Below, in pieces: positions 1 through 61,883 of a DNA stretch of 61,883 nt. Where the stretch lies: the IMG/VR virus record IMGVR_UViG_3300044726_000045, positions 1-61,883 of that record. One strand, 5' to 3'. Below the pieces are notes generated by a model. The model had not been told where the DNA came from. It saw nothing but the letters and a program-made list of their open reading frames with translations, and did not search any database. The stretch comes from a virus. The position numbers were made by a program, and so were the translations under genes. The stretch's first letter is position 1, and each line of letters opens with the position of its first letter.

Positions 1-23
1 CACTTGAGGACTTCAGTGAACAT
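1..23 (-). CDS. Start of next minor virion gene (partial)
   Basis: An ATG at 21-23 (minus strand) opens a frame that leaves the window after seven codons, reading MFTEVLK. It begins three bases after the stop of the 95-residue gene upstream. The VLK ending resembles the residues that precede the repeated tag in other minor proteins here (VLKF), so this is probably another tagged minor virion protein, but only a fragment is visible. Confidence 0.4.
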
Positions 24-25
24 GA

Positions 26-313
26 CTAAGTGAATTTCAGGATGGATGCGTAATCAATCTTCTCGGCTTCTTGACGTTCTTTCCGCCGCTTAAATCGGCG
101 GGTATCACGCGAGGAGTGCGGCCCCGGTGTCTGGTGTTCCTTGTTGACCGACTCGTTGTAACCGATGCTAAAGGTGCAGACCGCGTAGGGATCGACGTCA
201 CCACCCTTGGCCTTCACATGCTCGATGCAGCGGTGCCACTTCTCCGAGTGAATATGGCCTTCACCCTTGAGCGCAGCACCACGACTGGTCAACAACCCGT
301 TCGTGAGAGGCAT
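26..313 (-). CDS. Small phage protein with Cys/Gly motif
   Basis: Product of 95 residues. The N-terminal half carries the pattern HRCIEHVKAKGG followed by DPYAVCTFSIG. From memory, similar motifs (C-x3-V-K-x-K-G-G with PYAVC) occur in Mu-like and other phage head or portal-associated proteins, so a virion role is likely but the molecular function is unknown. The C-terminal half is basic and charged and ends ILKFT. The ATG has a good ribosome binding site (GGAGGG, 5 bases away). It lies 2 bases downstream of the tagged 99-residue gene in the late operon. Confidence 0.7.
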   Translation of the reverse strand: MPLTNGLLTSRGAALKGEGHIHSEKWHRCIEHVKAKGGDVDPYAVCTFSIGYNESVNKEHQTPGPHSSRDTRRFKRRKERQEAEKIDYASILKFT

Positions 314-315
314 GA

Positions 316-615
316 TTACCCTCCGAACATAATTCGGGCATGTCGTTGGCGTTGCTCACTACTGAAACGGAATCCCGGTCCAGCCGGGTTCTCGATGTGA
401 AACTTACCCGTCCCTGTGACTGGGGGTTTATTCCAGTTCTTCACGAAATTTTCCAGTCCACCTTTGGAGGGGCGTTTCAAAGGATTGCCGAAGGCATCCT
501 CGGTGGGTGCGCCTGCGGTGCCACCACGTCGTCCACTCCCGCTCTCCGCGAAGCGCCCTTTGGCGTCGTGGTTAGGATTGAACTTCAGGACCAACATGCG
601 GCGGGTCACGATCAT
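316..615 (-). CDS. Tagged minor virion protein, 99 aa
   Basis: A short protein whose residues 9-23 contain the repeated tag in a compact form (LKFNPNHDAKGRFAE). The rest is Gly, Pro and Arg rich and probably disordered. No catalytic motif is visible. Because the tag sits at the N terminus as in larger effector-like proteins, this may be a minimal tag carrier or a stripped-down member of the same set. It follows the 134-residue tagged gene by 2 bases and is in the same late operon. The role is inferred from context only. Confidence 0.6.
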   Translation of the reverse strand: MIVTRRMLVLKFNPNHDAKGRFAESGSGRRGGTAGAPTEDAFGNPLKRPSKGGLENFVKNWNKPPVTGTGKFHIENPAGPGFRFSSEQRQRHARIMFGG

Positions 616-617
616 GG

Positions 618-1019
618 CTAGTCTCTTCGTACTTTGAAGACATTACCCGTCACGGCTTCGACGTACATATCGTTCACCGGAATCAATGTCCGGTCACTAC
701 TGTAAATCGTGCCGATGGGATTGGTCTTGAGGTCATCCTTCGGAGGTTTCGTCTTCTTCCCGGTGGGAACCAGTGTCTGCCCATCGGAGTAGTAGATGGT
801 GCCGATGGGATCGCCCATGCTGGTGAGTCTCTGCTTACTCTCACCACCACTCTCTTTGGTCCCGCCACCGCCTTTACCTGACGAGAACTTGCCGTCCTTG
901 CCATGGTTCGGGTTGAACTTCAGGACGCTTTCGAATTTGGGCAGAGCCTTTGGCTCCACGTACTGCTCGGGATGGGTGATCCGAGTCCGTGATACTAACC
1001 CGGTGATGTGCAAGGGCAT
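618..1019 (-). CDS. Tagged minor virion protein with internal repeat
   Basis: The start is placed at 1019 because AGGAG lies 5 bases upstream; a longer frame to 1046 has no ribosome binding site. The 134-residue product has the tag around residue 32 (VLKFNPNHGKDGKF), then a Gly-rich linker. Two imperfect repeats follow, DPIGTIYYSDGQTLVP and NPIGTIYSSDRTLIPV. The repeats look like short beta-hairpin modules. No enzyme motif is seen. One copy of the 16-bp palindrome (1031-1046) lies directly upstream of the ribosome binding site. Confidence 0.6.
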   Translation of the reverse strand: MPLHITGLVSRTRITHPEQYVEPKALPKFESVLKFNPNHGKDGKFSSGKGGGGTKESGGESKQRLTSMGDPIGTIYYSDGQTLVPTGKKTKPPKDDLKTNPIGTIYSSDRTLIPVNDMYVEAVTGNVFKVRRD

Positions 1020-1030
1020 GTCCGCTCCTG

Positions 1031-1046
1031 TTGCAACCGATTGCAA
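1031..1046. repeat. GCAAYYRRTTGC palindrome, copy 1
   Basis: Core GCAACCGATTGC with flanks TTGCAA on both sides. It lies in the leader of the gene starting at 1019, immediately before AGGAG. On the RNA it can fold as UUGCAA/UUGCAA with a 4-base loop. Confidence 0.75.
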
Positions 1047-1060
1047 AAAAGTCAGACGCT

Positions 1061-1090
1061 AGTGTACAAGAGATACCTCGGATGCAACAA
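1061..1090 (-). promoter_or_regulatory. Possible sigma-70 promoter
   Basis: On the minus strand TTGTTG (1085-1090) and TACACT (1061-1066) are separated by 18 bp. The start site would lie about 35 bases upstream of the 1019 ATG, with palindrome copy 1 in the leader. The -35 box is weak. Confidence 0.4.
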
Positions 1091-1234
1091 CTATTTTTGC
1101 AGCCCTAGTAACTGCTTGGCCCGGTCAGGATGCACACCCTGCCGGGTTACTAGCTGCTGATAGGCTTTCTCTTTCGGAGCCGTAGGTTTCGCCACCACGG
1201 GCTTCATACTCACCGAAATCGGTTTCAGTTTCAT
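1091..1234 (-). CDS. Small basic protein, 47 aa
   Basis: Found by reading the gap by eye. The ATG at 1232-1234 overlaps the TGA of the 2H/MuF gene as ATGA. The frame runs 47 codons to TAG at 1091-1093. The product starts MKLKPISVSMKPVV, is rich in Lys, Pro and Val, and ends HPDRAKQLLGLQK. An AAGG lies 10 bases upstream of the ATG. Tight coupling to the minor-head gene suggests a late accessory protein. No family is recognised. Confidence 0.6.
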   Translation of the reverse strand: MKLKPISVSMKPVVAKPTAPKEKAYQQLVTRQGVHPDRAKQLLGLQK

Positions 1235-3021
1235 GAGAGATACGCCTTGGCTTGCGCCATCATCGCCTCATCAGCGAGATCCAATGCCCATGTGCCCGAT
1301 GTTTCTCCCAAAATCCATTCTCCAATCGTCTTCCCCTCATAAACGAAGGGTAGCTCGACCAGTGCTGTCAACGCCGATGGTGACTTGTCCTGTAGTAACT
1401 GCCGAATCAGTAATTGGTCCGCAGGAGCCAGTGCCGCTACCGCCGCTTTCAACTCGCCTTCTTCAATCTCAGCCTGTGCGAACAGACGAATGGCATCCCA
1501 GTCAATTTCATCGGGTAGGAAACCTAGCTTAGCGAAGTAGGCCGCATTCCCTGCGACCCCTACGGCCAACTCGGTGGCTGACGACTTGACCCCGACGTTA
1601 ATCAGTTCCGTGAACAGATTCTTCAGGAACGCCAATTCCGCCTTGGGTGTCCCGGCTACTAACTCGGCTTGCGTTAGATAGAAGATACCCGTGAACGGAT
1701 CAAGGAGCGCACCCAGCTTGAACTCCACTCCTTTAGGATCTCCACCTCTCGCCTTCAGAGCAATGTTTCCATCCTCTTCAAACCGAATAGGATTCGCCCC
1801 GACACCCTGTCCCTTTGTCATCACCTCTTGCGGTGGCATACCTGTCAACTTCGCCAGCAACTCCGTGGGACTCATCCCGATGTGAGCATTCCACTGGGCC
1901 ACATTCTCTGGGGTGGCCTCGATACCCATCTCAGCCAAGTCAGCCGCTGTGACCGCTTGGAACACCTCAGCCTCGGCAGGCACGGTGGGTGTGACCTCGG
2001 TGGTCTTTCCCTTACTACTCTCGATAGATCGGCAGAGCGTGCGGCAGTGTGGATGGTACGGTGGGATGTGCAGCCCTCTGGCCACCAACTCCTCGTTACT
2101 CATCTCCATGAATCCCGCCATGGCTGCGTTCGTTTGCTTGGGCCACGGCTGCACCACACGAAGATCGTTCGGGTCTTGCACGTTCAGGGCTTCAATGACC
2201 TTCTCTCGTGCGTCAGTTACTTCGAACACCTTGCCACTGATGAAGCGGCAGAACCGGCTCGTGCGACCATCGAGCACCGCCGTCAAGCGATACCGGGCCA
2301 TGCCCACCACTTCGGCCTCTGCCGTGAATCCCCATGTCGCCAAGCGGCTGGAATTCAGGCTGGCAATCATCCGTAGCTGCTCATCCCCCTGCTTGTCGAA
2401 GGATACGAACGGTGTGACATACCGCCCCGACACAGGATCGGCTTTCCGCACTTGTTCGGTAGCGTCCCACTTGTTCGTTATACCGAATGGGATGGTTTCC
2501 TTCACGCCGGATGCGTGGCTGATCGTGATAGACGACACCGTAAAGATGCCACCCACGATCAGGTGGGCATACTTCTGTGCCGCCTCGGGTTTACAATACG
2601 CCAACGTACAGTGCGGCACGTAAACCGGGAAGTTCTTGTCCTTGAACGCCGCATAGTTCCCAATCTGCTGCTCGATGGTGTGGAAATGTGGACTGCCGAT
2701 ACGCGCCACCACCGGAACAGCACCACCGCTGTGCTCTGAGGCTGGAAACAACTGGACCTGTGTGACTTCGGCTTGGAAGGGGCGCTGAGACGCGATGAAC
2801 GCTCTCAGGCGGTCGTGCTCGTCATCCACCAGTCCATATCGCACCGTGACGTGGTTGGGGTCCACGTCCTTACCGGGGTCCATCAAGTCCTGCTCCTTGA
2901 TGGCGGCTCGGGCGATATTCAACTGGATCGACGCAGTACTGGTCGGATCAAGCTCGACCTGTGTACTGCCGTAGGAGTGTTCCTGCTTCTGAACCTCCTC
3001 TGCACTCAGTTGCACATGCAC
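1231..3021 (-). CDS. 2H phosphoesterase-MuF-GNAT minor head fusion
   Basis: Three modules are visible. Residues about 50-175 resemble 2H phosphoesterases (LigT/2'-5' RNA ligase-like), with paired H-x-T motifs at H57-V-T59 and H137-C-T139. Residues 245-331 carry the SPP1 gp7/Mu gpF minor-head signature DGRTSRFC...PPYHPHCRTLCR. The C terminus has a GNAT-like acetyltransferase pattern around 491-501 (GNAAYFAKLGF). MuF proteins are minor capsid proteins that often carry C-terminal toxins. Here an RNA-repair-like enzyme is fused in front and a putative acetyltransferase behind. The start is GTG at 3021 with AAGGAT upstream; a later ATG lacks a site. The catalytic activities are inferred from motifs. 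Confidence 0.75.
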   Translation of the reverse strand: MHVQLSAEEVQKQEHSYGSTQVELDPTSTASIQLNIARAAIKEQDLMDPGKDVDPNHVTVRYGLVDDEHDRLRAFIASQRPFQAEVTQVQLFPASEHSGGAVPVVARIGSPHFHTIEQQIGNYAAFKDKNFPVYVPHCTLAYCKPEAAQKYAHLIVGGIFTVSSITISHASGVKETIPFGITNKWDATEQVRKADPVSGRYVTPFVSFDKQGDEQLRMIASLNSSRLATWGFTAEAEVVGMARYRLTAVLDGRTSRFCRFISGKVFEVTDAREKVIEALNVQDPNDLRVVQPWPKQTNAAMAGFMEMSNEELVARGLHIPPYHPHCRTLCRSIESSKGKTTEVTPTVPAEAEVFQAVTAADLAEMGIEATPENVAQWNAHIGMSPTELLAKLTGMPPQEVMTKGQGVGANPIRFEEDGNIALKARGGDPKGVEFKLGALLDPFTGIFYLTQAELVAGTPKAELAFLKNLFTELINVGVKSSATELAVGVAGNAAYFAKLGFLPDEIDWDAIRLFAQAEIEEGELKAAVAALAPADQLLIRQLLQDKSPSALTALVELPFVYEGKTIGEWILGETSGTWALDLADEAMMAQAKAYLS

Positions 3022-3024
3022 GGG

Positions 3025-3267
3025 TTATCCTTCGATGAGTTTAGCCTGCAACCGTGTCGAACGAGCGTAATTACCCACAATCGTCTCCAAGAACTTCCGA
3101 TCCTCGTTGGGGTGCTTGTCCCGAATCATCTCCAACACATTCATGGTGCCGTCCATGAGAGGAGTCACTTCCTCAACCTGCATCTTTCCCACCCCGTTGG
3201 GCCTGACTCTGGCCATCAACTCCAAATTCTTTGCCCCCGGTCGGAGCACAAACATTTCTACGTGCAT
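3025..3267 (-). CDS. Hypothetical protein, 80 aa
   Basis: The start is set at 3267 because GGAGG sits 5 bases upstream; an upstream frame extension to 3279 would place the ribosome binding site inside the gene. The product is a mixed-charge globular-looking protein with no recognised motif. It is the first gene after a TATAAT promoter and lies between the kinase-like and MuF fusion genes, so it is probably a virion or assembly component. Confidence 0.6.
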   Translation of the reverse strand: MHVEMFVLRPGAKNLELMARVRPNGVGKMQVEEVTPLMDGTMNVLEMIRDKHPNEDRKFLETIVGNYARSTRLQAKLIEG

Positions 3268-3287
3268 CTGGTCCTCCAAACACCTAC

Positions 3288-3309
3288 ATTATACCATATT
3301 TCATTGGTA
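3288..3309 (-). promoter_or_regulatory. Extended -10 promoter with dyad
   Basis: On the minus strand a perfect TATAAT (3288-3293) is preceded by TGG, giving an extended -10 element; no good -35 is present. TACCA and TGGTA arms with an 8-base loop overlap the -10 and could form an operator. The promoter is about 20 bases upstream of the 3267 start and gives the head genes an internal promoter. Confidence 0.6.
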
Positions 3310-3313
3310 AAAT

Positions 3314-5023
3314 CTAGTATTTCATCAAATGCACTTTCTTCCACATGTCGTAGAGACCATCCGGGGTCTGAAGCGCCTCTCTGACTCGTTTCACTCGGTT
3401 CAAGAAACCTTGACGTTCCCCATCCGTCATGCTCGGGTGTCGGGCCACCAAGGCTGTCCAGTCGGCGGCATCAATGGACGCGGTAATCTCTTTTCTCAGG
3501 TTCTCCGGGGGCTTGGCATCACCTTCCATCCACTGTCCCACGGAGATCGACCGGAAGTAGAACGACCCCTCGTCATAGGCATCAGGCATGCTGTAGCCGT
3601 TATCGATGGCCACAGGATTACCCTTGTGCCCCATCACGTTGGCGTGATGACGATCCATCGATCCGATAGCGTAGTCCAGCACCGCCATTCTGGTGCCGCC
3701 GTCTTCCTCCATGTTCCCCATGTCTCCATCGGCATCGATCATCAATTGGAAGGAGCCGCCCTTCGGATTGGGTGCTTCAGAATTCTTCGGGCCACCGTCT
3801 CCACTACCTTCACTACGGTAGCCCTGACTCTTCCGCCACGCCGTGAACGACTGGATCTTGCTGTCATACATCCGGGCTTCGGTATCCGCATGACCTTCCA
3901 GCCACGAGTCATACTCATCATCCCGATACGAATCCTCGTCAAACGACCCCAACTCTTCCGCGCCTGCTTGGGCCTTCTTTTCGAGGATTTCTCGGATGCG
4001 ATCTTTCTCGCCGTCAGACAGCGGAGCCGACGTATCGACGTTGGCTTCCTTGAGCACTTCCGCCACATCAATTTCGTCAGGAATTTTGGGCCTGAATGAT
4101 GGCTTCGACCCCATGGGCAAGTTCGGGTATTCGCGGCCTGCCGCTGCGGCCCCTATGCTGGGATCTTCTTCCTTCATCTCATCCCAGACTTCCTGTACTT
4201 CCTCTGTCCGCTTCTCTACCTCTTTGACATGCTCACTCCAGAGGTTGCCCATCTCCTCGCCCACGGCATCCATGGCCTGTTCTTGGGCTTTTTCCTTGTA
4301 TTTGTCGTATTGTTCTCGGGCGTACTCCGAATCGTATCCACCCTCATCCCCTGAACTTTCTGGGATATCTACTTCGTCTGAGGCATCTTCCCGAAGGATC
4401 GTGACAGGGACTGGATTCTTCTCCGGACCAAACAGCAACTCACCAGCTTCATACGCAAAGACCTCACGCTCGGCCAGCGAGAAATTTCTGTTCGTCACAT
4501 AGTCGGTGATGCTATCGTTGGCGAAGCCACCTTCCCACGTCTCGTTGACTTCCGGCTTGAAAATCGCTTCGTCGCCGTTATCGAACCGCACGCGAAGAGA
4601 ACCGTTGACGCCTTCACCAAGAGGGTCAGACCCCGTGATACGTCCGGACTTCAACATGGACTCGACTTTGGCGTGCCCCGATACGGGTGGATTGAGTCGA
4701 GCCACGACCTCGGGATCACCGGTCAGTCGTGGGGCATTTCCAAACCCTGTGCCCGAAGGGGCATTCATGATATCGGCGTAGTCAGCAGACCCAAACCGCT
4801 CCCGCCGACGTTTCATCGGATCGGCGTCCCAACTCGCACCCCGTGACGCTTCTGGGGTACTGCCTAGTCCTGCACTGACACCCTTCACCCACTGCCCACC
4901 GGTTGGTGACCCTTTGGGACCACGGGGCTGATTGCGATTGAATTTCAGCACTTTTTCATACGACACGGGTGGTCGCAGTAGTGCCCGGATTCCTGCAATC
5001 AATTGCCGGGTGATGTGGGGCAT
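3314..5023 (-). CDS. Tagged PI3K/HipA-like kinase, virion-associated
   Basis: 569 residues. The tag occupies residues 26-46 (FNRNQPRGPKG then GGQW). Later, GVNGSLRVRFDNGDEAIFKP resembles the nucleotide-binding strand of HipA/PI3-4-kinase-like folds. D457-R-H-H-A-N462 and A-I-D474-N-G match the catalytic D-R-H-x-x-N and D-x-G motifs. The middle is highly acidic and coiled-coil-like. It is probably an atypical protein or lipid kinase packaged with the head, since it sits between the large ADP-ribosyltransferase protein and the MuF fusion. An AGGAC ribosome binding site precedes the ATG. Kinase activity is inferred; the insert of about 250 residues inside the kinase fold is unusual. Confidence 0.65.
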   Translation of the reverse strand: MPHITRQLIAGIRALLRPPVSYEKVLKFNRNQPRGPKGSPTGGQWVKGVSAGLGSTPEASRGASWDADPMKRRRERFGSADYADIMNAPSGTGFGNAPRLTGDPEVVARLNPPVSGHAKVESMLKSGRITGSDPLGEGVNGSLRVRFDNGDEAIFKPEVNETWEGGFANDSITDYVTNRNFSLAEREVFAYEAGELLFGPEKNPVPVTILREDASDEVDIPESSGDEGGYDSEYAREQYDKYKEKAQEQAMDAVGEEMGNLWSEHVKEVEKRTEEVQEVWDEMKEEDPSIGAAAAGREYPNLPMGSKPSFRPKIPDEIDVAEVLKEANVDTSAPLSDGEKDRIREILEKKAQAGAEELGSFDEDSYRDDEYDSWLEGHADTEARMYDSKIQSFTAWRKSQGYRSEGSGDGGPKNSEAPNPKGGSFQLMIDADGDMGNMEEDGGTRMAVLDYAIGSMDRHHANVMGHKGNPVAIDNGYSMPDAYDEGSFYFRSISVGQWMEGDAKPPENLRKEITASIDAADWTALVARHPSMTDGERQGFLNRVKRVREALQTPDGLYDMWKKVHLMKY

Positions 5024-5029
5024 GGTGTC

Positions 5030-5203
5030 CTACGTGTGCTTCTTCACGAACGTGACGGACGTATCTTCGTCTTCTTCTGGCAGAGGATCACTTGGCAGAT
5101 CATTCGTCCACGAATCATCCACGGGTTCGCCCGACGCTCGTTGCTGCGCCAAATGTTTTCGCAATGCCTCCCGCTCTTCAAAATCATCCGATGAATCGAT
5201 CAT
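5030..5203 (-). CDS. Small acidic protein, 57 aa
   Basis: The start is placed at 5203, where AAGGAGAG is correctly spaced; it overlaps the last 20 bases of the 1714-residue gene. The product is very acidic (IDSSDDFEER, PLPEEDEDTS) and ends KKHT. It has no recognised family. Its size, charge and position in the head operon would fit a scaffold-like or DNA-mimic accessory protein, but this is speculation. Confidence 0.55.
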   Translation of the reverse strand: MIDSSDDFEEREALRKHLAQQRASGEPVDDSWTNDLPSDPLPEEDEDTSVTFVKKHT

Positions 5204-8200
5204 AGCTATTCTCTCCTTCACGTTCCATCACTTCGACTCTCACTTTGTGGACTCTCCGATGGTTCTCTAGCCCAGCACTCCGCAATTTCTGACTGATGGT
5301 CACCGTGTCTTTCTGATGCTTCTCAGCCACGCCACCCCACTGTGGCACGGACACCATCCTCAGCAGGGTCTTGCCATCCCGCTTCATCCATGTCCACCCA
5401 GTGATGCCATTCTTCACCAAGATTCCATGGATGTATTCCCGCGTGGTGGTATCGACCCCGCCTTCAAATGACAATTCTACCGCAGGTTGGCAATCTTGCC
5501 CTCCACACTTCTTCAGGATGAGCACGCTATCCTGATTGAAGGCTTTAGCCGTCCGTGCCACCAACTTCCGGGCCTCACCATTGCCCCGGTAATACACCTG
5601 CCACATCGACTCCGACCCACCATCCCATCCACCGACACCGGGCTTCACAGAGACTCTGGAGACTCCCGGTAGGGCACTCAGGGCCTTCTTGAATTCTCCC
5701 ATGTGCTGGAAGACGACCTTGTTCTCCTTATGCTCGGGGTCATACACAGGTCGCTGACTGGTCATCGCCACCCGTGTGAACTGCCCCTCGTCATCCCGTG
5801 GATGCTGGGATTCGTCCCACTTCATCACCGCATACGACTCGGGCAACAATGCCGTCTTTTGAGTCGCAAACGGGCGTTGCTGGGGCGGAATCTTCTTGTA
5901 ATTCCCTTCGGCATCGTAATTGTGACGCCCAAAGTTCACCCACGAATTCTGCCCTCGTGTTTCCGTGGTCAGCGCACGACGTGCCGATGCCGACAACATC
6001 TGCGAGTGTGACCGCCACGCATTCTCCTCACCACGAGGACCGAATCCATATCCGCCTGCGGCATGCCCAAAGTAGTCATGCACGGCTCGGAACATGTCAT
6101 TGGTGGTCAATCCGGTCTCGGAATCATGTGCCGCCATGAACATGTTCGGTTCGCCACCCGTGTAGAAGAACATATGCTGATTCGTGCGAATGTCCTCCAC
6201 CATCTCGGCAGAATTCTGATACGGCTGTCCCTCCTTGGCCCATGGCGTAAATGTCACCCCACTTTTCACAATATGATCGAACTGCTGCCTCACTTCCTGC
6301 GCCAATGCCTTATACGCCTCTCGGACCTCTGGATTGCCACTATCATCCAGTGGGAGCGCATCATAGGCATCAGCAATGGTTCCCGCTCGTGCCTCATCCA
6401 GCGTCACATAATCATGCTGAACAGGCGGCAACCCGTGCTTCGCGTTATACGCATCAGCTACGGCTTGGACTTCGGGGACGGCTTCTGGTCGTCCTGTGGT
6501 GGCCTTCGCCGGTACTGTGCCTCCTCTTCCGCTTCCTGTTCGGGCGTGAGGTTGCGGGGCTTTCTCTCCACCTTGTCCGACTCCTTCGGTAAATTGTCCT
6601 CCACTCGGACCTCCTTTTGGTTCTCGTGGGTGTTTCGACGCATCCCATTTTAGCACAGCCTCAGACATGGTCAAAAAGGCCACATAAATGACCTGTTCTT
6701 GCTTTTTGACCACCTTCACCGGGTCCACGTCCTCTAGGGACGACTCCCAATCCGCATACTGCTTTCCACCCTGTGGCCCCAGTGCCGCCACCACATCGGC
6801 CAGTTGATACTGACGCACCTCGTGAATCATCTCCGGTGGGACCGTCTCTGTGCTGGACATCTCCGTGCGACGTGCTTGTGCCCACGACCCTGATGGTCCA
6901 AAGGCATGCTTGTTGGCAGGCTGGAAGTAACGACTCGCCTCCGGCTTGAACACAATCACCGTGATGGTATCCACGGAGTCATTCGACGCCATCGCCGCAT
7001 AACTCAACGCGACCTTTTCACTCGTGGATGCAAACCCCTTCCCCACAGGAGAACTCCGATCCATCTCACTGAGAGGCTTGAGTCCTTCCTTCAAAATCTT
7101 CTGGGCCAGTTCATTCGACGTGCCATGATAAGCGAACCGTCCCTTACCATCGCGTGGGTGTTGACTCTCATCGAACTTTTGCACCGTGCTCCAGTCCACG
7201 CTGCTCATCCAGTGCGGCTTGCCCCGGTCCTCGGCCTGAAGGTCAATCACGAGCGTGTCTGCCTTCTGTGCCATCTGGCCTCCGGTCGTCACCGTAATGT
7301 TCTTGAACAGCGGGGCGCGATCTCTCCACGCATCCCACAGCCACCGATCTCTGGTGCCTAGCAACACGGATTCATGCTCGGACTGGTTATTCTCCCCGTA
7401 AACTGGGAGTGATAGAACTGACGTCGGTGGGGCCTCGATGCGGAGCACGACACGCACGGGATCAGGTGGTAGGTCTCCCACACCACCCCAATCATTCGCC
7501 ACATCGGCGGTGCCGGTCGTAGACTGTGCGCCTGCTCGTTTCAATTGCAATGCCGGGAGTTTGATGAACGCTAAGGCCCTACCCTGAGTAGACTCATGGT
7601 ATGCCGCCACACGCCGCTGCACTGCCGCCTCGGTCGTCTCAATCTCTGCCACGTCCGTCTCACCCGGATCGATATCCTCTTTGGGGCGAACCATCACCAC
7701 TTCTTTCTCGACCACAAAATGCTCACCCATGTAATCGAACGTGACGTACTCTTCTTTCTCTCGCCCCGGTTCCTTCCTGTGAAGTGCCTTCACATTCGCG
7801 GGTGGTGCGACAGGCTTCGCGTTGGGCGTGAACATCTCACGGGGTGTGGTTCTCACCACGTCCCCCGGAAGCATCAACCCGCGATACACGTCAATCTTGT
7901 CTTCCCCGGCCTTCTTCATCACCATCTGGGTGACTTCCCACTGTGCGCGGACATAGGCTTGGAGTGTTTCAATCCCGCCGACCGACTTCGCATCGAGTTC
8001 AGCGTACTCCACCTCTCCCGGCGTCATACGATGGTGCCCACCCAACTCTCTCGCCGCCGCCAACTGCAACGACAACCCCAGTCCTTCACCAGACTTGACC
8101 TTCCACGACTCCCACACCTCACTGATAATCTTCTTGCTGCTCAGGTCATCTGAGAGCGTCATCTGGTTCGTGGCCCAGTCCTTCGCGTTCTGAGTGACTT

Positions 8201-10328
8201 GAGCAATGGTATTGGACGCCGCAACCACTTCCCCCGCCGCATTCTTCGCCACATAACTCGGATGGCTCTCGGTGTGGTTGCGACTCTCATGCACGGTGAA
8301 CGTGGGTGGCTCGGTGGGCAATGGCTTCAGTAGCCCTCGCTCCTTCCGAAGCTCATCCATTCGAAGCTCTGTCAGCTTCAGTGCGATGGCATGGGTGCGT
8401 GCATAGTTAGCATCGGAGTGTGTACCTTCCTTCACCCCTGTGGTCCACCGATCCGGTTCACCGGGCTTAGTAATGACATTCAGCTTATGCTCAATCATGA
8501 ATGACAGTTTGTCCCGGTCTAGTAGATTGTTCCACTCCGCACTGATCTGCTCCGATTCTAGTTGACTGACACGCTCTGAATAACTCTCTGACTCCAACGC
8601 CTTCTCGACTGCCTGTAGATAGTTCTCGTTGTAGGCGGCATCCCAGTGCTCTTTGACGATGTTCTTCTGTTCAAGCGTCAATTCTTCACCGGACGTAAAC
8701 CGCAACGCATCCAAATCCAACTCGACCGTGCCCCCGTGATTTTTCCTACCACTGGGATACCACCCCGCTTCTTCATGATCGCCAGCCCCATAATCGATGG
8801 TGTCAGGGTCCAGCGTCTTATGTAGACTCAGGGTCAACGGGAGTGTGGAGTCCGTGTCCTTGAAGGGCTTGGCGTGATCGAGTGTGGCAATCGTATCTTC
8901 GAAGGCTTTATCGAGAACACCTTGATTATCTCTCCCCACCTCAGCCCGAACCTCATCCTCCAATCCTCTCGTATCTACATCAAGGTTTCCATATTGCTCT
9001 TCCTCCCATGCAGAACGCACGGCATCTTGGGTGCTGTCATCCACTTCGTCCCATATCTTCGGCTCGGGAGTCTGGTCATACCTAGCCGTCTTCACCGCCT
9101 GTGGCAGAAGTTTCTCGACGGCTATGATCCCGGTCTTCGCCTGCTCAGCTAAGACAGGATCAGACGTAGCTGACCCTACTCGACCTGTCGCCGCGAATTG
9201 CCCACCCTCTGACGAGCCTCCGGGTTCTCGTGGGTGTTTACTCTCATCGAACGCCGCTTCCTTCTTGGCAACTGATTGCAATTTCTTCCACAGCGGCACG
9301 TCGGAGTAGGCGCGAACTTCGTGCAGGAAAGCGTCAGAGCCTGTAGTAACTAAGGCTTCTATTGGAATTTGTGCTGATGGAATGGTCAGCGTTTGAATGT
9401 CTTCAGGCTTCAGCTTCGCTAGATGCTCCTGTCGCCCAAACAGAATGGGATTCTTGAGAATGGGTATATCTGAATGCCCACGCAACTGCAAATACGCATT
9501 CAACGTATCCTTCATCAAACTGCGACGAAGCCGTTCCTTCTCTTCGGGGGCCAAGACACCAATGTGTCCATAGGTTTTCCCTCGATCTTCATCAGCATAC
9601 TTACCTGTGGGGTCAGATACCCACGCCCCTTTCAGGCCATGGACGTTCCCTTCCCAGAAATCCTTCGCATACCCTACGGCATTATCCAGCGACCCCTTGG
9701 GTAGCCCAGCTTCCTGTTCATCTTCTCGTGCCCACTTCTCCAAAACATCAATGTCTAGCTCACCTCGGGCAATCTGAACGGCTCTCCGCAACTCCCTCTG
9801 GATGACCGTAGCGTCCTCTCTGGACGACGTAAAGGACACGCCGAGTGCTTGGCCCCCGCCTAGCCCTCCGTCCTCTCTCAGCCCTAGCAGGACGCCTGAC
9901 GCCTCCACAGCCGGGGCATTTGTGGTGACGTGAAATAGCGTCTCTGGTAGCTTCTCACGGGGTATTGGCTCACCCGTCAAGAGCCGTCCTGACGGCTTCC
10001 CTGTTTGTGGGTCCAGCCACCGCCACGACTTCTCACCCCAACTCGACTCCTGCTCCACCTCAGAAGGCCGATTGAAGATACGTGGCTCACTAGCCTCAAT
10101 GAACTTGCCATCCTTGCCGCGTGGGTGGAGTGCTGCGTCAAACTTCTTGGTGAGACCACCCAGACCTTCAGGCTTCGATGGCTCTGGCGTCGTATAGAAC
10201 GCCACCCCACCATCATCGAAGACCACCTTCGCCATGGTGGCCCGTGCGGCTGGGACAGGGAGCCAGTTGTTGTCCAGATAGACAACAGTGCCTGACCGTC
10301 CGTGAACCGTGATGGGCTGCGGGATCAT
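5184..10328 (-). CDS. Giant polyvalent protein with three ART-like domains
   Basis: 1714 residues with five tag copies at about 62-77, 359-379, 1051-1065, 1227-1247 and 1503-1519. The tags divide it into modules. Residues 130-340 are ADP-ribosyltransferase-like (LFHVTTN, then GVSFTSS). Residues 810-1030 begin with VYRGLMLPGD, a second ART-like start. Residues 1066-1180 are PARP-like, starting AYHGTSNELAQKILKEGL directly at the end of tag 3. Residues 1300-1500 hold a conserved phage domain with VHDYFGHAAGGYGFGPRG. The last 200 residues are unrecognised. Such polyvalent proteins are thought to be injected or packaged effectors. The gene lies directly after the zincin gene (ATGA overlap), downstream of the portal. 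A Met around 1221 just before tag 4 could be an internal start. Confidence 0.75.
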   Translation of the reverse strand: MIPQPITVHGRSGTVVYLDNNWLPVPAARATMAKVVFDDGGVAFYTTPEPSKPEGLGGLTKKFDAALHPRGKDGKFIEASEPRIFNRPSEVEQESSWGEKSWRWLDPQTGKPSGRLLTGEPIPREKLPETLFHVTTNAPAVEASGVLLGLREDGGLGGGQALGVSFTSSREDATVIQRELRRAVQIARGELDIDVLEKWAREDEQEAGLPKGSLDNAVGYAKDFWEGNVHGLKGAWVSDPTGKYADEDRGKTYGHIGVLAPEEKERLRRSLMKDTLNAYLQLRGHSDIPILKNPILFGRQEHLAKLKPEDIQTLTIPSAQIPIEALVTTGSDAFLHEVRAYSDVPLWKKLQSVAKKEAAFDESKHPREPGGSSEGGQFAATGRVGSATSDPVLAEQAKTGIIAVEKLLPQAVKTARYDQTPEPKIWDEVDDSTQDAVRSAWEEEQYGNLDVDTRGLEDEVRAEVGRDNQGVLDKAFEDTIATLDHAKPFKDTDSTLPLTLSLHKTLDPDTIDYGAGDHEEAGWYPSGRKNHGGTVELDLDALRFTSGEELTLEQKNIVKEHWDAAYNENYLQAVEKALESESYSERVSQLESEQISAEWNNLLDRDKLSFMIEHKLNVITKPGEPDRWTTGVKEGTHSDANYARTHAIALKLTELRMDELRKERGLLKPLPTEPPTFTVHESRNHTESHPSYVAKNAAGEVVAASNTIAQVTQNAKDWATNQMTLSDDLSSKKIISEVWESWKVKSGEGLGLSLQLAAARELGGHHRMTPGEVEYAELDAKSVGGIETLQAYVRAQWEVTQMVMKKAGEDKIDVYRGLMLPGDVVRTTPREMFTPNAKPVAPPANVKALHRKEPGREKEEYVTFDYMGEHFVVEKEVVMVRPKEDIDPGETDVAEIETTEAAVQRRVAAYHESTQGRALAFIKLPALQLKRAGAQSTTGTADVANDWGGVGDLPPDPVRVVLRIEAPPTSVLSLPVYGENNQSEHESVLLGTRDRWLWDAWRDRAPLFKNITVTTGGQMAQKADTLVIDLQAEDRGKPHWMSSVDWSTVQKFDESQHPRDGKGRFAYHGTSNELAQKILKEGLKPLSEMDRSSPVGKGFASTSEKVALSYAAMASNDSVDTITVIVFKPEASRYFQPANKHAFGPSGSWAQARRTEMSSTETVPPEMIHEVRQYQLADVVAALGPQGGKQYADWESSLEDVDPVKVVKKQEQVIYVAFLTMSEAVLKWDASKHPREPKGGPSGGQFTEGVGQGGEKAPQPHARTGSGRGGTVPAKATTGRPEAVPEVQAVADAYNAKHGLPPVQHDYVTLDEARAGTIADAYDALPLDDSGNPEVREAYKALAQEVRQQFDHIVKSGVTFTPWAKEGQPYQNSAEMVEDIRTNQHMFFYTGGEPNMFMAAHDSETGLTTNDMFRAVHDYFGHAAGGYGFGPRGEENAWRSHSQMLSASARRALTTETRGQNSWVNFGRHNYDAEGNYKKIPPQQRPFATQKTALLPESYAVMKWDESQHPRDDEGQFTRVAMTSQRPVYDPEHKENKVVFQHMGEFKKALSALPGVSRVSVKPGVGGWDGGSESMWQVYYRGNGEARKLVARTAKAFNQDSVLILKKCGGQDCQPAVELSFEGGVDTTTREYIHGILVKNGITGWTWMKRDGKTLLRMVSVPQWGGVAEKHQKDTVTISQKLRSAGLENHRRVHKVRVEVMEREGENSYDRFIG
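9266..9281. repeat. GCAAYYRRTTGC palindrome, copy 2
   Basis: Core GCAACTGATTGC inside the 1714-residue gene, read there as L-Q-S-V-A, just before tag 2. Confidence 0.7.
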
Positions 10329-12415
10329 GACACCAGTTCCTTAATCCGCGCCTGCCGTGCTCGGTGCCACGTATACATCCCGCTCGTCATCTTCACCCAT
10401 GGTGAATCGAGACTCGGCGTGTGCTCTTCATACGCCCACGACTTCGGGTGGCGTAAATACCGGGTTACCTCTGCAATGGTTTCGTTGATCGCCGTGTCAT
10501 ACGATCCGTTACGACTCTTTACCGCTTCCGGGGTCCAGTACGACTTCGCGTAGGCACTATGCCCGTTCTCCTTGACCATCTCGGCTGAGATGCCGGAGAA
10601 GATATTCGCAGGGCCACCCGACAATCCAGACAGCGCCATGGATGCCGGGAACTCCTTGGCCATCTCTTCGTAGTATTCCGGTTTCAGTTTCCGGTAGGAA
10701 TGAATCACCACATCCCCAGCCACACCACCAAACCGCTCGTGATACCACGCCGTATGATTCTGGCCATCAGGAGTGACGGCCTTCGCCAGATATCGCTGGA
10801 ACTCCCGGTCGGCCACACTCTTCATCGTGTGCCAGACGAAATGGGATAGCTCATGGCTCACGATGCCCCGCACTATCGACGCATCACCATAACTCAAGTC
10901 ACGCACATTGATTTCAATCTGCTCGTTAGATGGTTGATAGTGACCGGCCTCGGTGAACTGCTTATCACCCACCATGAATGACGGCGGGTCTTTGTCCACC
11001 ACGTTGATGTGCCACGGACTCACGCCCATCTTCTCGGCTTCGCTGTTCGCCAGATTCGTCACCACCTCGATCTTCATGAGGGGTGTCTGGGCCTTCAGTG
11101 CGGCATCAGCATCCAGTTGCTTCATCTCAGCGGCTTTGAGTGCCGCCTTGGTCTTTAGATACTCGGGATCACTGAAGACTCTCTCTTCCACGGCGGCAAT
11201 GTTGGCCGTGTCATCAGGATTGAATGGTTTGGTTTCTTCCACAAACCGATCCCACGCACGATTGGCATGGGGTAGATGGGCTTCTTTCGCCGCAAAGAAT
11301 TCATCATCAGCGGCCATTACTGCGGCATTCAAGTCAGACCACTTCTTCCGCTCGGGACCACCACCCTCCATGTCATCTGGCTCTTCACCCGGCTGACGGA
11401 GCGTGCCTGACCGTGCAAACTGCCCTTCCTTGTCTCTGGGATGCTTACGCTCATCCCATGCCGCCTTCGTATTTAGCTTGTGAAACGCACGCTCCGACCA
11501 ATTCTTGAGTTGTGATGGCTCGACGGGCGTCTGAAGCTGACCACTCTGATAGGAGTCAAAATCATTCTCACCCTGCGGCGACATATCGATTCGAATAACC
11601 TGAGCTTTGTATTCGATGTTCCAGTCGTCCGCGATGATGCGTGCCTGTTGTATGGTCAGTGGAGCTTTAATCTCGACACCACCATACTGACCCGCTGAAT
11701 ACCTCACCACACCTGCCGCCATCACGGCCCCAAGATTTGGTGGGAAGCCTTGGCCTTCCTGTGTCAGTGCCTCAAACACCACGTCGGAGTGTTCTCGCAC
11801 CTGACTGGCGAGTCGAGTGCCATCAGGCAACAAGAGCTTCGTCTTCCTCGGCTCATCGGTGATGGTGACGGGCTGGTAGTCCTCATGCTCATGCTTGTTC
11901 AATCCCTTGGCTCTATCCAATAGACGGGACACGATACGTGCAGAGCGCGTCCACTGGCCTTCCTTATCTCTGGGCTGTGCTGGGTCAAACGCCACCTTCA
12001 GACTAGCGGCTTTAGTCTTGGCTTCATCCTCTGCAATTGATTGCAATGCCTCGGCCTGAATCTGTGCGGTGGCATTGAATTCCAGATACTGGAGAATGTT
12101 ATTGGTGGTTTGCTTCAGGAAGGTATCGAAGCTGCCGACGCCTACAAAACTTGGCTTCCCCTTGGCCACCATATTGGCCCCGAACACACCAAGGGAAAGG
12201 AGCATGTAGGTGATCCATTCCCTGTTTTCTGTCCCCACTTCCGCCATGTCAAGGTCAGTGACCAGACGGCGTGCTTCATCCCATTTATGGTCCAGACAGG
12301 CGTGGGTAATGGCTGCGTAGGTGGGGGCTGACTGAATACGCCATGACCTGAGAAGACGGCGTTGGAACGCCTTCTCCAGAGCGATATACGTTCTCAGGTC
12401 TACAGTCTTCGCCAC
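10325..12415 (-). CDS. Tagged minor head protein with zincin domain
   Basis: 696 residues from a GTG start. The N-terminal 130 residues are helical and probably dock on the portal or head. Tags lie at 140-156 (FDPAQPRDKEGQWTR) and 318-336 (WDERKHPRDKEGQFAR). A zinc metallopeptidase motif H521-E-L-S-H525 follows in the C-terminal half. The region between the tags has no recognised domain. The gene is directly downstream of the portal gene, the usual place for minor head proteins. A phage-delivered or assembly protease is likely; the substrate is unknown. The start is supported by GAGG 12 bases upstream, which is rather far. Confidence 0.7.
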   Translation of the reverse strand: MAKTVDLRTYIALEKAFQRRLLRSWRIQSAPTYAAITHACLDHKWDEARRLVTDLDMAEVGTENREWITYMLLSLGVFGANMVAKGKPSFVGVGSFDTFLKQTTNNILQYLEFNATAQIQAEALQSIAEDEAKTKAASLKVAFDPAQPRDKEGQWTRSARIVSRLLDRAKGLNKHEHEDYQPVTITDEPRKTKLLLPDGTRLASQVREHSDVVFEALTQEGQGFPPNLGAVMAAGVVRYSAGQYGGVEIKAPLTIQQARIIADDWNIEYKAQVIRIDMSPQGENDFDSYQSGQLQTPVEPSQLKNWSERAFHKLNTKAAWDERKHPRDKEGQFARSGTLRQPGEEPDDMEGGGPERKKWSDLNAAVMAADDEFFAAKEAHLPHANRAWDRFVEETKPFNPDDTANIAAVEERVFSDPEYLKTKAALKAAEMKQLDADAALKAQTPLMKIEVVTNLANSEAEKMGVSPWHINVVDKDPPSFMVGDKQFTEAGHYQPSNEQIEINVRDLSYGDASIVRGIVSHELSHFVWHTMKSVADREFQRYLAKAVTPDGQNHTAWYHERFGGVAGDVVIHSYRKLKPEYYEEMAKEFPASMALSGLSGGPANIFSGISAEMVKENGHSAYAKSYWTPEAVKSRNGSYDTAINETIAEVTRYLRHPKSWAYEEHTPSLDSPWVKMTSGMYTWHRARQARIKELVS
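12031..12046. repeat. GCAAYYRRTTGC palindrome, copy 3
   Basis: Core GCAATTGATTGC inside the zincin gene, read as L-Q-S-I-A, about 15 codons before its first tag. Confidence 0.7.
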
Positions 12416-12424
12416 GGGATGTGG

Positions 12425-14308
12425 CTACCTCGACGCCGCGACAATCGTAGACAGGTCCGCATCATCAGACCCGAACACCACCATGGCGAGGAGACTGTTG
12501 AATGCTCTCAGGTCATCCGGCACCAATGACTCGACCTGTGCATTGATCTCCTCAGCGCCTTCCGCCGTCATCTCTTGTTTCTTGGCCAGATTCGGCATCA
12601 ATCCCTGATACATCGCGTAGTCCTGCACCAACGCCAGCAAATCCGCCGCCGCTTTTCTTTCCCTCGGTTTGGCGATGATCTTCTGCCCCGGCTTGGGCTT
12701 CGGGTGCATCTCATCACCCGGCTTCAGCACGACGTGCGTCTCTTCCTTCTCCTTGGGTGGCTTCGGCTCGGGCTTCGTTCCCGCCTTCACTTCCTCAATG
12801 TGTGCTGGGAGCTTGCCTGAATCCATCTCATCAGCGGTCGGCGTGTTCTTCAGTGGCATGTTGTCTGGCCCCACACCCTGTGCAGGCATCTCGGCCAACT
12901 CCAGCGCCATGCTGCTGACCGTGTTGATCTCCTTCAGGTAGCTCTCTCGGGTGGCAAGGGTGGCTGACAACTCCAGCGCCTTCAACTGGGTCTCCACATC
13001 CTTCAGCGTGATGGGCTTGGACTTGAACACGAGTGTCTTCAGCCCTAGCTCCTTCATGATGGTCTTGTTGACCATCTCATCGAACTCGGCACGCTCTGGC
13101 AGGAATACTTGGGCCTCGGCCACCATATAGCTCACCTGTGCGGTGGCGAAGTTGTAGTCAGACGCATAGCCAAGGAATAGTGGTGGCAGTCTGAAGCCGA
13201 TCCGGACATGCTCCTTGGTGGACTCATCGTACTGGGTATACATGGCGTCTTGAGACTGGGCACTGCCAAATCTCTCGACCTTCACATCGACCTTGCCTGC
13301 CGCATCCAGTGAACCACTGGATGACTGAACCTCAACCACCACCGCTCGGTTCTTGTTCTTATTCAAACCCGACAGGTACATGCGAAGCTGGTCAGACGTA
13401 TCCTTGATGAGCGTGCCACCCTGAATAAACACGATGGCCGGGGGCAGGCCACCAGCATCCAAGAACTGAAGGTTCTGTTCCTCAGCCGCACGGGAACCAA
13501 TGACCGATGGAAGCTGGTTGATCCAGCGCGGGAGCCAGTAAGGCGTGGTCACGTCAGGGTTAATACCCAGACACAGCAACTCCGACCCACGCTGCTCCGG
13601 TGGGACTTTCTTGCCTTCTTCTTCCCAATCGCCTGTGTCTCGGTTAATATGACGGGTCGTCCCGAACTCGCGGTAGTAAACCTGCTGCTTCAACGCCACA
13701 GTCTGGGCGAACCTTCGTTCGCGTTCCCAGATGAGCAGTTCCACTTCCTTCCCATCACGCATGACCTTCTTCTTGACCTGAATGGGCTTGTCCAGCTTCA
13801 CCATGCGTATGTGAGCCGTCTCCACGCTCCTGAGACCCACGACCTCTTCGGCCATGTTCCTGAGCACTTCAATGAATCCATACCCCACCGACTCCATCTG
13901 CCGCCGCAACTTGCGACGGATCGACACCATGGAGATGTTCGGGTACGGCTCTTCGAAAAATGCCTTGGCCTTCTTCTCCTCGTCCTTGTTGATGTCCTTG
14001 CCTTCCTCCACCGGGACAAATTCGTGCCCTGTGCCATCGATGTTGACTTCCATCGCTTCGATGCACTGGTTCAGGACATTGTTGGTTTGGACAAGGTTGA
14101 GTAAGACATTGGGTTCGAATGGCGGCATCAGGAACAGATTGTTCTGACTGCCTGACGTGAAATAGAGGCTTGACCATTCGTCCTCTAGTTCGACGGCGCT
14201 ATGCGCCATCACCATCCACGTTTCACCCTTGATGACCTTCTGGATGAACGTAATCTTGTGCTCGGGCCGGTCAGACTTGGACGCGGTGTCCCCAATCAAC
14301 TTCAGCAT
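12425..14308 (-). CDS. Portal protein, PBSX/P2-like
   Basis: The product is 627 residues. Features typical of PBSX-family portals include PPFEPNVLLNLVQTNNVLNQ near the N terminus, the segment around WLPRWINQLPSVIGSRAAEEQN, and RIGFRLPPLFLGY in the core. The portal forms the dodecameric DNA channel at one capsid vertex and binds terminase. The C-terminal 120 residues are Lys/Pro rich (KPEPKPPKEKEE) and extend beyond the core. AGGTGG precedes the ATG. The gene follows a 76-bp non-coding gap with a promoter and is followed by minor-head genes, which supports the call. Confidence 0.88.
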   Translation of the reverse strand: MLKLIGDTASKSDRPEHKITFIQKVIKGETWMVMAHSAVELEDEWSSLYFTSGSQNNLFLMPPFEPNVLLNLVQTNNVLNQCIEAMEVNIDGTGHEFVPVEEGKDINKDEEKKAKAFFEEPYPNISMVSIRRKLRRQMESVGYGFIEVLRNMAEEVVGLRSVETAHIRMVKLDKPIQVKKKVMRDGKEVELLIWERERRFAQTVALKQQVYYREFGTTRHINRDTGDWEEEGKKVPPEQRGSELLCLGINPDVTTPYWLPRWINQLPSVIGSRAAEEQNLQFLDAGGLPPAIVFIQGGTLIKDTSDQLRMYLSGLNKNKNRAVVVEVQSSSGSLDAAGKVDVKVERFGSAQSQDAMYTQYDESTKEHVRIGFRLPPLFLGYASDYNFATAQVSYMVAEAQVFLPERAEFDEMVNKTIMKELGLKTLVFKSKPITLKDVETQLKALELSATLATRESYLKEINTVSSMALELAEMPAQGVGPDNMPLKNTPTADEMDSGKLPAHIEEVKAGTKPEPKPPKEKEETHVVLKPGDEMHPKPKPGQKIIAKPRERKAAADLLALVQDYAMYQGLMPNLAKKQEMTAEGAEEINAQVESLVPDDLRAFNSLLAMVVFGSDDADLSTIVAASR

Positions 14309-14352
14309 AGGCCACCTGACAAATCATGCCTTGCAATTAAAGAAGATTGTTC

Positions 14353-14381
14353 AGTCTACGGATTTTTGCACTCAATTGCAA
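14353..14381 (-). promoter_or_regulatory. Portal promoter with overlapping palindrome
   Basis: On the minus strand TTGCAA (14376-14381) and TAGACT (14353-14358) are 17 bp apart. A degenerate copy of the genome-wide palindrome (14366-14381) covers the -35 box, so a protein bound there would occlude RNA polymerase. The start site is about 35 bases upstream of the portal ATG. Confidence 0.6.
14366..14381. repeat. Degenerate palindrome over portal -35
   Basis: TTGCAC-TCAA-TTGCAA, one mismatch in the GCAAYYRRTTGC core. It coincides with the portal promoter -35 box. Confidence 0.55.
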
Positions 14382-14384
14382 TGA

Positions 14385-14612
14385 CTAACATCTCACCAAG
14401 AAGTGAGTGCGCTTCGGATCGTCAGCACACCTAATCGGCCCCACGATGGCGTCATTCCCTCGGATCACCATCATCCACCCAAATTCTGTCCCGGCTGGGT
14501 TGTTGCTGTTGCAGTGCTCCAGAATCTCTTCATCCGTGGCTTCCGACACCGCGCACACACGCATATGGCAGAATCCCACAATCGGAGCCACCGTCTCGAT
14601 ACGCTTCGACAT
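14385..14612 (-). CDS. Small conserved phage protein, 75 aa
   Basis: The start at 14612 is chosen because GGGGTGAAG lies 3-5 bases upstream; the longer frame to 14714 overlaps the neighbouring gene. The product contains HCNSNNPAGTEFGW, which resembles a Cys-Asn-x-x-Asn-Pro-x-Gly-Thr pattern I recall from small actinobacteriophage proteins. The function is unknown. It is the last gene before the portal promoter and belongs to the small-gene cluster rather than the head operon. Confidence 0.65.
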   Translation of the reverse strand: MSKRIETVAPIVGFCHMRVCAVSEATDEEILEHCNSNNPAGTEFGWMMVIRGNDAIVGPIRCADDPKRTHFLVRC

Positions 14613-14616
14613 GACT

Positions 14617-14823
14617 TCACCCCAACGGATTCTGATACCGACTGCCCCATGGTTTGTAGGCGTTCGGGTCTTTCTTCGACTCGTCGGCTGACAGCGGCAC
14701 CACACGCCGTTCACCCAGAATCATGCCCTCTCGCGGCGGTCCACTCTTCTCAAGAGCAGCGGCCTCGGTATCGGCTTCCACGATGTAGGCCGTCGTCCAG
14801 ACTTCATACATCACCCACTTCAT
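14617..14823 (-). CDS. Hypothetical protein, 68 aa
   Basis: The product begins MKWVMYEVWTTAYIVEADTEAAALE. A beta strand followed by an A-D-T-x-x-A-A-A pattern resembles the product at 41995-42198, so the two may be distant paralogues of a small ferredoxin-like-fold phage family. The start overlaps the stop of the DUF3268-like gene (ATGA). The function is unknown. Confidence 0.6.
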   Translation of the reverse strand: MKWVMYEVWTTAYIVEADTEAAALEKSGPPREGMILGERRVVPLSADESKKDPNAYKPWGSRYQNPLG

Positions 14824-15179
14824 GACTTACTCCCAAACTCTTGAATGACACGCTGGCATTCGGCTTCATCCATGTGGCCAATGTGGGCATGTCGTTTACT
14901 GCCCATCACCTCGGACAATTTCTTGTAGGCTTGGCTTCGCTTAATTCCCTCACGCTTCCACCAGCCATCAAAGGCCGCATGCGCCTTGATACGTGCTCTC
15001 CTCATGCTCTCGGTGGCCAGTGACCCCTTCGGTGCTCCTGAGTCTTTGTGCGCCCCGACTCGACGTGTGCATCCTTGGTGGGGGCACATCCAGACACGAC
15101 CAAACGAATGCCCATGGTAGATCACGGCGTCATCCACCAACACCGCTTCGACGTCATGCTCTGGGCATTTCAGACTCAC
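14820..15179 (-). CDS. DUF3268-like zinc-finger protein
   Basis: 119 residues. CPEHDVEAVLVDDAVIYHGHSFGRVWMCP is followed by CTRRVGAHKDSGAPKGSLA, then helices with AHAAFDGWW, SQAYKKLSEVMG and HIGHMDEAECQRV. This order of Cys/His pairs and the A-H-x-x-F-D-x-x-W, H-I-G and C-x-x-V elements matches the zinc-finger-containing DUF3268 family found in phages and prophages. The biochemical role is unknown. It overlaps both neighbours by 4 bases. Confidence 0.8.
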   Translation of the reverse strand: MSLKCPEHDVEAVLVDDAVIYHGHSFGRVWMCPHQGCTRRVGAHKDSGAPKGSLATESMRRARIKAHAAFDGWWKREGIKRSQAYKKLSEVMGSKRHAHIGHMDEAECQRVIQEFGSKS

Positions 15180-15364
15180 GACTTTTTCTCCACAGATTTC
15201 GGGTAATATGTCTGGCCCATAATGGACAGGGTTCGCCGCCAGTTCTTTTCATCGAAGCAGTCCTCACTGCACACCCCAGCCGTGAACTTCTGCCATGGGG
15301 CGGTGACGGATGCTTCGTAGTCCACCCCACAGATGCAACATTTCAACGGCATCTTAGAGAACAT
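15176..15364 (-). CDS. Small zinc-ribbon protein
   Basis: The start is set at 15364 (MFSKMPLKCC), where AGAGG lies upstream; the longer frame covers the preceding gene. The 62-residue product has C-C-I-C-G near the N terminus and C-S-E-D-C later, which can form a zinc ribbon. It overlaps the upstream gene by 11 bases in another frame. The function is unknown; it belongs to a run of small zinc proteins. Confidence 0.6.
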   Translation of the reverse strand: MFSKMPLKCCICGVDYEASVTAPWQKFTAGVCSEDCFDEKNWRRTLSIMGQTYYPKSVEKKS

Positions 15365-15536
15365 GGACCTCTTCCCATTCCCCATCACGGGGCAGAAGAA
15401 ACTGTTCTTTCTCGGCCTCCGTGAATATGGTCGCGTCCGTCTTCGACGTCCACCCAAATTCATTCGACCAGTACAACGCCATCTCGCGTCTGACCAGTCT
15501 GCGTCTCGGTTTCCGGTTTCGAATGACCCATGGCAT
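15354..15536 (-). CDS. Hypothetical protein, 60 aa
   Basis: The start is at 15536 with AGAGGA upstream. The product is MPWVIRNRKPRRRLVRREMA followed by ALYWSNEFGW and an acidic tail. The strongly basic N terminus could bind nucleic acid. No family is recognised. It is tightly packed between its neighbours in the small-gene cluster. Confidence 0.5.
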   Translation of the reverse strand: MPWVIRNRKPRRRLVRREMALYWSNEFGWTSKTDATIFTEAEKEQFLLPRDGEWEEVHVL

Positions 15537-15537
15537 G

Positions 15538-15798
15538 TTATTGGTCCTCTTGGTCCTCTTCTGTTGGACGATCCCACCCCGGATTATCTCCAAACACCTT
15601 GCCCCACCATGGGCGTCGATGCCATGCCGCGTGAGCGTGGCACCAGCGGCTCCGTTCGAAGCACCCCATGATGGCCCACTCACGGCCCATCGTCTCCCAC
15701 CGCTTGGCGACGGTCTCGGGGTCACGCCACTGTTCCTTCATGGCGTCCCACCACTGCCGCCACGTCATGGGTGGCTGAGGATCGATGAGCATCAGCAT
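15538..15798 (-). CDS. Hypothetical Trp-rich protein, 86 aa
   Basis: The ATG at 15796-15798 overlaps the upstream TGA as TGATG, with AGGAAG upstream. The product is rich in Trp (TWRQWWDAMKEQW, HRRPWWGKVFGDNPGW). No family is recognised. The overlap indicates translational coupling to the 56-residue gene before it. Confidence 0.55.
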   Translation of the reverse strand: MLMLIDPQPPMTWRQWWDAMKEQWRDPETVAKRWETMGREWAIMGCFERSRWCHAHAAWHRRPWWGKVFGDNPGWDRPTEEDQEDQ

Positions 15799-15968
15799 CA
15801 CTTCCTGCGGTATTCCAGTGTCGCATTCCCCTTCACACGCCACCGGTCAGCCGGAAACTTGATCGCCATGGCAAGACGATACTTCTCGGCGTCCTTGAAC
15901 GTGTCGAACACCTTCTCGTCCACCACGTTTCCCGTGTCACGATTGTAGCCCTGCACCACGTATGGCAT
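15798..15968 (-). CDS. Small hypothetical protein, 56 aa
   Basis: Found by eye between annotated frames. ATG at 15966-15968 directly follows the TAA of the upstream 30-residue peptide. The product begins MPYVVQGYNRDTGNVVDEKV and contains DTFKDAEKYRLAMAIKFPADRW, a small alpha/beta-like pattern. It ends at TGA 15798-15800, coupled to the next gene. No family is recognised, but both ends fit the compact gene layout. Confidence 0.6.
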   Translation of the reverse strand: MPYVVQGYNRDTGNVVDEKVFDTFKDAEKYRLAMAIKFPADRWRVKGNATLEYRRK

Positions 15969-16061
15969 TTACTTCACCGGCTTGAATGACTTCCACACCG
16001 CCACCACACCAATGACGACGGCCACCACCCACTCGGCCACCAATATCTCGTCCAGTATCAC
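15969..16061 (-). CDS. Tiny membrane peptide, 30 aa
   Basis: Starts at GTG 16059-16061, overlapping the upstream TGA as GTGA, with GGAGG 5 bases before it. The product is one predicted transmembrane helix (VAEWVVAVVIGVVAVW) with an acidic N terminus and KSFKPVK tail. It is similar in size and layout to tiny peptides at 49581-49673 and 41915-42022. It could act on the host membrane or modulate a partner protein. Very short, so confidence is limited. Confidence 0.5.
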   Translation of the reverse strand: MILDEILVAEWVVAVVIGVVAVWKSFKPVK

Positions 16062-16240
16062 GACTTCCTCCACAAGTCCGTTACCTTCACGGACCCGGCT
16101 TCACGAACTCGCCTTTCGTAATCGGTCTCCTTCGGGCCTCCAGCCAGCACGCGCAATATCCGCATGGCGCGGTCGTAGCCATCATCGGTGCCAAACAACC
16201 GCATGGCTTCTCTGATCTTTGCGCGTTCCTGCCACGTCAT
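16058..16240 (-). CDS. Hypothetical protein, 60 aa
   Basis: Helical, charged small protein starting MTWQERAKIREAMRLFGTDD. No catalytic motif. It overlaps both neighbours by four bases. The function is unknown. Confidence 0.6.
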   Translation of the reverse strand: MTWQERAKIREAMRLFGTDDGYDRAMRILRVLAGGPKETDYERRVREAGSVKVTDLWRKS

Positions 16241-16368
16241 GGTTTACGTTTTCCTTTGGCCACTGGTATCCCCAACCTCTTGGCTATTCTCTCGACCTGT
16301 TTACGGGTCTGTCCGTTTCTGATTTGACGATACCCTGTCGTGTTCGTGTGTCTCCGTGACCGCTTCAT
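16237..16368 (-). CDS. Very basic small protein, 43 aa
   Basis: The start at 16368 has AAGGAAG upstream. The product, beginning MKRSRRHTNTTGYRQIRNGQ, has many Lys/Arg residues and ends AKGKRKP, so nucleic-acid binding is plausible. Its first 68 bases overlap the end of the upstream zinc protein in another frame, so one of the two ends may be misassigned. Confidence 0.45.
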   Translation of the reverse strand: MKRSRRHTNTTGYRQIRNGQTRKQVERIAKRLGIPVAKGKRKP

Positions 16369-16546
16369 AGACTTCCTTCTTGAACACCCCGGTAGGACAG
16401 AGCATGTTCTCACTGTCACCAAAAATCTCAATGTGCTCTCTCCGCAGAAGGCCACAGTTACGACACTTTTCAAAACGACAGACGCAGAGTGGCTGGGCAC
16501 TCAAATCCTCCCATTTCACTCCACACCACTTACAGAATATCGGCAT
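16301..16546 (-). CDS. Small Cys-rich zinc protein, 81 aa
   Basis: The start at 16546 has AGGTG upstream. C-K-W-C at the N terminus and C-V-C-R-F-E-K-C-R-N-C later form two or more Cys knuckles. The C terminus is hydrophilic and overlaps the next gene by 68 bases. The function is unknown; a regulatory or protein-binding role is typical for such phage zinc ribbons. Confidence 0.5.
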   Translation of the reverse strand: MPIFCKWCGVKWEDLSAQPLCVCRFEKCRNCGLLRREHIEIFGDSENMLCPTGVFKKEVYEAVTETHEHDRVSSNQKRTDP

Positions 16547-16922
16547 TCTGCACCTGTAGCTCTCGCGCCCCACAGACACATACACGAAAATACACGCGAC
16601 GACCATCAATGATTTCCCACTGACGACGCCAATTATGCGAATGATCAGTAGCTTGCACCGCCGTGACGATCAACAACGCTTGCCATGCGTCCCATGCGTC
16701 AGACTCTCGGTCGGCAGCGGCTGGTCCATCGAATGACCATCCTCGCGTTTTAGAGTCATTTGGAACCGTCGCAAGGAAACCAGCACGAAACGCCTCTCGC
16801 AACGTCGGCAATTGGACAGGAGCAATATGCACTCGGCATTCTTGCCCACACTTCGGGCACCAGCGCCAATCACCAGCGATAGGAACGTTACAACACTCGG
16901 TGAACAACGTTTGATCACTCAT
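16530..16922 (-). CDS. Zinc-ribbon protein, 130 aa
   Basis: Starts MSDQTLFTECCNVPIAGDWR with a C-P-K-C-G-Q-E-C ribbon at residues 22-29. The middle has AFRAGFLAT and ESDAWDAWQ, which resembles small phage proteins annotated as conserved hypothetical. The C terminus has further Cys residues (VCVCGA). The function is unknown. Confidence 0.6.
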   Translation of the reverse strand: MSDQTLFTECCNVPIAGDWRWCPKCGQECRVHIAPVQLPTLREAFRAGFLATVPNDSKTRGWSFDGPAAADRESDAWDAWQALLIVTAVQATDHSHNWRRQWEIIDGRRVYFRVCVCGARELQVQNADIL

Positions 16923-17379
16923 CAGACCTTACCACCACCTGAGACTTGAGCAGTTCCACCGTGTTCTGGAACGCCTTCATCAACACGGCTGGATCGATGC
17001 TCACGGCATACACCTCACCGCTTCGGGCCATGCCTGCCATCACGCAATCACACACCATATCGATCACGTCGATGAGGTTCACATCATCACGCACGCCATC
17101 CGGTTGAAGAAGATGATGACGGTTCAACTGACGATGCCGGTCCCACCACCCGGTCTGTTTGAAGCCCGTGATGAAGTCCGCATGGAAGCTGTCAATGTCT
17201 GTGAGCTTGTCGAAGTCATGACGACCTGCGGCCTTCAGCAACTCGGACGCCATGAAACCCAACGCCGCATGCACGTCTCCCATATGCTGGAGACTGCTGG
17301 CAAGGAGCGTCTCTTTGGAGACGTTGGCATAGTCACACGTTCTGGTGTCGGCAGTCTCACTCTTTCGAATCTCAATCAT
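16915..17379 (-). CDS. Conserved phage protein, DUF5662-like
   Basis: 154 residues. The centre HDFDKLTDIDSFHADFITGF followed by WWDRHRQLNRHHL and DVNLIDVIDMVCDCVMAG resembles DUF5662-type phage proteins, whose function is unknown. The order of His and Asp residues is suggestive of an HD-like metal site, but that is inference. AAGGAG lies 8 bases upstream and is directly abutted by palindrome copy 4. Confidence 0.6.
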   Translation of the reverse strand: MIEIRKSETADTRTCDYANVSKETLLASSLQHMGDVHAALGFMASELLKAAGRHDFDKLTDIDSFHADFITGFKQTGWWDRHRQLNRHHLLQPDGVRDDVNLIDVIDMVCDCVMAGMARSGEVYAVSIDPAVLMKAFQNTVELLKSQVVVRSDE

Positions 17380-17382
17380 GAA

Positions 17383-17574
17383 TCATCTCCTTTGCAATCG
17401 ATTGCCAGACTCCATCTGCCCGATGACTTGCTGGACCTGACCCTTGAGCTTCTTGATTTGGAGCTTCGCCATCTTCCGATAACCGGAATGCGGTGGGATA
17501 CCTTCCAGCACACAGTCTTCCAGCTTCTCGATGGTCTTCCACATTTCTTGCCACTCGGCTCTGGTCAATGACAT
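17383..17574 (-). CDS. Small coiled-coil protein, 63 aa
   Basis: Helical throughout with heptad-like spacing (WKTIEKLEDCVLEG, LQIKKLKGQVQQVIGQM). The ATG overlaps the upstream stop as TGATG. The function is unknown. Confidence 0.6.
   Translation of the reverse strand: MSLTRAEWQEMWKTIEKLEDCVLEGIPPHSGYRKMAKLQIKKLKGQVQQVIGQMESGNRLQRR
17392..17407. repeat. GCAAYYRRTTGC palindrome, copy 4
   Basis: Core GCAATCGATTGC, a perfect palindrome. It ends directly at the AAGGAG ribosome binding site of the gene starting at 17379. Confidence 0.75.
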
Positions 17575-17774
17575 CAGTGTCTCCGTCGATTACGTTCTAC
17601 TAGACCACCAGAAATAGTTTTGATGCCGGGTTCAAAATGGTATTTACACGTCTGCTTGTGCTTAATCGACAACGCAAAACGCTTGGACTTGGCACCACAT
17701 TTCAGGCATTTCAAACGATTGCCGTCAACGACAATGTTCTTGCTACGTGTAAGTCGAGCCAAATCTATCGTCAT
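17574..17774 (-). CDS. Small zinc-finger protein, 66 aa
   Basis: C-L-K-C-G-A-K at residues 23-29, then H-K-Q-T-C-K-Y-H, forms a C2H2- or C2HC-like knuckle. Basic throughout, ending RNRRRH, which fits nucleic-acid binding. It overlaps both neighbours. Confidence 0.6.
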   Translation of the reverse strand: MTIDLARLTRSKNIVVDGNRLKCLKCGAKSKRFALSIKHKQTCKYHFEPGIKTISGGLVERNRRRH

Positions 17775-19102
17775 CGGATCACCGCGAATACCTTCGGGCC
17801 ACTCTCTTTGAACGGCGCATCATCAGGCCCCTTCGGGTAGGCATCCACCCAGATGAGCTTCCGATCACTCCGTCCCGGCCCACAGGGCTGGAGCTTCGCA
17901 TGGCCCTTCACAATGAACCGCACCTTCAGCTTCCGTCCTGTGCCAGCCTCTAACGGCTCTACAGCGGTCGCCTGCGTCTTCCTGAGTGCAATGACACGCA
18001 CCGTGGGCTTGAGGTTGAATTCCTTCTCAAACCGCTTCCGCGCATGCCGCTCGATATGGCCAGCTTCCTGCGTCAGCTTCGGCTCAATCTTCTTCTTCGT
18101 CCCCGGCACGGTCTGCCTGAACCACAGGCAGGACATCATGAAGAACAAGCTCAGTTCCCACACCACATTCATGGTGACACGTTCACCAACTGCCCATGGG
18201 TTACCGGCTAACTTCCCCTTGCCGGTGTAGGTATCTCGATACAACTGTCCGCTCATGGCCATCATCTCTTTGATGGAAAATTTCACCGGCCACGACCACT
18301 TCGTAGATGGTAGGATTCTCCCCTTCATCACCTTCTGGTCCACGACATACGCCGAGAACTGTAAGGCAGGCTCCTTACGATCTGTGTGCCATGACCACAG
18401 CAATGCCGCCGTGGTTCCTGCGGACACCGGACTCGACGCGACCGGATATGGCTCCGCAAACCAAAACCACCCGGCTCGGGCTGTGGGAATCTCTACGGAA
18501 GAAAGTGGCGAGTCATGGGGGATCGACTTCGCACCCTCCATGATGGCGTGCATGGTATCGGCGTTGAATGAAAAGACCTCGGACACCCGCAGGGCATTCA
18601 AGTCTTCCTGCAAATCCATGTAGTCTACTTGGCGCATTTCCAAATCTTCAGGCGATAGCTGCTGAATCACCTTCAGCGACTGGATCGCTTCCACTTTCTG
18701 GTCCAGTGCAATCTGCCAGTGAGGAAGTTTTCCAAACGCATTATCTCGGAACGCACTCAGCGGCACGTCAGCCGAAATGATCTGACCTTCGTTGTGTTTG
18801 CCTTGCACGTCCCAGAACGTGATCAGCTTCTCGGCCAGCGCCACGTCTTCCGGACTCTGGTAGGGATTAAACTCAGGACCGCTCGGGGCAATGAAACACG
18901 ACGGCTCACCGTTCGGCGCGATGGCGAACTGCACCAGACTCTGGGCTTCCAACTCGGTGATACGCTTCGCCGCTTTCTCCTCCGGCATGTTCAGGTGGCG
19001 GAACAGCAATGGTCCCAGCGTGGGGGCGATGTTTCCATACTTCAGTAACATCGCCGCCAACGTGACCGGTTTGAATCCTACGGGTATCCGCATCATGCCC
19101 AT
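17771..19102 (-). CDS. Large conserved phage protein, unknown function
   Basis: 443 residues behind a strong promoter and GGAGGAG. The N-terminal 60 residues look helical (KYGNIAPTLGPLLFRHLN, then EEKAAKRITELEAQSLVQF), like a winged-helix region. The C-terminal 90 residues hold KVRFIVKGHAKLQPCGPGRS and IWVDAYPKGPDDAPF. I recall this H-x-x-x-Q-P-C-G-x-x-R-S ending from actinobacteriophage proteins of unknown function. It begins an early operon just upstream of the small zinc-protein cluster, so a role in takeover or regulation is possible but unproven. Confidence 0.7.
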   Translation of the reverse strand: MGMMRIPVGFKPVTLAAMLLKYGNIAPTLGPLLFRHLNMPEEKAAKRITELEAQSLVQFAIAPNGEPSCFIAPSGPEFNPYQSPEDVALAEKLITFWDVQGKHNEGQIISADVPLSAFRDNAFGKLPHWQIALDQKVEAIQSLKVIQQLSPEDLEMRQVDYMDLQEDLNALRVSEVFSFNADTMHAIMEGAKSIPHDSPLSSVEIPTARAGWFWFAEPYPVASSPVSAGTTAALLWSWHTDRKEPALQFSAYVVDQKVMKGRILPSTKWSWPVKFSIKEMMAMSGQLYRDTYTGKGKLAGNPWAVGERVTMNVVWELSLFFMMSCLWFRQTVPGTKKKIEPKLTQEAGHIERHARKRFEKEFNLKPTVRVIALRKTQATAVEPLEAGTGRKLKVRFIVKGHAKLQPCGPGRSDRKLIWVDAYPKGPDDAPFKESGPKVFAVIR

Positions 19103-19125
19103 AACGCTCCTCCTTGAGCTTGCCG

Positions 19126-19154
19126 ATCATACACGCATGCAATCTGTTTGTCAA
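19126..19154 (-). promoter_or_regulatory. Strong sigma-70 promoter
   Basis: TTGACA (19149-19154), 17 bp, TATGAT (19126-19131) on the minus strand. The TGA in the -35 box is the stop codon of the 19151-19435 gene. It drives the 443-residue gene. Confidence 0.85.
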
Positions 19155-19435
19155 GAGGGTTTAGCGGGTGACTGTGCTCTGGCTATCTGGAGCCGCACCC
19201 AATCTGGGACGTCTTCACATTCCTCGGGGGTAGCCGTTCGCACGGTACCATCTTCCTGCCACACACCAATTGACCAGCAATAAACGCAGGCCGTTAAGTC
19301 ACCGGGCTGAAGCATGGATTCACCGGGGAGTGGTGGGGTATTCATCACACCTGTGACGGCATCGATCTTCCGACCACAGACACCACATCGATGCTCCACC
19401 AGTCTGGCTTTGCCCACCCACACGTGCTCAGTCAT
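19151..19435 (-). CDS. Zinc-ribbon protein, 94 aa
   Basis: C-G-V-C-G-R-K at residues 17-23 and PGDLTACVYC later make a four-Cys zinc ribbon, followed by GTVRTATPEECEDVPDWVR. This P-G-D-x-x-x-C-x-x-C arrangement is common in phage small proteins of unknown function. It overlaps the end of the DNA polymerase gene by 4 bases, and its stop lies within the next promoter. Confidence 0.65.
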   Translation of the reverse strand: MTEHVWVGKARLVEHRCGVCGRKIDAVTGVMNTPPLPGESMLQPGDLTACVYCWSIGVWQEDGTVRTATPEECEDVPDWVRLQIARAQSPAKPS

Positions 19436-21807
19436 GGTGACCTCTTGAACTTTTTCACCTCTCCCCAGTTCGGCCCTATCTTAGCATCGGCTGCAAACTT
19501 CAACTGTGGATTCCACCCCACCTTTTCGAAGGGTAGGTTCTCCATCTGGTCTATCTGCCGGATAACAATCTCCTCGACCAAATCCTCGGGCACGTAGTTC
19601 AGAATGGAATCATGACAGGCTCCAAAGCATGGTGCGATAGCTGCGAGTCCAGACTGATGTTCCAATGCGATGGTCCACAAGACCATATCAGTCAGGCATC
19701 CTTGCACCGGACTATTGATCGCCTGCCGTTCCGCCTTCGCGGCCACCTCACGGTTGGGTGACTTAATCAATGGCAGATGGCGAATCCTGCCAAGCGGAGT
19801 GCGGACTTGTTTGTGCTGTCTCGCCTGATCCACATACACTCGATGGTACACCAGCAACTTCGGATACTTCTTGAAGAACGTCTCTCGGAACTCGTGCGCC
19901 TCATCCCACGTCAACGTCACGCCGTAATTGGACCGGGCGTAGTTCACGAACCCATCTTCCTTCATACCAAAGACCAAACCAAAGTTACCAGCCTTGCCAA
20001 GCTGCCGGGTCTCTTCGAACGTGTGCGTGTCCGTCTGCTCCAGCGCCATCAGCGCCTCATACGTGAAGCCAGCAAATGGTGCGGCGGTGTCGGCGTGAAT
20101 GTCCTTACCCGATTTGAACACCGCAATCATGTTGTCTTCGTGCGCGATGCACGCGATGACTCGTAGTTCCCCCTGCCCGTAGTCCCGTTCCACCACCACG
20201 TAGCCCGGTGGGGCGGGGAAACAGCGCCTGATACGCTGCGCCCACTTCGTGTGCTTGGGCACCGTCTGGAAGGCCGGATCTTTACAGGACAACCGACCCG
20301 TCTTGGCCCCGCCTTCATCCTCGTCTCTATTACCCACGAACAGATAATACGTGGGATGAAATCGACCATCAGATCGGAGATGGCTCAGGAAGCCTTTGAC
20401 GTAGGTGTTGTACGTCTTCATCACGCCGCTGTCTTCTCGGATGAGGCTGATAAACTCCTTGGCCTTCGGGTCATCGGAGAACATCTCCAGATGCTCCATG
20501 GCCGTACTCGGGCGTTTGATACCGTCCTTGTCGTCCTTGGCGGTATACATCTTGGGCTTCAAGTTCAATCCCATGGGGGAGAACATGAAATCCGTGAGCA
20601 TGGCGGCTTTGGTGAGGTTCATTCCACCGGGTTTCGATGGGTCACCATGCTTCACATAGATGCGGCCACCCATGATCTTGACGGCTTCTTTCACGAGTCG
20701 TGCGTGCTCTGTCTCCAGATCGAACTTCAACTGCTCGTAAGCGTCCTTATCGATCAGGATGCCACCCTGCTCCACCTGTTCGAAGGCTCTCGATGCTGGG
20801 TGCAGAATGTTCACGTAGAAGCTGGTCAGCCTCTGGTCTCTCAGCAACTCCTTCTTCATGGCGTCAGCCACCTGAAGGTCGGCATCCACGTCGCCACCCG
20901 CATAAGGGAGTAACTGGTCTGGAGGTACTTGGTCCATCCGGCCCTTGTCCACGGTCCTATCGAACACGTCTGAATACCCGGCCAGCGATGGCACGTAAAT
21001 CTTGGTATGCACATCGAGCGCGTTGCTGCGATTCTCATCGAGCAAGCTGCCCACGATGGTGGTGTCGAACTTGAAGTTCGTGCAACTGATTGCAGCACGC
21101 TTCCACAGCCAGTGCAGGTCGTACTTGAAGTTGGCTCCCTTCATCTTCACCATGTCCGACCGCAACAGGAATTCAAGCTGCTCCCGCAAGAACGGATCTT
21201 GAAGTCGTTCTGTCTCATGCTGCCGGGACGTGAACCGGATGACCGATGCCTTCCCAGCCTCACAGGTCGCCTGTATGGTCACGATGTAGGCTCCGGGGTA
21301 GCTCAGGGTCGGTAGGGCGTAAGGGTCCAGTCCCAGCGTCTCCAAGTCCTTGGTGACGTCCACCGGCTCCCCAGACGCCTTGTAGCGGGTCTCAATAGCC
21401 TCACAGAGACCGGAGAAGTCATGGACATAGGTGTAAGCCCCATAGATCGGGGTCCACTTCCCTGTGAGACAGAATCGAATGGCGAGGGTCACATCGGTCA
21501 ACAGGTCCACGTAGTACCCGTGGTCGATATCCCCAATCTCAGGGCTGTAGGACACCAGCACCGGCACGCTGCCCAGCATCACGGGCAGAGTCCGGTAGGA
21601 CGTGGTGGTCCTATTCTTGGCGAGTAGCTTGTTCTCTTGGAGCTTCTTGAGGGAGTCTGACCCCAGCGCGAGAATGACCGTGGTGTCTGATGGAACGCTG
21701 TAGTCCGAGACGACGGTGATGGGTAACTCTTGGACGGATCGTAGGATGGGTGACAGAACCGCCAGTGTCTTGGCCGATGGTGTCTTGGTCCAGATGGTCA
21801 ACAGCAT
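19432..21807 (-). CDS. polA: DNA polymerase I, family A
   Basis: About 791 residues from the ATG at 21807. The 3'-5' exonuclease motifs are present: D154-L-E-T, N-F-K-Y-D, and Y-A-G-G-D. Polymerase motif A reads DYGQGELR (542-549), motif B RQLGKAGNFGLVFGM (601-615) and motif C HDS (732-734). There is no 5' nuclease domain. Two changes from the usual DYSQIELR occur in motif A (Ser to Gly, Ile to Gly), the latter at a position known to affect fidelity in bacterial Pol I. The residue equivalent to E. coli Phe762 is Phe. It replicates the phage genome. Start choice: AGGAC precedes this ATG; an upstream TTG start is possible. Confidence 0.92.
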   Translation of the reverse strand: MLLTIWTKTPSAKTLAVLSPILRSVQELPITVVSDYSVPSDTTVILALGSDSLKKLQENKLLAKNRTTTSYRTLPVMLGSVPVLVSYSPEIGDIDHGYYVDLLTDVTLAIRFCLTGKWTPIYGAYTYVHDFSGLCEAIETRYKASGEPVDVTKDLETLGLDPYALPTLSYPGAYIVTIQATCEAGKASVIRFTSRQHETERLQDPFLREQLEFLLRSDMVKMKGANFKYDLHWLWKRAAISCTNFKFDTTIVGSLLDENRSNALDVHTKIYVPSLAGYSDVFDRTVDKGRMDQVPPDQLLPYAGGDVDADLQVADAMKKELLRDQRLTSFYVNILHPASRAFEQVEQGGILIDKDAYEQLKFDLETEHARLVKEAVKIMGGRIYVKHGDPSKPGGMNLTKAAMLTDFMFSPMGLNLKPKMYTAKDDKDGIKRPSTAMEHLEMFSDDPKAKEFISLIREDSGVMKTYNTYVKGFLSHLRSDGRFHPTYYLFVGNRDEDEGGAKTGRLSCKDPAFQTVPKHTKWAQRIRRCFPAPPGYVVVERDYGQGELRVIACIAHEDNMIAVFKSGKDIHADTAAPFAGFTYEALMALEQTDTHTFEETRQLGKAGNFGLVFGMKEDGFVNYARSNYGVTLTWDEAHEFRETFFKKYPKLLVYHRVYVDQARQHKQVRTPLGRIRHLPLIKSPNREVAAKAERQAINSPVQGCLTDMVLWTIALEHQSGLAAIAPCFGACHDSILNYVPEDLVEEIVIRQIDQMENLPFEKVGWNPQLKFAADAKIGPNWGEVKKFKRSP
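21080..21095. repeat. GCAAYYRRTTGC palindrome, copy 5
   Basis: Core GCAACTGATTGC inside the polymerase gene, read there as A-I-S-C. Confidence 0.7.
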
Positions 21808-21934
21808 GAATGTCCTGCACAATCAGCGTCTTGCGACGTGATGCTTTGATGTATGCGTGAGCTTCTTCAGGAGTCAAGAAATTCGCCATCCGACACCACC
21901 GATGGGCAGTGTTAATCACAACCCCACCGGAAAA

Positions 21935-22345
21935 TCATTTCAACGCCTCATCATATCCCGAGTCTGACCCAAACTTGATCCGCTGCCACTCCGGGTCTCT
22001 CCAGCGGAAGACGGCCACGATAGCAGGCTTGATTTCCTGTATGCGAACCTTCACGCTGAGTGCGACGAACCCTGTCTTCTCTCCGCACTCCTTGAGCTTG
22101 GCTTCGTTCAGAACGAACAGCCAGCACTCCTTCTCCTTGATGATGGCGTAGAGACGGAGCTTCTTCATCACCGTCACCCAGAACCCAAGCTCCGTGTTCC
22201 CCAACAGGTCCGACTGCACCTCGACGGGCATATCCAGCCGCCATGGTCCCATCCGGAGTGTATGCACCTCGTTGGCCTTCAGTCCGCTGTCCACCGCGTA
22301 CAGCGTGACGCCCAGTGTATCGGCGGCAAAGTATCCAAGGTTCAT
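21935..22345 (-). CDS. Hypothetical protein, 136 aa
   Basis: Globular-looking protein starting MNLGYFAADTLGVTLYAVDS, with several beta strands and a charged C terminus (EWQRIKFGSDSGYDEALK). No motif is recognised. It is the last gene of the operon that starts with the L7/L12-like protein and lies just before DNA polymerase. Confidence 0.6.
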   Translation of the reverse strand: MNLGYFAADTLGVTLYAVDSGLKANEVHTLRMGPWRLDMPVEVQSDLLGNTELGFWVTVMKKLRLYAIIKEKECWLFVLNEAKLKECGEKTGFVALSVKVRIQEIKPAIVAVFRWRDPEWQRIKFGSDSGYDEALK

Positions 22346-22569
22346 GGCTTCTCCTCGCTATTCACCGTGATCGGCTGTGGGTCAGGAAACTTCGTGACGT
22401 CTTCCTCTTCGGCTTCAACCTTCTCCACCCGAGCCGCCAGCACCATGCACGCCCAGAACCGATCCCACACCGGTTTCAGTTCTGCCGCCGTCTTGTCCGG
22501 AAAGGTTTTCCGGAACGCCGACTTCAAGTCACGGGCCGTCACGGTCACCATCGTCACCTTTTGCTTCAT
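22342..22569 (-). CDS. Hypothetical protein, 75 aa
   Basis: The start at 22569 overlaps the upstream TGA as ATGA and has GGAG 6 bases before it. The product begins MKQKVTMVTVTARDLKSAFR and has an acidic tail. No family is recognised. Confidence 0.6.
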   Translation of the reverse strand: MKQKVTMVTVTARDLKSAFRKTFPDKTAAELKPVWDRFWACMVLAARVEKVEAEEEDVTKFPDPQPITVNSEEKP

Positions 22570-22820
22570 GACAACTCCAATGTAATGGTCTCTGGCAACT
22601 CGACAATCTTCATGTGGAACAGGGGCTGGCCGAGAAACGTGGCATCGAACTCCCATTCCTTCTCAGCCACCGACACACAGATCCAATCAATGTCCACGTC
22701 GATGGCCGGGAACAGCACGCTGCACCGGATATCCCCCACCTTGACCGAGCGAAGAAGCTCCAGTTCCGTCTTGGCCGCTGGAGCATCCCGCCGCATCATG
22801 TCTCGGGCGATGGCGGTCAC
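22566..22820 (-). CDS. Hypothetical protein, 84 aa
   Basis: The start is tentatively GTG at 22820, which overlaps the TGA of the L7/L12-like gene as GTGA; an ATG pair at about 22799 is an alternative. The product has MRRDAPAAKTELELLRSVKV and a strand-rich C terminus (LPETITLELS). It is translationally coupled to the L7/L12-like protein, so it may work with it. Confidence 0.5.
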   Translation of the reverse strand: MTAIARDMMRRDAPAAKTELELLRSVKVGDIRCSVLFPAIDVDIDWICVSVAEKEWEFDATFLGQPLFHMKIVELPETITLELS

Positions 22821-23860
22821 GACTTGCCGCCAATCACCAAGTCCGCGCCGTTCACGACCACCGCCTTCCACGCGATGCCCGTGCCCATCAGGAAGGCCCC
22901 GATGACTCGCGGAAGCGGCACGTCACCCGCGTCGAAGTGGTAGCTGCCGTATTTATGGCTTGGCTTCATCTGGACGCCTGACTCTTCCAGCTTCTTCAGT
23001 TCTGCGGTCGGATTGTCGGTCCACTCGGCACGAATCGAGATCCCACCGGTCTCATACAACCGGGCGGCAACCTTCACGTGCTCCGTCAGCGCCACGCAGT
23101 AATACACGCTGCCACTGCTCGTGCCATGGACCTTCTGGCCCAACGCCTTCGCGTCCTTCAGGCTGATCACCGCGTCCACCGGCTTCGCCGCGAACGCCTG
23201 CGCCAACCCCTGCACCGATGCCGTCGCTGATGCCATCTTACCGGTCAGGTCGGCAATCACCTCAGCCGAAGGAGCGCCCGAAGGAACTAGCAAAACCTTC
23301 CCATAGGCCGCTTCCAACTTCAACTTGACGTTGAATGCTTCCGTCGCCAGCGGATACGTCTTCAGATACTGCGGTGTCCCTGCGAGAGCCGCCTGCGCCG
23401 TTTGCTTGGCGAGAAGCAGACTCGCACCCGTCACCGTCTGAATCGCTTTGATGAGCATCAGCAGATGATCTTTGTCGCCCCCCGTCAGCACGACGGTCGT
23501 CAGTTCGCCTGCCGGTGTTTTCGGTAGCCCACCACCGAGGGCCTGTGCCAGTTTGGGCGTCATCGCAGCCACCGACACGTCGATGGTCTGGTAGAGCTTC
23601 GACACCCAATCCGAGATCAACGTGCGATTCTGTTCGGCCACCGCGAAGTCCACCGTATGCTTCATCAGCGCCGTGGTCCCCTTCGTCAGCGACACCGAGT
23701 ACTGGGCGTCCTTGTACTTGGCCTTGAGACTCAGCATATGGGTTTCGAACGTGACGCCTGCGGCAACCAGCGCCTTGACCTTGGCAGTCACGTCGTGCCC
23801 CGGCCCGAAGACTTTTGCAAAGAACATCAATTGAGCTTCCTGATTCAGAATAAGAGCCAT
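22817..23860 (-). CDS. Protein with ribosomal L7/L12-like C-terminal domain
   Basis: 347 residues. Residues 120-193 match the bL12 C-terminal fold in order: VVLTGGDKDHLLMLIKAIQ (strand and helix), TVTGASLLLAKQ (the G-L-x-L-x-x-A-K helix), then KLKLEAAYGKVLLV (final helix and strand). In ribosomes this domain recruits translational GTPases. Phages are known to encode ribosomal-protein homologues including bL12. The N-terminal 110 residues are helical and the C-terminal 100 residues hold an alpha/beta region with YYCVALTEHVKVAARLYETGG; neither is recognised. It has its own strong promoter and AAGGGAGTGGGG leader, so it is probably made early. Acting on host translation is inference. Confidence 0.6.
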   Translation of the reverse strand: MALILNQEAQLMFFAKVFGPGHDVTAKVKALVAAGVTFETHMLSLKAKYKDAQYSVSLTKGTTALMKHTVDFAVAEQNRTLISDWVSKLYQTIDVSVAAMTPKLAQALGGGLPKTPAGELTTVVLTGGDKDHLLMLIKAIQTVTGASLLLAKQTAQAALAGTPQYLKTYPLATEAFNVKLKLEAAYGKVLLVPSGAPSAEVIADLTGKMASATASVQGLAQAFAAKPVDAVISLKDAKALGQKVHGTSSGSVYYCVALTEHVKVAARLYETGGISIRAEWTDNPTAELKKLEESGVQMKPSHKYGSYHFDAGDVPLPRVIGAFLMGTGIAWKAVVVNGADLVIGGKS

Positions 23861-23902
23861 GTTTTTCTACCCCACTCCCTTGGGCACAATGTTACGGTCT
23901 AC

Positions 23903-23931
23903 AGTCTACCAAAGACCCCCGGATTTGTCAA
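23903..23931 (-). promoter_or_regulatory. Strong sigma-70 promoter
   Basis: TTGACA (23926-23931), 17 bp, TAGACT (23903-23908). It directly follows the TAA of the phosphatase gene and drives the L7/L12-like gene. Confidence 0.85.
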
Positions 23932-24633
23932 TTACCGCTTTTTGGCCTTCCACAAGCTCCGAGCCGAAGGCATCGGGCTGAACTGCTTGGTCTTCGCCGT
24001 CACCCCTTCGGGTGGAATCTGCTTCACCTTGGACTCAGGCAACTGCTGGTACTGAGTCGAGGACGATGCCGGTCCCAGTGAATGCCACTTGCCATTCCCA
24101 TTGCCGCCGCTCTTCGTCCCGGTCACCTCAGTCACGCCGTAGTGCTTCATCAAGAACTGCACTTGAGCCTTGGACTCCACCGCCTTCTTGCAGTAGTGCT
24201 TCCGGACCCACTGGATCGCGTCCTTCTTCCCCGTCAGTTCCGCCACGATGGCTGAGATCACGATCCCCGTGCGACCATGACCACCCACGCATCCGACATG
24301 CACCGTCTTGCCGTCCTGCAATTGAGTGCAGAGCCACGTCACCATCTTCTTGAACCGTGACGTGTTCACCGGGGCATTCATGTCCTGAATGCTGTAGTGG
24401 ATCTCCACCACCCCGTTCGGCTCCCATGGGTCCGACGACTTGCCGCTGGTGCTGCCGCTCTGCAATGACACATACACGTCGGCCTTCTTGATGGCTGGAT
24501 AGCTTGCACTCCCACCCACCAGCGTCCCCTTGCCCAGCTTCAGGGCTGGGTGCGACTCGTAGCACCGGATCGGCATCTCGGTGCCGCTGAAAGCGTCCTT
24601 GCTACTCTTACTGAACGTGTCCCACAGGGCCAT
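23932..24633 (-). CDS. CX5R phosphatase-like protein 1
   Basis: 233 residues. V-G-C115-V-G-G-H-G-R121-T-G is a cysteine-phosphatase P-loop (CX5R), of the G-C-x-G-G-x-G-R-T-G type seen in dual-specificity-like phosphatases of bacteria and phages. D84 (SIQDMN) may be the general acid. The His that usually precedes the Cys is displaced (HVGC). The C-terminal 60 residues are Ser/Lys rich and disordered. It lies downstream of the 363-residue gene and shares its promoter. Its substrate could be phosphoprotein, nucleotide or RNA 5' phosphate. Confidence 0.7.
   Translation of the reverse strand: MALWDTFSKSSKDAFSGTEMPIRCYESHPALKLGKGTLVGGSASYPAIKKADVYVSLQSGSTSGKSSDPWEPNGVVEIHYSIQDMNAPVNTSRFKKMVTWLCTQLQDGKTVHVGCVGGHGRTGIVISAIVAELTGKKDAIQWVRKHYCKKAVESKAQVQFLMKHYGVTEVTGTKSGGNGNGKWHSLGPASSSTQYQQLPESKVKQIPPEGVTAKTKQFSPMPSARSLWKAKKR
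24316..24331. repeat. Degenerate palindrome in phosphatase gene
   Basis: CTGCAA-TTGA-GTGCAG; the flanking palindrome is intact although the core differs by one base from GCAAYYRRTTGC. Confidence 0.5.
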
Positions 24634-24634
24634 C

Positions 24635-25726
24635 TTAGTTCTCCACTCTGACTACGACATTCACGACTTGGCCCGGAAACACCTGAAACGTGCCTGTCAC
24701 CTTGACCTTCTTACCACCCAGCGTCGTCATCACCGATGGTGTTGCCTTCGATGGTGTCGCCGTCACCGACGACGTCTTCATCTTCGGCTGCTTCTGTGCA
24801 GCAGTCTGCTTGTGATACTTGTTCGGGTTGCCAGCCTTGTCAGCCGCTGGACGCATCTCGTCAACCAGCTTCCAGTCCACGTATCCCTTGATCTCGTGGG
24901 GCTTGTGCTGCTTGAGCAGATTCACCGCGTTGATGGCTTCCGGCGTCTTGTGAACGCCCATCGCATTCGACTCCAGCATCAGGTCAGGCAACTGGCCGCT
25001 CCGCTGCACGTCGAGAATGGTCATGAAGTGATTGTCGTACATCGTGTACATCATGCCCTTGTTGAAGATGGGTCCATTGTTATGCGCCAATGTGTAGGCC
25101 GTATCGACCATCATCTCCATCGAGGACACGCCGGTCAGATACGCCACCACCGCATCGGCCACCTGACCCCATGGGCCACCACCGTAACCACCAGACCACG
25201 AGCCATGATGATAGGCGTAAGACAACGCCTTCGCGTAATGCCCCACCGGCAACTCGGGTGGCTCCTTCATGTAGGTATCCACCGCCACGGTCTCGTTCCC
25301 GTTGCTGCTGATCTTCTTCAGGTAATCCACCGCCTTCGCGCCGTACTCCAGCTTGATCTTCGACCAGACCGGTGCTGGCGTCGAACCCGTCTTCAGGTGA
25401 CGCATCTCGCGGGTCGTGATGGACAGAATGTAGTGCAGCATCCGTTCGCCCTGCTTCATGCAGACGTCCGTGTAGGTCGCCATGATTTCCTGCGCCCACG
25501 CTGGCATCGGTTCGTTCTCGGTGAACGACTTCCGGACAACACTCGCGCAATGGTTCAGCGTGTAGAACGTCACCGCGTCATCATTGGGGCTGGTCTGTCC
25601 GCAGTTCTTGCGGTATTCCAGCGTCGATTTGCTGAACACTTCGGTCGGCAGATCCGCCAAGTCATGCAGGTGCGTCTGCGGGGCTGCGTTCCAGTGCGCC
25701 AGTGTGTTCTTCGGGAAAAACTTCAT
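24635..25726 (-). CDS. Conserved phage protein, 363 aa, unknown
   Basis: Starts after CAAGGAGTGAG. The helical N-terminal half is followed by SYAYHHGSWSGGYGGGPWGQ and a segment with DTAYTLAHNNGPIFNKGMMY and ILDVQRSGQLPDL. I recall similar AHNNGPIFNKG segments from large phage genomes, without assigned function. The conserved His, Asn and Gly residues could form an active site. The C-terminal 60 residues are Lys/Thr rich and then beta-like. It is co-transcribed with phosphatase 1. Confidence 0.6.
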   Translation of the reverse strand: MKFFPKNTLAHWNAAPQTHLHDLADLPTEVFSKSTLEYRKNCGQTSPNDDAVTFYTLNHCASVVRKSFTENEPMPAWAQEIMATYTDVCMKQGERMLHYILSITTREMRHLKTGSTPAPVWSKIKLEYGAKAVDYLKKISSNGNETVAVDTYMKEPPELPVGHYAKALSYAYHHGSWSGGYGGGPWGQVADAVVAYLTGVSSMEMMVDTAYTLAHNNGPIFNKGMMYTMYDNHFMTILDVQRSGQLPDLMLESNAMGVHKTPEAINAVNLLKQHKPHEIKGYVDWKLVDEMRPAADKAGNPNKYHKQTAAQKQPKMKTSSVTATPSKATPSVMTTLGGKKVKVTGTFQVFPGQVVNVVVRVEN

Positions 25727-25761
25727 GGTCCGCTCACTCCTTGAGAAATTCGACCTACCCT

Positions 25762-25790
25762 AGTCTGGCACAGGTCTAGACGTTTGTCAA
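25762..25790 (-). promoter_or_regulatory. Sigma-70 promoter
   Basis: TTGACA (25785-25790), 17 bp, CAGACT (25762-25767). The -35 box is inside the last codons of phosphatase 2 and encodes L-T-N. It drives the 363-residue gene and phosphatase 1. Confidence 0.75.
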
Positions 25791-26318
25791 ATGGGCCTGT
25801 TTGCCACCCACCCGCTCTTCAGGCTCCACTGGCAACCGGGTCAGGTTCGTCTTCCAGAACTTCAGCCACGCCCACCGCCTGACCAGCTTGATCTTCCGCC
25901 GCTGCCGGGGCGTCACCAGAAACCGCTTCACGAACTCGTACTGGTCCTTCGTCTCCACGGCATGGGCGTAATAGGTCGCCCGTACGAACTCCACCGGCTT
26001 GGCCACCCCGAACGCCTTCGCCAGTATGGCCAAGAACAGCCCCGTGCGCCCCTTGCCGCCCATGCAGCCCACGTAGATGGGTTCACCGGCCAGCATCAGG
26101 TCCAGCGCCTTATCCAGCCCCCTGTAGAGCGTCAGGCGGTCAGGCACGCTGAAGTCCTGCGTCGGGATATCGACGGCACACGCCTGCTTGATTTCCTTGG
26201 CCATCTTGACGCCCTTCATGGTCTCCGGGCAGTCCATGAACGGACCACCAGTCACCACGAAGAACTGCCGCTTCCACTTGCTACCGGGGTCTAACGGAAT
26301 TTGTAACTGGCCCAACAT
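25776..26318 (-). CDS. CX5R phosphatase-like protein 2
   Basis: 180 residues. YVGC85MGGKGR91TG is the CX5R loop, followed by LFLAILAKAFG and a helix with YYAHAVETKDQ, typical of this small tyrosine-phosphatase-like family. The N terminus has VVTGGPFMDCPETMKG. The C-terminal 40 residues are strongly basic (RQRRKIKLVRR). It has its own promoter and CAAGGAGTGAG leader. It is related to phosphatase 1 at the loop only. Enzyme activity is likely; the target is unknown. Confidence 0.7.
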   Translation of the reverse strand: MLGQLQIPLDPGSKWKRQFFVVTGGPFMDCPETMKGVKMAKEIKQACAVDIPTQDFSVPDRLTLYRGLDKALDLMLAGEPIYVGCMGGKGRTGLFLAILAKAFGVAKPVEFVRATYYAHAVETKDQYEFVKRFLVTPRQRRKIKLVRRWAWLKFWKTNLTRLPVEPEERVGGKQAHLTNV

Positions 26319-26351
26319 GACGCCTCACTCCTTGAGAAAAACTGACTCCTG

Positions 26352-26381
26352 ATCCTACACCACTACCCAGACGTTTGTCAA
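26352..26381 (-). promoter_or_regulatory. Sigma-70 promoter
   Basis: TTGACA (26376-26381), 18 bp, TAGGAT (26352-26357). The TGA of the -35 box is the stop codon of the 26378-26701 gene. It drives phosphatase 2. Confidence 0.75.
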
Positions 26382-26701
26382 GATACCGCGTTCATCGCCG
26401 TGGCGGTCTGATCCTGCACCGCTCTCGATACCTGTCCCGACCAGCCGCACTGACGGCATCCTTCACCGTCACACGCCTCGTGCTCTTCCAGCATGCGATC
26501 CTGACCTCGACCAATCTCCATCAGTTCCACACGCTGCATGTCGAGCAACACATCACCCTTCCGCACGAAGAGCCACTGAAAGTACCGCAAGTTGCATCCA
26601 CGCAGGGACGTAAATGCAGCGGCTCTCAGCATCATCAACAGTTCATCAGGCGAAATCTTTTCCGCCTGCACGACCTTCAGAACTTTCGTGCTGATCCTCA
26701 T
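26378..26701 (-). CDS. Small protein with DnaJ-like zinc knuckle
   Basis: 107 residues. The C terminus has HEACDGEGCRQCGWSGQ, a C-x4-C-x2-C-G-x-x-G pattern like half of a DnaJ zinc finger. The N-terminal part is helical (KISPDELLMMLRAAAF). It overlaps the CsrA-like gene by 4 bases and is in the PPDK operon. The function is unknown. Confidence 0.6.
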   Translation of the reverse strand: MRISTKVLKVVQAEKISPDELLMMLRAAAFTSLRGCNLRYFQWLFVRKGDVLLDMQRVELMEIGRGQDRMLEEHEACDGEGCRQCGWSGQVSRAVQDQTATAMNAVS

Positions 26702-26964
26702 CGTCGCTCACCTTTCGTTGCCTCTTCCACACGAGAAATTCGAATCGACTTGTCCGCATGGAACGCCAACCGGTTGCCGCCAATTCCAGACTGCACACGG
26801 ACACCCGGCAGAATCTCCGTCGCCTGCCCTTCACTGATGACGATCTCATCTCCACGATCCACCGTCACCACCACGACGTTCGGGTAGACCAGTGCTTTCA
26901 CTTGCACCATGTGTCCACCCACCAGAATCTTGCTGCCGACACTCACGCCAATACTCAGGGCCAT
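26698..26964 (-). CDS. Possible CsrA-like RNA-binding protein
   Basis: 88 residues, almost all beta strands. ILVGGHMVQVKAL near the start and GVRVQSGIG then LAFHADKSIRISRVE near the end recall the CsrA order (I-G-x-x-V-x-V, V-R-I-G-V-x-A-P-x-x-V-x-V-x-R-x-E). CsrA dimers bind GGA motifs around ribosome binding sites. The match is partial and the middle is about 25 residues longer than CsrA, so another small beta-barrel protein is possible. The ATG overlaps the stop of the PPDK-like gene as TAATG, implying linked expression. Confidence 0.4.
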   Translation of the reverse strand: MALSIGVSVGSKILVGGHMVQVKALVYPNVVVVTVDRGDEIVISEGQATEILPGVRVQSGIGGNRLAFHADKSIRISRVEEATKGERR

Positions 26965-28937
26965 TACTGCACCTCTCCGTTCCCGATTAGTTGCAGCGCC
27001 TGACTGACGCTGATGATCGACTTCGAACCCGCGAGATACTTACCGATGGACACCACCTTGATGGCACCCTCAGCCTGCTTCCACGCCAGCACCTTCTTGA
27101 TGGCCGGGTCGTTCACGTCAAGACCTTCCATCACAATCTCGTGGTCGCTCATGACGATGGACCGAAGGTCACTCCCCGCAGCCACCCGAGTAAACGATGA
27201 CGTGTGGTCGGCCTTGGCAATCAGCACCAGCCGCTTGGCAAGGTTCTCAGGAAGCGCAGAGGCCAGCCAATCCAACAACCTCTGTGCATGATTGTGCGCC
27301 GACAGGATGCTCAGATACCGTTCCTCTTCAGCAGACGGCACCAGATCCAGATAGAGCCGGTTCACGACCTTCAGCGTCTCCACAATCTTCACCGCTGACG
27401 CAGGCACGTTCAGCACCTGATCACCGAGATACAGCAGAGCTTCGTTCAGGGGCTTCTTCGGCGTATCGAAGATGACCGGGACGACGCCCAAGGTCTCATA
27501 GACCAGCGCGTTGAAATCCTGAACCAGTCCGTTAGCCGAGCCGCCGACAGTCGGTACCTTCTCGGTCCAGATCCGGCCCGTCGAACCGTCCATGCTCAGC
27601 ACTTCGATATCCTTGAACGACTCCACATCCTGTCCGACACCCACGATGCAGGCGCGGTCCATGCCACGCGCCACAACCGCCGCATGGCTCGTCAGACCAC
27701 CCACCATCGTGATGACTCCCCTCGCCGCATTCATGCCAGCGATATCATCGGGCTGCGTTTCCTTCGTCACAAGGATGCAAGGTTCCTTGCAACTGATTGC
27801 ATCCTGACGGGTGAACACCGGCTTGCCGCTCACGACACCCGAGCACGCCGGAATGCCTTGGAATGCCGCCTGCTTCGTCCACTTCGGGTCCAGCGTCACG
27901 GTCTGGGCCAAGTCAAACTGCTTGGCCGATACACGCTTCACCGCAACCTTCGGCTCAATCAGTCCCTGCTTGGCCATATCCACGGCAATCTTGATCGCTG
28001 CCATGGCTGACCGCTTGCCGGTCCTGACTTGCAGCAGGTACAGCTTGCCGTCCTGCACCGTGAATTCGATATCAAGCATCTCGCGCTTCAAGTTCTCCAG
28101 CTTGAGCACCTGACTCAGCAGTTCATCGTGAACCTGCGCGTTCCAGTCCTTCATCTGGTCCAGCGGCAGGGGCGTCCGGATGCCTGCCACGATATCTTCG
28201 CCTTGCGCGTTCGGCAGGAATTCGCCGGTCACTGCCATGCCGCCCGTGTCAGGGTTGCGCGTGAAGAGCACGCCCGTGCCAGACTGGTCATTCAGGTTCC
28301 CGAAGACCATGGCCTGCACCGTGACTGCCGTTCCCCACTCCCGGTCGTAGCCGTGCATCTTGCGGTATTCGTTCGCCCGATCATTATCCCACGACTTGAA
28401 GACCGCTTCGATGGACCCCAGTAGCTGCGCCTTCGCGTTCGGGAACTCTTCCCCGGCATGCGCCTGATAGCCGTCCAGCGCCAGTTTCAGGCCACCAGAC
28501 AACGACTCCTTGCGAATGCCCTTCACCACCGAGCCATACATCGACACCAGACGGTGGAACGAGTCTCCAAAGCACTTCGGCCCGAGACGTTCGATCCACT
28601 GCGGGATATTGCTGCTATCGAGACCGACGTTCAGGATCGTGTCCATCATGCCGGGGCACGAGACACGCGCACCAGAACGGACAGAGAGCAACGGCATGTA
28701 GCCGAAGTGCGCTTCCAGCTTCGCCAGATATTCCGGCAGAGCCTTGGCAATCTCCTTCATGGTGGTCTTGGGCTTCTTATCGTAATCCGCCCACACACTG
28801 GTCGGAATGACGAACCCCGGTGGCACCGGAACGCCCTCATTGGCCAACCATAGAAGTCCAACACCCTTGCCCCCGAGCAATTCGGTCGAACCCTTCGTCA
28901 GCGTGTCTTTGTCTAAGCCGAACGTGTAAAAGTCCAT
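26964..28937 (-). CDS. Pyruvate phosphate dikinase-like enzyme, truncated
   Basis: The start is M at 28937, with GGAGTGGTGG upstream; an ATG at 28973 would overlap the promoter -10 region. 657 residues. The ATP-grasp part has LLSVRSGARVSCPGMMDT (81-100) and TAVTVQAMVFGN, SGTGVLFTRNP and AQGEDIVAGIRTP (203-255), all PPDK signatures. The phosphohistidine domain has GGLTSH418AAVVARGM. PPDK (about 870 residues) ends in a PEP/pyruvate TIM barrel; here that part is replaced by about 215 unrelated residues. It can therefore probably form phosphohistidine from ATP but would pass the phosphate to an unknown acceptor, as rifampin phosphotransferase does. Confidence 0.8.
   Translation of the reverse strand: MDFYTFGLDKDTLTKGSTELLGGKGVGLLWLANEGVPVPPGFVIPTSVWADYDKKPKTTMKEIAKALPEYLAKLEAHFGYMPLLSVRSGARVSCPGMMDTILNVGLDSSNIPQWIERLGPKCFGDSFHRLVSMYGSVVKGIRKESLSGGLKLALDGYQAHAGEEFPNAKAQLLGSIEAVFKSWDNDRANEYRKMHGYDREWGTAVTVQAMVFGNLNDQSGTGVLFTRNPDTGGMAVTGEFLPNAQGEDIVAGIRTPLPLDQMKDWNAQVHDELLSQVLKLENLKREMLDIEFTVQDGKLYLLQVRTGKRSAMAAIKIAVDMAKQGLIEPKVAVKRVSAKQFDLAQTVTLDPKWTKQAAFQGIPACSGVVSGKPVFTRQDAISCKEPCILVTKETQPDDIAGMNAARGVITMVGGLTSHAAVVARGMDRACIVGVGQDVESFKDIEVLSMDGSTGRIWTEKVPTVGGSANGLVQDFNALVYETLGVVPVIFDTPKKPLNEALLYLGDQVLNVPASAVKIVETLKVVNRLYLDLVPSAEEERYLSILSAHNHAQRLLDWLASALPENLAKRLVLIAKADHTSSFTRVAAGSDLRSIVMSDHEIVMEGLDVNDPAIKKVLAWKQAEGAIKVVSIGKYLAGSKSIISVSQALQLIGNGEVQ
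27787..27802. repeat. GCAAYYRRTTGC palindrome, copy 6
   Basis: Core GCAACTGATTGC inside the PPDK-like gene, read there as A-I-S-C. Confidence 0.7.
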
Positions 28938-28975
28938 GTTTTCCACCACTCCATTGGTCACTTCGAACTGCATCT

Positions 28976-29004
28976 ATGGTAGCAATTGGCCCCATGTTTG
29001 TCAA
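28976..29004 (-). promoter_or_regulatory. Sigma-70 promoter of PPDK operon
   Basis: TTGACA (28999-29004), 17 bp, TACCAT (28976-28981). It begins exactly at the 3' end of the tRNA-like RNA. Confidence 0.8.
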
Positions 29005-29073
29005 GCGCCCACCGCTGGGGGTCGAACCCAGACTGTTCCGGGAAGGCTACAGTGCGCCGTCGTCGGTGAGCGC
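29005..29073 (-). ncRNA. tRNA-like small RNA lacking a D arm
   Basis: A 69-nt stretch with no reading frame, bounded by two promoters. On the minus strand its ends pair as a 10-bp stem (GCGCTCACCG with CGGTGGGCGC, one G-T pair). At 29015-29031 there is a perfect T-arm, CTGGG-TTCGACC-CCCAG. At 29032-29053 ACTGT and ACAGT form a 5-bp stem with a 12-nt loop. There is no D arm, no 7-nt anticodon loop and no encoded CCA. The upstream promoter would start transcription at about its first base. It could be a degenerate tRNA, a tRNA mimic or a processed leader. Confidence 0.6.
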
Positions 29074-29080
29074 AACAATC

Positions 29081-29109
29081 AAGGTAACACAGGTCAATTC
29101 GTTTGTCAA
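29081..29109 (-). promoter_or_regulatory. Sigma-70 promoter of tRNA-like RNA
   Basis: TTGACA (29104-29109), 17 bp, TACCTT (29081-29086). The -35 contains the TGA stop of the 29106-29339 gene. The expected start is at about 29073-29075, the first base of the tRNA-like RNA. Confidence 0.7.
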
Positions 29110-29339
29110 TAGAGCTTGCCGGGTGGGTGGTGTTCATCGGATGACACCCATGTGCCGCCCCACGTCTCCAACACCCAGTACGCCTTCCGAGCATCATCAG
29201 TAGGCGCGTAATGACTGTCCGGTGGTGGCTGCATCTCGGGCGCGTTCAACACCCGCTCCAGTTCAGCATTGGCCTGCACCCGCCACACTCCATTGTTCAC
29301 CGTCGCCTCTTCTCCAGATGGCAACTTGATCTGTATCAT
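29106..29339 (-). CDS. Hypothetical protein, 77 aa
   Basis: Starts MIQIKLPSGEEATVNNGVWR and has a tail with WGGTWVSSDEHHPPGKLY. It resembles small phage proteins but no family is recognised. It overlaps the metallopeptidase gene by 4 bases and ends in the promoter of the tRNA-like RNA. Confidence 0.6.
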   Translation of the reverse strand: MIQIKLPSGEEATVNNGVWRVQANAELERVLNAPEMQPPPDSHYAPTDDARKAYWVLETWGGTWVSSDEHHPPGKLY

Positions 29340-30451
29340 CGGTACTTCCCGTGCATGATATCAAAAATCAGGTTGAAATGTTCGGGTCGGTTTCTGGCAA
29401 AACTCACCGGGTCCATGATGTATGCCTCCACCCCGGTGGACACGATCTCCGTGGCAATGTCTTCCCTGTAAATCTTGCCCGTGTATGGATCGAGAAAATT
29501 CCCACGCACAGCAATCTCGTCATCCTCTAATCCCGGCTTGATGGTGTTCAGCTTGTATACCTCACGTGGGGTGTTCGCTTGGCGTTCTCTGAAATCAATT
29601 GCAGCTTTCAACACCTCTGACCGTCGCATCTCGATGTGGTGCGCCACCTCGTGGTAAACCTGCCGCTCCAACTCATTCCCACCCGCGATGTTGACCCCGG
29701 CGATGTCGGCATTGGCACGTCCAGACGTCGCCTTACTCAACTTCAACGACACCGGAATGGAATACGTGCCGTCTTCATTCTGCACAAAGGGATTCTCACC
29801 ACCAAAAATCTTGATGATTTCGTCCAACTTTTCAGCCGGGAACTTCACAGGCTCAAAGGCTCCTGACCCATCAAACGCCCGGAAGACTTGCAAAGCCATC
29901 TTCGTTCGTGCAGACACCCCCGGATGCAACGGATTCTGTGGATTGTCTGTGAACATCACCTTCGAACGCATCTCGGGCGGCACCTTCAGCATCTCATGAG
30001 CCTGCCCCAAAAATTTCCTTTGACGCTCCGAGACCTCATTGTATTTACGATGGAAATCGTCTTCCAGCGCCTTGGCTTCTTTGTAGGAGTCGAGCTTCTT
30101 CGCTGCCGCACCATCGGGCTTCAGCGGCTTCTTCCGGTTCTTGATCTCCTCCGACCACACGGTCCACTTCTTGAGCAAGTCCACGCGAAGATGGTTCAGG
30201 TGAACTTCTTCCCGCGCTTCACGCTTCAGCAACGCCTGAAAGTCTCGACGCTTCTGCTCCAACGGAGACCGCGAACCGCGTGCAAACTGTCCTCCAGTGG
30301 TGGTGCCTTTGGGATCGCGTGGCTGGCTGGGGTCAAACTTCAGGATACGGGCATACGGCTCAACCGGGACTCGGAACACCGGGAACTCATTCCACATGAA
30401 TCGGTCGGCCCCTTCCGGCAACCGCTTCATCTTGATCATTTTCAGGGCCAT
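29336..30451 (-). CDS. Tagged zinc metallopeptidase
   Basis: 371 residues. The tag lies at 37-58 (LKFDPSQPRDPKG then GGQFARG). A long charged helical region follows, then a compact domain with VYH267EVAH271HIE, a zincin H-E-x-x-H motif. A possible third ligand is E338 in the ATEIVSTGVEAY helix. The gene directly follows the HD/ART gene (TAATG overlap), far from the head operon, yet shares the same tag as proteins next to the portal. It is probably a virion-associated or injected protease; the target is unknown. Confidence 0.7.
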   Translation of the reverse strand: MALKMIKMKRLPEGADRFMWNEFPVFRVPVEPYARILKFDPSQPRDPKGTTTGGQFARGSRSPLEQKRRDFQALLKREAREEVHLNHLRVDLLKKWTVWSEEIKNRKKPLKPDGAAAKKLDSYKEAKALEDDFHRKYNEVSERQRKFLGQAHEMLKVPPEMRSKVMFTDNPQNPLHPGVSARTKMALQVFRAFDGSGAFEPVKFPAEKLDEIIKIFGGENPFVQNEDGTYSIPVSLKLSKATSGRANADIAGVNIAGGNELERQVYHEVAHHIEMRRSEVLKAAIDFRERQANTPREVYKLNTIKPGLEDDEIAVRGNFLDPYTGKIYREDIATEIVSTGVEAYIMDPVSFARNRPEHFNLIFDIMHGKYR

Positions 30452-32322
30452 TACCGTTTCCCCTCACTACTGCCGCCGCCGATGTATTCCAGATAAACCT
30501 GAGCCACTTGCACCGGCTTCAACGTGGGATCACCCGTCTGGTAGGTATACCCCGGATGCACCTTCGTCACACGAAATCGTGCGCCACTACCAAGGAGAAT
30601 TTCACTCTCAGTTCGCCTGTCCTTGTCATCCAGATCCTTGGCATTGATGGTCGGAGTCTGCGTATAATCTGGGATCGTAAAATCTTCAACCTTCAACTTT
30701 CCGTCTGCCGTCCACTCAGGATGTTCGAACACCGCAGGATCTTGAACACGAGGAAACTCATAGCGCATCCGTCGAGCCGCTTCCACCGCTGCCACCTTGG
30801 TTCCGGCAGGTAACGTGATGTGGAACTGCACTGCCGTGCCCACTTCATCTTGATGTTTCGCTATCATGCCGGGTTTACTGCCATAGCGTTGGTACAGACT
30901 CTCCCACTTACCCAGTGCCGGATAGCTCTTCGCTCGTCCCCCCGCTTCCCCCAGCATCGTGGACGTGAAACCTTTCTCTTCATACACGGATGGCGGTTCG
31001 CCGTTCGGTCCCTCGTACTGCATGGCCTGTAACGATTCAAACGTCACACCGGGCAGATAGGCTCCACGAATCACTTGCACCGGTTCGTCCAACACCAAAC
31101 CACGATTAGCAATCAGGTCATCGAGATGGTTGGCTTTGTCCGTAATTTCAGTGAGTCGTTCCTCATCGAGCACTGGACCCTTTACCGCCCAGTGTGCCGC
31201 CATGTATCCCGGTCCACCCGGCGTATCCTTCGGGATGTTGTCGTAGCTGTATGAATAACGGAACTCTGGACCTTCCGGTGGAATCATCCTCTGGACGGCT
31301 TCACCATCGTCAGCGTCCTTAATTCTCTGGTGCTCCTCTGGCGTCAACGCACGGATGCGTGCTTCCTTGGTAGGTGCTTTACCTCGACGTAGTTCGTTGA
31401 TCTGGCGATACGTGAATCCCGCATAGCTGTCCACCACGTCCGCGTCTTTGCTGGTCAGCTTGGTCTTCGCCCACTCGGCCCCCGGTCCCTTCTCGTGCCA
31501 CTGATAGCCCTCTTCACTGCTGAAGGAGCGTCCCGTGGTCTTCGTCCACTGGCCTTGGTCATCACGCGGCTGACTCGGGTCGAACTTCCGTGCCATCAAC
31601 TTCTCAATGGCGGTAATCTTTGGATTGCCCTTGAAGGTCCACTTGCCAGATGGCTCCTGCGTCATGAACGACGTGATGTAGGGATAGGCCGACGCATCGG
31701 CTTGATAGAACGCCATCTGCAACGTCGTAAAGTCAGCCACGTCCATACCGACTCGGGTGGCCTTCTCCTGTAACTTCTTAACCACGTCCGCTTCTAACGC
31801 ACTGAACCCTTCATACCCACGAAATAGCGGCCCAATCAGGTCATGGTTCAGTAGTTCCGTAGCCAACGTGATGTCCTTGTCACTGAAGCCTTCCTTCCGG
31901 AGCACGTCCTGCATGATGGGGACGGTGAACTGGTGTTGCGCTTCTTTTCCCGCTCCGGACTCGATAGCCTCGGCCTTCCCGATATCGTGCAACGGAATCG
32001 CCGTCTCCATCAGCTTTTCAACGTCACTCCCAAATCGTTCGGAGATACCTGCCATCTCCTCGTCGGTAAGTTGCTTTTCCCACTCGCGGCCCACGTCCTT
32101 AGTATGGGCCTCGATACTACCCATCTCGGTATGTGTACTGCGTGGATAGTTCTGGGCCACCGCTGGATACTTGATCTTGAGCGTGGCCATGCGGTGTTTG
32201 ATGTTGGTCCAGCGTCCCTTGTCATCGCGTGGCTGACTCGGATCGAATTTCAATGCGGAGACATAGTCCCGCTTCAGGACAAAGCGGTTCTCATATTCCG
32301 TTAGCAGTTGGTCCCGCAGCAC
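30451..32322 (-). CDS. Tagged HD-domain plus ADP-ribosyltransferase fusion
   Basis: The start is GTG at 32322 with GGAGAG 5 bases upstream; the longer frame overlaps a short gene. About 623 residues. Tag 1 is at 24-39 (FDPSQPRDDKGRWT), then an HD phosphohydrolase-like domain with IPLHDIGKA and NHDLIGPLF. Tag 2 is at 246-260, followed by an R-S-E class ADP-ribosyltransferase: R419 in VIRGAYLPG, GFTSTM at about 452-457, and E572-x-E574 in TESEILLGSGARFRV. These three motifs match exoenzyme-type mono-ADP-ribosyltransferases. Each tag stands at the N terminus of a module, as in the 1714-residue protein. Confidence 0.78.
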   Translation of the reverse strand: MLRDQLLTEYENRFVLKRDYVSALKFDPSQPRDDKGRWTNIKHRMATLKIKYPAVAQNYPRSTHTEMGSIEAHTKDVGREWEKQLTDEEMAGISERFGSDVEKLMETAIPLHDIGKAEAIESGAGKEAQHQFTVPIMQDVLRKEGFSDKDITLATELLNHDLIGPLFRGYEGFSALEADVVKKLQEKATRVGMDVADFTTLQMAFYQADASAYPYITSFMTQEPSGKWTFKGNPKITAIEKLMARKFDPSQPRDDQGQWTKTTGRSFSSEEGYQWHEKGPGAEWAKTKLTSKDADVVDSYAGFTYRQINELRRGKAPTKEARIRALTPEEHQRIKDADDGEAVQRMIPPEGPEFRYSYSYDNIPKDTPGGPGYMAAHWAVKGPVLDEERLTEITDKANHLDDLIANRGLVLDEPVQVIRGAYLPGVTFESLQAMQYEGPNGEPPSVYEEKGFTSTMLGEAGGRAKSYPALGKWESLYQRYGSKPGMIAKHQDEVGTAVQFHITLPAGTKVAAVEAARRMRYEFPRVQDPAVFEHPEWTADGKLKVEDFTIPDYTQTPTINAKDLDDKDRRTESEILLGSGARFRVTKVHPGYTYQTGDPTLKPVQVAQVYLEYIGGGSSEGKR

Positions 32323-32324
32323 AA

Positions 32325-32495
32325 CTACTCTCCGGTGATACGTGTTCGTGCCGCTTCCAACGCCGACGTAATCTTGTCCATGTCCATGACAACTTCCTGC
32401 CACCCGGTCTGTTTCTCGGCAGGAAACTTGAGGACGTACTTATAGCTGGGCTTCTTCTTTTTCTTCGGGGGTTCCGTCTTCCATGTCAGCGGCAT
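32325..32495 (-). CDS. Short Lys-rich protein, 56 aa
   Basis: Found by eye. ATG at 32493-32495 with GGGAGG 8 bases upstream; stop TAG at 32325-32327. The product starts MPLTWKTEPPKKKKKPSYKY and continues VLKFPAEKQTGW, which resembles the lead-in to the repeated tag but lacks its P-R-x-x-x-G part. It lies directly between the appendage gene and the HD/ART gene. The function is unknown. Confidence 0.6.
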   Translation of the reverse strand: MPLTWKTEPPKKKKKPSYKYVLKFPAEKQTGWQEVVMDMDKITSALEAARTRITGE

Positions 32496-32498
32496 AAA

Positions 32499-33908
32499 CT
32501 ATGCCTCCCTAATGCGAAGCCACAACACGGCTCTCGTCACCGTCGTCACCGTCACCACTTTGAACTGAATCGAGTCCCACTGGGCGACGTTTCTATTCCA
32601 CGTCGCTACTCCAGCCTCCCCGACTCCCGCTGCTTGGGCTGCGGCAAGCGTGATCGGGGCTGACGCACTGATTTTGTGCGTGGTCGGATCAGGGACCACT
32701 GGCACAGCTTGCGTCCCGGCGACCTTAGACACTTCCACGGATATATCGCCTGCGACATCAGCTTGAATGCTCCATCCGATAATCGTGCCTGCAAAATCGA
32801 CCTGAACCGAGCCTTTCACACCGGTCGTGCCGTCCAACGAGACGCCCACCTTCCGGACGTGTGGCAACTGCACATACCGGGCATCAGCCTGCGCCTGCGT
32901 CAAGGCATCGATCTGTAGGTCCGATGGGATGCCCTGTTGCAACGAGATATCGTCAATGAAGAAACCAATGGCTCCGTTGGTGTCCGTAATTCGCAATTGA
33001 TTGCACTGTGTACCCTGCGGCACCGCGAACTGCACCATCGGGATCACGACCATCTGGTACGACGCGACCTGTGCAGAATCAAACCCGTAGACACCAGTCG
33101 CCAGATTCAATCCAAGACCCTTGGCGGTACCACTGGCGTGCCACTGAAACTTCAGCGCCCTACTGCCCGTCCAGTTCGCCTTGGACTTGATGTAAAGCAC
33201 CAACGAATCGTAGTCGTTCGGGTCTACACCACCAGACGCCATCGCCGCTTGCAGATATGAATTCTTCGGAACCGCTGTGCCTTCCAAACACTTCGTACCA
33301 GTGCGTGGGTTGCTCGTACTACCGATAGTGAAGCCTGATCCTGAAGCGGTCCAGTCCCATTCCGTGGGTGACCCAGCTTGCTCCAGCCACAGGTTCGTTA
33401 CGGCGGCACCCACCGGGGCTGACGTGGCAGCAGACACCAAAATCACGCCGAGCTTTAATTGAGTGGCAGGATCAACATCGGGTTCGGCTGGCTGGGCGGC
33501 TGCGGTGCCTGCTACCACGACAACTGCGGCGGCTGCATTCACCGCGATTACATCGATACGGTCGAGACTCGCATCGGCTGCGGCCAATGACACGTTCTGC
33601 TGAATGCTGTGAATCAGGATGCCATTGATGTAATACGTGGCGGCTGCGATGGTAAAGTTGTAGGCCGAAATCCAGACGATAGCTCCACCACTCACCAGAA
33701 ATGAATTCTGGGCCACGGGTGTAGGTGGAATCTGCGAAGCAATCGCTATCACATCTGCGATGGTCGCTCCACCATCTACCAACTTACCGTCAGCCTGATA
33801 CACCGCAATCCGAGACAAGGCTCCCGGTAGGACTTCATCTTCACCTTCGCCACCACCTCCACCCACTGTGGGTGGCAGAGGCAACGTCATCACCAATCCA
33901 TTGCCCAT
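32499..33908 (-). CDS. Tail appendage or receptor-binding protein
   Basis: 469 residues. A Gly-rich N terminus is followed by a repetitive Ala/Val region and then a jelly-roll-like domain with LVLYIKSKANWTGSRALKFQ and FFIDDISLQQG, resembling carbohydrate-binding beta-sandwiches. Then ALTQAQADARYVQL, a common trimerisation or fibre linker motif (T-x-x-x-A-D-A-R-Y), and a final beta domain. Position next to the collagen-like fibre genes supports a tail role. Glycan binding is inferred. Confidence 0.65.
   Translation of the reverse strand: MGNGLVMTLPLPPTVGGGGGEGEDEVLPGALSRIAVYQADGKLVDGGATIADVIAIASQIPPTPVAQNSFLVSGGAIVWISAYNFTIAAATYYINGILIHSIQQNVSLAAADASLDRIDVIAVNAAAAVVVVAGTAAAQPAEPDVDPATQLKLGVILVSAATSAPVGAAVTNLWLEQAGSPTEWDWTASGSGFTIGSTSNPRTGTKCLEGTAVPKNSYLQAAMASGGVDPNDYDSLVLYIKSKANWTGSRALKFQWHASGTAKGLGLNLATGVYGFDSAQVASYQMVVIPMVQFAVPQGTQCNQLRITDTNGAIGFFIDDISLQQGIPSDLQIDALTQAQADARYVQLPHVRKVGVSLDGTTGVKGSVQVDFAGTIIGWSIQADVAGDISVEVSKVAGTQAVPVVPDPTTHKISASAPITLAAAQAAGVGEAGVATWNRNVAQWDSIQFKVVTVTTVTRAVLWLRIREA
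32991..33006. repeat. GCAAYYRRTTGC palindrome, copy 7
   Basis: Core GCAATTGATTGC inside the appendage gene, read as C-N-Q-L-R. Confidence 0.65.
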
Positions 33909-33915
33909 GGTCGCC

Positions 33916-34290
33916 TCAGAAGAATCTCGCGGTTACTTTGACTGCATTGGTCAGCGTCACCATCTTCAGCCGCACGAACTTGGCCACGATGTTCGTGGCT
34001 TCGATGCGACCCACAAACGCATCGTTCAAACCGGTTTCGAAGCTGGCCTTCGTCACGAAGTATGGGTCTTCATTCGTATCAGCCACCTGCAAATCCACCA
34101 TGATGGCTCCGGGATCTGCGGCAAACTTGAACTCGGCTGAGAAGCAATTCGGAAAATACTCATTCCGCTGCAACCCCACCGATGCACTGCACGACTCAGG
34201 GGCTGTCGTCACCACGTCCTCGTCATCCCAAACGAGTGCAGGACGACCGGCTTCCAAGGTCTGCGGCTGACTGGTCCCAAACACCGGCAT
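33916..34290 (-). CDS. Small structural protein, 124 aa
   Basis: Beta-rich with Asn/Thr content and no catalytic motif. It begins MPVFGTSQPQTLEAGRPALV and ends LTNAVKVTARFF. AGGAG precedes the start. It sits among the fibre genes and is probably a tail or appendage component. Confidence 0.55.
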   Translation of the reverse strand: MPVFGTSQPQTLEAGRPALVWDDEDVVTTAPESCSASVGLQRNEYFPNCFSAEFKFAADPGAIMVDLQVADTNEDPYFVTKASFETGLNDAFVGRIEATNIVAKFVRLKMVTLTNAVKVTARFF

Positions 34291-34298
34291 GATAACTC

Positions 34299-34610
34299 CT
34301 AGTCGATGACCGACGCGACATGCACTGCACGGTAGTCCAGTTCATCTTGCTTCGCCGTCATGACAATCGAATACTCGACGCTCTTCGGAAGCATCATGGT
34401 GTCGGCGGCAATGAACCATTCGTAATTGCCATCACTGCCTTCGACGTACACCATCGTCACATCAGTAAACATCGGTACGGGCTGTCCCTTCGGATCATGC
34501 AACGTCACCTTGACCGTGGCGGAATTCAAAAAGGTCGGTGGGGCATCCGTGGTCCGCAGGCCGACCATCGTCACCACCTGATCGTTACCGCGTCTCAGCG
34601 TGACTCTCAT
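34299..34610 (-). CDS. Small Ig-like structural protein, 103 aa
   Basis: Pattern ATVKVTLHDPKGQPVPMFTD and SDGNYEWFIAADTMM looks like an immunoglobulin-like or baseplate accessory beta-sandwich. It overlaps the Cys-rich gene by 4 bases. The role is inferred from neighbours. Confidence 0.55.
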   Translation of the reverse strand: MRVTLRRGNDQVVTMVGLRTTDAPPTFLNSATVKVTLHDPKGQPVPMFTDVTMVYVEGSDGNYEWFIAADTMMLPKSVEYSIVMTAKQDELDYRAVHVASVID

Positions 34611-35089
34611 GATTGGCTCCTACACGCACACGTCAACACCTCAGCCACCATTCTGGTTCTGACAGAGACGCCAGCCGTCACCCTCGGATTTGTGCAACCA
34701 ATTGCACTAGACCCGAGATACTTTACCGTCACCTCGGCTATAACCTTTGGAGTTACTTCTTCCACCGCATCCTCCGGATAACTGACAGCGACACACTCAC
34801 TTGTGACCAGACTGCGGCACTCGATGGTCTCACATTCAATGGCCTGACGCACTTCAATTCCACACTCCATCACCAGCGAATCTACTGATGGTGGGATGGG
34901 TGACTGCCACACTTCTACTCCACAGGACTCCACTCTGGGCCGACAACTAACCTCGGCTGTCACACTACATCGTGACCTGACCTCGCTTGTGACACACGTA
35001 CCGGGCGGTATGACACCCGGTGGTTCGACCGGGACTTCGACTAAATAGGCATAGAGCGCCGGATACAGAATGCCAACGACATTGACCAT
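34607..35089 (-). CDS. Cys-rich beta-repeat protein, 160 aa
   Basis: Has more than ten Cys residues in short Val/Glu-rich repeats, such as TAEVSCRPRVESCGVEVWQ and ECGIEVRQ-like units. The repeats suggest a disulphide- or metal-stabilised beta-solenoid, unusual for a cytoplasmic phage protein. It lies between fibre genes, so a surface-exposed virion protein is possible. It starts MVNVVGILYPALYAYLVEVP, which could be a membrane or hydrophobic anchor. Confidence 0.55.
   Translation of the reverse strand: MVNVVGILYPALYAYLVEVPVEPPGVIPPGTCVTSEVRSRCSVTAEVSCRPRVESCGVEVWQSPIPPSVDSLVMECGIEVRQAIECETIECRSLVTSECVAVSYPEDAVEEVTPKVIAEVTVKYLGSSAIGCTNPRVTAGVSVRTRMVAEVLTCACRSQS
34692..34707. repeat. GCAAYYRRTTGC palindrome, copy 8
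   Basis: Core GCAACCAATTGC inside the Cys-rich gene, read as I-G-C-T-N. Confidence 0.65.
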
Positions 35090-35092
35090 GGC

Positions 35093-35269
35093 TCACTTCA
35101 CCGCGACGAGCTTCCTCTCCAGAAAACTCGCCAGTACCTTCATACACGCTGGACAGATATCCACTCTCTGAGAATGCCACCCATCCGGCTGCGACACCGG
35201 CACTGGCCATTGCTGGAGCTTGTCCGGTGGAACTTCATCACCACAGCGATCACAGTATGTTTTTGTCAT
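35093..35269 (-). CDS. Short zinc-ribbon protein, 58 aa
   Basis: Found by eye. ATG at 35267-35269 overlaps the fibre gene stop as ATGA; TGA at 35093-35095. C-D-R-C-G-D near the start and C-P-A-C-M later make a four-Cys zinc ribbon. It ends FLERKLVAVK. It is coupled to the collagen-like fibre gene. The function is unknown. Confidence 0.65.
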   Translation of the reverse strand: MTKTYCDRCGDEVPPDKLQQWPVPVSQPDGWHSQRVDICPACMKVLASFLERKLVAVK

Positions 35270-36306
35270 GCGATTTCAAACTGGCCCCACATATTGAGTT
35301 CGTCGGTGTTTGCCATCGCGTAGGGGGTGGTGCCGCTCCAGAGGCCCAGCTTTGCGACCGTGGCCTGATGGTAGAACACCGTGAACCTGTTGGCGTTGTC
35401 GATGCGGCCCATGCCGCGATAGGCCGCTGCGCCATCGCTTGCGTCGGAACCATGCGCGTCGATCATCGTGCCACCAGCTTGATTCATTGTGAGCGGGAGC
35501 GAGAACTGGAAGGCTCCGGTGCCGAAGGTGGTGGTTGACCCGCAATACAACCGGACGCGAACGAGGCAGAAGGGGCCAATCGGCAGGTAGCGCCCGATAA
35601 GCGCTCCGTTCCCAATGACCGGCTGCGTGCCGGTCGTGGTCCAGACCGGGGTGTAGCTGAGCCACGGCATCCCGTAGACATAGCCAGTGAGGTAAATGCC
35701 GGTGTTGCTCCAAAGGCCGTAGCTTGGGTGTGAGCCGAGATACCACGTCCCTTGAGCGACCCCCGGCGTATCGGCGCGACCGGGGTAGACAAAGCCATTC
35801 GGCTGGACGATCCCGGTGTTGAGCAGGTCTTTACAGCGAAAATTTGCATATAGCGTCTGATCCGCAAGAACGGATTCAAGTAAGGCTCCATTTGGCCGTA
35901 GCCCCGGTGACGCAGCGGTCTTGCCGCCAAATTGCAACACCTTCGCAGCTTCCCAATACGAGAGCGTCGAATTCCTGATCAGCTTGCCGGTCGTGCTGTT
36001 GAAGGTCGGGATCGCTTCATCGACAGCACCCGCAGGGCCAACCACATCGCCGCCACTACTCGTGCCCGGTATACCTTGCGGACCCTGAATACCTTGAATA
36101 CCTTGCGGACCCTGCGGACCTTCGGGGCCAATCGGACCTTCCGGACCTGTCTCACCCTGAATACCCTGAATTCCCTGCGGCCCAATCGGACCTTCGGGGC
36201 CTGCGGGACCAACTGGACCTTCAGGCCCCTGTGGACCGACTGGACCTTCGGTCTTCACATTCCAAATCGGCACCCATTCAGTTGTTGCGGGATCGGGACT
36301 CGCCAT
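35266..36306 (-). CDS. Collagen-like tail fibre, 346 aa
   Basis: Residues about 20-83 are Gly-x-Y triplets (GPVGPQGPEGPVGP), a trimeric collagen-like shaft. The rest is beta-rich with SLPLTMNQ and FTVFYHQAT elements, like fibre-tip domains that bind receptors. The Pro- and Gly-rich shaft mirrors that of the neighbouring 926-residue fibre. No chaperone domain is seen. Confidence 0.8.
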   Translation of the reverse strand: MASPDPATTEWVPIWNVKTEGPVGPQGPEGPVGPAGPEGPIGPQGIQGIQGETGPEGPIGPEGPQGPQGIQGIQGPQGIPGTSSGGDVVGPAGAVDEAIPTFNSTTGKLIRNSTLSYWEAAKVLQFGGKTAASPGLRPNGALLESVLADQTLYANFRCKDLLNTGIVQPNGFVYPGRADTPGVAQGTWYLGSHPSYGLWSNTGIYLTGYVYGMPWLSYTPVWTTTGTQPVIGNGALIGRYLPIGPFCLVRVRLYCGSTTTFGTGAFQFSLPLTMNQAGGTMIDAHGSDASDGAAAYRGMGRIDNANRFTVFYHQATVAKLGLWSGTTPYAMANTDELNMWGQFEIA

Positions 36307-36308
36307 CT

Positions 36309-39089
36309 CTAGGTCGCCTTAATGATGAACTGCACCGTGCAATACGCCGGGGTGGCTCCATCCGTCGCCGTAATCGGTGCTGTTGCGGTCGCACCTGAAA
36401 TCGCCGGGGCTGTAGCTGCCGTCGCACCACTCATCGCGGACTGTGCAGCAGCAGTTGTCCCGGTCAATCCCGGTGCTGCGGCTCCTGTGTTACCGCTTAC
36501 TCCCGGTGCTGCGGCTCCGCTGCTTCCCGTCACATCAGGAGCCACAGCGGCGGTCGCTCCAGTCAGTGTATGACTATGAGCACCATTCGTATCGGTCTTA
36601 ATCGAACCAGAACTATTCGCTGACGTACCAGTCACGCCGCCACTTCCACTGAACGAGTGGACGTGTGCAGGCGCAGAATAGTAAATCGTCATCGGGTTCT
36701 GGCCGACAATCGGGAACGTAGCATCCTCCGAATAACTACCGGAATGTGCGCCTGTATTCCCACTGATGCTGGCGGAAAACGACCCCGGACCATGCGAGTG
36801 GGCAGGCATGTAATGTTCATGATTGCCCGTCGAGTTCGTCGCAAACGTCCCGGCTCCGTGTGTATGCGAAGCCGCAGAGTACGAACCGGAGTCATGCGTG
36901 TGACTCGCTACGGCCAAGCCGCTTCCATCGTGCGTGTGACTCGCTACTGCCAGCGTGCCGACACCATGCGTATGGCTGGCGGCGGCAATGGTGCCGACAT
37001 CATGACTGTGGCTGGCAACAGCTAAGGTACCGACGCCATGACTGTGCGCCGGAACATTGTGCGTGTGACTGATCGCTCCACCCGTCTCACCGAGCACCGA
37101 CCCGACACCTGATACCGCTTTACCGAGTGGGAATCTCTGTTGCAAGTTCGGGACGTTGAACGTGGTCGAACCATCGCCTGCACCGTAGTTCGTCCCGATC
37201 ACCGCGAACAATGCGGCGAAAGCCACACGATCCAATGGCTGACCCTGACACAACTCCCATCCACCCGGAGCCACATCTGCCGCCCACATGACCAACGCGC
37301 CGATAGGCACCGCGCCTGTCGGACCTACTGGACCCGGTATACCTTGTGGCCCTGTGTCACCTTGCGGACCCTCTGGACCTTCAGGCCCCGGATCACCTTG
37401 CGGTCCCGGTGGCCCCGGTGGTCCTGTTACACTAACGATGCCAGTTCCCGGCCATGGTTCCGGTGGCTCATTCGTCTCACGCACACAGACATACGCCACA
37501 CCATCGGTACCGACGACAATATCGCCGTCTTTGTATGTGCCGGGGACGTAATCTCCAAGGTATTCAAGATCAGTCGAGCCACCTCCAGCACCACCCGCTG
37601 AATTCAAAACCTTATCAACCAGCGTCAAGCCAGTGCCCAACGTAATTTCTTCTGCAACTCCGAATCCGCTGTTCGAACCTCTGCCAAGCAACTTGTTAGC
37701 GGCAATTGATGGCATCGTGCCCGTGGCACCCGTTGGGCCTTGCACACCTTGCACACCCTGTGGACCCTGCGTGCCCGTGTCACCCTTGATACCCTGAGCA
37801 CCGGCTGGACCTGATGGCCCTTGTGGTCCGAGTGGCCCTTGTGGGCCTTGTGGCCCTTCTGGGCCTGTTGGACCCGTAGACCCGGCTGGACCGGTCGCTC
37901 CGGTGTCTCCGGTCGGTCCTGTGTCTCCCTGCGGCCCTTGTGGGCCTGCCGGTCCCTGAGCACCCGTCACACCGACTGGACCTTCGACACCCTGCGGTCC
38001 CTGATCACCCTGCGGACCCATCGGCCCTTCCGGACCATCGGCACCCACTGGACCGGGTGGACCGACTAGCCCTTCTGGGCCTTCCGGACCTATCGGACCC
38101 GGATCACCCTGTGGACCCACTGGACCTGTGGCTCCTGTCGGTCCTGCGGGACCGGGGGCACCCTGAATCTTGCCTGCATCAATCCACGTCTGCGTGTCTT
38201 CATCCCAGACCCACAGATGCCCGGTATCAGCGGCTATCCATCCATCCCCAGCTTCTCCAACCGGTGGCAATTGTTCTGACGACGGCACACTACCTTTGAT
38301 AGCGATGCCAGTGCCGGGATCACCCTTCGGACCTTCCGGCCCTTCTGGTCCTATCGGCCCCTCTGGACCCGCTACGCCCTGCACACCTTGCGGACCCTCT
38401 GGACCTGTCGGGCCTGCGACTCCAATCTCTCCTGCGGCCCCCTGAACGCCCTGCGGTCCCTGTGGGCCTGCCGGTCCCGTGGCACCGGGTATCCCCTGTA
38501 CGCCCTGTGGTCCTTCTGAACCCGGCACCCCCTGAATACCCTGTTCACCCTGTGGTCCTGCTGGACCAATCGGTCCCTCGATACCTTGGATGCCCTGTGG
38601 ACCCTCTGGACCGACATCTCCAGTCGGTCCTTCAGGCCCCACTGGGCCAACTTCACCTTGTTCACCTTGTGGTCCCGGTGGGCCTTCGGCACCTCCAGTG
38701 GGTACCTGTGCCCACTCCTTCAAACCATTCAGGTATTCATCAGGATTCCCAGACGGTGCAATCCACAAATCGTGTATCGTCTTCTCGGTAATTGTGGCGG
38801 CAATCAGGAAGCCTGCCGTGATGGCAACAGGCCCTGTGCCTTCTTGACGGCGAAGCACCGTCAGCACATCACCCACGATGGTGACGACTCTAACGACTTC
38901 CGCATTGGTCGGATCAGGTAGGACGTTCTTCGGGTAGGCCGACGCCATGAACGGCGGCTCTGGTAGCCGAACGCCATGGCCCGGTGGCACCGCCAGTGTA
39001 TCCCCAGATTCTGGGGGAACTGGAGCTACGGCAACCGTCGTTACGGCAAAATTCTTGAACTTGTCCAGCAGAACTGCCACGACGGGCAC
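36309..39089 (-). CDS. Large collagen-like tail fibre with collar domain
   Basis: 926 residues from a GTG start. Two collagen-like blocks (about 135-455 and 560-605) flank a beta region. A phage tail collar domain follows ([20 protein letters not shown] and [16 protein letters not shown]). Next come about eight repeats with S-H-x-H ([12 protein letters not shown]), like the iron-binding H-x-H needle of T4 gp37-type fibres. Then come repeats of TGATAAVAP type. The gene probably encodes the main receptor-binding fibre. Start choice is uncertain because no strong ribosome binding site is present. Confidence 0.85.
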
Positions 39090-39098
39090 CAGTATACG

Positions 39099-39293
39099 TC
39101 ACCGTCTACCGACATGCCACCACTTACAGTACGGACAAGGATATGTATTTAGTCGATCTTCATCTTTGACGCCTGACGACCGCTTTAACGCCCGTAAATG
39201 GGCTTTGGCTGCGCCTTCAGAACGCCATTTCTGCTTCCGCCAACACCGTGGAAGAAACACTCCATCCAGACGCGCAATTTCACCGAGCTTCAT
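39099..39293 (-). CDS. Small zinc protein, 64 aa
   Basis: The start is at 39293 with GGAGGG upstream and palindrome copy 9 directly before that. It is basic and helical, with a C terminus YPCPYCKWWHVGRR that gives a C-x-x-C-x3-H knuckle. The function is unknown. Confidence 0.6.
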   Translation of the reverse strand: MKLGEIARLDGVFLPRCWRKQKWRSEGAAKAHLRALKRSSGVKDEDRLNTYPCPYCKWWHVGRR

Positions 39294-39305
39294 GTCATCC
39301 CTCCA

Positions 39306-39321
39306 TGGCAATCAATTGCAA
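39306..39321. repeat. GCAAYYRRTTGC palindrome, copy 9
   Basis: Core GCAATCAATTGC, immediately upstream of the GGAGGG ribosome binding site of the gene starting at 39293. Confidence 0.75.
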
Positions 39322-39324
39322 TTT

Positions 39325-39471
39325 CTACTGGTGGTCTTCGCTGCGAGTCGCCCCCGTTCGGTAAACGTGATCGTTCATCCACGTGTCAGACATGTAGTCC
39401 GACGCATCGAGCAACGGCTCACCCCACCATCGATCCTTGACCCACCGCTTGAGCCGACGCCACCACATCAT
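39325..39471 (-). CDS. Small Trp-rich protein, 48 aa
   Basis: The start is at 39471, overlapping the upstream TGA as ATGA. The product begins MMWWRRLKRWVKDRWWGEPL, an amphipathic basic-aromatic helix that could sit on membranes or nucleic acid. It is similar in character to the product at 45422-45607. The function is unknown. Confidence 0.5.
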   Translation of the reverse strand: MMWWRRLKRWVKDRWWGEPLLDASDYMSDTWMNDHVYRTGATRSEDHQ

Positions 39472-39716
39472 GATGCACTCAGCAGTTCCTTGACCTCGGC
39501 CAGCCGCTTCTTGTCTTCCCGTGTCATCGTGCCCACGATGAAGTGGCGAGTCAGTCGAAGTTCTTCTTTCTGCAACCACTTCCGCTCTTTGCTGGAAATC
39601 GGTCGCACCTTCAGACACGAAACCGGTGGTGCCTGCGACTGGTCCATCTGGCAGTCATGTGTCCGACAATACCATGCGCGAGTCGGCCCTGAGACAACAA
39701 TCTCACACCCGTCCAT
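39468..39716 (-). CDS. Hypothetical protein, 82 aa
   Basis: Starts MDGCEIVVSGPTRAWYCRTH with a few Cys/His residues, then a basic helical tail (KKRLAEVKELLSAS). GGAGG precedes the ATG. No family is recognised. Confidence 0.55.
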   Translation of the reverse strand: MDGCEIVVSGPTRAWYCRTHDCQMDQSQAPPVSCLKVRPISSKERKWLQKEELRLTRHFIVGTMTREDKKRLAEVKELLSAS

Positions 39717-39739
39717 CTGACCTCCACACGACTTACTTC

Positions 39740-40417
39740 TCAGTCTTCAAAGGCTTTCTTGAACTTCTCGACCTTCGCCTTCAACAGACGATTTTCCTCA
39801 ACCGTAGCAATCAAGAACTCCCGCATGTCGGTCAATTCCTTGATCATAGTGTCGAGCATCTCGACCGACACATCAAGTTTATTCCGTGCGGAACGAGGAA
39901 CAGCCGTGACCCCGCTGGTCTTCCGTCGCTGAACGGCCACGAACTGAGTCAGCGACCCAAACGTCGTCTTGATCTTCCGCTCATTGCAAATACGCTCCAA
40001 CGCCCGAGCGTTCTCTGCGTTAGACCGATTCCAATCAATCAACGGGATCAGTTCGGCCAGTTTACCCTTGGTCTGCGTTTCCTGCACATCATCAGGCGTG
40101 ACTCGTGCCACTCCGTTCTGGAAGAACGTCTTCAGCAGATCATACACCGCCTGATTCGACTTGCGCGTGAGATACGGAATCTTATTCTGCTTACAGAACG
40201 TCACCACCCACGCATTATGAAACGCCGGGATGTCGTCCGTCATGATGATCGCCTTGCACGACGTTCGATCCACTTGGAGCTTCAAATCTGTGGCTGGTAC
40301 TTCGCTCGTCTTGATGAACTTGACCTGTGGGTTGACGGCAAACTCCTTGACGAAACCGGTCGCACCATGCAGTACGACGCACGTTCCACCATGAGTCAAA
40401 TCAACAGACTCATTCAT
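39740..40417 (-). CDS. DUF2325-like and coiled-coil protein, 225 aa
   Basis: The N-terminal 100 residues contain TSCKAIIMTDDIPAFHNAWV and KQNKIPYLTRKSNQAV, resembling the Rossmann-like DUF2325 pattern (A-x-I-x-T-x-x-x-x-H then a K-x-K-I-P). The C-terminal 50 residues form a leucine-zipper coiled coil (MLDTMIKELTDMREFLI). It is co-transcribed with the 275-residue protein upstream. The function is unknown. Confidence 0.6.
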   Translation of the reverse strand: MNESVDLTHGGTCVVLHGATGFVKEFAVNPQVKFIKTSEVPATDLKLQVDRTSCKAIIMTDDIPAFHNAWVVTFCKQNKIPYLTRKSNQAVYDLLKTFFQNGVARVTPDDVQETQTKGKLAELIPLIDWNRSNAENARALERICNERKIKTTFGSLTQFVAVQRRKTSGVTAVPRSARNKLDVSVEMLDTMIKELTDMREFLIATVEENRLLKAKVEKFKKAFED

Positions 40418-40435
40418 GTCATCTCCTAACTAACG

Positions 40436-41263
40436 TCACTTCGACAACTGTTTCCCGCACGACTGGCAGACCGTGTAGCCCTGAATGACTTGCGTGCTGG
40501 CTGATGGCTTCTCGCAGAAGAAGCAGACCACCAACGGTTCCTGCACCGGCTCCTGTGCCGACTCCCCGACCTCGGTGGTGACCACCTCACTGGCCACCAC
40601 ACCCGCCGCCAACTCCGACTTCGCCGCCGCCAGCTTCCACTCGGTCTTGAGACCGTAGTGGTCCGCGCACACCGGGCCGAATCCCGCCGCCAACGACTTC
40701 TCGTCGGTCAGGCCCTTGTTGCAGAAGCAGCAGTGACCCGTCAGCTTGCCGTGCTCCTTGGCCACCCGTGCGGGTTGGGCCGAGAACTTCGTCAGGAGCA
40801 CCGTCAGGGCCTCCAGCATCTCGGGGCTGGTCTTGAAGGACGGCGTCCAGACGCCCTCGGGACTCACGCGACCGTAGAAGGCGCGATTGGGGTACTGACC
40901 CTCGCCCATGACGTTGATAGAGCCTGCGGCCTTGGACGCCGCCCCAGCCACCGCCAACGTGACCGGCTTGCCGAGACAGAGCAGAGTGATCTTCGGGAAC
41001 TTGAGATGGGCCTTCGCCTTGGCGAAGAGCGCGATGACGCCTTCGAACGACCCGACTTCCACCGCCGCAGGCGATGACGCCACCACGAGGAAGGCCGGGG
41101 TCGTCGCACGCTCAAGCAGCTTGCCGATCCACGGCTCCTGCTTGGGCGAGAGCTTCTTGTATTTCTTGAACGACGCGATGAGGCTGATGGCGAAATCCTG
41201 ATCGTTGGCCTTCAGCTTCGGCAGGGCGTTTTGCAACTGGGCGACTTGTTCTTGAAGGTTCAT
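40436..41263 (-). CDS. DUF6011-like zinc protein, 275 aa
   Basis: AISLIASFKKYKKLSPKQEPW near the N terminus is a common phage helix-turn segment. Then GHCCFCNKGLTDEKSLAAGF followed by GPVC is the DUF6011-type Cys motif (G-x-C-x-x-C-x-x-x-L-T-D-x-x-S-x-x-x-G-x-G-P-x-C). A second zinc ribbon (CFFCEKP...CQSCGK) is at the C terminus. It has its own promoter and CAAGGAGTGGG leader. Such proteins appear near replication genes in many phages; single-strand DNA or RNA handling is a guess. Confidence 0.6.
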   Translation of the reverse strand: MNLQEQVAQLQNALPKLKANDQDFAISLIASFKKYKKLSPKQEPWIGKLLERATTPAFLVVASSPAAVEVGSFEGVIALFAKAKAHLKFPKITLLCLGKPVTLAVAGAASKAAGSINVMGEGQYPNRAFYGRVSPEGVWTPSFKTSPEMLEALTVLLTKFSAQPARVAKEHGKLTGHCCFCNKGLTDEKSLAAGFGPVCADHYGLKTEWKLAAAKSELAAGVVASEVVTTEVGESAQEPVQEPLVVCFFCEKPSASTQVIQGYTVCQSCGKQLSK

Positions 41264-41302
41264 GTGGTTCCCACTCCTTGGGGGTTGAAATCGACTCCCT
41301 AT

Positions 41303-41331
41303 ATACTACCAAAGGCCGGGGCATTTGTCAA
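41303..41331 (-). promoter_or_regulatory. Sigma-70 promoter
   Basis: TTGACA (41326-41331), 17 bp, TAGTAT (41303-41308). It drives the DUF6011-like gene. Confidence 0.85.
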
Positions 41332-41340
41332 TAGGGCCTT

Positions 41341-41553
41341 TTACCCCTTATGGGCGTAAAAGATTTCAACATCGGCACCGTCCGGAGACGCTTGGTCTGC
41401 CGCGTCATGAAGCCGCTTTAATGCCGCTCGTTTTTGTGCGGGTATCCATGTCTCAGATGGCGTAATCACCGCTGTGAACACCAACTTCGACTGACCCTTC
41501 CACGTCAGCCACCCATCTGGCGTCCGAATCCACCCCTTCTTCCTCTTCACCAT
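41341..41553 (-). CDS. Hypothetical protein, 70 aa
   Basis: Starts MVKRKKGWIRTPDGWLTWKG with beta strands and a helix (AQKRAALKRLHDAADQA). AGGAGG precedes the ATG. It follows the RapZ-like gene by 9 bases. The function is unknown. Confidence 0.55.
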   Translation of the reverse strand: MVKRKKGWIRTPDGWLTWKGQSKLVFTAVITPSETWIPAQKRAALKRLHDAADQASPDGADVEIFYAHKG

Positions 41554-41562
41554 TACACCCTC

Positions 41563-41907
41563 CTACGGTTTCAAGATGTCTCGATGCTCCACGGGCACCC
41601 CTAATTCCTGCCCCAGACGCTCCACAAGGAATACAGACCGATGATGGCCCCCAGTGCAACCGATCCACGCCTCCTCGACCCCCGGAGTCGCTACGGCCTG
41701 CTTCAGATACTCGTACTTGGCGGCAAAGTTCGGGGTCTTCATCACGTCGGCCTGCACCTCGGGATCGGTGCCTACCTTGTAGCGTAGTGCCCGGTTGTGA
41801 AACGGGTTCCGGAACACCTGACGGATGTCCACCACCAACAGGCCACAGCCTGTGGTCGGAATGTCATCGTGCTTGAATCCGAAACTGACCAGCTTCTTCA
41901 ACGCCAT
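41563..41907 (-). CDS. Stand-alone RapZ C-terminal-domain protein
   Basis: 114 residues. VSFGFKHDDIP, VDIRQVFRNPFH, then WIGCTGGHHRSVFLVERLG (83-99) match the C-terminal domain of RapZ (YvcJ), where G-C-T-G-G-x-H-R-S-V binds a phosphosugar or RNA. Full RapZ also has an N-terminal P-loop kinase domain, which is absent here. In E. coli RapZ this C-terminal part binds sRNAs GlmY/GlmZ. A phage copy could tamper with host sRNA or cell-wall sugar signalling. Start choice: ATG at 41907, since an upstream GTG has no better site. Confidence 0.75.
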   Translation of the reverse strand: MALKKLVSFGFKHDDIPTTGCGLLVVDIRQVFRNPFHNRALRYKVGTDPEVQADVMKTPNFAAKYEYLKQAVATPGVEEAWIGCTGGHHRSVFLVERLGQELGVPVEHRDILKP

Positions 41908-41914
41908 CACACCC

Positions 41915-42022
41915 TCACTCTGGCAACGACCACCACAACACGATGAACGGCATCAGTGCCGCCAACGCAAACACCAGCACCACCAGCACATCAACTACGA
42001 CTGGCGGAATTCTTCTGGCCAT
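41915..42022 (-). CDS. Tiny membrane protein, 35 aa
   Basis: ATG at 42020-42022, stop TGA at 41915-41917. MARRIPPVVVDVLVVLVFAL then AALMPFIVLWW gives one long or two short transmembrane helices with a basic N terminus. It overlaps the upstream gene by 28 bases, and the RapZ-like start follows closely. A holin-like or membrane modulator is conceivable; very short, so not certain. Confidence 0.5.
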   Translation of the reverse strand: MARRIPPVVVDVLVVLVFALAALMPFIVLWWSLPE

Positions 42023-42198
42023 GGCACTTCAAACACCGGCCAGTTTTGAGACCACCCCAATGATGGACCTTCTTTGGGATTCACTTCGAATGCAATAGAC
42101 AGCGTGCTGGGGTCTCGCTGCATCTTCGCCGCCAACTCAGCGGCTTCCTGTGGCGAGTCTGCATCCACCTGTGTGATCCACCGCACCGTGTATTCCAT
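41995..42198 (-). CDS. Hypothetical protein, 67 aa
   Basis: The start overlaps the upstream TAA as TAATG. YTVRWITQVDADSPQEAAEL, then STLSIAFEV, resembles a small ferredoxin-like fold and the product at 14617-14823. The function is unknown. Confidence 0.6.
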   Translation of the reverse strand: MEYTVRWITQVDADSPQEAAELAAKMQRDPSTLSIAFEVNPKEGPSLGWSQNWPVFEVPWPEEFRQS

Positions 42199-42680
42199 TA
42201 CCGATTGCCACCCCACGCAATAGTCGCCGTCGCGCCCTTCACGTTCTTCGATGCGTACGGCTTGACGGTCACCTTCCGTGTGCCGACGACCATCATCGCA
42301 ATGCCGCCGCCCAGTGCGATCAATCCGATCCTCGGAGCCAACGACTCACACGAGCCATGGTCTATCGAGTAAGTGTTCACGCAGACCGCATCACCGAACA
42401 CGTGATAGGTGTCGCCCTGCGGGATCACCATGGCGGTTCCTACCAGTGCGGTAATGAGACCAGCCACCGCCAGCTTCTGACTCCGGATGCGATCTTCAGG
42501 TGCTGACGGATTCAGCCTCTCCGCTTCCGCCCGACGAGCCTGTATACACCGCTCAGCATTGAAGGACAGATCAGGACGACACTCCGGTAACTCCTGCCGT
42601 CCCTCTCTGCCACCCTGCGCCCATGCCGTTCCACTCAACGCCAAACTCACGATCAACGCCATTGCAATCTGCCTCTTCAC
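42198..42680 (-). CDS. Secreted or membrane protein with signal peptide
   Basis: 160 residues, start GTG at 42680 with GGAGAG upstream. MKRQIAMALIVSLALSGTAW-type signal peptide with likely cleavage after AWA. Two later hydrophobic segments (LAVAGLITALVGTAMVI and IGLIALGGGIAMMVVG) flank a Cys-containing loop (VCVNTYSIDHGSC). Probably exported to the host envelope and anchored. It could be a superinfection-exclusion or envelope protein. No family is recognised. Confidence 0.65.
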   Translation of the reverse strand: MKRQIAMALIVSLALSGTAWAQGGREGRQELPECRPDLSFNAERCIQARRAEAERLNPSAPEDRIRSQKLAVAGLITALVGTAMVIPQGDTYHVFGDAVCVNTYSIDHGSCESLAPRIGLIALGGGIAMMVVGTRKVTVKPYASKNVKGATATIAWGGNR

Positions 42681-42919
42681 TGTCCACTCTCCTTTTGAAA
42701 TACGTCGATATGCACCAACGAAATATCCCGCACCACCAACTCTTTATGCACCGCTGTGCCACGCAACTCGTTCCTCATGACATCGGCCATCTTATACGCT
42801 TCGTGAAAACTACTCGCCACCAGCAACTGCTCCTCGCAGGGATCAGTCTCGACCTTAATGACGCCGTTCACTACCAGATCGAACGTGGCCATGTAGACCT
42901 GCACTCGATTGAACTTCAT
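42677..42919 (-). CDS. Hypothetical protein, 80 aa
   Basis: Strands and helix (YMATFDLVVNGVIKVETDPC, then FHEAYKMADVMRNEL). It overlaps the ligase gene end by 4 bases. The function is unknown. Confidence 0.55.
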   Translation of the reverse strand: MKFNRVQVYMATFDLVVNGVIKVETDPCEEQLLVASSFHEAYKMADVMRNELRGTAVHKELVVRDISLVHIDVFQKESGQ

Positions 42920-43815
42920 CGCGCACCATCCATGTCGGCGGCATCCCTGAACCCGACGAACTGTGGGAAGCGCGGTTTGTCCTTGCCACCACTAGCAAAG
43001 AACTTGAACTTGACGATCTTGCCGATGTAGTTCCCGCCGTCATTCCAGATGGCCTGCCGCTCCACCAGCGTGCCGGTCGGACTCACCTTGTGGACGATGC
43101 CCGTCTCCAGATTCTTGACGAGGTAGGCCCCGAGCGTGCCCTTGGCGACCTTACCATCCTTGTGGCTACTCCGTGCCGTGTGGCCAAGCTCGTTCACGAA
43201 CGCAGTGTTCTGATTCGACTCCTGCTCGATCAGGTCGAGCACTTCGCCTTCACCATCGGTGAACCGCTTCATCTTGAGCAAGAAACCTTCGTTGCTCGTG
43301 GACCGGCCCTGCTTGTACGGACCCTTGGGACTCCGGATCATCAGACCCTCATATCCCAGTTCCACCGCCACCGCTTCCAGACTCTGGAGCACGTCCTGCG
43401 ACTCCACGAGATTGTGAGGAACCATCTGCACATACGGCAGACTGAGACCATCCACAACCTGTGAAGCCTCTGCCAGACGACTGGCAAACGGGCCTACCAT
43501 GAACTTGTCGAACACATGGAACACAAAATTTGGCTTGCCGTCCTGCGACATGACCGCACTCGACGTGACCCGGAACGCATCAGCCGCTGCCGGGTTGCCG
43601 ACGATCAACTCCCCGTCCAGCCCTTCCAGTTCCGGGCGGCTCAACAGGGCCTGCACATGCAGGTTGGCGATGGGTTTGAGACTGCGGCTCATGACCACGC
43701 CGCCTTGGATGGTGGCACGGATACCGTCGAGCTTCGGACTGGCAAGCACCGGGAACCGACCACTCGCCAACACGAACGGAGCCTCCAACTTGCCTGCCAA
43801 CATCGCTTTGAACAT
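42916..43815 (-). CDS. ATP-dependent DNA ligase
   Basis: 300 residues from ATG 43815 with CAAGGGAGTGGG upstream; the longer frame to 43959 overlaps the promoter. VLASPK28LDGIRA is motif I, with the AMP-accepting Lys. Others present: GLDGELIVG (motif III), GYEGLMIRS (motif IV) and FLLKMKRF (motif V). The size and FPVLASPKLDGIR style match T7-like and other small phage ligases. It seals nicks in the phage DNA. A 110-base leader with a GAGGGG hairpin separates it from its promoter. Confidence 0.9.
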   Translation of the reverse strand: MFKAMLAGKLEAPFVLASGRFPVLASPKLDGIRATIQGGVVMSRSLKPIANLHVQALLSRPELEGLDGELIVGNPAAADAFRVTSSAVMSQDGKPNFVFHVFDKFMVGPFASRLAEASQVVDGLSLPYVQMVPHNLVESQDVLQSLEAVAVELGYEGLMIRSPKGPYKQGRSTSNEGFLLKMKRFTDGEGEVLDLIEQESNQNTAFVNELGHTARSSHKDGKVAKGTLGAYLVKNLETGIVHKVSPTGTLVERQAIWNDGGNYIGKIVKFKFFASGGKDKPRFPQFVGFRDAADMDGAR

Positions 43816-43841
43816 CAGACCCACTCCCTTGGGAAATATGA

Positions 43842-43864
43842 GAGGGGATATCAAGCTGCCCCTC
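43842..43864 (-). promoter_or_regulatory. Hairpin in ligase leader
   Basis: GAGGGG and CCCCTC pair across 11 bases (6 bp) about 10 bases upstream of the ligase ribosome binding site. It could regulate ligase translation. Confidence 0.35.
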
Positions 43865-43930
43865 ATCAGCCGTCGCTCTCCTAATCTGCCCCGCGCATTG
43901 GCGACCGTCACGCGATGCCTCAACAGAACC

Positions 43931-43959
43931 AGTCTACCACCAGTCCTGCCATTTGTCAA
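43931..43959 (-). promoter_or_regulatory. Sigma-70 promoter
   Basis: TTGACA (43954-43959), 17 bp, TAGACT (43931-43936), directly after the TAG of the 117-residue gene. It drives ligase. Confidence 0.85.
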
Positions 43960-44313
43960 CTACCACGACGCCTTCGCCGGATTGAGTGCTGCCCACACAT
44001 CCAGCGGGTCCGTGTCGTTCGTGAACGTCGCCACCACATGCTGGTTCTTGCCCTTGACCACACGCACCATCAACAGCGCATGAGCCGCATGCGAATACTT
44101 CACCTTGTAGACGTTCCCATCACCGAGCCGAATCCGTGCGTGCTCAGGTCCGAGATGGATCAACGCCTTGGTACCGAGCGCCTGAAGTTCCATCAAGACG
44201 TGTGGCATGATACGGCCCACATACCCCCACACACCACCGTTGACCTTCAGGTCCGAAGGCCGATGCTTCTCCACCAGTGCCTGCACAAACTGTGAATCCA
44301 ATTGCAATTTCAT
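43960..44313 (-). CDS. Hypothetical protein, 117 aa
   Basis: Starts MKLQLDSQFVQALVEKHRPS with a palindrome-like element over codons 2-7. The middle is beta-rich (ARIRLGDGNVYKVKYSHAAH). GGAGG precedes the ATG, and it has its own promoter. The function is unknown. Confidence 0.6.
   Translation of the reverse strand: MKLQLDSQFVQALVEKHRPSDLKVNGGVWGYVGRIMPHVLMELQALGTKALIHLGPEHARIRLGDGNVYKVKYSHAAHALLMVRVVKGKNQHVVATFTNDTDPLDVWAALNPAKASW
44292..44307. repeat. Degenerate palindrome at a start codon
   Basis: GTGAAT-CCAA-TTGCAA; the right half is intact and overlaps the first codons of the gene starting at 44313. Confidence 0.4.
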
Positions 44314-44332
44314 TCACGTTCCTCCTTGTGCA

Positions 44333-44361
44333 ATGCTACTACTGGTCCAACCATTTGTCAA
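44333..44361 (-). promoter_or_regulatory. Sigma-70 promoter
   Basis: TTGACA (44356-44361), 17 bp, TAGCAT (44333-44338). It drives the 117-residue gene. Confidence 0.85.
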
Positions 44362-44365
44362 TAGG

Positions 44366-44494
44366 TCAGTCGTAGGCGACTTCAGCCGCCTTCGCCCGTA
44401 GGGCTTCCCACTGCTCCTCAGTCACACCGACACGTCGGGCTTCGTCCAGCAACGCATCAGTTGCTCGACGTGCCGCCCACCATGATTTGTACAA
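44366..44494 (-). pseudogene. Truncated duplicate of the 48643-48888 gene
   Basis: A frame of about 42 codons from a TTG at 44492-44494 to TGA at 44366. ATDALLDEARRVGVTEEQWE and ALRAKAAEVAYD match the C-terminal half of the 81-residue protein at 48643-48888 almost exactly. The N-terminal half is missing and the frame is closed by an upstream stop. It may be a small functional gene or a decaying duplicate. Confidence 0.6.
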
Positions 44495-44512
44495 GGAAGC
44501 GGTGGTGCCCCC

Positions 44513-44884
44513 TCAGTCTTCGTGCCTGTTATTGAATGCTTTCACCGCCGACGCCGGGAACCCACCCATGGTGCCCAACGACGTGTTCAGGCCGGTCACT
44601 CGCGTGAACACTTCCTGAAGCTGATCGTTGTAGATGCTCTTCCGCTCCGCGACGTGCTTGACGTTGACACCACGCAGCCGCAGGAACGTCAGGTCATAGG
44701 TGTCTTCTGCATTCAATTGCACCTTGACGTAGTTGATCCCGTCCGTGGTGCGACCCCCGGCACCCGGCAACCTGAAGGACAGCGACCGCTCGTCGCCAAG
44801 GAAGTTCTTGGCCCCGGTCATGACGATGAACCTACGCCCACCAAGCTGCGCCAAAATTGTCTCTGCTACCTGCATATTTGCCAT
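44513..44884 (-). CDS. Conserved phage protein, 123 aa
   Basis: The start is at 44884 with GGAGGAG 3 bases before it. AETILAQLGGRRFIVMTGAK, INYVKVQLNAEDTYDL and FTRVTGLNTSL match a widespread protein of phages and mobile elements with no known function. It has its own promoter and a CTCATGGAGGAG leader. Confidence 0.7.
   Translation of the reverse strand: MANMQVAETILAQLGGRRFIVMTGAKNFLGDERSLSFRLPGAGGRTTDGINYVKVQLNAEDTYDLTFLRLRGVNVKHVAERKSIYNDQLQEVFTRVTGLNTSLGTMGGFPASAVKAFNNRHED
44707..44722. repeat. Degenerate palindrome, inside gene
   Basis: CTGCAT-TCAA-TTGCAC; one mismatch in the core of GCAAYYRRTTGC. Confidence 0.45.
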
Positions 44885-44907
44885 TGGCTCCTCCATGAGC
44901 GAAGACC

Positions 44908-44936
44908 AGTCTACCACCCACTCAGGCGTTTGTCAA
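44908..44936 (-). promoter_or_regulatory. Sigma-70 promoter
   Basis: TTGACA (44931-44936), 17 bp, TAGACT (44908-44913). The -35 lies in the last codons of the HAD gene (L-T-N-A). Palindrome copy 10 abuts it upstream. Confidence 0.85.
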
Positions 44937-45425
44937 CTGTGCAACCGATTGCACAGAATACAACGGCCCGGTCGTCAGCAACTTACTCGCCGCCGCAATG
45001 TTCTCCTCGGACACCCCCTTCTCGGGCGTCGTCTTCACGAACCACTCACGAACCCCGTCCATGCTGAACCGACCCTCATGGTTGTCGTCCAGAATCGCCA
45101 GATGCACCGGTTCCCCCATGCCCTTGAGCCAGTTCTGAATCTCCTCACCACGGACCCAGCCGTTCTCGGTGACCCCGAGCACACGACGGGTGGGAATGCC
45201 CCCATACACCTGTAGGAACCGCCGTAGCTCCCCCAGCGTGTAATTGTGCCGCCAGTCTGAACTCACGACCACCGAAGCGTTCAGACGCTCCACCATGCCA
45301 CCCACGCGCAGGGCCAACCGCCGCTCGATCTGTGGCTCAACGGGTGAACTGAGGTAATACCCCTGCTTGCTCACCCGATTGATCACCCCGTCGAAATCCA
45401 AAAACACTATCCGTCTCGCGCTCAT
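44922..45425 (-). CDS. HAD-like phosphatase, phage RNA-repair type
   Basis: 167 residues from ATG 45425. IVFLDFDGVINR carries the HAD D-x-D (motif I), SSDWR the Ser of motif II, and AILDDN motif IV. The set D-F-D-G-V-I-N and S-S-D-W-R matches HAD proteins found next to RNA-repair enzymes in phages and conflict systems. Probably a nucleic-acid end or nucleotide phosphatase. It overlaps the upstream gene by four bases. Confidence 0.7.
   Translation of the reverse strand: MSARRIVFLDFDGVINRVSKQGYYLSSPVEPQIERRLALRVGGMVERLNASVVVSSDWRHNYTLGELRRFLQVYGGIPTRRVLGVTENGWVRGEEIQNWLKGMGEPVHLAILDDNHEGRFSMDGVREWFVKTTPEKGVSEENIAAASKLLTTGPLYSVQSVAQLTNA
44939..44954. repeat. GCAAYYRRTTGC palindrome, copy 10
   Basis: Core GCAACCGATTGC, 2 bp upstream of a -35 box, in the HAD gene tail. 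Confidence 0.7.
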
Positions 45426-45607
45426 CTCGCTCCCTTCACCACCCGGTGGCACCGCACACAATACAATCGGTTCACGTCTGGGACCACTCGGTGCCCTGCA
45501 ACCATGCAGAGCACCTTGCGGCCTATCTCCTGCTTCCTGATGACCCACCACTTCAGCCGCCACCGCCACAGCGGCACTCGACCGTGGATCGTGTTCACAT
45601 ACTTCAT
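45422..45607 (-). CDS. Small basic zinc protein, 61 aa
   Basis: MKYVNTIHGRVPLWRWRLKW then a helix, and LYCVRCHRVVKGAR forming a C-x-x-C-H knuckle. Basic and aromatic; may bind nucleic acid. It overlaps the OB-fold gene end by 4 bases. Confidence 0.55.
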   Translation of the reverse strand: MKYVNTIHGRVPLWRWRLKWWVIRKQEIGRKVLCMVAGHRVVPDVNRLYCVRCHRVVKGAR

Positions 45608-46467
45608 GCTGCCACCGCCTTGGCCACGCTCACCAGCGTGGGCCGCTTGCCGAACCCGAAGGACTTGTCGTCCTTGCTGACCTCGAAACTCGCCGTGAAG
45701 GTGATGGTGTCGCCCCGGCCTGCGTCAGCCTTGCTGGGCACCGTGGTCCAGACCCGGCTGTTGTTCTCCAGCTTGACCAGCATCTTCTCCTGCACCCCGT
45801 AGAACCCCTCGACCCGCTTCGTGCTCAGGATGACCCCTGTGACCGTCTGACGGCCCTCTGGGGCGTTCCCCTTGACCTCGGTGGCCTCTACTGCCTTCTG
45901 CCCCGCCACTTCCACGTCACGGGCCAAGGACTTCAGCACCGCCGCCACCTGACGCTCCGAGAGTGACCCGTAGATGTTCAGCTTGCCCACCACGTCCTGC
46001 ACGAAGGAGTTCTTCGCGTGGACTGCGTTCTTCGCCTGCTCGACCGCCGCCGCGAACGCTGGATTCGCTTCCAGAAACTTCACTCGGGCGTTCCAGACCT
46101 TGATCCGTGCGTGACCCGCCTCGGCCTTGGACTTCAGGACCGCCAACTTCCACTCCTGCTTGTTGGCGAAGTCCAGACGGAACGTGCAGTCCGAACCGAA
46201 GACCACCGTCTGACCAGTGGGAAGGTGCTTGGTCGCCGTGATCCAACGGACACGACCGTTGCCGCAATGCACGCAACGGCGAACCTTCTTGCGCCAGTCT
46301 TCACCGAAGACGCGGAGCATGTCAGCTTCCCAGAACTTGACCTCGGCTTCGAACGCTTCGATGCCCTGACCGTAGTAGCCGGGACGCTTGTTGTCGAGAT
46401 AGTCAACGACCTCGTAGCTTGCCGGGTCGAAGTTGACGGGGTTGTGGACTGTCGGAATCTTTGCCAT
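45604..46467 (-). CDS. OB-fold/zinc protein, putative DNA-binding
   Basis: 288 residues from ATG 46467 with AAGGAGTGAAC upstream. Residues about 64-100 have CVHCGNGRVRWITATKHLPT and VVFGSDC, a C-x-x-C zinc module. The C-terminal 100 residues (VTGVILSTKRVEGFYGVQEK, SRVWTTVPSKAD, DTITFTASFEVSKDDKSFGF) look like an OB-fold, as in phage single-strand DNA-binding or related proteins. It follows its own promoter. The exact substrate is unknown. Confidence 0.65.
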   Translation of the reverse strand: MAKIPTVHNPVNFDPASYEVVDYLDNKRPGYYGQGIEAFEAEVKFWEADMLRVFGEDWRKKVRRCVHCGNGRVRWITATKHLPTGQTVVFGSDCTFRLDFANKQEWKLAVLKSKAEAGHARIKVWNARVKFLEANPAFAAAVEQAKNAVHAKNSFVQDVVGKLNIYGSLSERQVAAVLKSLARDVEVAGQKAVEATEVKGNAPEGRQTVTGVILSTKRVEGFYGVQEKMLVKLENNSRVWTTVPSKADAGRGDTITFTASFEVSKDDKSFGFGKRPTLVSVAKAVAA

Positions 46468-46502
46468 CTGGTTCACTCCTTGAACGCTCACTTACTGAAA
46501 CC

Positions 46503-46531
46503 ATTGTCTCATATCCCGATTGATTTGTCAA
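46503..46531 (-). promoter_or_regulatory. Sigma-70 promoter
   Basis: TTGACA (46526-46531), 17 bp, GACAAT (46503-46508). The -35 falls in the C-terminal codons L-D-K-S of the upstream gene. It drives the OB-fold/zinc protein. Confidence 0.8.
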
Positions 46532-46730
46532 GTGTGGCTTCCGCCCCTACCTGCCAGTCCGGTTCGTTCACTCGGTCCTGATACCCCGGCCACGACGTGA
46601 CCACCTTCAGGCCCTTGTCCAGTGCGTGCTTACGGGACACGGCACGCAGCCCGTGCTTCGTCTGGTAGACGTGCCACGTCTCGGACGGCTTGTGGAATGC
46701 CTCCAACTTGAGCATGAGCGTGTAGAGCAT
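46509..46730 (-). CDS. Hypothetical protein, 73 aa
   Basis: The start at 46730 has AAGGAGG and overlaps the upstream TAA. The product is MLYTLMLKLEAFHKPSETWH, with HGLRAVSRKHALDKGLKVVT; basic. The function is unknown. Confidence 0.55.
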   Translation of the reverse strand: MLYTLMLKLEAFHKPSETWHVYQTKHGLRAVSRKHALDKGLKVVTSWPGYQDRVNEPDWQVGAEATLDKSIGI

Positions 46731-46897
46731 TACCGTGCCTCCTTGGCGCACTCCGCGCAATTCGCCTTGAACTCCACCGCCTGCCACCCAGCCAACCCTG
46801 AGACCGGCTCAGCCGCCTTGCAGGCTGGGACAGCCTGACCATTTACCACCACCGCCTGATGCACCCACGAAGCATTGCCGCGCCTTGAGACGTTCAT
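46730..46897 (-). CDS. Short protein, 55 aa
   Basis: Found by eye. ATG at 46895-46897 overlaps the upstream TGA; stop TAA at 46730-46732 overlaps the next ATG. The product starts MNVSRRGNASWVHQAVVVNG with Cys residues (VPACKAAEP, ANCAECAKE). A weak zinc or structural Cys set. The function is unknown. Confidence 0.6.
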   Translation of the reverse strand: MNVSRRGNASWVHQAVVVNGQAVPACKAAEPVSGLAGWQAVEFKANCAECAKEAR

Positions 46898-47076
46898 CGT
46901 GACACCACCTGTTCAGGAACTCGCACGTAGAAGGGACGACCACGCTGGATCATCTCCGCGCCTGCAATCTTCGCCGCCGCCCGAAGAGCCTGAGTTTTGT
47001 TGGTGTATTGGGTCGGCCACGAGCCGTCCTTGCTGGTCACCAAGTCGCCGCTCCGAAGTCGATATGTGTTGTTCAC
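46894..47076 (-). CDS. Small basic protein, 60 aa
   Basis: Start GTG at 47076: GGAGGA is 7 bases away, whereas the earlier ATG at 47091 is within a few bases of the predicted transcription start. It has strands RLRSGDLVTSKDGSWP and a basic helix (TQALRAAAKIAGAEM). The function is unknown. Confidence 0.55.
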   Translation of the reverse strand: MNNTYRLRSGDLVTSKDGSWPTQYTNKTQALRAAAKIAGAEMIQRGRPFYVRVPEQVVSR

Positions 47077-47100
47077 TGCTGTGTCCTCCATGACCAGACC

Positions 47101-47129
47101 ATTGTCTCACACCAACCGGCGTTTGTCAA
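47101..47129 (-). promoter_or_regulatory. Sigma-70 promoter
   Basis: TTGACA (47124-47129), 17 bp, GACAAT (47101-47106). It drives the GTG-start gene at 47076. Confidence 0.8.
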
Positions 47130-47133
47130 ATCC

Positions 47134-47149
47134 CTGCAATCAAGTGCAG
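47134..47149. repeat. Degenerate palindrome upstream of a promoter
   Basis: CTGCAA-TCAA-GTGCAG, 4 bp upstream of the -35 box at 47124. Confidence 0.5.
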
Positions 47150-47152
47150 GAC

Positions 47153-47172
47153 GGATGGCCCGTAGGCCACCC
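47153..47172 (-). terminator. Hairpin between gene and promoter
   Basis: GGATGGCC and GGCCACCC pair over 8 positions with one mismatch and a 4-base loop, downstream of the 47189-47578 gene. There is no U-tract, so it may be an attenuator or Rho-type end rather than an intrinsic terminator. Confidence 0.35.
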
Positions 47173-47188
47173 GCCCCTGTGAGACGAC

Positions 47189-47578
47189 TTACTTCTTGCC
47201 CTTGGTCTTACCCTTCATGAACCCCGGCACCTTCCCAGCGGCCTTGTCAGCCGCCGCACGGGCCTTCCCTGCCCTGACCCGAGACTGGGTCGAGAGCGCG
47301 TCTCGCTGACTGGCAATGACCGCCGACACCTTGACCGGCAGATGCACCCGTGTCAGCCCCTCGGGGCCTGTGATGGTGATGAACACCATGTCCCCGGCCT
47401 CGGGCACTCGAAACGTCTGCACGATGTATTGACGGACCCCGCCAACGCCCATGACGTTCGCGGCTGTGACCGTGCTCTCCCGCGTGTGCGGGAAGCCTTG
47501 GGCCTGCCCGTATGCCCGATCAAACGCATCCGGCTGGCCCTGCTGAAAGTGGTTACCGCTGTTGTCGCTCTGGTTCAT
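47189..47578 (-). CDS. Hypothetical protein, 129 aa
   Basis: N-terminal disordered region (MNQSDNSGNHFQQGQPDAF), then beta-rich QTFRVPEAGDMVFITITGPE and a basic tail (KGKTKGKK). GGAGGAG precedes the ATG, behind a 170-base leader. The function is unknown. Confidence 0.6.
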   Translation of the reverse strand: MNQSDNSGNHFQQGQPDAFDRAYGQAQGFPHTRESTVTAANVMGVGGVRQYIVQTFRVPEAGDMVFITITGPEGLTRVHLPVKVSAVIASQRDALSTQSRVRAGKARAAADKAAGKVPGFMKGKTKGKK

Positions 47579-47756
47579 ACTCCTCCATGAGTGAAAAGTG
47601 AGCCGGGTTTTATCCGGGGTGGCCCTTCCCGGCGTAAGGATTCTGCCACCCGTCGAGTCCGCGCTAGTTACGCCGCTTCAGGGTGGCCACGGTACTGGTC
47701 GCCTTGCCCCTACTCACCGGCCCTTCCGCTATCGCATGCTCACCTCCAACGAAACC
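47579..47756 (-). other. Leader with mini reading frames and a hairpin
   Basis: A promoter at 47757-47785 drives about 170 bases before the 47578 ATG. The leader begins with GGAGG and a 2-codon frame, ATG-CGA-TAG. A 17-codon GTG frame follows (47664-47717) with a GGAAGGG site. A hairpin with arms GGGTGGC and GCCACCC spans 47617-47651. A further short frame ends in TGA overlapping the 47578 start. This suggests attenuation or translational coupling. Confidence 0.45.
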
Positions 47757-47785
47757 ATTGTCTCACACCAACGGGCGTTTGTCAA
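47757..47785 (-). promoter_or_regulatory. Sigma-70 promoter
   Basis: TTGACA (47780-47785), 17 bp, GACAAT (47757-47762). Confidence 0.8.
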
Positions 47786-47795
47786 ATCGCCCCTT

Positions 47796-48134
47796 TCAGC
47801 GAATGTAGTTCGCGCCGTAGATGGACACCGCCTCTTGACCACGGTTGACGTAGATGGAACCTCGGGAGTGCTTGGCCGGGGCCTTCCAGCTTGCCGCCTT
47901 GAGAATGGCTCCGTCCGCAATCCGCACGAAGCAGAACACCGACCGGGAGTTAGACTCGGCACTCACGATCTTGACGTTCTTGACGCCACGCTCTGCCACC
48001 AGCTTGGGTGGCTGCACGTGCTGGTAGATACGGGCATACTCCGCGTTGATCTTCTCCTGCGTAGCGGCCACGAACTCGCCCAGCGCAGCGTTGAAATCGG
48101 GAATCGCAGTGACGGCTGTGTTTTCGATGTTCAT
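47796..48134 (-). CDS. Hypothetical protein, 112 aa
   Basis: Start 48134 after CTCATGGAGGAG. Helical N terminus (IPDFNAALGEFVAATQEKIN), then beta strands (VKNVKIVSAESNSRSVFCFV). No family is recognised; it has its own promoter. Confidence 0.6.
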   Translation of the reverse strand: MNIENTAVTAIPDFNAALGEFVAATQEKINAEYARIYQHVQPPKLVAERGVKNVKIVSAESNSRSVFCFVRIADGAILKAASWKAPAKHSRGSIYVNRGQEAVSIYGANYIR

Positions 48135-48162
48135 AATGTTCGCTCCTCCATGAGCTACACAC

Positions 48163-48191
48163 AGTGTCTCACACCCCGGCGAGTTTGTCAA
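48163..48191 (-). promoter_or_regulatory. Sigma-70 promoter, downstream of a tandem pair
   Basis: TTGACA (48186-48191), 17 bp, GACACT (48163-48168). A second promoter lies 60 bp upstream. Confidence 0.8.
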
Positions 48192-48202
48192 CTGCTGTTC
48201 AC

Positions 48203-48230
48203 AAACTGAACGATCTCAACCCTTCAGTTT
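48203..48230. promoter_or_regulatory. Inverted repeat operator candidate
   Basis: AAACTGAA and TTCAGTTT (8 bp each, perfect) with a 12-base gap. The right arm overlaps the -10 box of the upstream promoter. A nested GTTCA/TGAAC dyad covers 48197-48211. Confidence 0.55.
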
Positions 48231-48254
48231 ATCACAATTTTCAAGATTTGTCAA
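48226..48254 (-). promoter_or_regulatory. Sigma-70 promoter, upstream of a tandem pair
   Basis: TTGACA (48249-48254), 17 bp, TAAACT (48226-48231), with -10 under the inverted repeat. The -35 lies in the L-D-K-S end of the 75-residue gene. Confidence 0.75.
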
Positions 48255-48468
48255 GTAGCGGGTCTACGTCCTTCGCCTTCCAGATATCACCGTCTGGGAA
48301 CGTGAACGCATGATCCTCCAATAGCCCCTTCTCGTCGGCCCACGCCACCAAGAAGTGAATCTTGTGGGTCAACTCCTGCACGACGTGCTTCAGGGCCTCC
48401 ACGGTCATCTGTGGGTCTTCAGGTGGCAACTCTGGGGGTAGCTGATACTTCCTGTTGGGGTCAGTCAT
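48241..48468 (-). CDS. Hypothetical protein, 75 aa
   Basis: Acidic, with a Pro-rich start (MTDPNRKYQLPPELPPEDP) and helix (EALKHVVQELTHKIHF). It overlaps the upstream gene by 4 bases. The function is unknown. Confidence 0.55.
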   Translation of the reverse strand: MTDPNRKYQLPPELPPEDPQMTVEALKHVVQELTHKIHFLVAWADEKGLLEDHAFTFPDGDIWKAKDVDPLLDKS

Positions 48469-48650
48469 TCCTTGTCCCTTTCGAATTGTGCGGCCACTTC
48501 ACCACACTTCCGGCACGTGGCTAACTTTCTCTCGGGCAACGCCACCCACACATGGCCATCAGGCCAATGGTTCGGCGTCCCGTAGTGCTCACTGATATCA
48601 CACAGAGACACCCCACGGGACAGGATATGCACCACCTGAGTTTTAGTCAT
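48465..48650 (-). CDS. Small helix-turn-helix/zinc-like protein, 61 aa
   Basis: Start 48650. KTQVVHILSRGVSLCDISEH could be a helix-turn-helix (H-I-L-S-R-G-V-S-L). C-R-K-C at the C terminus suggests a zinc site. It overlaps both neighbours. Possible regulator. Confidence 0.45.
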   Translation of the reverse strand: MTKTQVVHILSRGVSLCDISEHYGTPNHWPDGHVWVALPERKLATCRKCGEVAAQFERDKE

Positions 48651-48888
48651 ACGCGACTTCAGCGGCTTTGGCACGCAGGGCTTCCCACTGGGCATCCGTC
48701 ACGCCGACCTTCCGCGCTTCATCCAGCAACGCATCAGACGCCCGACGACCGGCCCACCATGCGGCCCAATACTGCGCCGTCTCCTGAAACTTCGGCCCAC
48801 CGGGTGAAAAATGCGTCCCAGCCAATTCCTCTTTGGCCTTCTCCAAACCCCACGCCACCGCTTCCTTGTACAAATCAGCCACACTCAC
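48643..48888 (-). CDS. Hypothetical protein, 81 aa
   Basis: GTG start coupled to the upstream TGA. The product is helical with AAWWAGRRASDALLDEARK and TDAQWEALRAKAAEVAYD. A C-terminal half copy exists at 44366-44494. The function is unknown. Confidence 0.6.
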   Translation of the reverse strand: MSVADLYKEAVAWGLEKAKEELAGTHFSPGGPKFQETAQYWAAWWAGRRASDALLDEARKVGVTDAQWEALRAKAAEVAYD

Positions 48889-49079
48889 CTCAACTCTTCA
48901 AGCAGCCCCTGTAGGGCATCAATGTCGTCCGTCCGCACCGTGAACGACCACCCATGACGCGGCACCCGAGTCACTTCCTTGTCCACCGACGTGGCACCCG
49001 CGTTGTGATCTTCCACCTGACGACGCGCACGTTCGGCGTCATCATGCGTCCCGAAATTGACCGTCATCGTGATGTTCAT
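48885..49079 (-). CDS. Hypothetical protein, 64 aa
   Basis: Start ATG 49079, which coincides with the expected transcription start, so the mRNA may be leaderless. The product is small and alpha/beta (MNITMTVNFGTHDDAERARR, then VTRVPRHGWSFTV). The function is unknown. Confidence 0.55.
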   Translation of the reverse strand: MNITMTVNFGTHDDAERARRQVEDHNAGATSVDKEVTRVPRHGWSFTVRTDDIDALQGLLEELR

Positions 49080-49083
49080 GCAC

Positions 49084-49584
49084 TTAGGATAACACAATGG
49101 CTGTGTTTGTCAACGACACCCGATATTCCTCCAGCGTCCTGACGTTCGCCACGTGCTCCACCCGTCCTGAACCATCCGGCCACACAATCACCAGCGGCTT
49201 CTTGGCTCTTCGGGCATACCTGATGGTCGCCCACGTCCCTGAACCACGGAACTGCTCTATCGTTTCCCTCGGGCACGCGATGACCACATCCGACTCCGAC
49301 ACAAGGTCACGATTTCGAATCAGGAAGGGCCTCGGCGGCATCACCAGATCACACACGCACGTGGCACGCTTGTAGACGTCGCCATAAGCATTCACACCGG
49401 GCACACCGATGATGAAGTAGCCGAAGCCTCTCGCCTGCTCGTGGAACTGGTCATCGGCCCCGATGCACATCCCATGGGTGGCCTGTGTCGCTCCAGACGT
49501 CTTCAGATCGCCCAACAGCATGTGGACCTGAATCAACTGGTCGTTCGTCAGTCCTGCTGACGTGCCCGTGAATCCCACTCTCAT
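49084..49584 (-). CDS. SLOG-like nucleotide-binding protein
   Basis: 166 residues from ATG 49584 with AAGGTG upstream. MRVGFTGTSAGLTNDQL, HGMCIGADDQFHEQAR and YFIIGVPGVNAY resemble SLOG/LOG-like Rossmann proteins (G-x-T-G-T and a C-I-G-A-D pocket) that bind nucleotides. SLOG proteins are seen in phage-host conflict systems. It could sense or cleave a signal nucleotide; that is inferred. Confidence 0.65.
   Translation of the reverse strand: MRVGFTGTSAGLTNDQLIQVHMLLGDLKTSGATQATHGMCIGADDQFHEQARGFGYFIIGVPGVNAYGDVYKRATCVCDLVMPPRPFLIRNRDLVSESDVVIACPRETIEQFRGSGTWATIRYARRAKKPLVIVWPDGSGRVEHVANVRTLEEYRVSLTNTAIVLS
49086..49113 (-). promoter_or_regulatory. Sigma-70 promoter of a leaderless gene
   Basis: TTGACA (49108-49113), 16 bp, TATCCT (49086-49091). 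The start site falls at about the A of the 49079 ATG. The -35 is inside L-T-N codons of the SLOG-like gene. Confidence 0.7.
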
Positions 49585-49673
49585 CGCTTCACCTTCTTCA
49601 TTCCTAACAGCGCCGACACGAACGCGCCAATCGTTCTGGGAAACATCCCCACAACCAACAACAACCACGTCAC
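49581..49673 (-). CDS. Tiny membrane peptide, 30 aa
   Basis: GTG at 49671-49673, coupled to the upstream TGA as GTGA. VTWLLLVVGMFPRTIGAFVS then ALLGMKKVKR gives a transmembrane helix with a basic tail. It ends at TGA overlapping the SLOG start, so it is coupled to it. The role is unknown; it may form a pair with the SLOG-like protein. Confidence 0.5.
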   Translation of the reverse strand: MTWLLLVVGMFPRTIGAFVSALLGMKKVKR

Positions 49674-49882
49674 CGCTTCACCTTTTTCTTCGGCTGAATA
49701 CGCAGACCTTTCACCGTGCAATACTGGTGCTCGTAAGGCTTATCTGCCTTCAACTGACCGAGTTTCCAGTCAGCATCCAGCTTGCTGGCGTAGGCCACGT
49801 CACCGACGATGCCTTCCGGCCCGAACTCCTCCGGGGCGTCATCGAAGATCACCCACACGCGATTCTGCACCAGCGTAATCAT
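49670..49882 (-). CDS. Hypothetical protein, 70 aa
   Basis: The start overlaps the upstream stop. MITLVQNRVWVIFDDAPEEF, ADWKLGQLKAD, and a basic tail QPKKKVKR. The function is unknown. Confidence 0.55.
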   Translation of the reverse strand: MITLVQNRVWVIFDDAPEEFGPEGIVGDVAYASKLDADWKLGQLKADKPYEHQYCTVKGLRIQPKKKVKR

Positions 49883-50079
49883 AGCCCTGTGACTCCTCGC
49901 TTCGCCTGAGTCGCTTCTTGCACGGCTCGTTCCAACGAACCATACACCGCGAACATCATGTTCACGAGCACCCGGCACCCGTCACACACCAGATGGCGGG
50001 ACTTGCCGTCCGTCATCTCCGAGACATGGTTATCCGTGCCCTGACACACGAAACACTGCTTCACCACCAACGTCGTCAT
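49879..50079 (-). CDS. Small zinc-ribbon protein, 66 aa
   Basis: Start 50079 with AAGGAAG upstream. C-F-V-C-Q-G and C-D-G-C-R make a four-Cys ribbon; the rest is helical. The function is unknown. Confidence 0.6.
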   Translation of the reverse strand: MTTLVVKQCFVCQGTDNHVSEMTDGKSRHLVCDGCRVLVNMMFAVYGSLERAVQEATQAKRGVTGL

Positions 50080-50348
50080 CTGACTTCCTTCTCCCTCACC
50101 CAATCGGTCTTTCCTTCGCTCTCGATGGCGTTGTCCAGCGCATCATCAGCCGTCTTCAACTGCGCCTGCACTGCACCCACCCGCTGGGTCAGCAACTGCT
50201 TGTTCAATTCCGCAGCCTTCTCCACTTCGTCCGGTCGCACCGACAGGTTTTTCACCCCGGCCAACGTTGCCAAGCCTTTCATGATCAACCGCCACTCAGC
50301 GTCTGTTACCTTCAGCACCACGTTCTGCGTTACAACTACCTCGGCCAT
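50076..50348 (-). CDS. Hypothetical coiled-coil protein, 90 aa
   Basis: Start 50348 with ACAAGGAGTGTGAC. VVVTQNVVLKVTDAEWRLIM then long helix (EKAAELNKQLLTQRVGAVQ). Palindrome copy 11 precedes the ribosome binding site. The function is unknown. Confidence 0.6.
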   Translation of the reverse strand: MAEVVVTQNVVLKVTDAEWRLIMKGLATLAGVKNLSVRPDEVEKAAELNKQLLTQRVGAVQAQLKTADDALDNAIESEGKTDWVREKEVR

Positions 50349-50358
50349 GTCACACTCC

Positions 50359-50387
50359 TTGTGCTGCAACCAATTGCAATTTATAAT
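50359..50387 (+). promoter_or_regulatory. Plus-strand promoter
   Basis: TTGTGC (50359-50364), 17 bp, TATAAT (50382-50387) upstream of the plus-strand gene. Palindrome copy 11 (50364-50379) lies inside the spacer. Confidence 0.6.
50364..50379. repeat. GCAAYYRRTTGC palindrome, copy 11
   Basis: Core GCAACCAATTGC. It sits both in the spacer of the plus-strand promoter and just upstream of the ribosome binding site of the minus-strand gene. Confidence 0.7.
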
Positions 50388-50430
50388 TCAACGGCACGGA
50401 ACTTGAATTACCTTCGACTGGGAGTACCCC

Positions 50431-50712
50431 ATGACTGAAACCAAGACGACCGACACCGACACGAAATCACCGGCATCCGAGAAGCCAGCTTCCCCGTTCA
50501 AGCCGACGCCGCACCCTGCGGCACAGGCTGGCGGCATCAGTGGCGTGCCCACCGACTGGACACCCGATGTTCGACCGTCTGACGGTTCACCCGTCAAGAC
50601 CGTGCTTTCGCCGCCTCCGGGGCACAGGCCCTATGCGTGGAAGCCCAAGACGGTGGCAGAGCACAACGCTTACGTGGACGAGATGTCCCGCAGGCGATTC
50701 CCCGTCCGGTAA
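50431..50712 (+). CDS. Only plus-strand gene, 93 aa Pro-rich
   Basis: GGGAG is 5 bases upstream of the ATG. The product starts MTETKTTDTDTKSPASEKPA and has Pro/Ser/Lys-rich disorder, then PYAWKPKTVAEHNAYVDEMS and RRRFPVR. It has its own promoter and is followed by a strong hairpin. The minus frame here has a poor start and no ribosome binding site, so the plus gene is favoured. It could be a regulator; the function is unknown. Confidence 0.6.
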   Translation: MTETKTTDTDTKSPASEKPASPFKPTPHPAAQAGGISGVPTDWTPDVRPSDGSPVKTVLSPPPGHRPYAWKPKTVAEHNAYVDEMSRRRFPVR

Positions 50713-50717
50713 ACTTG

Positions 50718-50753
50718 GGGGACTATTTGGTACCTCTCTACCGAATAGTCCCC
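50718..50753 (+). terminator. Hairpin terminator after the plus-strand gene
   Basis: A 15-bp stem (including one G-T pair) with a 6-base loop, GGGGACTATT pairing with AATAGTCCCC. Then TATTACTGGTTATTT, moderately T-rich. It overlaps the -10 region of the opposite promoter. Confidence 0.65.
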
Positions 50754-50773
50754 TATTACTGGTTATTTGTCAA
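50745..50773 (-). promoter_or_regulatory. Sigma-70 promoter antisense to plus-strand gene
   Basis: TTGACA (50768-50773), 17 bp, GACTAT (50745-50750). The -35 contains the TGA stop of the 98-residue gene. Transcription runs through the plus gene in antisense into the 50348 gene. Confidence 0.6.
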
Positions 50774-51066
50774 GTCGCTTCACTCTCAAGGTCGGCTTCC
50801 AGATACATAACGCTCTGTTCCAGTTCCTGAATCCGCGCCTTGTCCTGCTCACGCTCGGCCACAATCTGCGGCCACGCATTCACCAGTGCGGCCACGAAAT
50901 CGGCATCCTCGGCAGGCACAATCTGCAAGTGCGACTGCGGGTGACGTTCCTTCACCGGCTCTTCCTTGCCACGCTTCAGAATGCGCCCACCGCTCGACGT
51001 CTCACTGGTCGTCCACGGGCCTTGAGTCGCCTTCTCTCCCAGCGCCTTCAACAGTTCCCAGTTCAT
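50770..51066 (-). CDS. Ead/Ea22-like phage protein, 98 aa
   Basis: LLKALGEKATQGPWTTSETS and ADFVAALVNAWPQIVAEREQ with a coiled coil recall the N-terminal Ead/Ea22 family of phage proteins (T-x-G-P-W). The function is unknown. Confidence 0.6.
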   Translation of the reverse strand: MNWELLKALGEKATQGPWTTSETSSGGRILKRGKEEPVKERHPQSHLQIVPAEDADFVAALVNAWPQIVAEREQDKARIQELEQSVMYLEADLESEAT

Positions 51067-51299
51067 TGGATCACCTGCCCGTAATAGGTCGCCATGGCGT
51101 CCATGTCGGCCTCGGTCATTGCCTCACGAGTATCCGGCCACTCCACGCGCACCGGATGACGCTGGAAATTCTTTACCGTCACGCCGTTCGGATAGTACTG
51201 CGTCACCGTGTGCGTCATAGTGAACAGGTCCACCCCGGCCTCTTGAATCTGGCACCGGCAGAACAGGCACAGGAAACGGACGGCAGTTTGCCCTTCCAT
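51063..51299 (-). CDS. Hypothetical protein, 78 aa
   Basis: Start ATG 51299 overlapping the upstream TGA as TGATG. C-L-F-C-R-C near the N terminus, then a beta region VTQYYPNGVTVKNFQRHPVR and helix. The function is unknown. Confidence 0.55.
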   Translation of the reverse strand: MEGQTAVRFLCLFCRCQIQEAGVDLFTMTHTVTQYYPNGVTVKNFQRHPVRVEWPDTREAMTEADMDAMATYYGQVIQ

Positions 51300-51499
51300 C
51301 ACTGCACCTCTTCTTCGGGTTCGGGATTGGGGTCCAGATGGTTCATCGCGCTATACACCATACGGCAGACTTCCGTCTCCGGGTTGCCGTGATACACCGC
51401 GCAATAGATCACGCCCATCACCGCCAATGCCGCACCCTCATCGGTCACCACCGGGTTCACGAGCATCGCTTCGACTGTTTCCTTGAGCAAGTTACGCAT
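51299..51499 (-). CDS. Hypothetical protein, 66 aa
   Basis: Start 51499 with CTCATGGAGGAGCCG. MRNLLKETVEAMLVNPVVTD and AALAVMGVIYCAVYHG may be membrane-associated. The acidic tail is EPEEEVQ. The function is unknown. Confidence 0.55.
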   Translation of the reverse strand: MRNLLKETVEAMLVNPVVTDEGAALAVMGVIYCAVYHGNPETEVCRMVYSAMNHLDPNPEPEEEVQ

Positions 51500-51531
51500 C
51501 GGCTCCTCCATGAGCTAAATTCACTGCCACT

Positions 51532-51561
51532 ACTCTACCAAACCATGGAGTGATTTGTCAA
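51532..51561 (-). promoter_or_regulatory. Sigma-70 promoter
   Basis: TTGACA (51556-51561), 18 bp, TAGAGT (51532-51537). A degenerate palindrome is 4 bp upstream. Confidence 0.75.
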
Positions 51562-51565
51562 GTAG

Positions 51566-51581
51566 TGGCAGTTGATTGCAA
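51566..51581. repeat. Degenerate palindrome upstream of promoter
   Basis: TGGCAG-TTGA-TTGCAA; one mismatch in the core. Confidence 0.5.
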
Positions 51582-51584
51582 TTT

Positions 51585-51830
51585 CTACGTCTTCGGCTGG
51601 GTCGTCACCATCGCCAAGATCGCATCGAGTGCTACCACGAACTCGGGCTTCACCACCAGACCGATGGTCAGTTCCCGCAGGAACGGAGACGACGCTGACC
51701 TCAATGTCAGCACGTGCGTCACATCGTCTGGCGTGGGTTGGCCCACCGGAATGAACCAGACCTTCGATACGTACTTCTGGGCCTCCGCGTTCGCGGCTAA
51801 CTTATCGTCTAACCACTTCTGGACATCCAT
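51585..51830 (-). CDS. Hypothetical protein, 81 aa
   Basis: Start 51830 with GGAGATGAC. MDVQKWLDDKLAANAEAQKY, then strands KVWFIPVGQ and TIGLVVKPE. The function is unknown. Confidence 0.55.
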   Translation of the reverse strand: MDVQKWLDDKLAANAEAQKYVSKVWFIPVGQPTPDDVTHVLTLRSASSPFLRELTIGLVVKPEFVVALDAILAMVTTQPKT

Positions 51831-51840
51831 GTCATCTCCT

Positions 51841-52824
51841 TCACACTGTGGCCTTCGACCTCCGCATCTTCTTGATACCTCGGGCTGGGCCAATCATCAT
51901 CGGGGCAATATCATGACAGGCATCGCAGATATCCTTCAGGAACGTATCACAGTGGTACTGGCTCCGATACGCCACCGCCAAGTTCAGTTCCGGAATGCCG
52001 ATCACCGCGCCCACCGTGCTACCGGGGTCACCGCCGTCTCGCGCCATGAAGCAATCTGGGACACCCCACAGGTCAAGCTCCCATGCCACGCCACCACGGC
52101 TCAGGTGCGTCTGGAAGCCCTCCACGGGGTTAGGGACTCCATCACCCAGCGGACCACCCGCGATGCTCCTACGAACGAACTCCGGGTCAACCAGACCCGC
52201 TCCATGCAGGAGCCACATCCATGCCCACCGACAGGCGTCTATCGGGGTGGCATCGAACCGTGGTGTACCGTCACCGCTGTTCATAACCGACCACACACCG
52301 GGCATGTGCGGGGCCAGTTCCTGATTGAAGTAATCGTGCATCGTGCGGTGAGTCAGCCTCACGAACAGACCATTGTGTGCCGACGACGTGGGCACCCAGT
52401 CCTTGCTGTAGCCCCAGCCCTCACCGGGACGGGTGTACGAGCACGGGTGGTGCAGGTATGTACCATGTTTGTAACCCGCCACATCGACGCCTAACTCGGT
52501 AAGTGGCCTGTCCAGCATCGGCAGACCACCCTGAATGTGCCCATGGGTCAACGCATGCCCGATCACCGTATCGGACACGACCGACCGGCAACACGATGCC
52601 CACCCACGCTTCTTCGTGGCATCTCGATACGTCTTGACCAAGTATCCGTTTCTGACGATGGCGGCATCTCCGATGTATGCCGCCTTGATGTTGTTCAACA
52701 TGGCCGACGACATACCTTGGTCTTCCGGTGAAGACGTGGGCCACTCTCCCGGCATCATCGGTGGCGGCAGAGGCTGAACTGCCGTCACCATGAACCGGGG
52801 AATCCTCGGGAACCACGCCCTCAT
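51841..52824 (-). CDS. Beta-lactamase-fold serine hydrolase-like protein
   Basis: 327 residues, start overlapping the upstream TGA as ATGA. DQGMSSAMLNNIKAAYIGDA and VRNGYLVKTYRD precede S77-C-C-R80-S, which sits where class C beta-lactamase/penicillin-binding folds have S-x-x-K. Then GHALTHGHIQGGLPMLDRPL matches the following helix. The Lys-to-Arg change may impair catalysis. It starts MRAWFPRIPRFM, a motif shared with its neighbours. A cell-wall or surface role for this late protein is possible. Confidence 0.6.
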   Translation of the reverse strand: MRAWFPRIPRFMVTAVQPLPPPMMPGEWPTSSPEDQGMSSAMLNNIKAAYIGDAAIVRNGYLVKTYRDATKKRGWASCCRSVVSDTVIGHALTHGHIQGGLPMLDRPLTELGVDVAGYKHGTYLHHPCSYTRPGEGWGYSKDWVPTSSAHNGLFVRLTHRTMHDYFNQELAPHMPGVWSVMNSGDGTPRFDATPIDACRWAWMWLLHGAGLVDPEFVRRSIAGGPLGDGVPNPVEGFQTHLSRGGVAWELDLWGVPDCFMARDGGDPGSTVGAVIGIPELNLAVAYRSQYHCDTFLKDICDACHDIAPMMIGPARGIKKMRRSKATV

Positions 52825-54116
52825 CGAATCACGCGGAGCGCCGTACCGCTCATGTGGAATATCTGCTCCACGTTCTGCAACACGCCGTCGTTCCACAGTT
52901 CCTGCAAGTCGATGGCGTCCTTGCGACGAAGCTGCAATTCGCCACCGGGCATCTCCGTCAACTGATACTGATCACCGTTGACGAACTGCACGTCGATGCG
53001 CTGCCCCTGTCCCTCTTCCTGTTCGCCGGGACGCATCCTGAGTTGCAGCGACGTGGACTCATCCACGCCGTCATCCTGTGGTCCTTCTGGACGCAAATCA
53101 GGGTCCACTTCATCGTTCGAAATGGGCGACCCGATGATCACGGTGCCCTCACCGGTATGCTCATCGAACGCACCGGGACGGATAGTTCCCCAGATCGGAC
53201 GATGCCCCTTGCCGTCCAGATCAGGATTCCAGTTCACTTGCTTCTGGACTCCACGAATTTGCAGTTCAGTCTCACTCATAAATCGCCTCATTTTCGGAAA
53301 CAGTGACCGTGTTCCAGTCGGTGGCTCAACAGGTGGTTCAATCGGTGGTTCGATGGGTGGTTCGATGGGTGGTTTCGGTGGCTTCACCACGGGTGGCGCA
53401 ATGACCAGCACCGGCCATCCATCATGCGATGAGATGAATGATTCCTTGTCACCCACCCACGCCACGAGCAATGACCCGTCCTGCTGTTGTTTCACGCAGG
53501 GAAAGATGGGGGGTGGCGTCTTGGTCGTCACGAGTCTCCACACACCGCTCGGATCTCTGGTGATGTGCTGATCTCCGTAGGCTCCGGTCATCTGTCCATA
53601 CAGCCACTCACCGGCCTGCGTCCACAGCGGCAATCGATACTGCGTGCGATTGATTTCCACGATGAGAGGCTTGCCCCTGTTTTGCCACACCGGCATCCAT
53701 CCACCGTGACCATCAGCCTTGAAGTCACTGATGCCTTCGATGTTCGTGGTGCCCGTGGCGAACGGACCCGCCGCTTGCCCAGTCCTGATCATCCAGAAGG
53801 ACGCCCGTCCACTCGCCTGATCCAGATCGCCGCGCTTACCGCTCATGTAATACGTGCCATCAGGAGCAAACCGACCGGGCCACCATGAACGCCAGTTAAT
53901 ACCCGTGGGGCGGAACGGCTGTTCACCTGACCGCATGAACCACGTCCCGAACTCAGGCGTCCCGATATCCTCAGCAGACGCGAATGCCACCAACGGCCCG
54001 TGCATGTCCGGTGTATACGGAGTAGGCGGAACATCGTACGGGACACCACCAAATGTCACACGATGACCATTGGCCACGAACCTACCACCTGTGTTGTTAC
54101 ACGCTCTATGATTCAT
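52821..54116 (-). CDS. Late structural protein with Pro-rich linker, 431 aa
   Basis: The N-terminal 230 residues are Trp/Gly rich (GTWFMRSGEQPFRPTG, GGWMPVWQNRG) and may form a beta-propeller-like or glycan-interacting domain. Then a PPIEPPIEPPIEPPVEPP linker and SLFPKMRRFM, the shared motif. The C terminus resembles an assembly domain (ELQLRRKDAIDLQELWN). AAGGTG precedes the ATG. It lies right after the 562-residue protein. Tail or capsid decoration is likely but unproven. Confidence 0.55.
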   Translation of the reverse strand: MNHRACNNTGGRFVANGHRVTFGGVPYDVPPTPYTPDMHGPLVAFASAEDIGTPEFGTWFMRSGEQPFRPTGINWRSWWPGRFAPDGTYYMSGKRGDLDQASGRASFWMIRTGQAAGPFATGTTNIEGISDFKADGHGGWMPVWQNRGKPLIVEINRTQYRLPLWTQAGEWLYGQMTGAYGDQHITRDPSGVWRLVTTKTPPPIFPCVKQQQDGSLLVAWVGDKESFISSHDGWPVLVIAPPVVKPPKPPIEPPIEPPIEPPVEPPTGTRSLFPKMRRFMSETELQIRGVQKQVNWNPDLDGKGHRPIWGTIRPGAFDEHTGEGTVIIGSPISNDEVDPDLRPEGPQDDGVDESTSLQLRMRPGEQEEGQGQRIDVQFVNGDQYQLTEMPGGELQLRRKDAIDLQELWNDGVLQNVEQIFHMSGTALRVIR

Positions 54117-54126
54117 CAGGTCACCT

Positions 54127-55815
54127 TTACATGAACCTTTTCATCTTGGGAAACCACGGACGTGTTCCCACGGGGGGCTTCGGTGGTTCAATCGGTGGAA
54201 TGGCAGAACTGAACGGCGGGAACCACTCCCAATTTCCAGACGCTTTCTTCATGCGGTCCAGTGCCTCTTGCAGTTCTGGCCAATAGTCCACGCCATCCAC
54301 GAGTGTCGTGCCGTCACGTCGATACTTCGTGAAGCACCACATCGCTCCCACTTCGTAGTCGATGCCCAGACTCCACATCTTCGTGAGCGTGTCGAGCACT
54401 TTCTGAAGTGGCAGAGCATAGTTACCCGGTGCGCGGTACTGGCAATACATCGCCAGCGCCATGTCTCTCGGGATGTGCTTGGCCTTCATCTCCTTGAGCA
54501 CAGCCTTCACTTTGTTTACGGATTCATCCACGCTGATGGCGGCAGATGGATAGGCGAACACGAGTGCTCGGAAGCCACTCGGTACCTGCGTGACGGTCAT
54601 CCCGTACCCGTCTCGATAGGCTTCGGCTCCCACCTTGAGACTCGCGGCCAGTCGCTTGGCCTCATCCTTCGTCTCACCGCTACGAATATCCCAGAACACC
54701 GCCTCCACATTGCTGGATGGCTTCTCGCTGTAGTCGATGATGCGTGGGCCTTTCAGATCATCGAACAGCCCCACACCAATCTTCAGTGCCGTCTTTTCGA
54801 AAGCCGGGATAATGATGGGCTTCGCAGGCCACGGCTGAGCCAGCCCCGTTAGTTCTTTCTCGATGACCGACTCCGACGTAGCTCCAGCGTTCTCCGACCA
54901 TGCAATCCACATCTTGCCGGTGGCCATGTCAGTCCACCCGCATCCGTTGTAGGCTTTCTCCTCGCGCCCAAACCACCAACCCTTGGTGGGGTCTTCCAGT
55001 TTGTGAACGATGCAGTATTCGAACTTGCCAGAGGCATACACCAGATAGATTTTCTGGTCGCTCCCTCTGAAGATCGAACCGCCATAGGACGGGAAGGCTA
55101 TCGGGTATTCCTTGAAGTACTCCCCATTCCAGAACCACACATGCGATGGTTTCGCCGCCGCCCAACACACCGCCGCATTGCGATCAATCACCGACGTCGT
55201 GGTGACCAGCACCCGTTCATCACGGATGAGTGTTGTCCGGTCAGACAACTCTACGATGACGCTGCGACCTTCGTGGTAGCGGGGGCAATAGATAAGCGTG
55301 CCGTCCGCACCAACACCATGTTGACCGGCTCCCCACCACTCAATCGGACGTCCTTGAGCATCCGTAGCTCGGACATCTCCGATCATCGTGCGGTCCATGC
55401 CGTCGTAGAGCGTGCATGGGTTCATCGAATACTGGGACACCCACCGGTTATTACCCGCGAACAGCACACTGGCCCCACGACCAAACGTCTGCCCATCCGT
55501 GGTCTTCAGGTACACCGGAGCTTTCTGTTCTGGGCTGGCGAGTTCGGCTGGCTCACCCATGATCTGGGCGTATTCGAACTCACTGATCTTGTTCTCAGCC
55601 AGCATGCTACGGAGCACGATCTCCATATCACTCTGGGCCTTCACCGAGTCGTAGGCGTTCTGCTGATAGATGACGACCTTCTCGTTCAACCATGCAGGCG
55701 TGTTACAGGATGTGTCGGAAATGGATTGCCACGTGCCACCACGTGGCTTGATCTTTAGGGGTCTAAAGCCGCCAACCAACGTACCATCTGGGCCGTAGGA
55801 CATGAAACTCGACAT
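54127..55815 (-). CDS. Late structural protein, 562 aa, hydrolase-like C terminus
   Basis: The start at 55815 overlaps the terminase stop as TGATG. The N-terminal half is Trp/Gly rich (VLFAGNNRWVSQYSMNP, MWIAWSENAG), similar in style to the 431-residue protein. The C-terminal half reads IIDYSEKPSSNVEAVFWDIR, MALAMYCQYRAPGNYALPL and YEVGAMWCF, like a glycoside-hydrolase TIM-barrel. It ends TRPWFPKMKRFM. Probably an appendage or cell-surface enzyme; the activity is not proven. Confidence 0.5.
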   Translation of the reverse strand: MSSFMSYGPDGTLVGGFRPLKIKPRGGTWQSISDTSCNTPAWLNEKVVIYQQNAYDSVKAQSDMEIVLRSMLAENKISEFEYAQIMGEPAELASPEQKAPVYLKTTDGQTFGRGASVLFAGNNRWVSQYSMNPCTLYDGMDRTMIGDVRATDAQGRPIEWWGAGQHGVGADGTLIYCPRYHEGRSVIVELSDRTTLIRDERVLVTTTSVIDRNAAVCWAAAKPSHVWFWNGEYFKEYPIAFPSYGGSIFRGSDQKIYLVYASGKFEYCIVHKLEDPTKGWWFGREEKAYNGCGWTDMATGKMWIAWSENAGATSESVIEKELTGLAQPWPAKPIIIPAFEKTALKIGVGLFDDLKGPRIIDYSEKPSSNVEAVFWDIRSGETKDEAKRLAASLKVGAEAYRDGYGMTVTQVPSGFRALVFAYPSAAISVDESVNKVKAVLKEMKAKHIPRDMALAMYCQYRAPGNYALPLQKVLDTLTKMWSLGIDYEVGAMWCFTKYRRDGTTLVDGVDYWPELQEALDRMKKASGNWEWFPPFSSAIPPIEPPKPPVGTRPWFPKMKRFM

Positions 55816-57785
55816 CAGGCACTCTCCTCTACCGCATGGTACGTAGGCTGTTCCTGTTCCTTCTTCAGCTTGTCCACGTTGGCGTAAACACTTTGCGGGA
55901 TCATCAGGGTCGGAATGCGATACAGCCCCCAAATTTCTCGCCGCATGGTCAAACCATACGTTACTCCAGCCAAGGCGTCGGAACAGTCCTTACTGCCACC
56001 GGGTGGGTGGTCTACTTTCCCTGTCTTCACGTCCTTTTCCAACATCAGAATTTCACGTTGAACCTTCAAATGCGTCGGGCAATTTATCCGACCTTCGTAG
56101 AATGCCGTCTTCGTGAAGTCATACGCTCGGCACGGCATTTCATCCATGCTCTGGTGACCCGTGATCAAACCCTGCTGCCGCAGAATCTGTTGAGAGTCGC
56201 TGGACTGGAACTGGTCGAACGTCACCCAGATGATGTTCAGTCCCATCTTCTTCAGGACAATGATCACCTCTCGGACCTTACTCAGCAAAATTTCGCAATT
56301 CCGTGGTGGCCGTATCTCCAAGACACCATCGATCCAAATGTTCGGCATGAACGCAGGCTGACCCTTGTCCCCCGACACATTCTTGAATCCCGTGACCGTA
56401 CCAACCACCAAACCAGCACTATCCCCGCTCAGCGCCAAGTCGCAATGCGCGAACCTCGGCACCTCGGGATTCCAGAAATTTCCCTTCAACAGCGTCAACC
56501 GTTGCGCCACAAAATCTACAACAGGCTGACTGAAAATAGACTGGCGTGTCGTGAATCCCTTGTGGACCTTGTTGACTTCCAAGAAGAACGGATGACGAGC
56601 CAGCGTAGAGACACCGGCTATTTCTCGCAGGGCGTTGATGACGTCCTTCTCAAACTCCAGCCGGAACTCTTCTGGAACCGACACCACGAACGGTCGATCA
56701 TCGTCCGGAACTTCTTCATCCTTGAACAGAATCCGTGGCTTCTGGGTCATGGTCCCGCCAAAGACTTGGAACCACCCCTGATTGCCGAAATCCTCTGGCT
56801 TTATATCCCAGACACGTTTGTCATAGACAAAAATCGTCGCATCGCGTTCTGCCTCGGCAACCTTCTGATCAGTGAACTGCCCCGGATATTTCTTCGAAGA
56901 TACGAGGCAGAGGATTCCCGGTAGTTTGCCATTCTCCATGAAGCGCGACTTTCGACGTCGAGCAATCGAGTTATAGACGAGGATGGCTTGGTCATAGGTT
57001 CCTTTATCAACGGCCACTCGGGATTTCTCCACGACGGCCATGTAGTTCAACTCGTCAATGAGACCGCCCATCACGTTCTGGCCAATGGCGGCAGTCTCCG
57101 CACCGGAGATCGGGATCACTTCCACACGGTTCGGGAACACGAGCTTGTTCGTCAGGTCTTTCCGGAACGGATAGTATTTGTGGAAGTAGGGACTCCCCTC
57201 AATCATGCTACGGAACCGCTGGTAGTCCACGCCCTGCGCCAACGTCTTCGTGATGGACTGGAACACGAGCAGGATTTCCGACGATGGGTCCAATCGAAAC
57301 TGCTTGTGCGGAGAGTGCATGCAGGACAGCAGGTACAACTGGTAGGCGTTCGTGTAAAGCGCCAGTGTGGTCTTGCCTGAGCCGATGCCTCCGGTCATGA
57401 TGGCTTCAACGTAGCCACCACCGTTCAACTCCTCAGCGGCTTCCAGCACACCGGGATAGATTTCCTTCTCTTTATTCAGGAAGTCCGGACTACAGATGAA
57501 CTCTCTGATCCCGACAGGCTTCCACCGATACTGCACGAAGTCTTTGGCAGGCGACGGCTTCCCACTTAACTCGCTCTCGACATGCACCACGGTCTGGGCG
57601 TAGAACATCGCCCGTTCATTCAGGTTGGTAATCTTCTGGCCGGTCTCCCAGATTTTCTCAGCCGCATCGGGGCCAAGAAACTTTCGTAGATACAGGTGAG
57701 CACGGTCGTTCACCTCATCCAGACGCTTTTCATCGATCTTCTCTGGACTCAGGGACTTACCCGAACCCCGTTTGAAAACCAGCAT
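55815..57785 (-). CDS. Terminase large subunit
   Basis: 656 residues from ATG 57785 with AGGAAC upstream. Walker A is TGGIGSGKTT (131-140). Walker B is GLIDELN at about 241-247. The nuclease domain has HC-D449-LALSG-D455, DQFQSSD and a late KDCSDALAG. It packages DNA into proheads and cuts concatemers. It follows the terminase small-subunit candidate by 4 bases. Confidence 0.9.
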   Translation of the reverse strand: MLVFKRGSGKSLSPEKIDEKRLDEVNDRAHLYLRKFLGPDAAEKIWETGQKITNLNERAMFYAQTVVHVESELSGKPSPAKDFVQYRWKPVGIREFICSPDFLNKEKEIYPGVLEAAEELNGGGYVEAIMTGGIGSGKTTLALYTNAYQLYLLSCMHSPHKQFRLDPSSEILLVFQSITKTLAQGVDYQRFRSMIEGSPYFHKYYPFRKDLTNKLVFPNRVEVIPISGAETAAIGQNVMGGLIDELNYMAVVEKSRVAVDKGTYDQAILVYNSIARRRKSRFMENGKLPGILCLVSSKKYPGQFTDQKVAEAERDATIFVYDKRVWDIKPEDFGNQGWFQVFGGTMTQKPRILFKDEEVPDDDRPFVVSVPEEFRLEFEKDVINALREIAGVSTLARHPFFLEVNKVHKGFTTRQSIFSQPVVDFVAQRLTLLKGNFWNPEVPRFAHCDLALSGDSAGLVVGTVTGFKNVSGDKGQPAFMPNIWIDGVLEIRPPRNCEILLSKVREVIIVLKKMGLNIIWVTFDQFQSSDSQQILRQQGLITGHQSMDEMPCRAYDFTKTAFYEGRINCPTHLKVQREILMLEKDVKTGKVDHPPGGSKDCSDALAGVTYGLTMRREIWGLYRIPTLMIPQSVYANVDKLKKEQEQPTYHAVEESA

Positions 57786-57789
57786 GTTC

Positions 57790-58404
57790 CTACCGTGCTT
57801 CCACGATACGTGGAATTTTACGAGCGTCGAAAATCTGATCAACCATGGTAATCGCTTCGAACACTTGCTTCTGGATACTCGTGCCATCGGGCAGAGTGGT
57901 AGTCTGTGCCGCTCCTCGTACCGTCGTCACACCCACCGGGCCTTTGAACTCATCCAGCCCCAGATCAAACCTGACCTTCTGAAGATCCAGCAACATTTTT
58001 CGGTAGCTCTCCAGCACATCGTTCATGATGGGCATGGTGGTATTCCACTTCTCTTCCTTCTCCACCAGTTTCATCACACGATCTCGCTGAATCTGTGCCA
58101 TTTCCTCCAGTCGAGCAATCACCGGAGTGGACACATTTTCCAGCAACCTCACCTGTGGGGTCGCCCCAGCCGCAATCAGTTTGGCAACTTCTGGCCCGTA
58201 AGCTCCCTCTGCGGCGTGAATCCGTAGCCGGGTCAACTGCCGGGTCAACGTCTTCTCCGACATTTTCTGAAACAGCCCCCACCCGTCCGGTGGTGCTTGC
58301 TGAAGAATACGAGCCACGCTCATCGCGGGTTTGCCCCGCATCAGCATGTTCAGGATCTTGCTGAACTTCTCTTCCCCCAGTTCTTGCAAGCGTTCGAAGG
58401 CCAT
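57790..58404 (-). CDS. Terminase small subunit candidate
   Basis: 204 residues, helical. KILNMLMRGKPAMSVARILQ and KTLTRQLTRLRIHA suggest a helix-turn-helix, followed by a long coiled coil (PVIARLEEMAQIQRDRVMKL). The position immediately upstream of the large subunit supports the call; no clear family signature. Confidence 0.6.
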   Translation of the reverse strand: MAFERLQELGEEKFSKILNMLMRGKPAMSVARILQQAPPDGWGLFQKMSEKTLTRQLTRLRIHAAEGAYGPEVAKLIAAGATPQVRLLENVSTPVIARLEEMAQIQRDRVMKLVEKEEKWNTTMPIMNDVLESYRKMLLDLQKVRFDLGLDEFKGPVGVTTVRGAAQTTTLPDGTSIQKQVFEAITMVDQIFDARKIPRIVEAR

Positions 58405-58406
58405 AC

Positions 58407-58514
58407 TTACCTCTTACTCTTCAACACCCGGTCTAGTTGACTCCCACACTTCGGACAGGTCTTCGTGTAGCCTCTGACGCTACACCGGCACGTCCAACAC
58501 CACCACACTTCCAT
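58407..58514 (-). CDS. Tiny zinc-ribbon protein, 35 aa
   Basis: Found by eye. MEVWWCWTCRCSVRGYTKTC then PKCGSQLDRV has Cys pairs C-x-x-C and C-P-K-C. AAGG lies upstream. It lies 2 bases before the terminase small-subunit gene. The function is unknown. Confidence 0.55.
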   Translation of the reverse strand: MEVWWCWTCRCSVRGYTKTCPKCGSQLDRVLKSKR

Positions 58515-58525
58515 GACCTGTCGCC

Positions 58526-58927
58526 TTAGTTCTGGCCACCGAGGCAATTCCGACCCACTTCCAACATCACTTTAGGGCCAGCAAACGATGCCTTCAAGGC
58601 GGTGCCAGCGAGTCTCAGCAGGGGTCGTTCACTACCCATCAAGGTCTCCACCAGTGGTTCCACCGTGTTCACGATAAACGACGCTACGGGTCTGGCGTTC
58701 TTGCACTCCAACGAAGTCATCAAGGCATCGAGTTCGCCTTGAGCCTTGGTCAACGGACTGTCCTTCACCAGTGGTAACACCCCGCACGTGTGCGTAATGT
58801 CAGGCGTCGGTTCATCCATGCCCACAATGCGAAGGGCATTGCACTCGTGGGCGGTAGGAACCACGATCTGCTTGTCGCCGCACCCACCAGATAGCACTGC
58901 GATGAACACCAACATGGCTCGTGGCAT
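58526..58927 (-). CDS. Putative lipoprotein, 133 aa
   Basis: N terminus MPRAMLVFIAVLSGGCGDK resembles a lipoprotein signal peptide with Cys after a short hydrophobic stretch. The rest has Cys residues and a helical C terminus. It could be an envelope or lysis protein; not a clear spanin. Start site support is weak. Confidence 0.5.
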   Translation of the reverse strand: MPRAMLVFIAVLSGGCGDKQIVVPTAHECNALRIVGMDEPTPDITHTCGVLPLVKDSPLTKAQGELDALMTSLECKNARPVASFIVNTVEPLVETLMGSERPLLRLAGTALKASFAGPKVMLEVGRNCLGGQN

Positions 58928-58936
58928 CCATCTATT

Positions 58937-59191
58937 TTACCGCTGCTTCTTTGCATCCTCCAACAGATTCCGGACCCACGCATCGTAGGCTTCATCGATG
59001 CTCACTTCACCGATAGCTTGGCTCAAGCTGTAGGCGTCATCGGATGCGTTCAAGAGAACCTTGTTCACTTTCTCCTGAAACGTCTGCCGCGCCGTCGCCA
59101 CCATCGTTCTGGCTTCTTCCAGCGCGGTCTCTCGCGTGGTCTTCGGTTCGTGACTCGGCGTACCCGGTTGCTTCGGTGCTGACTTTTGCAT
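58937..59191 (-). CDS. Hypothetical helical protein, 84 aa
   Basis: Start 59191 with AAAGGAGTGCGGG after palindrome copy 12. The N terminus is disordered (QKSAPKQPGTPSHEPKTTRE), then helices (VATARQTFQEKVNKVLLNA). It has its own promoter. The function is unknown. Confidence 0.55.
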   Translation of the reverse strand: MQKSAPKQPGTPSHEPKTTRETALEEARTMVATARQTFQEKVNKVLLNASDDAYSLSQAIGEVSIDEAYDAWVRNLLEDAKKQR

Positions 59192-59205
59192 CCCGCACTC
59201 CTTTG

Positions 59206-59221
59206 CTGCAATCAGTTGCAA
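59206..59221. repeat. GCAAYYRRTTGC palindrome, copy 12
   Basis: Core GCAATCAGTTGC, directly upstream of AAAGGAG of the gene starting at 59191. Confidence 0.75.
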
Positions 59222-59310
59222 AACCGAGTGGCTGTGACGTATGTGCTCCCCAGCATGGACGTAAGCGTGACCAAACGTCTACATCCGGCACAGGCCACCC
59301 GGCCTTGGCA

Positions 59311-59339
59311 AGTCTATGACCCAGCCCTTACCTTGTCAA
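59311..59339 (-). promoter_or_regulatory. Sigma-70 promoter
   Basis: TTGACA (59334-59339), 17 bp, TAGACT (59311-59316). The TGA of the -35 is the stop codon of the Dam-type methylase gene. A 110-base leader contains a GGCC hairpin. Confidence 0.85.
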
Positions 59340-59899
59340 ACGTTGTGGGCTGGTACCTTCCACGACCCCACCCTTGGTGGGCTAAAACGTATCCCCGGAA
59401 TGTATCGAACGATCATGCTGTCAAACAACGCCCCCGTGGGCTTCCCCGTCTTCGGGTCGAGCTTCGGTGCGCCGTTCTCCCAAAACGCAATCCGCTTGTC
59501 ACAGAACAGCACCTCCGTCGCACCATACAAGACATGATGATGGAAGGCTTTCGTAATACGAACAGGCAAGAGCAACGTCGTGGTGAACCCATACGTGGCT
59601 TCCTTCTTCGCCTTCTCCAACATCATGGCCACGAACGGCCCGTATGGTGGATTGCTGTAGCCTGTCTTCCCGAAGCCCGTCCATGCAGCGGTCAGGGCAT
59701 CGTCATCGTATAGACTACCCGGCCCGAACCACACCGGACACAAATGCCGCTTCGTGTCAGCCGTCAGGTCGATATCAAACGGGCCATGCGTTTTCACCAG
59801 TTGAGCGAACACCGCTGGTGGAGTCTCCAAACACGCATTACCCGCCGTGACGTCCTTCGACGTATGGGCGGCAAACTTCTCCTTCGTCGCAGTGTTCAT
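59336..59899 (-). CDS. Dam-type N6-adenine DNA methyltransferase
   Basis: 187 residues. ACLETPPAVFAQLVKTHGPF and DIDLTADTKRHLCP followed by GYSN83PPY86GPF match the phage N-6-adenine-methyltransferase family (Dam, PF05869). The N-P-P-Y motif binds the target adenine; the cofactor is S-adenosylmethionine. It may protect phage DNA from host restriction. The start overlaps the upstream gene as ATGA. Confidence 0.88.
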   Translation of the reverse strand: MNTATKEKFAAHTSKDVTAGNACLETPPAVFAQLVKTHGPFDIDLTADTKRHLCPVWFGPGSLYDDDALTAAWTGFGKTGYSNPPYGPFVAMMLEKAKKEATYGFTTTLLLPVRITKAFHHHVLYGATEVLFCDKRIAFWENGAPKLDPKTGKPTGALFDSMIVRYIPGIRFSPPRVGSWKVPAHNV

Positions 59900-60078
59900 G
59901 GCTGTGGTGGTCGGAGACCTTCTTGCAGCATGTTGAGAACACGTTGCAGTTCCAGCATCTCGTTCCGCATGATCTGCAACTTGTCGGCAATCTCATCCCG
60001 CTCCTGCTCCGTGGGGATGCCGTTACGGAGCGTCCGAATCAATTCATCCACCCGTTTCGTATTGATCTGTTCGGGCAT
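59896..60078 (-). CDS. Small coiled-coil protein, 60 aa
   Basis: Start 60078 with GAGGTCG. MPEQINTKRVDELIRTLRNG and helix (EMLELQRVLNMLQEGL) form a coiled coil. The function is unknown. Confidence 0.55.
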   Translation of the reverse strand: MPEQINTKRVDELIRTLRNGIPTEQERDEIADKLQIMRNEMLELQRVLNMLQEGLRPPQP

Positions 60079-60086
60079 AGACGACC

Positions 60087-60416
60087 TCAGTGTAAATGCT
60101 TTTCCAACTCTACCGCTTTCTCCAGCAACAGATTCGCAAGTTGACGTGCTTGTGAGGCCGGGAGAGCCAACCACGCCACAGGCTTTCCGAACTCCATACG
60201 GATAACACCGTTCTTGACGTCGGTGCCCATGGCGATGGCTAGTTCACCCTGATCGTCCGGTCGCATCTTCCCGAAGGGAAACTGGCCAGTGGCTCCAATC
60301 TTGGCGTTGAAACCACGTCGATACAGATCGACCAACCACTCGTAGGAAATCTGCTTCTCTGCGGCGTATTTCTGAATTTCCTTGCGAACGTCGTCTGGTA
60401 GCTCTACGTCAGGCAT
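60087..60416 (-). CDS. Hypothetical protein, 109 aa
   Basis: MPDVELPDDVRKEIQKYAAE is a helical start, then beta region with GVIRMEFGKPVAWLALPASQ and a helical end. GGGG precedes the ATG. Possibly a small regulator; the function is unknown. Confidence 0.55.
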   Translation of the reverse strand: MPDVELPDDVRKEIQKYAAEKQISYEWLVDLYRRGFNAKIGATGQFPFGKMRPDDQGELAIAMGTDVKNGVIRMEFGKPVAWLALPASQARQLANLLLEKAVELEKHLH

Positions 60417-60418
60417 GG

Positions 60419-60619
60419 TTACCCCGTCTTTTCGCTGTAGAGATTGTCGAGGATTTCGTACTGGCGTTCGGACAGAGAATGACGGGATTCGAACTGCTCC
60501 GTTACCGACTCAAGGAAGTTTTCTTCCCACTTGCTGAGATCCTTGACTGGTGTTTTCAGAGCTTCCAACATGCGTTGGATGGCTTCCTGTCGGGCCGATG
60601 GGTTGGGCACCGGGGGCAT
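60419..60619 (-). CDS. Hypothetical protein, 66 aa
   Basis: MPPVPNPSARQEAIQRMLEA and LSKWEENFLESVTEQF then LSERQYEILDNLYSEK. The K-x-E-x-x-F-x-x-S pattern with LS-E-R-Q resembles a small phage protein family. AGAGG is upstream. It overlaps the 60510-60809 frame. Confidence 0.6.
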   Translation of the reverse strand: MPPVPNPSARQEAIQRMLEALKTPVKDLSKWEENFLESVTEQFESRHSLSERQYEILDNLYSEKTG

Positions 60620-60809
60620 AGAATACCTCTCGTGGTTCAGGGGCTTGCTGGTATTGAAAACAGGCGATGGCGGTAGCAGGCATGTCCAAGGGTGGGTCTA
60701 ACTTTCGAAACAAACACCAGCCCCGCTCCAAATGCTGGCCTGTCCACCGATTATGCGCCCAGATGCCCCAATCCTTTTTCCAGAACACGCAGGTTTGGCA
60801 GCAAGGCAT
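60510..60809 (-). CDS. Cys-rich protein, 99 aa
   Basis: MPCCQTCVFWKKDWGIWAHN with Cys clusters; another C later (GWCLF, ACFQY). The first 60 residues look real, but the last third overlaps the next gene by 110 bases in another frame. One of the two may be shorter. Confidence 0.45.
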   Translation of the reverse strand: MPCCQTCVFWKKDWGIWAHNRWTGQHLERGWCLFRKLDPPLDMPATAIACFQYQQAPEPREVFYAPGAQPIGPTGSHPTHVGSSENTSQGSQQVGRKLP

Positions 60810-60819
60810 GAAGTCATGG

Positions 60820-60849
60820 TTAGTAGCACGATGACAAATGCCCTGTCAA
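60820..60849 (-). promoter_or_regulatory. Possible sigma-70 promoter
   Basis: TTGACA (60844-60849), 18 bp, TACTAA (60820-60825). It would start just before the 60809 ATG. The -10 box is weak. Confidence 0.45.
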
Positions 60850-60850
60850 A

Positions 60851-61174
60851 TCACTTGTATAGGATGCGATTTTGGTTGACACCTGACTGTCCTGTGCGGA
60901 CATTCCAGCGTGTCACTTTCTTCTTTTTGTGAAGCATCTCCATGCGTCCGTAGATCGCTTGATACCCGATATACAGGCCCTTATCGTCTCTCAACCTCGC
61001 CCGAATGTTCTGGGCGGATAGACCCGGAGACTCCTTCAGAACGGCCAGAATTCCGGCATCAATTCGCTGGAACCGACGACGCTGATGAACAATGGCTATG
61101 ATCACCAAGACCACAACCACCAGCACAACGATGCTGATGTTGATAGCGATGTAATGCTCAGAGCGTCCGATCAT
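60851..61174 (-). CDS. Membrane-anchored winged-helix protein
   Basis: 107 residues. ISIVVLVVVVLVIIAIVHQR is a single transmembrane helix (about residues 12-29), followed by RIDAGILAVLKESPGLSAQN and IGYQAIYGRMEMLHKKKKV, which look like a winged-helix DNA-binding domain. The order membrane then winged helix is unusual. It may anchor or sense at the membrane. Confidence 0.6.
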   Translation of the reverse strand: MIGRSEHYIAINISIVVLVVVVLVIIAIVHQRRRFQRIDAGILAVLKESPGLSAQNIRARLRDDKGLYIGYQAIYGRMEMLHKKKKVTRWNVRTGQSGVNQNRILYK

Positions 61175-61881
61175 GTGACCCTACACACCTCGCAGGTCTG
61201 GTAGATTTCGCACTCACACACCCGCTGGTTCACTCGCATCCCTTGGTCAATGAGCTTCTGGGCATCTGCCGAGATAGCAGGGTCCAGAGCTTGCCGCACC
61301 GCGTTCACGATCATGTCGTTGACCATACGCTTCGGGTCATCCTTGTTCTCGTTGGACAGTGACCAATCCACGACCGCCATGTCAGTGATTTCGTCCTTCC
61401 ACCGCTTGGCTTTCTCAATCCACTCCAGCGCATGAGGAATACACGGTCCATGCTCTGGACATTCTGGAATGGCGGCAAGCAACTGTGCGCGAGATTCGAT
61501 TAGTTGGTTATCTACTTCGACTTCCAACCGCTTACTCTCCAACTGCTGCACCAGTTCAGTGATGCGTTGGTCCTTGCGTTCACGAACCTCTCGGAGCGAC
61601 GAATCCAACCGTGCTACGTCAGCCTCCAGCCGCGCTACCTCATCCGTCTTCTGGCCAGCCACTGTGATGGCATGGGCAATGTTCTCATACCGTGTCGGCT
61701 TATCGAGGGCTGGACGTCTAGCCATCAGGGCATCGATGGACCCCAATTCATTGGCGGCTTGCAGAATCAGACCCTTCGCCGTAGCGATGTAGTCCTGATC
61801 CACTTCAATACGAGCCAACGACTCAGGCTCTACTGACACACTCAGGAACAAACGTAATTTCGCGGTCAGGTCTTCAATCAT
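61171..61881 (-). CDS. Long coiled-coil protein, possibly complete
   Basis: 236 residues from the ATG at 61881, next to the window edge. It has a central coiled coil (ARLEADVARLDSSLREVRER), then a C-terminal zinc-like CECEIYQTCEVC. Possibly extended beyond the window if an earlier start is used. The function is unknown. Confidence 0.55.
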   Translation of the reverse strand: MIEDLTAKLRLFLSVSVEPESLARIEVDQDYIATAKGLILQAANELGSIDALMARRPALDKPTRYENIAHAITVAGQKTDEVARLEADVARLDSSLREVRERKDQRITELVQQLESKRLEVEVDNQLIESRAQLLAAIPECPEHGPCIPHALEWIEKAKRWKDEITDMAVVDWSLSNENKDDPKRMVNDMIVNAVRQALDPAISADAQKLIDQGMRVNQRVCECEIYQTCEVCRVT

Positions 61882-61883
61882 GC

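Follow-up and report, generated by a model that had tools for sequence, protein, structure and literature searches.

A 69-nt tRNA-like segment on the minus strand of a virus sequence (29073-29005) is read here, at a probability of about 0.5, as the 5'-terminal leader hairpin of the transcript from an upstream promoter (P1), probably built on the remnant of a tRNA 3' half. The element lies outside both the tRNA and the mascRNA families, and is probably a lineage-specific structured leader, half of it derived from a tRNA. Such a leader is more likely than a working tRNA mimic, because relatives do not keep the tRNA-like shape.

The whole 61,883-base virus record, probably a fragment, is here called the window. 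Nearly all of its genes are on the minus strand, including those for portal, DNA polymerase, thymidylate synthase, DNA ligase and tail-fibre proteins. An earlier sequence-only reading had reported the element with no strand; the sequence places it on the minus strand, between a 77-aa ORF (29339-29106) and a gene resembling pyruvate-phosphate-dikinase (PPDK). The start of the PPDK-like gene, given as 28973 in a program-made ORF list, is probably the ATG at 28937, because of a conserved ribosome site (AATGGAGTG) and the starts of the related proteins (M-x-F-...-F-G). The gene has ATP-binding and mobile phosphohistidine domains, with no PEP/pyruvate-binding C-terminal domain in Pfam, and its C-terminal third is fast-evolving, with ~50% nucleotide identity to a related locus (L044) at each codon position. 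Elsewhere in the window, the C-terminal part of a 650-aa protein (30451-32403, minus) weakly matches an ADP-ribosyltransferase exoenzyme, and residues 52-149 of a minor head-like protein (1231-3021, minus) also match a PHROG named RNA ligase (E 3e-7). The features around the element are, in the direction of transcription:

29109-29081, minus: upstream promoter P1, TTGACAAAC (TTGACA), 17-nt spacer, TGT-TACCTT; from the sequence and a shared pattern
29073-29005, minus: tRNA-like segment, 69 nt, with a 10-bp terminal stem, an optional middle stem-loop and a T arm
29073-29064, minus: 5' strand of the terminal stem, GCGCTCACCG; pairing probability at least 0.95 at every pair
29053-29032, minus: possible middle stem-loop, ACTGT-AGCCTTCCCGGA-ACAGT; predicted at most ~10% formed, missing in L044 and L036
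29031-29015, minus: T arm, CTGGG-TTCGACC-CCCAG; from the sequence, with a motif-scan match at 29031
29014-29005, minus: 3' strand of the terminal stem, CGGTGGGCGC; from the sequence and pairing probabilities
29004-28976, minus: downstream promoter P2, TTGACAAAC (TTGACA), 17-nt spacer, TGC-TACCAT; from a promoter scan
28937-26964, minus: PPDK-like gene, with Pfam PPDK_N and PEP-utilizers mobile domains

Written 5'-3' from 29073 to 29005, the element is GCGCTCACCG ACGACGGCGC ACTGT AGCCTTCCCGGA ACAGT CTGGG TTCGACC CCCAG CGGTGGGCGC. The terminal stem comprises 10 bp, including one U-G pair, and the T arm is stacked directly upon it. The T arm follows the consensus (G53-C61, loop TTCRANY), so that the tRNA arrangement of a TTCRANY-looped arm on a 7-bp acceptor stem is present, with three pairs beyond the canonical length. 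Everything that the sequence-only reading had drawn is found in the element, namely the terminal stem, the T arm and a 5-bp stem with a 12-nt loop, the last only as a possible structure since it is predicted to be at most ~10% formed in both the window and a near-identical copy (L035). The reported absence of a D arm and a normal anticodon loop is also borne out: neither a D arm nor a 7-nt anticodon loop with U33 was found in the element, and only a forced ARAGORN run (-ps60) draws a broken form. Predicted formation of the T arm is 16% in the window sequence, as against 88% in L035, whose element differs by a single base in the 12-nt loop. The overall stability of the fold is ordinary (z = -1.44), which weighs against a structured leader and favours coincidence.

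The element fills the gap between two promoter-like sequences, its terminal stem spanning the interval from the predicted P1 start to the P2 -35 box. P2 is a good extended -10 promoter (TGn) and begins at 29004, confirming the earlier observation that a promoter adjoins the last base of the element. P1, predicted from sequence alone, has a perfect -35 box and a weak -10 box helped by a TGn; the latter matches at only 3/6 positions, hence its absence from the strict promoter scan. P1 nevertheless shares the TTGACAAAC-N-TGN-TA pattern of this phage, and it fits the TTGACAAA(C/T) pattern, which occurs at 18 sites in the window, all on the minus strand. The predicted P1 start, about 29073-29076, coincides with the first base of the stem or lies only a few bases away. 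The claim that a sigma-70 promoter points to that first base is thus upheld as to position (about 29073), and is tempered by the weak -10 box.

A terminator scan found no terminator-like site after the element. The sequence therefore offers no free 70-nt RNA, and P1 transcripts, which would open with the hairpin, should run on into the PPDK-like gene. With P1 starting where the stem begins, or close by, the transcript would have its 5' end locked in a strong hairpin, and P2 would supply a second PPDK transcript lacking it. The hairpin would most likely serve to shield the long P1 transcript at its 5' end, thereby setting how stable that transcript is. Hairpins at the 5' terminus protect bacterial mRNA from 5'-end-dependent decay, as in ompA-type leaders. 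The element resembles ompA-type stem-loops in having a strong hairpin predicted at the first bases of the transcript, but it carries a T-arm motif, its start is a predicted one, and the hairpin is not kept in all relatives. The resemblance to tRNA would come from the T arm plus acceptor 3' strand of its 3' half, probably a remnant put into a fast-evolving spacer.

A PPDK alignment supplied 80 related loci for comparison. The near-identical contig (L035/L003) carries the same element, and the sole diverged homologue is that of L044 and L036 (73-74% PPDK identity), whose leader (GCGTTCAC-GGTCTGGGTTCAACTTCCAACGATGGGCGC) is 31 nt shorter. As the length difference between window and L044 is not divisible by three, coding sequence was rejected as an explanation of the element. 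In the L044/L036 leader the outer 7 bp are held at the same place, with one C-G changed to U-G. Aligned by hand, the leader has C-A, G-G and G-C at the inner stem pairs, and the T stem acquires a C-A mismatch at its outermost pair and one G-U; the middle arm is missing. No compensatory stem changes were seen in this one diverged homologue, an outcome that the sequence-only reading had named as counting against its tRNA mimic, and on this homologue the mimic fails. The segment from T arm to stem is identical between window and L044 at 23 of 28 positions (counted on the alignment), compared with 62-66% at third positions of the first 150 PPDK codons. This makes some constraint on the T-arm/3'-stem segment possible, yet P2, immediately adjoining, shows still greater similarity and may account for the identity.

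Twin TTGACAAA promoters precede the PPDK-like genes of L036/L044, L037/L038, L039, L040, L041, L043, L053 and L060, and since the pair recurs in these diverged relatives it is a conserved unit. The spacing is 65-77 bp in these loci versus 105 in the window, and the spacers of L053, L037/L038, L060, L039, L040, L041 and L043 are unrelated to that of the window. A covariance model of the element found nothing further in relatives beyond the L044 clade, nor elsewhere in the window (one match in L006, at 23.6 bits, falls in a ParB-like gene), and no match to the element was found in annotated phages. The outgroup spacing of 73-77 bp suggests that an insertion of ~31 nt in the lineage of the window is a simpler history than a deletion in L044. 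Such a gain, in place of decay from a full tRNA, counts against the favoured reading.

Structure in the other leaders is uneven. L040 has a strong hairpin filling the promoter interval (z = -4.0), and the spacer z-scores of the relatives lean negative overall, with most spacers not unusually structured. Pairing of the first 6 nt is clearly above the shuffle mean in 6/9 leaders, each individually weak. The evidence for a hairpin role at the 5' end in general is weak, and most of it comes from one relative. The leader role is inferred: the strong L040 hairpin and the similar leaning of others support it, but the hairpin-less leaders of L037, L041 and L043 tell against it.

The best surviving alternative, possible but doubtful, is coincidence: a GC-rich inter-promoter spacer that happens to form a T-arm-like hairpin, with no tRNA ancestry and no function beyond promoter spacing. 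The unrelated and mostly unremarkable spacers of most relatives fit this account, as does the reading of the extra ~31 nt as a lineage-specific insertion, and rare coincidences are bound to turn up when very many windows are scanned. Against it stands the rarity of the motif. A scan for a five-pair T stem with consensus loop on at least 7 further pairs, their 5' strand a few tens of bases upstream, found one site in the window, where 0.02 or 0.007 would be expected per window; these expectations are for random sequence of equal composition, and the motif had been picked after viewing the sequence. Cases with 9-10 bp were absent from 600 random windows, and in the 1.34 Mb around the PPDK genes of the 80 related loci the T-arm scan returned only recognisable tRNAs and the near-identical copy. 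The top half of the element is therefore not a trivial match, and the 23/28 identity with L044 also speaks against coincidence.

Comparison with tRNAs separates the two halves of the element. With 667 tRNAs from the loci compared here as the comparison set and shuffles as control, the tRNA similarity of the 5' 42 nt is at shuffle level, which weighs against a tRNA-derived leader. The whole element matches a phage tRNA-Gln at 25/30 bases, all within the 3' half, and when the T arm is fixed and the flanks are shuffled, 3/200 sequences equal this match. The corresponding L044 segment shares 17/18 bases with the 3' part of a tRNA-Ile. Phages often put tRNA genes directly before TTGACAAAC promoters, including a member of the PPDK group (L171, on the same contig as L062), and the related PPDK phages DLP3 and DLP5 have five tRNAs (PMC7326821). 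Given the tRNA-Gln match, the tRNA-before-promoter cases and the DLP3 and DLP5 tRNAs, it is plausible that the 3' half is the remnant of a tRNA 3' half. The idea of a degenerate tRNA thus survives in part: the T arm and acceptor-like stem are above chance and the 3' half matches, but the 5' half does not.

A pure tRNA pseudogene lying between the promoters, more decayed in L044/L036 than in the window and with no present role, is unlikely. The consensus top half, the tRNA-Ile match, the intact tRNA of L171 and the tRNAs of DLP3 and DLP5 favour such a relic. However, there is no trace of a D arm or anticodon arm, decay would not produce a terminal stem complete over 10 bp, three past the acceptor stem, and the outgroup spacing leaves no room for an ancestral tRNA; a tRNA gene ending in CCCNNCGGTGGGC was not found in ~85,000 genomes. 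Like the tRNA fragments and pseudogenes of prokaryotes and phages (PMC9897764), the element has a recognisable T arm and acceptor 3' strand with the other arms missing; it differs from them in its tRNA-unrelated 5' half and its complete, extended stem, and no host tRNA counterpart was found.

An attP carrying a host tRNA 3' end was considered and rejected: GGGTTCGANYCCCNNCGGTGGGC has 3 matches in ~85,000 genomes, none with an ARAGORN tRNA. DLP3 and DLP5 appear to lysogenise as phagemids (PMC7326821). Separately, in many unrelated viral contigs (L116-L215), tRNA genes end directly at a GCTTGACAAAC promoter, followed by a AGTTTGTTACTATATA-type stretch, and this tRNA-promoter junction recurs across them.

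A functional D-armless tRNA mimic, processed as a decoy for RNase P, CCA-adding enzyme, EF-Tu or a host defence nuclease, is very unlikely. In its favour are a T loop that fits the consensus in full, also in L044 (TTCAACT), with its arm stacked on a long acceptor-like helix, and the sole match in Rfam (E up to 10, 301 nt searched), to mascRNA-menRNA (RF01684; 25.7 bits, E 0.003), which falls below the family gathering score of 42.5. The tRNA-gene and covariance checks proposed in the sequence-only reading return no call: ARAGORN reports no tRNA in default or mitochondrial mode, and the Rfam tRNA model (RF00005) matches nowhere in the 301 nt searched, even at E up to 10. A D-armless tRNA of the mitochondrial type is rejected on the same -mt result. 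Beyond its shape nothing positive points to engagement of EF-Tu, RNase P or a modifying enzyme, as had been envisaged: there is no terminator and no encoded CCA, the T arm is predicted mostly unformed in the window sequence, L044 lacks the middle arm and has broken inner pairs and a mismatched T stem, and relatives outside the L044 clade share the promoter pair without such an RNA. The more elaborate proposal of a phage RNA consisting of a D-armless tRNA top half, cut by RNase P from the P1 transcript to decoy tRNA-binding enzymes or tRNA-directed host defence, is highly improbable.

Among known RNAs, mascRNA and menRNA are tRNA-like RNAs cut by RNase P. The element is similarly small, with an acceptor and T arm and reduced D and anticodon arms, but these are animal nuclear RNAs, whereas the element is from a phage, known from its sequence and below the family threshold, and its 12-nt loop and 10-bp end stem differ from theirs. 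If the element were a functional mimic, it would represent a minimal tRNA decoy of phage origin and allow the requirements of tRNA-binding enzymes to be tested directly. On the favoured reading of a structured leader, the element would be a small example of a tRNA-like half arising in, or built into, a fast-changing spacer between twin phage promoters, and it cautions that a perfect T arm is not sufficient for a tRNA-like RNA gene.

Scans for the tandem-promoter pattern gave no further tRNA-like spacer. A second tandem TTGACAAA pair lies at 48254 and 48191 (minus), 63 bp apart. Helical phasing of the twin promoters was considered, the PPDK relatives clustering around 7 turns as against 10 in the window, and is not claimed because unrelated phage promoter pairs have all spacings. 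At 50718-50753 (minus), an inverted repeat whose 15 bp are almost perfectly matched around a 6-nt loop (GGGGACTATTCGGTA/TACCAAATAGTCCCC) overlaps the -10 region of the TTGACAAAT promoter lying at 50773; the hairpin of this repeat (fold z = -3.7) is more striking than the tRNA-like element, and could be an operator or a leader.
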